13,672 nt of DNA, taken from Sedimenticola sp. (GTDB lineage Bacteria; Pseudomonadota; Gammaproteobacteria; Chromatiales; Chromatiaceae). The position numbers and the translations under genes are program-made. This document shows, in pieces, positions 1 to 13,672 of this stretch. The stretch's first letter is position 1; the number at the start of each line of letters is the position of its first letter. The DNA lies in assembly GCA_027038775.1 (NCBI GenBank), contig JALWGP010000139.1, positions 1 through 13,672 on the forward strand, given 5' to 3'. The notes below the pieces were generated by a model. That model was given only the letters and a program-made list of their open reading frames with translations. It was not told where the DNA came from and did not search any database.

Positions 1-42
1 GCCCGACCTTGCACCCATCCAAAAAAAGGCGCAGGATTGACA

Positions 43-66
43 GGCCCTCCCCGAACGGGAGAGGCC
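43..66. other. GC-rich hairpin upstream of moxR
   Basis: GGCC then CTCCC (43-51) can pair with GGGAG, a bulged A, then GGCC (57-66), giving a 9-bp stem around a CGAAC loop. It lies 40 bases before the moxR start. No T-run follows it on the + strand. On the - strand a T7 run (21-27 read in reverse) lies about 15 bases beyond the stem, too far for a canonical terminator. It could be the remnant of an upstream terminator or a 5' leader structure of the moxR transcript. The role is unknown. Confidence 0.35.
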
Positions 67-105
67 GCGCAATGATAACGACACCAAAGGAAGCAGCAGC
101 ACCGC

Positions 106-1062
106 ATGACACCCCAGGCACTCGAACCCCTTCGCAACCACATCCGTTCCCGCGTCATCGGCCAGCAGAACCTCATCGACGGCATGCTCATCTGCCTGCT
201 GGCGGATGGTCACCTGCTGGTTGAAGGCATGCCGGGACTGGCCAAGACCACCGCCGTGAACGCCCTCTCCGAGGGCATCGAGGGCGACTTCCACCGGGTC
301 CAGTTCACCCCGGACCTGCTTCCCTCGGACCTGGTGGGCACCGACATTTACCGCCACGAGAAGGCCGAGTTCGAGTTCCGTCCCGGCCCCCTGTTCCACA
401 ACATCCTTCTCGCCGACGAGGTGAACCGGGCGCCGGCCAAGGTGCAGGCGGCGCTGCTGGAGGCGATGGGCGAGCGGCAGATCACCGTGGGCCAGAAGAC
501 CTACCGGCTGCCGGAGCTCTTCATGGTGCTGGCCACCCAGAACCCGGTGGAACAGGAGGGCACCTATCAGCTGCCCGAGGCCCAGCTCGACCGCTTTCTC
601 ATGCAGGTGGTGGTGGGCTACCCCACCCACGTCGAGGAGCTGGAGATCCTGGAGCTCGACCACAACCGCCAGCAGGCGGTGGAGACCCCGCCGCCCGACC
701 CCATCCCCCAGTCGGCCCTTTTCTCCATGCGCAAGTCGGCGGCCGAGGTCTACCTCGATCCCAAGCTCAACCGCTACATCGTGGACCTGGTGCAGGCCAC
801 CCGCAATCCCGGCCTCTACGACAAGGAGATGGCCCGCTGGATCCGCTTCGGGGCCTCACCCCGGGCCACCCTGGCGCTGGCCCGCTGCGCCCGCGCCCGC
901 GCCTGGCTGGACGACGAGGAGTTCGTCTCACCGGGCCACATCCAGAAGATCGCCCCGGACATCCTGCGCCACCGGGTGCTGCTCAGCTTCGAGGCGGAGG
1001 CGGAAGGGATCACTGCCGACGACGTGATCGAACGGCTGCTCTCGCTGGTGGCCATTCCCTAG
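106..1062 (+). CDS. MoxR-family AAA+ ATPase
   Basis: This 318-residue protein is a MoxR-type AAA+ ATPase, a family thought to act as chaperones that mature or activate partner VWA-domain proteins using ATP. Visible motifs are Walker A GMPGLAKT (41-48, K47), Walker B LLADEVNRAPAK (101-112, D104/E105), sensor 1 ATQNP (N146), an LDRF arginine finger (R163) and sensor 2 GASPRA (R253), followed by the C-terminal lid. Length and motif order are normal for the family and it has no signal peptide, so it is cytoplasmic. The ATG at 106 puts the usual start of the family (LRNHIRSRVIGQ) near the N-terminus; the Shine-Dalgarno-like GGAAG at 89-93 is about 12 bases away, which is rather far. It is the first gene of a MoxR-DUF58-DUF4381-VWA-VWA-TPR cluster. 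Family identity is clear; the physiological target is not known. Confidence 0.95.
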   Translation: MTPQALEPLRNHIRSRVIGQQNLIDGMLICLLADGHLLVEGMPGLAKTTAVNALSEGIEGDFHRVQFTPDLLPSDLVGTDIYRHEKAEFEFRPGPLFHNILLADEVNRAPAKVQAALLEAMGERQITVGQKTYRLPELFMVLATQNPVEQEGTYQLPEAQLDRFLMQVVVGYPTHVEELEILELDHNRQQAVETPPPDPIPQSALFSMRKSAAEVYLDPKLNRYIVDLVQATRNPGLYDKEMARWIRFGASPRATLALARCARARAWLDDEEFVSPGHIQKIAPDILRHRVLLSFEAEAEGITADDVIERLLSLVAIP

Positions 1063-1308
1063 CAAGGTGATGAAGTTTCCAGCAGACTGGACCTGGGAAA
1101 GTTCCAGCATGGTGCCAAGGACGGGAGCCATCCTTCCCGGCAGGAACGCCGTGAATCCATCCATGGAGGCTTCGCGGCGGCATCCCTGCCGCCGAGATCC
1201 CGCCGGGAAGGAAGGCTCCCCTCCTCGAGGGTCGCAGCAGAAATCCCGTTGGACTGAATCCCGACCGACATTTCTCTCTCTCCCCTCGTCCGCTCTCTGC
1301 CTTCGCCC
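1063..1308. other. Intergenic gap inside the Bat operon
   Basis: These 246 bases are the only sizeable gap in the moxR-to-TPR operon. The left part has a small hairpin (TCCAG-CAGA-CTGGA, 1078-1091) and an imperfect direct repeat (AAGTTTCCAGCA at 1073-1084, AAGTTCCAGCA at 1099-1109). The middle is the palindromic element at 1118-1225. The right part (about 1269-1308) is pyrimidine-rich and runs straight into the DUF58 start with no Shine-Dalgarno sequence. I see no convincing sigma70 promoter, no T-run terminator and no believable coding sequence here. Confidence 0.6.
1118..1225. repeat. Palindromic intergenic element with two inner hairpins
   Basis: The outer arms GGGAGCCATCCTTCCCGGC (1123-1141) and GCCGGGAAGGAAGGCTCCC (1202-1220) are reverse complements at 18 of 19 positions, and pairing extends four more bases outward (1118-1121 with 1222-1225) after one mismatch. 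Inside are two smaller hairpins: TCCAT-CC-ATGGA (1156-1167), and a perfect 7-bp stem at 1175-1181/1188-1194 with the loop ATCCCT. Both inner hairpins carry ATCC at or beside the loop. The whole would fold as a three-way, cruciform-like structure in DNA or RNA. The layout recalls dispersed palindromic repeats in intergenic regions of other gammaproteobacteria; this is from memory and not checked. It splits moxR from the DUF58 gene in an otherwise overlapping operon, so it may be an insertion that affects mRNA stability or downstream expression. Confidence 0.7.
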
Positions 1309-2235
1309 ATGAGCCTGCAGCCCGTACTCGACGACCTGCTGGAACTGCGTCACCAGGCCCACGCCCTGGGCATGGCCTCGCACCACCTGGTCAACTCCTC
1401 TTTCGCCGGCCTCTACGCCTCGGTCTTCCGCGGCCAGGGGCTCAACTTCGAGGAGGTGCGCGAGTACCACGAGGGCGACGACATCCGTAACATGGACTGG
1501 AAAGTCACCGCCCGCACCGGCGACCCCCACCTCAAGGTGTTCCGCGAGGAACGCGAGCGCAGCGTCATGCTCTGCGTGGACAAGGGGCCGCACATGGACT
1601 TCGGCACCCGCGGCACTTTCAAGTCGATCCAGGCGGCGAAGGCGGCGGCGCTGCTGGGCTGGGCCGCCAACCACCTCCACGATCGCGTGGGCGGCGTGCT
1701 CTTCGGCGACCCGCGCTGTGAGGACCGCTACTTCCGCGCCACCAAGGACCGGCGCGCGCTCTGGCGCCTGCTCAACGCGCTCACCACCGAGCCGGAGCAG
1801 TGCGACACCGCGCACGGCTCCGGCACCCTGCCCGAGATCCTGCGCAAGGCGAGCCAGGGCATCGGCACCGGCGGCTTGGTCTTCGTCGTCGCCGACTTCA
1901 ACCTCGACCCCGCCGAACTGAAGCAGCCCCTCTCCCAGCTCTGCCAGCACCACTCGGCGGTGCTGGTGCCCATCGACGATCCTGCGGAGCGGGAGCTGCC
2001 CGACATGGGCACCGTACTCTTTCACGGCCCCGACGGCGGACTGCTGGAAGTGGACACCTCCGACGAGCACGCCCGCCAGGCCTACCGCGAGGCCTGGGAG
2101 AACCGCCGCAACCGGCTGGTACAGCTGGCCAACAGCCTGGGCGTGGCGGTGATCCCGGTGTGGACCCACGAGGAGGTGCACGGCGCGCTGATGCGCGGCC
2201 TGGAACGCCGCCTGCGCATGAGGGCCTTCCTGTGA
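1309..2235 (+). CDS. DUF58 domain protein of the MoxR/Bat cluster
   Basis: This 308-residue protein belongs to the DUF58 family, which almost always sits next to moxR. The diagnostic block FRGQGLNFEEVREY followed by GDDIRNMDWKVTARTG and HLKVFREERER lies at residues 40-84. A VWA-like fold follows: a first strand MLCVDKGPHMDFG (87-99) and later VFVVADFN (191-198). The D-x-S-x-S metal site is not intact (D91-K-G93-P-H95), so it probably does not bind Mg like the two VWA proteins downstream. There is no signal peptide or membrane helix, so it is probably cytoplasmic. The ATG at 1309 is chosen because residues before Met22 (LDDLLELRHQAHAL) fit the family; no in-frame ATG, GTG or TTG and no ribosome site lies in the 40 pyrimidine-rich bases upstream. 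The stop overlaps the next gene's start (GTGA). The molecular role of the family is unproven. Confidence 0.93.
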   Translation: MSLQPVLDDLLELRHQAHALGMASHHLVNSSFAGLYASVFRGQGLNFEEVREYHEGDDIRNMDWKVTARTGDPHLKVFREERERSVMLCVDKGPHMDFGTRGTFKSIQAAKAAALLGWAANHLHDRVGGVLFGDPRCEDRYFRATKDRRALWRLLNALTTEPEQCDTAHGSGTLPEILRKASQGIGTGGLVFVVADFNLDPAELKQPLSQLCQHHSAVLVPIDDPAERELPDMGTVLFHGPDGGLLEVDTSDEHARQAYREAWENRRNRLVQLANSLGVAVIPVWTHEEVHGALMRGLERRLRMRAFL

Positions 2236-2723
2236 ACGAGGCCCTCGTGGCGCGCATGCGCGACATCCACGAACTGCCGCCCCCCTCCTGGTGGCCGCCG
2301 GCAGCCGGCTGGTGGCTGGTGGCCCTGGCGGTGGCCGCGGCAACCACGCTGCTCTGGCTGGGCATCCGCAGCCTGCGGCGCTACCCTCCGGGCAGCTGGC
2401 ACCGCGATGCGCGCAACCAGCTCCTCGCCTTGCGCCGCCTCACCGGCCAGCTCACCCCCGAGCAGAGCATCCGCGAGCTCTCCGAGCTGATGCGCCGCAT
2501 CGCCGTGGCCCGGGTGGGCCGGGAGGAGGCCGCCGGCCTCAGCGGCGAGGCGTGGCTCGCCTGGCTGGAGGAGAAGGACCCCGAGCAGTTCCCCTGGCGC
2601 CGCGAGGGCGAGGCGCTGGTCACCTCCGCCTACGCCCCGCCCGGCAAGTGCCCGGTGAGCACGGAGCAGGTGAACCGTCTCATCGAGGCGGCCCTGGTCT
2701 GGGCCAGGAGGAACCCGAAATGA
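2232..2723 (+). CDS. DUF4381 single-pass membrane protein
   Basis: This 163-residue protein begins with VNEALVARMRDIHELPPPSWWPP, the typical start of DUF4381 proteins found between DUF58 and VWA genes in this operon type. A hydrophobic segment at about residues 25-45 is a probable membrane anchor; the rest, including the ELSELMRRIAVAR helix, is likely a small soluble helical domain. The start is a GTG at 2232 that overlaps the DUF58 stop by four bases (GTGA), with GAGGG at 2220-2224 seven bases upstream. Longer in-frame starts further left would run through the DUF58 gene and lose the family N-terminus. The stop overlaps the next ATG (ATGA), which implies translational coupling. Function is unknown; membership of a membrane VWA complex is inferred from context. 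Confidence 0.9.
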   Translation: MNEALVARMRDIHELPPPSWWPPAAGWWLVALAVAAATTLLWLGIRSLRRYPPGSWHRDARNQLLALRRLTGQLTPEQSIRELSELMRRIAVARVGREEAAGLSGEAWLAWLEEKDPEQFPWRREGEALVTSAYAPPGKCPVSTEQVNRLIEAALVWARRNPK

Positions 2724-3757
2724 TCCGCTTCCAGTGGCCCTGGATGGTCCTGCTCCTGCTGCTGCCCACGCTCCAGTGGCTGCTGGCCCGGCGGCGCCTG
2801 GGCGCCCTCGACGACTACCGGCAGCGCCGCACCACCCTCCTCTACCCTTCCCTGGCACGGCTGGAAGCGGTCTTCCGGGGCCAGCGGCCCGGCCTCAGCC
2901 GGGGCTCCCTCCTCCAGTTCCTGCTCACGGCGCTCCTCTGGCTGGGGCTGACCCTGGCACTCATGCGTCCCCAGTGGCTCCAGCCCTACACCGACGAGAA
3001 GGTGGAGGGCTACGACCTGATGCTGGCGGTGGACGCCTCCCACTCCATGGAGGCACTGGACTTCACCGTGAACGGCCAGCAGGTGAGCCGCATGCAGGTG
3101 GTGAAGGGGGTCATGGGCCGCTTCATCGAGCAGCGCGAGGGAGACCGCGTGGGACTCGTCATCTTCGGCAATCAGGCCTTCGTGCTCTCCCCGCTGACCC
3201 TCGACCGGCGCATGGTGCGCCAGCTCCTCGACAACCTGGTGCCGCGCATCGCGGGCGACGGCACCGCGATGGGCGACGCCATCGGCCTGGGCATCAAGAA
3301 GCTGCGCGAACGGCCGCCCGGCTCGCGGGTGCTGATCCTGGTGGCGGACGGCGAGAACACCGCCGGCACCATTCCGCCCATCGAAGCGGCGAGGCTGGCG
3401 GCCGCCGAAGGCGTGCGCATCTACGCCATCGGCGTGGGCAGCCACCAGGAGGAGGTACCCATCATCGAGGAGGGCCGGCTGGTCTACCGCTCCGACCTGG
3501 GCTTCGACGAGGCCACCATGAAGCGGATCGCCGAGGCCACCGGCGGCGCCTACTTCCGCGCCAGTGACGCCAACGCCCTGGAAGAGATCTCGCGGCGCAT
3601 CAACGAGCTGGAGAAGAGCAAGGCGGAGTCGCGCACCATCTGGGTGCCCCGTCCCCTCTACCGCTGGCCCCTGGGCGTGGCACTGCTGAGCCTGCTCCTG
3701 CTGGGGCTCTTCCCGGGCGGGCGCTGGCGGTTGCCGTCGGGGAGGTTCCATGGCTGA
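2720..3757 (+). CDS. VWA-domain membrane protein, BatA-like
   Basis: This 345-residue protein has two N-terminal membrane segments (about 7-23 and 64-83), a von Willebrand A domain (about 98-295) and a C-terminal membrane helix (about 316-331), the standard plan of BatA-type proteins. The metal-ion-dependent adhesion site is complete: DASHS (D105, S107, S109), T182 in GDGTAMGDAIG, and D210 in VADGENTAG. The VWA domain is expected on one face of the inner membrane, where it would bind a protein partner through Mg2+ and may be remodelled by the MoxR ATPase (family knowledge). The ATG at 2720 overlaps the upstream stop by four bases and has a strong AGGAGGA (2706-2712) eight bases before it. The name BatA rests on domain order; aerotolerance is the historic label of the cluster and no function is proven here. 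Confidence 0.92.
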   Translation: MIRFQWPWMVLLLLLPTLQWLLARRRLGALDDYRQRRTTLLYPSLARLEAVFRGQRPGLSRGSLLQFLLTALLWLGLTLALMRPQWLQPYTDEKVEGYDLMLAVDASHSMEALDFTVNGQQVSRMQVVKGVMGRFIEQREGDRVGLVIFGNQAFVLSPLTLDRRMVRQLLDNLVPRIAGDGTAMGDAIGLGIKKLRERPPGSRVLILVADGENTAGTIPPIEAARLAAAEGVRIYAIGVGSHQEEVPIIEEGRLVYRSDLGFDEATMKRIAEATGGAYFRASDANALEEISRRINELEKSKAESRTIWVPRPLYRWPLGVALLSLLLLGLFPGGRWRLPSGRFHG

Positions 3758-4766
3758 GAGCGGTTTCCACTTCGCCCAGCCCTTGTGGTTCTGGCTGCTG
3801 CTGGTGATCCCCGCGGCAGTCGCCTGGCTCGTCTTCAGCCGTCCCGCGCGGCAGCGCGGCCGCGAGTACCTCTACGCCGACGCCGAGCTGATGCCCCACC
3901 TCACCGGCGAGACCGCCGCCGCCCGCGGCCGTGACTGGCGGCTGGTGGCGGCCTGGTGCCTGGCCTGGGCGCTGGCGGTGACGGCCATGGCCGGGCCCCG
4001 CTGGGACTACGAGCGGATCGCCGCCTTCCAGCCCGCCGCCGAGCTGGTGATCCTGCTGGACATCTCCGCTTCCATGAAGATCCAGGACGTGCGGCCGTCG
4101 CGCCTGGCGCGGGCCAGGCAGGAGATCCAGGATCTGCTGCGGCTCGATCCCGGCATCCGCATGGGGCTGGTGGCCTTCGCCACCGTGGCCCACGTGGTGG
4201 CGCCGCTCACCGAGGACCTGGAGACCCTGCACCGCGTTCTGCCCGGCCTCTCCGCCGACCTGGTGCGCCTGCCCGGCAGCCGCCTGGGCAACGCCCTGGA
4301 GAAGGCCGCCCTGCTCTTCACGCAGGAAGAGAAAAAGCGGCGCATCAGCCGCCATCTGCTGCTGATCACCGACGGCGACTTCAACGAGGCGGGGCTGGAC
4401 GAGAAGATTCGCCGGCTGCGTGAACAGGGCATCCACCTGCACGTGCTGGGGGTGGGCACCGAGGGAGGCGGTCCCGTTCCCCACGTCACCGGCCCGGATG
4501 GGCGGGCGGTGATCTCCCGCCTGAACCTGCAGGAGCTGCGCCGGCTGGTGGAGCTGGGCGGCGGCAGGTTCGAAGTGGCGGACTACCACGACCGCGACGT
4601 GCAGGCCATCCTGGAGGAGGTGCTGAAGGATGCCGACAGCATCCGCGTCGAGGGACAGCCCACGCGCGTCTGGAACGAGCGCTTCTACCTGCCGCTGATC
4701 CCCGTGGTGCTGCTGGTGCTCTGGCTCTTCGGCCCCGCCTCCCGCTACGCGAGGGGTGCGTCATGA
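3750..4766 (+). CDS. VWA-domain membrane protein, BatB-like
   Basis: This is the second VWA protein (338 residues), a diverged partner of its upstream neighbour. Membrane segments lie at about 12-30, 64-81 and 313-328, with the VWA domain at about 97-295 between the last two. The metal site has D104-x-S106-x-S108 in LLDISASM, Ser177 (GSRLGNALEKA) where the first VWA protein has Thr, and D208 in ITDGDFNEAG, so it looks competent. The start ATG at 3750 overlaps the upstream gene by eight bases and is preceded by GGGGAGG (3739-3745). The stop overlaps the TPR gene by four bases. In some relatives the second VWA protein and the TPR protein are one fused polypeptide; here they are separate (family knowledge from memory). 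It is probably part of a membrane complex with the other Bat proteins. Confidence 0.92.
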   Translation: MAESGFHFAQPLWFWLLLVIPAAVAWLVFSRPARQRGREYLYADAELMPHLTGETAAARGRDWRLVAAWCLAWALAVTAMAGPRWDYERIAAFQPAAELVILLDISASMKIQDVRPSRLARARQEIQDLLRLDPGIRMGLVAFATVAHVVAPLTEDLETLHRVLPGLSADLVRLPGSRLGNALEKAALLFTQEEKKRRISRHLLLITDGDFNEAGLDEKIRRLREQGIHLHVLGVGTEGGGPVPHVTGPDGRAVISRLNLQELRRLVELGGGRFEVADYHDRDVQAILEEVLKDADSIRVEGQPTRVWNERFYLPLIPVVLLVLWLFGPASRYARGAS

Positions 4767-6340
4767 CACGAACCCTGCTCGCCGGCCTGCTGTTCACCCT
4801 GCCCCTGGCCGCCCGCGCGGACCTCTTCCTCAACGCCGAACAGAAGGGGTGGCAGCACTACACCCAGGGCGACTACCAGGCGGCCGCGGAGACCTTCCGC
4901 GACCCCTTCCGCCAGGGCATGGCCTGGTACCGGGCCGGCCAGTACGCCCGGGCTGCCGAGGCCTTCGCCGAGGTGAAGAAGGAGGAGCGGCTGGCGGACG
5001 CCCTCTACAACCTGGGCAACAGCCAGTTCCGCATGGGAGACCTCAAGGCCGCCGCCGAAAGCTACCGCCAGGCCCTGGCGCGTCAGCCCGGTCACGAGGA
5101 CGCGCGCTACAACCTTTCCCTGGTGAACGCACTCCTCGTCCGCCTGGAGGAAAAGCGGAAAGAAGAGGAGGAAAAGGAGCAGCGGGAGGAGCAGAAGCAA
5201 CAGGAGAAGAGCCAGGAGCAACACCAGGAACAGCAGGCCCAGGAACCGGAGCAGCAGGAGAAACAGTCCGGGCAACCGCAGGAAAAGGAGCAGCAGCAAT
5301 CCGGAGAACAGCAGGAGCAGCAACAGCAGTCCGGGCAGCAGCAACAGGAGTCGGAAGAGCAACAGCAATCGGGGCAGCAGGACTCGGAACAGCAGCAGTC
5401 GGGAGAGCAGCAGCAGAAGCAGGAGCAGTCGGGCGGCCAGCAGTCCGAGCAGCAACAGGAGGGAGAGCAGCAATCCGAGCAGTCCGCCGGTGGCCAGCAG
5501 AACGAGGAACAGCAGGCAGGCGAATCCTCCGGGGAAGCGTCCGGCAGCAGCGGGGAGGAGAGCAGCGAGCAGACCACCGGTGGCGAATCCTCGGACCGGG
5601 AGCAACCGGGCGGCGAAGGGAGCGAAGAGGAGCAGCCGCAAGGGGCCGAGGGCAACGAAGCGCAGCAGCCCCCTTCGCAGGGCGGCGAGGAAGAGCAGAA
5701 GGACGAGGCGGCCGGCGCTCGTGAGGAGCAGAAAAAGGAGGAAGGCGGCGGCGGAGAGGAGCGGCAGGAGTCCGATGCCGGCGGCTCGCAGGAGCCGCAG
5801 CAGGAGCAATTCCGGTCCGGCGAGGAGTCCCCGCGGGAGGCAGAGGAAGAAGAGAGCGGGGAACGTGAAGGCGACCGCAAGGGCGAAGCCTCCTCGGCGG
5901 AGGCGGAGCAGGAGCAGGGCCGCAAGGGCGAGGAGACTCCCCCGCCCGAGGGCAGGCCGGAAGAGGCCGGCAGCAGTGAAACCGACCTGGAACGCCCACG
6001 CCCGCCAGAAGAACGCCCGCCCCTGGAGCGCCGTCACGGCGCCGCGGGCGAAACCGAGACCTTCGACGCGGAGGAGGCCAGCATGGACCAGGGCGCGGTG
6101 GAGAAGTTCGACCAGCTGGGCGCCCAGGACTCGGAGGAGAGCGAACGGGAAGGCCAGACCGAGAGCCTCTCCGACGTGCAGACCGAGCGCACCGGCCGCG
6201 GCGCCATGGGGCTCATGGAGCAGTGGCTGGAACAGGCCGAGGGCAACCCCGCCTACCTGCTGCGCAACCAGTTCCTGCTGGAGGAGCAGCGCGCGGTGAG
6301 CACCCGCTCGGCGCCGCTGCGGGAGCCGCGCCCCTGGTAG
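4763..6340 (+). CDS. Secreted TPR protein with long Gln/Glu-rich tail, BatC-like
   Basis: This 525-residue protein has a signal peptide (MTRTLLAGLLFTLPLAARA, likely cut before D20), so it is periplasmic. Residues about 26-125 hold TPR-like helices (YTQGDYQAAAETF, GMAWYRAGQYARAAEAF, ALYNLGNSQFRMGDLKAAAESYRQAL). Residues about 129-410 are low complexity, at first Gln/Glu-rich with a recurring QQQSGEQ/QQQSGQQ unit, then Glu/Gly/Ser-rich. The last 45 residues become ordered again: MEQWLEQAEGNPAYLLRNQF resembles the conserved end of Bat-operon TPR proteins. No second membrane helix is seen. The ATG at 4763 overlaps the VWA stop (ATGA) with GAGGGG just upstream. It ends the operon. It probably scaffolds the periplasmic side of the VWA complex; the disordered tail is unusually long and its role is unknown. 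Confidence 0.88.
   Translation: MTRTLLAGLLFTLPLAARADLFLNAEQKGWQHYTQGDYQAAAETFRDPFRQGMAWYRAGQYARAAEAFAEVKKEERLADALYNLGNSQFRMGDLKAAAESYRQALARQPGHEDARYNLSLVNALLVRLEEKRKEEEEKEQREEQKQQEKSQEQHQEQQAQEPEQQEKQSGQPQEKEQQQSGEQQEQQQQSGQQQQESEEQQQSGQQDSEQQQSGEQQQKQEQSGGQQSEQQQEGEQQSEQSAGGQQNEEQQAGESSGEASGSSGEESSEQTTGGESSDREQPGGEGSEEEQPQGAEGNEAQQPPSQGGEEEQKDEAAGAREEQKKEEGGGGEERQESDAGGSQEPQQEQFRSGEESPREAEEEESGEREGDRKGEASSAEAEQEQGRKGEETPPPEGRPEEAGSSETDLERPRPPEERPPLERRHGAAGETETFDAEEASMDQGAVEKFDQLGAQDSEESEREGQTESLSDVQTERTGRGAMGLMEQWLEQAEGNPAYLLRNQFLLEEQRAVSTRSAPLREPRPW
5147..5992 (+). repeat. Low-complexity purine-rich coding repeat
   Basis: Within the TPR gene, codons for about 280 residues are mostly CAG, CAA, GAG, GAA, GGC and TCC/TCG, giving a degenerate array of units such as CAGCAGTCGGGAGAGCAG. 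The + strand is strongly purine-rich here, and the complement reads as a long Leu-rich pseudo-ORF. Units vary in length and sequence, so this is not a clean tandem repeat. It could change length by slippage or recombination while often keeping the frame. Confidence 0.8.
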
Positions 6341-6352
6341 GGAAGCGGCCCA

Positions 6353-6394
6353 TTACCTTACCGGTTATGAGGTTATTGTCCTTTGTGCTATAAA
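6353..6394 (+). promoter_or_regulatory. Probable promoter/operator region of the prk-like gene
   Basis: In this GC-rich window the 90-base spacer after the TPR gene contains a distinctly AT-rich patch. TTACC occurs twice back to back (6353-6362), followed by GGTTAT twice (6363-6368 and 6371-6376), forming a loose dyad around the CCGG at 6361-6364. A -10-like TATAAA lies at 6389-6394, with only a poor -35 (TTATGA, 6365-6370, 18-base spacing) overlapping the repeats. A weak -35 overlapped by repeats would fit an activator-dependent promoter. This is inference; no factor can be named from sequence alone. Confidence 0.45.
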
Positions 6395-6420
6395 GGACCG
6401 ACATGCACCCCGATCGACTC

Positions 6421-6428
6421 GAGGTGAG
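6421..6428 (+). promoter_or_regulatory. Ribosome binding site of the prk-like gene
   Basis: GAGGTGAG matches the anti-Shine-Dalgarno sequence well, and its GAGG core ends six bases before the ATG at 6431. It supports this start over the out-of-frame ATG at 6403. Confidence 0.8.
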
Positions 6429-6430
6429 CC

Positions 6431-7386
6431 ATGTCCGTCAAGCACCCCATCATCGCCTTCACCGGCTCCTCCGGCGCCGGCACCACCACGTTCCGGGAGG
6501 TGTTCGACCGTCTCCTGAAGGAAGAGGGAATCACCCGTTTCCGCGTGGACGGCAACGCCTTCCGTCGCTACGACCGCAAGGCCATGAAGTACATGGTGGA
6601 GCGCTACCGCGAACAGGGACGCTGCCTGAGCCACTTCTCGCCCGAGGCCAACCACCTGGAACGGCTGGAGGGGCTGTTCCGGGAATACTCGCGCACAGGT
6701 GCCGGCCTCTGCCGGCGCTACCTGGAGAACGAAGAGCTGGCCGAGATGTACGGCCAGCCGGCAGGCTCCTTCACCCCCTGGGAAGAGATCCCCAAGGGAA
6801 CCGACGTGCTGGTCTACGACGGACTGCACGGCGGCTACTCGGAAAGGCCCTGGAGCCAGCGCAAGACCTCGCCGTCGCACAACCCCGAGGTGATCCGGCG
6901 CCGCCTGCAGGTGGCGTTGTGCGAGGTACCCGAGCTGGACATCGCCCGCTGGGTGGACCTGCTCATCGGCGTGGTGCCGGTGATCAACCTGGAGTGGATC
7001 CAGAAGATCTACCGCGACGCCCACCACAAGAACAAGCCGGCGGAGAACACCATCCAGACCATCCAGCGCCGCCTGCCCGACTACATCAACTACATCGTGC
7101 CCCAGTTCTCCCTCACCGACATCAACTTCCAGCGGGTGCCGCTGAGCGACACCTCCAACCCCTTCGTACTGCGCGAGATTCCCTCGCTGGACGAGAGCAT
7201 CGTGGTGATCCGCTTCCGCGACCCGAAGGGACACGACTTCCCCCACTTCCTGAAGCGCATCAAGGGCTCCTGGATGTCACGGCGAAACACCCTGGTGATT
7301 CCCGGCGGCCAGCTGGAGCACGCCATCCGCGTCATCTGCGCGCCCCTGGTGCACGAGCTGGTAAAGCGCTACCGGGAAGCCTCGGG

Positions 7387-7390
<4 letters not shown>
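6431..7390 (+). CDS. Divergent phosphoribulokinase homologue
   Basis: This 319-residue protein aligns along its whole length with bacterial class I phosphoribulokinase, which makes ribulose 1,5-bisphosphate from ribulose 5-phosphate and ATP. Conserved parts are the P-loop GSSGAGTTT (13-21), SHFSPEAN (67-74), [13 protein letters not shown] (180-192), R195-D196, [13 protein letters not shown] (224-237) and DTSNPF (240-245). Against Rhodobacter sphaeroides PRK, recalled from memory, several functional residues differ: N42 for catalytic Asp42, R45 for His45, E99 for His100, D130 for the Walker B Glu131, and K200 for Arg173. R49, K192 (Lys165), R195 (Arg168) and D196 (Asp169) are kept. About 28 extra residues (roughly 137-165) sit before the DLLIGVVP strand, making it longer than the usual 290. 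No Rubisco gene is present. It is probably a paralogue with altered or lost PRK activity. Its stop overlaps the parC stop. Confidence 0.85.
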
Positions 7391-9639
<2,249 letters not shown>

Positions 9640-9640
9640 G

Positions 9641-10099
9641 CTATTTCTTCCTGAAGTCGCGCATCTCTTCGAGGATCGCCTGGATGTCATTGTGCCAGCG
9701 GGCGAACTGCACCCGCAGCACCCTGCTGTGGCCGTAGAGGCGGCTCAGCGCCACGGGATCGATGGAAGCGAGCACCGTCTGGTCCTCTTCGGCGATGACG
9801 GCGATCTTCAGCGGCAGGAAGGGTGCCATCTCCGGGTAGGCGTCGAGAATGCCGCGCACCTCTTCCAGCTTGCCGAAGAAGACCACCCGGTAGAAGTCGG
9901 TCTTGTAGTCGAACTCGGCCATGCCGCCGTCGCAGCGCTGCACGTGGGCCACCTCGTAGCCGTATTCGCGGATGGTCTCCTTGAGCACCTCCATGGCGTC
10001 GGCGGCCTTCATGTTCACGCGCACCATGAGCAGGGTCTCCTCCGCCCGAACCGGCAGCACGGCGGCGAACAGGAGAAGGGAAAACAGCAGTCTTTTCAC
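9641..10099 (-). CDS. Periplasmic DUF302 protein
   Basis: This 152-residue protein has a signal peptide ([19 protein letters not shown], likely cut before E20) and a single DUF302 domain over about residues 22-125. That is a small alpha/beta family of unproven function, often met near redox and sulfur genes. It resembles the C-terminal domain of the upstream cytochrome: both show an EF-type strand, a helix, a central hydrophobic turn ([11 protein letters not shown] here, GTVLPCRINVL there), then [14 protein letters not shown] or LLVSPNVVEVARL. The cysteine at the centre of that turn is absent here; the one remaining cysteine is in VQRCDGG. The start is GTG at 10099, overlapping the upstream stop by four bases (GTGA), with a very strong GGAGGAGG at 10107-10114. 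It lies between the cytochrome gene and parC, and probably works with the cytochrome. Confidence 0.88.
9647..9652 (-). promoter_or_regulatory. Ribosome binding site fixing the parC GTG start
   Basis: Read on the minus strand, AGGAAG lies seven bases before GTG at 9639, inside the final codons of the DUF302 gene. It supports the GTG start over the upstream ATG at 9690 and implies translation coupled to the DUF302 gene. Confidence 0.7.
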
Positions 10100-11133
10100 A
10101 GCGTCGCCTCCTCCATCACACCGAGGATGATCTCCTCCATGATGACAGCCACCTCCAGCAGTTCACGGTTGTTGAACAGCCTGGCCACTTCCACCACGTT
10201 GGGCGAGACCAGCAGCACCTTACCGTTTCGCTCCAGCACGTTGATTCGGCAGGGCAGCACAGTGCCCATGCGGGGATCGATGTTGAGCAGGTGGTAGAGC
10301 TCCTTGAAGTTGCAGAAGCGGATGCCCAGCTGCTTCTTGTTCACGCTGAACTCATCGGTCAACCCCTGCTCCAGGTAACGCGGCGGAAAGATGCGGAAGT
10401 TGGCGCCGGTGAGCGCCTGCCTGAGCGCCTGCACTGTATCCTCGAAGCTGTAGGGTGACTCCATGATGTACGCCGGCTTGCCGGCCCACTCGCGCATGCC
10501 GCGGATGGGCGGCGGACTCTTCAGGGTGCGCACGTAGGCCACCACGTCGCCGATCTGCTCATCGGTGAGTTTCTTGCGGAAGGCGGGCATGCCGCCCACC
10601 TTGCGCCCGCGCCGGATGATATCGGCGATCATGGCGTCGGAGGCGGAGCGTTGGAAGCCGGGGTTGTTGAGCGCCGCCGGCATCACCATGAACTCCCGCT
10701 CGCGCGAGAGGGTGACACCGGTGCCGGTACCTTCGCCACTGCCATCGGCACCGTGGCAGCGCTGGCAGTGTTTCTTGTACAACGGCTTGCCCTGCGCGGG
10801 ATCCCCCTTCACCGCCAGCTTGGGGTACACCGGTGCGGGCTGGTTGCTCCAGCTGCGGATGTACTGGAGGATGGCCTTCACCTGGGCGTCACTCAGCGCC
10901 ACGAAGGCCGGCATGATGCGCCCGGGCCGGCCGTTGCGGATGGTCTTGGCGATGTAGTCGTCGCTGAGCTGGGAGAGGATCTCCCCGGTAAGCGGCAGAC
11001 CGATGCCGCCCTTGCCCTCGCTCTGGTGACAGGCGCTGCAGTGCGCCTCGTAGAGCGCCTTGCCATCCGGCGCGGCCCACAGGGACGGGGCCAGAAGACA
11101 CAACAACAGTAACAGTATTAGGTGTCGTTTCAT
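10096..11133 (-). CDS. Dihaem cytochrome c fused to a DUF302 domain
   Basis: This 345-residue protein has a signal peptide (residues 1 to about 20, ...LLAPSLWA), two class I cytochrome c domains and a C-terminal DUF302 domain. Domain 1 (about 22-95) has haem site CSACH (C32, C35, H36) and a likely axial Met74 in GRIMPAF. Domain 2 (about 110-205) has CQRCH (C123, C126, H127) and Met182 in GGMPAF. Both domains are c5/c4-like electron carriers attached covalently to haem in the periplasm. DUF302 spans about 218-345 and contains Cys274 and Cys295. The ATG at 11133 shares one base with the parE stop (TGATG), and AGGAGTGA (11141-11148) is the likely ribosome site. The partner is probably the DUF302 protein encoded next. 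The reaction is unknown; electron transfer tied to sulfur or oxygen metabolism is only a guess. Confidence 0.92.
   Translation of the reverse strand: MKRHLILLLLLCLLAPSLWAAPDGKALYEAHCSACHQSEGKGGIGLPLTGEILSQLSDDYIAKTIRNGRPGRIMPAFVALSDAQVKAILQYIRSWSNQPAPVYPKLAVKGDPAQGKPLYKKHCQRCHGADGSGEGTGTGVTLSREREFMVMPAALNNPGFQRSASDAMIADIIRRGRKVGGMPAFRKKLTDEQIGDVVAYVRTLKSPPPIRGMREWAGKPAYIMESPYSFEDTVQALRQALTGANFRIFPPRYLEQGLTDEFSVNKKQLGIRFCNFKELYHLLNIDPRMGTVLPCRINVLERNGKVLLVSPNVVEVARLFNNRELLEVAVIMEEIILGVMEEATL
10107..10114 (-). promoter_or_regulatory. Strong ribosome binding site of the DUF302 gene
   Basis: GGAGGAGG read on the minus strand sits seven bases before the GTG at 10099, within the end of the cytochrome gene. 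It confirms the GTG start and suggests good translation of the small DUF302 protein relative to its neighbours. Confidence 0.75.
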
Positions 11134-13049
11134 CAGGCATTCACTCCTGCAATCAGCTCCTGGGCCGCCTCGGCCCGGTCACCATGCTCCTGCAGCCAGT
11201 TCTTGCGGTCCGCCGCCCGCTTCCTGGCCAGCAGCATGTCCATCACCTTGAAGGTGTCGTCGCCCGGTTCCATGGCCAGCTGCACCAGGCGGCGGGTGTC
11301 GGGGTGGATGGTGGTCTCGCGCAGTTGCATGGGGTTCATTTCGCCCAGCCCCTTGAAACGCTGGACGTTCACCTTTCCCTTGATCTTCTCCGCCTCGATG
11401 CGGTCTAGGATGCCCTCCTTCTCGGCGTCGTCCAGGGCGTAAAAGACCTGCTTGCCCACGTCGATGCGATAGAGCGGCGGCATGGCCACGTAGACATGCC
11501 CCTCCCGCACCAGCTTGGGGAAATGGCGCACGAAGAGGGCACACAGCAGGGTGGCGATGTGGAGACCGTCGGAGTCGGCATCGGCAAGGATGCAGATCTT
11601 GCCGAAACGGAGCTGCGACAGGTCGTCGCTGCCCGGCTCCACGCCGATGGCCACCGAGATATCATGCACCTCCTGGGAGGCGAGCACCTCGGTGGGATCC
11701 ACCTCCCAGGTATTGAGGATCTTGCCGCGCAGGGGCATCACCGCCTGGAACTCCTTGTCGCGCGCCTGCTTGGCCGAGCCGCCGGCGGAATCACCCTCCA
11801 CCAGGAAGAGCTCGGTGCGCGCCACGTCGTCGGAGGCGCAGTCGGCCAGCTTACCGGGCAGCGCCGGCCCCTGGGTCACCTTCTTGCGCGCCACTTTGCG
11901 CCCGGCGCGCATGCGCGTCTGGGCCGCGCTGATGGCCAGCTCGGCGATCCGCTCGCCCTCCGCGGTGTGCTGGTTGAGCCAGAGGCTGAAGGCATCCTTC
12001 ACCACGCCGGAGACGAAGGCGGCACATTCGCGCGAAGAGAGCCGCTCCTTGGTCTGGCCCGAGAACTGGGGATCGGCCAGCTTCACCGAGAGCACGTAGT
12101 TGACCCGGCTCCATACATCCTCGGGAGCGATCTTCACGCCCCGCGGCAGCAGGTTGCGGAACTCACAGAATTCGCGCACTGCCTCGGTGAGCCCCGCGCG
12201 CAGGCCGTTGACGTGGGTCCCCCCTTGGGCGGTGGGAATGAGGTTGACGTAGCTCTCGGTCACCGGCTCGCCCCCCTCGGGCAGCCAGACCACCGCCCAG
12301 TCCGCCGCCTCGTCACGCGCGGCCATGCGGCCGGTGAAGGGGTCGGCGGGCAGCAGCTCCCAGCCCTGCAGCGCCTCCACCAGGTAGTCCTTGAGGCCGT
12401 CCTCGTACCGCCACGACTCCGTTTCGCCCGTGTTCAGGTCGCGGAAAACCACCTCGAGACCCGGGCAGAGCACCGCCTTGGCGCGCAGCACGTGCCTGAG
12501 CTGGCGCACGTTGAACTTCGGGCTGTCGAAGAACTGCGCATCGGGCCAGAAGCGGATGCGGGTGCCGGTGTTGCGCCGGCCCACGGTGCCCACCTTCTCC
12601 AGGTCGGAGATCTTCTCTCCGTTGGTGAAGGCGATGTTGTACTCGGCACCGTCCCGCTTGACCCACACCTCCAGGTGGCGCGAGAGGGCGTTCACCACCG
12701 ACACCCCCACGCCGTGCAGGCCGCCGGAGAACTTGTAGGACTTGTTGGAGAACTTGCCCCCCGCGTGCAGCCGGGTGAGGATCACCTCCACCCCGGGCAC
12801 CCCCTCCTCGGGATGGAGGTCCACCGGCATGCCGCGACCGTCGTCCTCCACCTCGATGGAGCCGTCCCCGTGCAGGGTCACCACGATGCGGCTGGCATAA
12901 CCAGCGATGGCCTCGTCCACCGAGTTGTCGATCACCTCCTGGGCCAGGTGGTTGGGCCGGCTGGTGTCGGTGTACATGCCGGGACGCTTGCGCACCGGCT
13001 CGAGGCCGCTGAGCACCTCGATGGCGGAGGCGTCGTAGGCGTCAGTCAT
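11133..13049 (-). CDS. parE: DNA topoisomerase IV subunit B
   Basis: This 638-residue protein is the ATPase subunit of topoisomerase IV (E. coli ParE is 630). The GHKL ATPase domain shows QEVIDNSVDEAIAG (E38, N42), EDDGRGMP (68-75) and the ATP-lid KFSGGLHGVGVSVVNAL (106-122). The transducer has QGGTHVNG (275-282). The TOPRIM domain has VEGDSAGGSAKQAR (417-430) and the metal-binding DADSDG (490-495). The C-terminal segment has RFKGLGEMNP (564-573). The TOPRIM lacks the long insertion of gammaproteobacterial GyrB, and the partner gene is parC, so ParE is preferred over GyrB. The ATG at 13049 overlaps the CNP1-like gene by eight bases; no strong ribosome site is visible, so translation is probably coupled. 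The stop overlaps the cytochrome start by one base. Confidence 0.96.
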   Translation of the reverse strand: MTDAYDASAIEVLSGLEPVRKRPGMYTDTSRPNHLAQEVIDNSVDEAIAGYASRIVVTLHGDGSIEVEDDGRGMPVDLHPEEGVPGVEVILTRLHAGGKFSNKSYKFSGGLHGVGVSVVNALSRHLEVWVKRDGAEYNIAFTNGEKISDLEKVGTVGRRNTGTRIRFWPDAQFFDSPKFNVRQLRHVLRAKAVLCPGLEVVFRDLNTGETESWRYEDGLKDYLVEALQGWELLPADPFTGRMAARDEAADWAVVWLPEGGEPVTESYVNLIPTAQGGTHVNGLRAGLTEAVREFCEFRNLLPRGVKIAPEDVWSRVNYVLSVKLADPQFSGQTKERLSSRECAAFVSGVVKDAFSLWLNQHTAEGERIAELAISAAQTRMRAGRKVARKKVTQGPALPGKLADCASDDVARTELFLVEGDSAGGSAKQARDKEFQAVMPLRGKILNTWEVDPTEVLASQEVHDISVAIGVEPGSDDLSQLRFGKICILADADSDGLHIATLLCALFVRHFPKLVREGHVYVAMPPLYRIDVGKQVFYALDDAEKEGILDRIEAEKIKGKVNVQRFKGLGEMNPMQLRETTIHPDTRRLVQLAMEPGDDTFKVMDMLLARKRAADRKNWLQEHGDRAEAAQELIAGVNA

Positions 13050-13617
13050 CGTTGGTCCAGTTGTCGAAGGGGTTGGCCTGCTCGTAGCGGCCGAGGGCGG
13101 ACTGCCGGATCTGGCGAACCGTTCGTGGCACTCTGCCCGAGCAGAAGACGTCGTCCGTCAGTTCCACCCGGTAGCGCATGTTCCGCGAAGCCGATACCGG
13201 CTTCCACTTCGGGTTCCGGACCTTGCGCAGGGGCGGTTTCCTCCGGGGATGGGCGTAGGCGTAGACGATGTAGTTGCGCTGGCCGCAGTGCAATCCCTCG
13301 TAGGTGGTCATAAAGCCACCGCCATCGGACCGGATGGAGAGCCAGTAGCGCACCACCAGGTCCTTCTCACCCACGCTGACGCTGTCGAGGGCCAGGAAGG
13401 CGTGCTGGTTCTCCGGCAGGGTGTCGACGCGCACCTCGGTCCACTGGCTCTCTTCGGGAATGGGCGGGATCTCGCCCCGGACCTCCTTCCAGGGTTTCTC
13501 CACCGCGGCGGAGTCGTTGAGGTCGGCGGTGAGGTCGGCGTGGCGCTCGGTAGGCGCGGCCAGGGCGGCGTGGAACAGGAAAATTCCCAGCAGGATCAGC
13601 AATCTGGATGCCGGCAT
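13042..13617 (-). CDS. CNP1-like secreted protein
   Basis: This 191-residue protein has a signal peptide (MPASRLLILLGIFLFHAALA, likely cut before A21) and matches the pattern of the CNP1-like family: W-K/T-E near the start, FLALDSVSVGEKDLVVRYWL (a 'serine-valine-gly-x-D...VVRY' block, 74-93), YEGLHC (106-111), and VELTDDVFC (151-159). The two cysteines, C111 and C159, could form a disulfide. It is probably periplasmic; there is no lipobox. The function of the family is unknown. The ATG at 13617 gives an intact signal peptide, although the nearest GAGG is about 13 bases upstream. It is the first gene visible in the parE operon and overlaps parE by eight bases. A promoter may lie in 13618-13672, which runs to the window edge, but I see no convincing one. 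Confidence 0.78.
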   Translation of the reverse strand: MPASRLLILLGIFLFHAALAAPTERHADLTADLNDSAAVEKPWKEVRGEIPPIPEESQWTEVRVDTLPENQHAFLALDSVSVGEKDLVVRYWLSIRSDGGGFMTTYEGLHCGQRNYIVYAYAHPRRKPPLRKVRNPKWKPVSASRNMRYRVELTDDVFCSGRVPRTVRQIRQSALGRYEQANPFDNWTNDD

Positions 13618-13672
13618 GGCGAACGGGATGCCTCGGGAGGTTGCGAATTGGTGGTGAAGTTTACCTTGCCGG

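Follow-up and report, generated by a model that had tools for sequence, protein, structure and literature searches.

An insert-bearing phosphoribulokinase paralogue with a rewritten substrate site in Sedimenticola and other proteobacteria

Phosphoribulokinase and the protein of the window

Mutants of phosphoribulokinase (PRK) at D42 lose most of their activity. His45 and Lys165 are reported to bind ribulose 5-phosphate (Ru5P) and Arg168 to bind ATP, while one residue each of Arg, Tyr and His contacts a phosphate (PMC5241800). Further reports describe an Asp/His pair as the catalytic dyad of plant PRK and the bacterial-type PRK of R. sphaeroides as an octamer (PMC9978339), regulation of bacterial-type PRKs by NADH and AMP (PMC4806589), and the use of PRK and RuBisCO as joint Calvin-cycle marker genes in genome surveys (PMC7895386, PMC12999727). 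We infer that the His of the plant dyad corresponds to H100. No description of a PRK with an insert or with N42 was found in the literature searched, most subscription papers being outside its reach.

Here we analyse a PRK-like gene on a stretch of 13,672 nucleotides from Sedimenticola sp. (hereafter the window). Its open reading frame, 6431-7390 on the plus strand, is complete from ATG to stop and has no internal stops. The solved structure nearest to the product is R. sphaeroides PRK, 1a7j (phmmer, E 3.5e-83), and residue positions were assigned from the phmmer alignment of the window protein to 1a7j and the numbering of the 1a7j chain. We call type A those PRK-like proteins that have an insert after LHG with W141, R144 and R158, lack H45 and have C303, as the window protein does. 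The relevant features are:

6431..7390, plus strand: type A PRK-like paralogue, 319 aa and stop (PF00485 158.2 bits; NF011997 398.9 bits; best PDB match 1a7j)
6464..6490, plus strand: P-loop GSSGAGTTT, residues 12-20, kept (sequence; 1a7j alignment)
6554..6556, plus strand: N42, codon AAC, where PRK has its catalytic base D42 (1a7j alignment)
6563..6565, plus strand: R45, codon CGT, at the position of Ru5P-binding H45 (1a7j alignment)
6725..6727, plus strand: E99 at the H100 position (alignment)
6818..6820, plus strand: D130 at the E131 position (1a7j alignment)
6833..6937, plus strand: insert region, residues 135-169, from LHG to the next shared segment (columns nearly empty in canonical rows)
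7004..7018, plus strand: K192, R195 and D196, equivalent to canonical K165, R168 and D169, kept (alignment)
7028..7030, plus strand: K200 at the R173 position (alignment)
7337..7339, plus strand: C303, specific to type A, in 150 of 151 rows (alignment)

Compared with R. sphaeroides PRK, the window protein has D42 replaced by N, H45 by R, H100 by E, E131 by D and R173 by K, and it gains C303 and 28 conserved extra residues after LHG. A preliminary description of this DNA had named these five rewritten sites and stated that Lys165, Arg168 and Asp169 are kept; the 1a7j alignment bears out both statements. In addition R31 is replaced by E31, while R49, Y98, H134, R186, R187, R221 and R234 are kept. 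The insert region contains W141, R144, S149, H150, N151, P152 and R158; in the predicted model it belongs to the parts with lower confidence (block means 73-78). Judged from the alignment, the main innovation of the protein is this W..R..SHNP..R insert together with C303, which the preliminary description did not mention. It had considered that a different Asp might occupy the catalytic position or that codon 42 might contain a sequencing error. D40 of the window protein aligns with canonical E40 and is therefore no shifted catalytic base. The 15 genomes sampled from the genus share the same residues at ten sites, and N42 is present in the 23 best homologues (P0002-P0024), which excludes a sequencing error.

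Both family scores exceed their cut-offs, 22 bits for PF00485 (the PRK/uridine kinase superfamily) and 362 bits for NF011997 (the NCBIfam PRK equivalog). At E 0.001 the NCBIfam models list no uridine kinase for the window protein (P0001); uridine-cytidine and pantothenate kinases appeared in fold searches, yet well below 1a7j, and were discarded. All nine further proteins scanned, five of type A and four of the type B described below, also pass NF011997, so annotation by this model would name them PRK. It accepts even a type B member with a degraded P-loop (367.9 bits against the cut-off of 362). Among the residues expected of a bacterial-type PRK, the window protein has the P-loop, K165, R168 and D169; the catalytic base D42 is absent (N42), as are H45, H100 and R173 (R45, E99, K200). 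Since 89 of 89 insert-free rows of an earlier alignment have these residues, the window protein, although a PRK homologue, is not filed here as a PRK.

E. coli PrkB, the putative PRK of a heterotroph, is an insert-free homologue with 49% identity to the window protein and, unlike it, retains D42, H45, R49, H100, E131, K165, R168, D169 and R173. The window's own genome (2.37 Mb, 440 contigs, 89% complete) was searched for a second, canonical PRK gene, as the preliminary description had proposed, and one was found on contig C349. It encodes 290 aa with EGDSFHRYDR, FYEGLHG and all nine tallied canonical residues, scores 491.9 bits with NF011997 and shares 51% identity with the window protein, from which it differs in that every catalytic residue is intact and the insert is absent. 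RuBisCO large-subunit genes are located on contigs C76 and C77. With a canonical PRK and RuBisCO elsewhere in the genome, the window protein is not necessarily the PRK on which the cell relies.

The type A clade and other rewritten paralogues

An alignment of 271 rows was built from the best 120 of 8000 scored homologues of the window protein (309-334 aa) and the PRKs of fetched loci; its rows were picked by similarity and are non-random. Named holders among the best 120 are Thiolapillus, Thioalbus, Endothiovibrio and Sulfuricaulis, besides entries labelled Gammaproteobacteria, Thiotrichales and Pseudomonadota. The earlier, smaller alignment, with 89 insert-free rows, was made before type B was known and left out L025, which is insert-free and type B-like. 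The 271-row alignment regained seven of nine P-loop-variant rows, and the other two, L115 and L117, correspond to the genes listed as L144 and L146.

Type A comprises 151 of the 271 rows, with 23-32 extra residues after LHG (exactly 28 in 114). H45 occurs in none of the 151 (R 125, L 22, F 3, Q 1). The residue at position 42 is N in 114 rows, D in 28, E in 5 and S in 4; at 131 it is E in 116, D in 30 and one of K, R, N and S in 5, and at 173 K in 114 and R in 6. H100 is found in six rows, a count that depends on the alignment (L148 and L149 are gapped there in another one), and six rows have both D42 and H100. On the Mg/ATP side D169 is invariant and K165 is kept in 147 rows, with R168 lost in 34; R49 is kept in 112 and Y98 in 148. 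Within the insert W141 and R144 are present in every type A row, and R158, like C303, in all but one. In thinned rows the positions that gained constraint in type A are mostly those of the insert, C303 being the clear exception, and those that lost it include 40, 42, 45, 49, 100, 131, 168 and 173. The 120 insert-free rows contain 105 with D42, H45, H100 and E131, all of which have the full nine residues that are also intact in the 89 earlier rows (D42, H45, R49, H100, E131, K165, R168, D169, R173). The remaining 15 are type B-like: ten relatives of L178, and L174, L176, L178, L180 and L025.

The preliminary description had asked whether N42, R45 and D130 together mark a clade, and the counts speak against it. 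The triple occurs in 30 of the 151 type A rows, exactly those with D at 131; their identity to the window protein goes down to 68%, and the best E131 row has 67%. D130 is a conservative substitution limited to close relatives, and N42 is not diagnostic, as shown by the 28 rows with D42 and by N in just six of 18 type A genomes drawn from the class (see below). Three holders are Betaproteobacteria by record title (Hydrogenophilales, L076; Burkholderiales, L053; a Betaproteobacteria MAG, L052); in these D42 and H100 persist, whereas position 45 is R and the P-loop residue T18 is replaced by Leu.

Trees were built without the insert and the diagnostic columns, by a quick method that left many inner branches unresolved. 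Type A forms one side of a branch with SH-aLRT support of 100 (34 rows) and 98 (44 rows). The 44-row tree implies at least seven changes between D42 and other residues and at least three at H100. Since the insert and the absence of H45 are clade-wide and the base was repeatedly lost or regained, with D, N, E and S alternating at position 42, a base at this position seems not to be essential to type A function.

A second divergent form, type B, was encountered through extra PRK copies in the same bacterial family; one of them, L178 (183-1121), is identical to a protein of the Solemya velum gill symbiont (P0122). Like type A it is a PRK paralogue that passes NF011997, and its named holders (Solemya gill symbionts, a Sedimenticola MAG, a Candidatus Thiothrix) are Proteobacteria too. 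In its residues it is the mirror image of type A: H45, R49, H100 and R173 are kept, D42 and E131 are lost, the insert is absent and the clade is separate. Among the best 120 relatives of L178 (P0122-P0241) E131 is replaced by R or K in all 120 and D42 in 118, mostly by S or N; H45 is kept in 118, R49 in 120, H100 in 119 and R173 in 118. In a type B profile search over the 369 genomes drawn from the class, scores did not separate type B from canonical PRK. The P-loop is degraded as well in the type B copy of genome G107 (L212, 1501-2439). A third small cluster (L174 213-1067, L176 137-1006 and L025), with S42 and K or Q at 131, stands apart from type B in the tree.

Distribution, selection and gene neighbourhood

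Type A was detected in each of the 15 genomes sampled from the genus and in 15 of 195 genomes drawn from the order, 13 of these being of the genus and the others G016 and G508. The draw of 369 genomes from the class yielded 18 from 11 families, and the insert and the loss of H45 were checked in all 18. A 19th unbroken match, in G107, was rejected as a canonical PRK with seven extra residues. At position 42, seven of the 18 genomes have D, six N, three E and two S, and none has H45. RuBisCO accompanies type A in 17 of the 18, compared with 187 of 369 overall (Fisher p 1e-4, shared ancestry ignored; 11 families). Type A is present in only 17 of the 187 RuBisCO genomes and is thus no core part of CO2 fixation. 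A canonical PRK was found in 16 of the 18; the two genomes in which it was missed are 72% and 79% complete. In G317, a single contig of 2.5 Mb rated 72% complete, type A is present and neither RuBisCO nor canonical PRK was detected. Among the genus genomes canonical PRK was not detected in G001, G003 and G014, nor RuBisCO in G003, G014 and G005, all assembled in 350-770 contigs.

The preliminary view that the protein is retained under selection agrees with the substitution rates. For type A dN/dS was 0.060-0.217 in the ten pairs of the five closest genomes and at most 0.31 over all 30 computed pairs; canonical PRK of the same five genomes gave 0.044-0.200. None of the 15 genus genomes carries an internal stop in the gene, and the ten sites are the same in all of them. 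On these alignments, trees and rates, type A is shown to be a distinct clade under selection, with a changed substrate site and the ATP/Mg residues kept.

The type A gene of the window follows a MoxR/TPR gene set, and its end abuts a convergent gene of the topoisomerase IV/gyrase A type. No partner gene was conserved between families when the ORFs of 33 fetched loci (including L154, a canonical PRK) and the window were clustered and Pfam was run on six window genes and 24 of the 72 listed flanking ORFs; the context therefore gives no function. Two candidates were put down to chance: a homologue of the window's MoxR in L138, from another family, which lies 1.3-2.2 kb from the gene on the opposite strand, and an ion-channel neighbour in both L138 and L155. 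The set directly upstream (106-6340) includes genes for an AAA ATPase of the MoxR kind and for a TPR protein in which a long stretch is rich in Q and E; we take it to be a Bat-type operon. Two adjacent minus-strand genes, 9641-11133, separate the gyrase A-type gene from one that looks like topoisomerase IV subunit B. One of the two encodes a DUF302 protein, the other a cytochrome c whose domains are two haem-domain stretches and, at the C-terminus, DUF302.

Possible functions of type A

Type A, an overlooked sister family, probably does something other than the PRK job, mostly in CO2-fixing bacteria, and from its residues it is likely to lack normal PRK activity, as the preliminary description had supposed. 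The new substrate that this description offered as an alternative is one of the two leading readings. With the P-loop, the LHG histidine, Lys165 and Asp169 kept it should still bind ATP-Mg. We give close to an even chance to the reading that the window protein is not the organism's Calvin-cycle PRK but a paralogue that split from PRK and would act as a phosphotransferase for a different phosphorylated acceptor. The H45 contact is missing throughout the clade, and D42, H100 and R173 are missing in most rows; 23-32 residues with invariant Trp and Arg were gained directly after the Walker B/LHG segment, and Cys303 was gained too. The insert and R45 may form a new pocket, which would fit an acceptor that is phosphorylated but is not Ru5P; most of the cells concerned fix CO2. 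Against this reading, no ligand or conserved neighbour points to a substrate, and some members do have the base (D42 with H100 in six rows, D42 in seven of the 18 class genomes). The K, R, N or S at position 131 in five rows and the loss of R168 in 34 would agree with a non-catalytic role for part of the family. The small share of RuBisCO genomes with type A, the shared ancestry that the Fisher test ignores and the lower model confidence of the insert also weigh against it.

Such a role is possible, if rather doubtful, in the form of a regulatory pseudo-subunit that binds nucleotide, does not phosphorylate Ru5P and modulates the canonical PRK octamer through mixed assemblies or by competing with it. 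The presence of canonical PRK in most type A genomes of the class draw and the co-occurrence with RuBisCO are consistent with it, as are the octamer of R. sphaeroides PRK and the NADH/AMP regulation of such PRKs cited above (PMC9978339, PMC4806589); type B, with E131 replaced throughout, is a hint that these bacteria retain PRK paralogues that are probably inactive. However, conservation of the ATP/Mg residues comes close to that in canonical PRK and the insert has invariant residues, which exceeds what a scaffold would need. Moreover, the type A gene is not beside the canonical PRK gene in the window's genome, and canonical PRK was not detected in G317, G350, G001, G003 and G014, three of which are less than 85% complete and four fragmented.

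It is improbable that type A is a working PRK isozyme in which R45, a histidine of the insert and E99 replace H45, the D42/H100 pair and R173. The NF011997 score would fit, as would R49, Y98, K165 and D169, mostly kept, and the six rows with D42 and H100. However, D42, H45, H100 and R173 are intact in every insert-free row of the earlier alignment, published reports assign substrate binding to His45 (PMC5241800) and catalysis to the Asp/His pair in plant PRK (PMC9978339), and a canonical PRK is encoded in the genome as well. That type A is a functionless, decaying duplicate is scarcely credible: its protein sequence changes more quickly, with a dN of 0.026-0.146 in the five closest genomes, where canonical PRK has 0.021-0.062, but the low dN/dS, the absence of internal stops, the invariant insert residues and the spread over 11 families of the class contradict it.

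If type A has a new substrate, chemoautotrophs contain a step not yet assigned; if it is regulatory, these bacteria have a control of PRK. As a tentative wider proposal, which we hold as conceivable rather than probable, proteobacterial autotrophs may keep two complementary rewritten PRK paralogues, type A with the ATP half kept and the sugar-phosphate half exchanged and an insert added, and type B with the sugar-phosphate half kept and the base and Walker B acid lost. Either type A would be a sugar-phosphate kinase tied to CO2 fixation, or type A (for nucleotide) and type B (for ribulose 5-phosphate) would be sensor subunits of mixed PRK assemblies, a control layer like that of CP12 in cyanobacteria.
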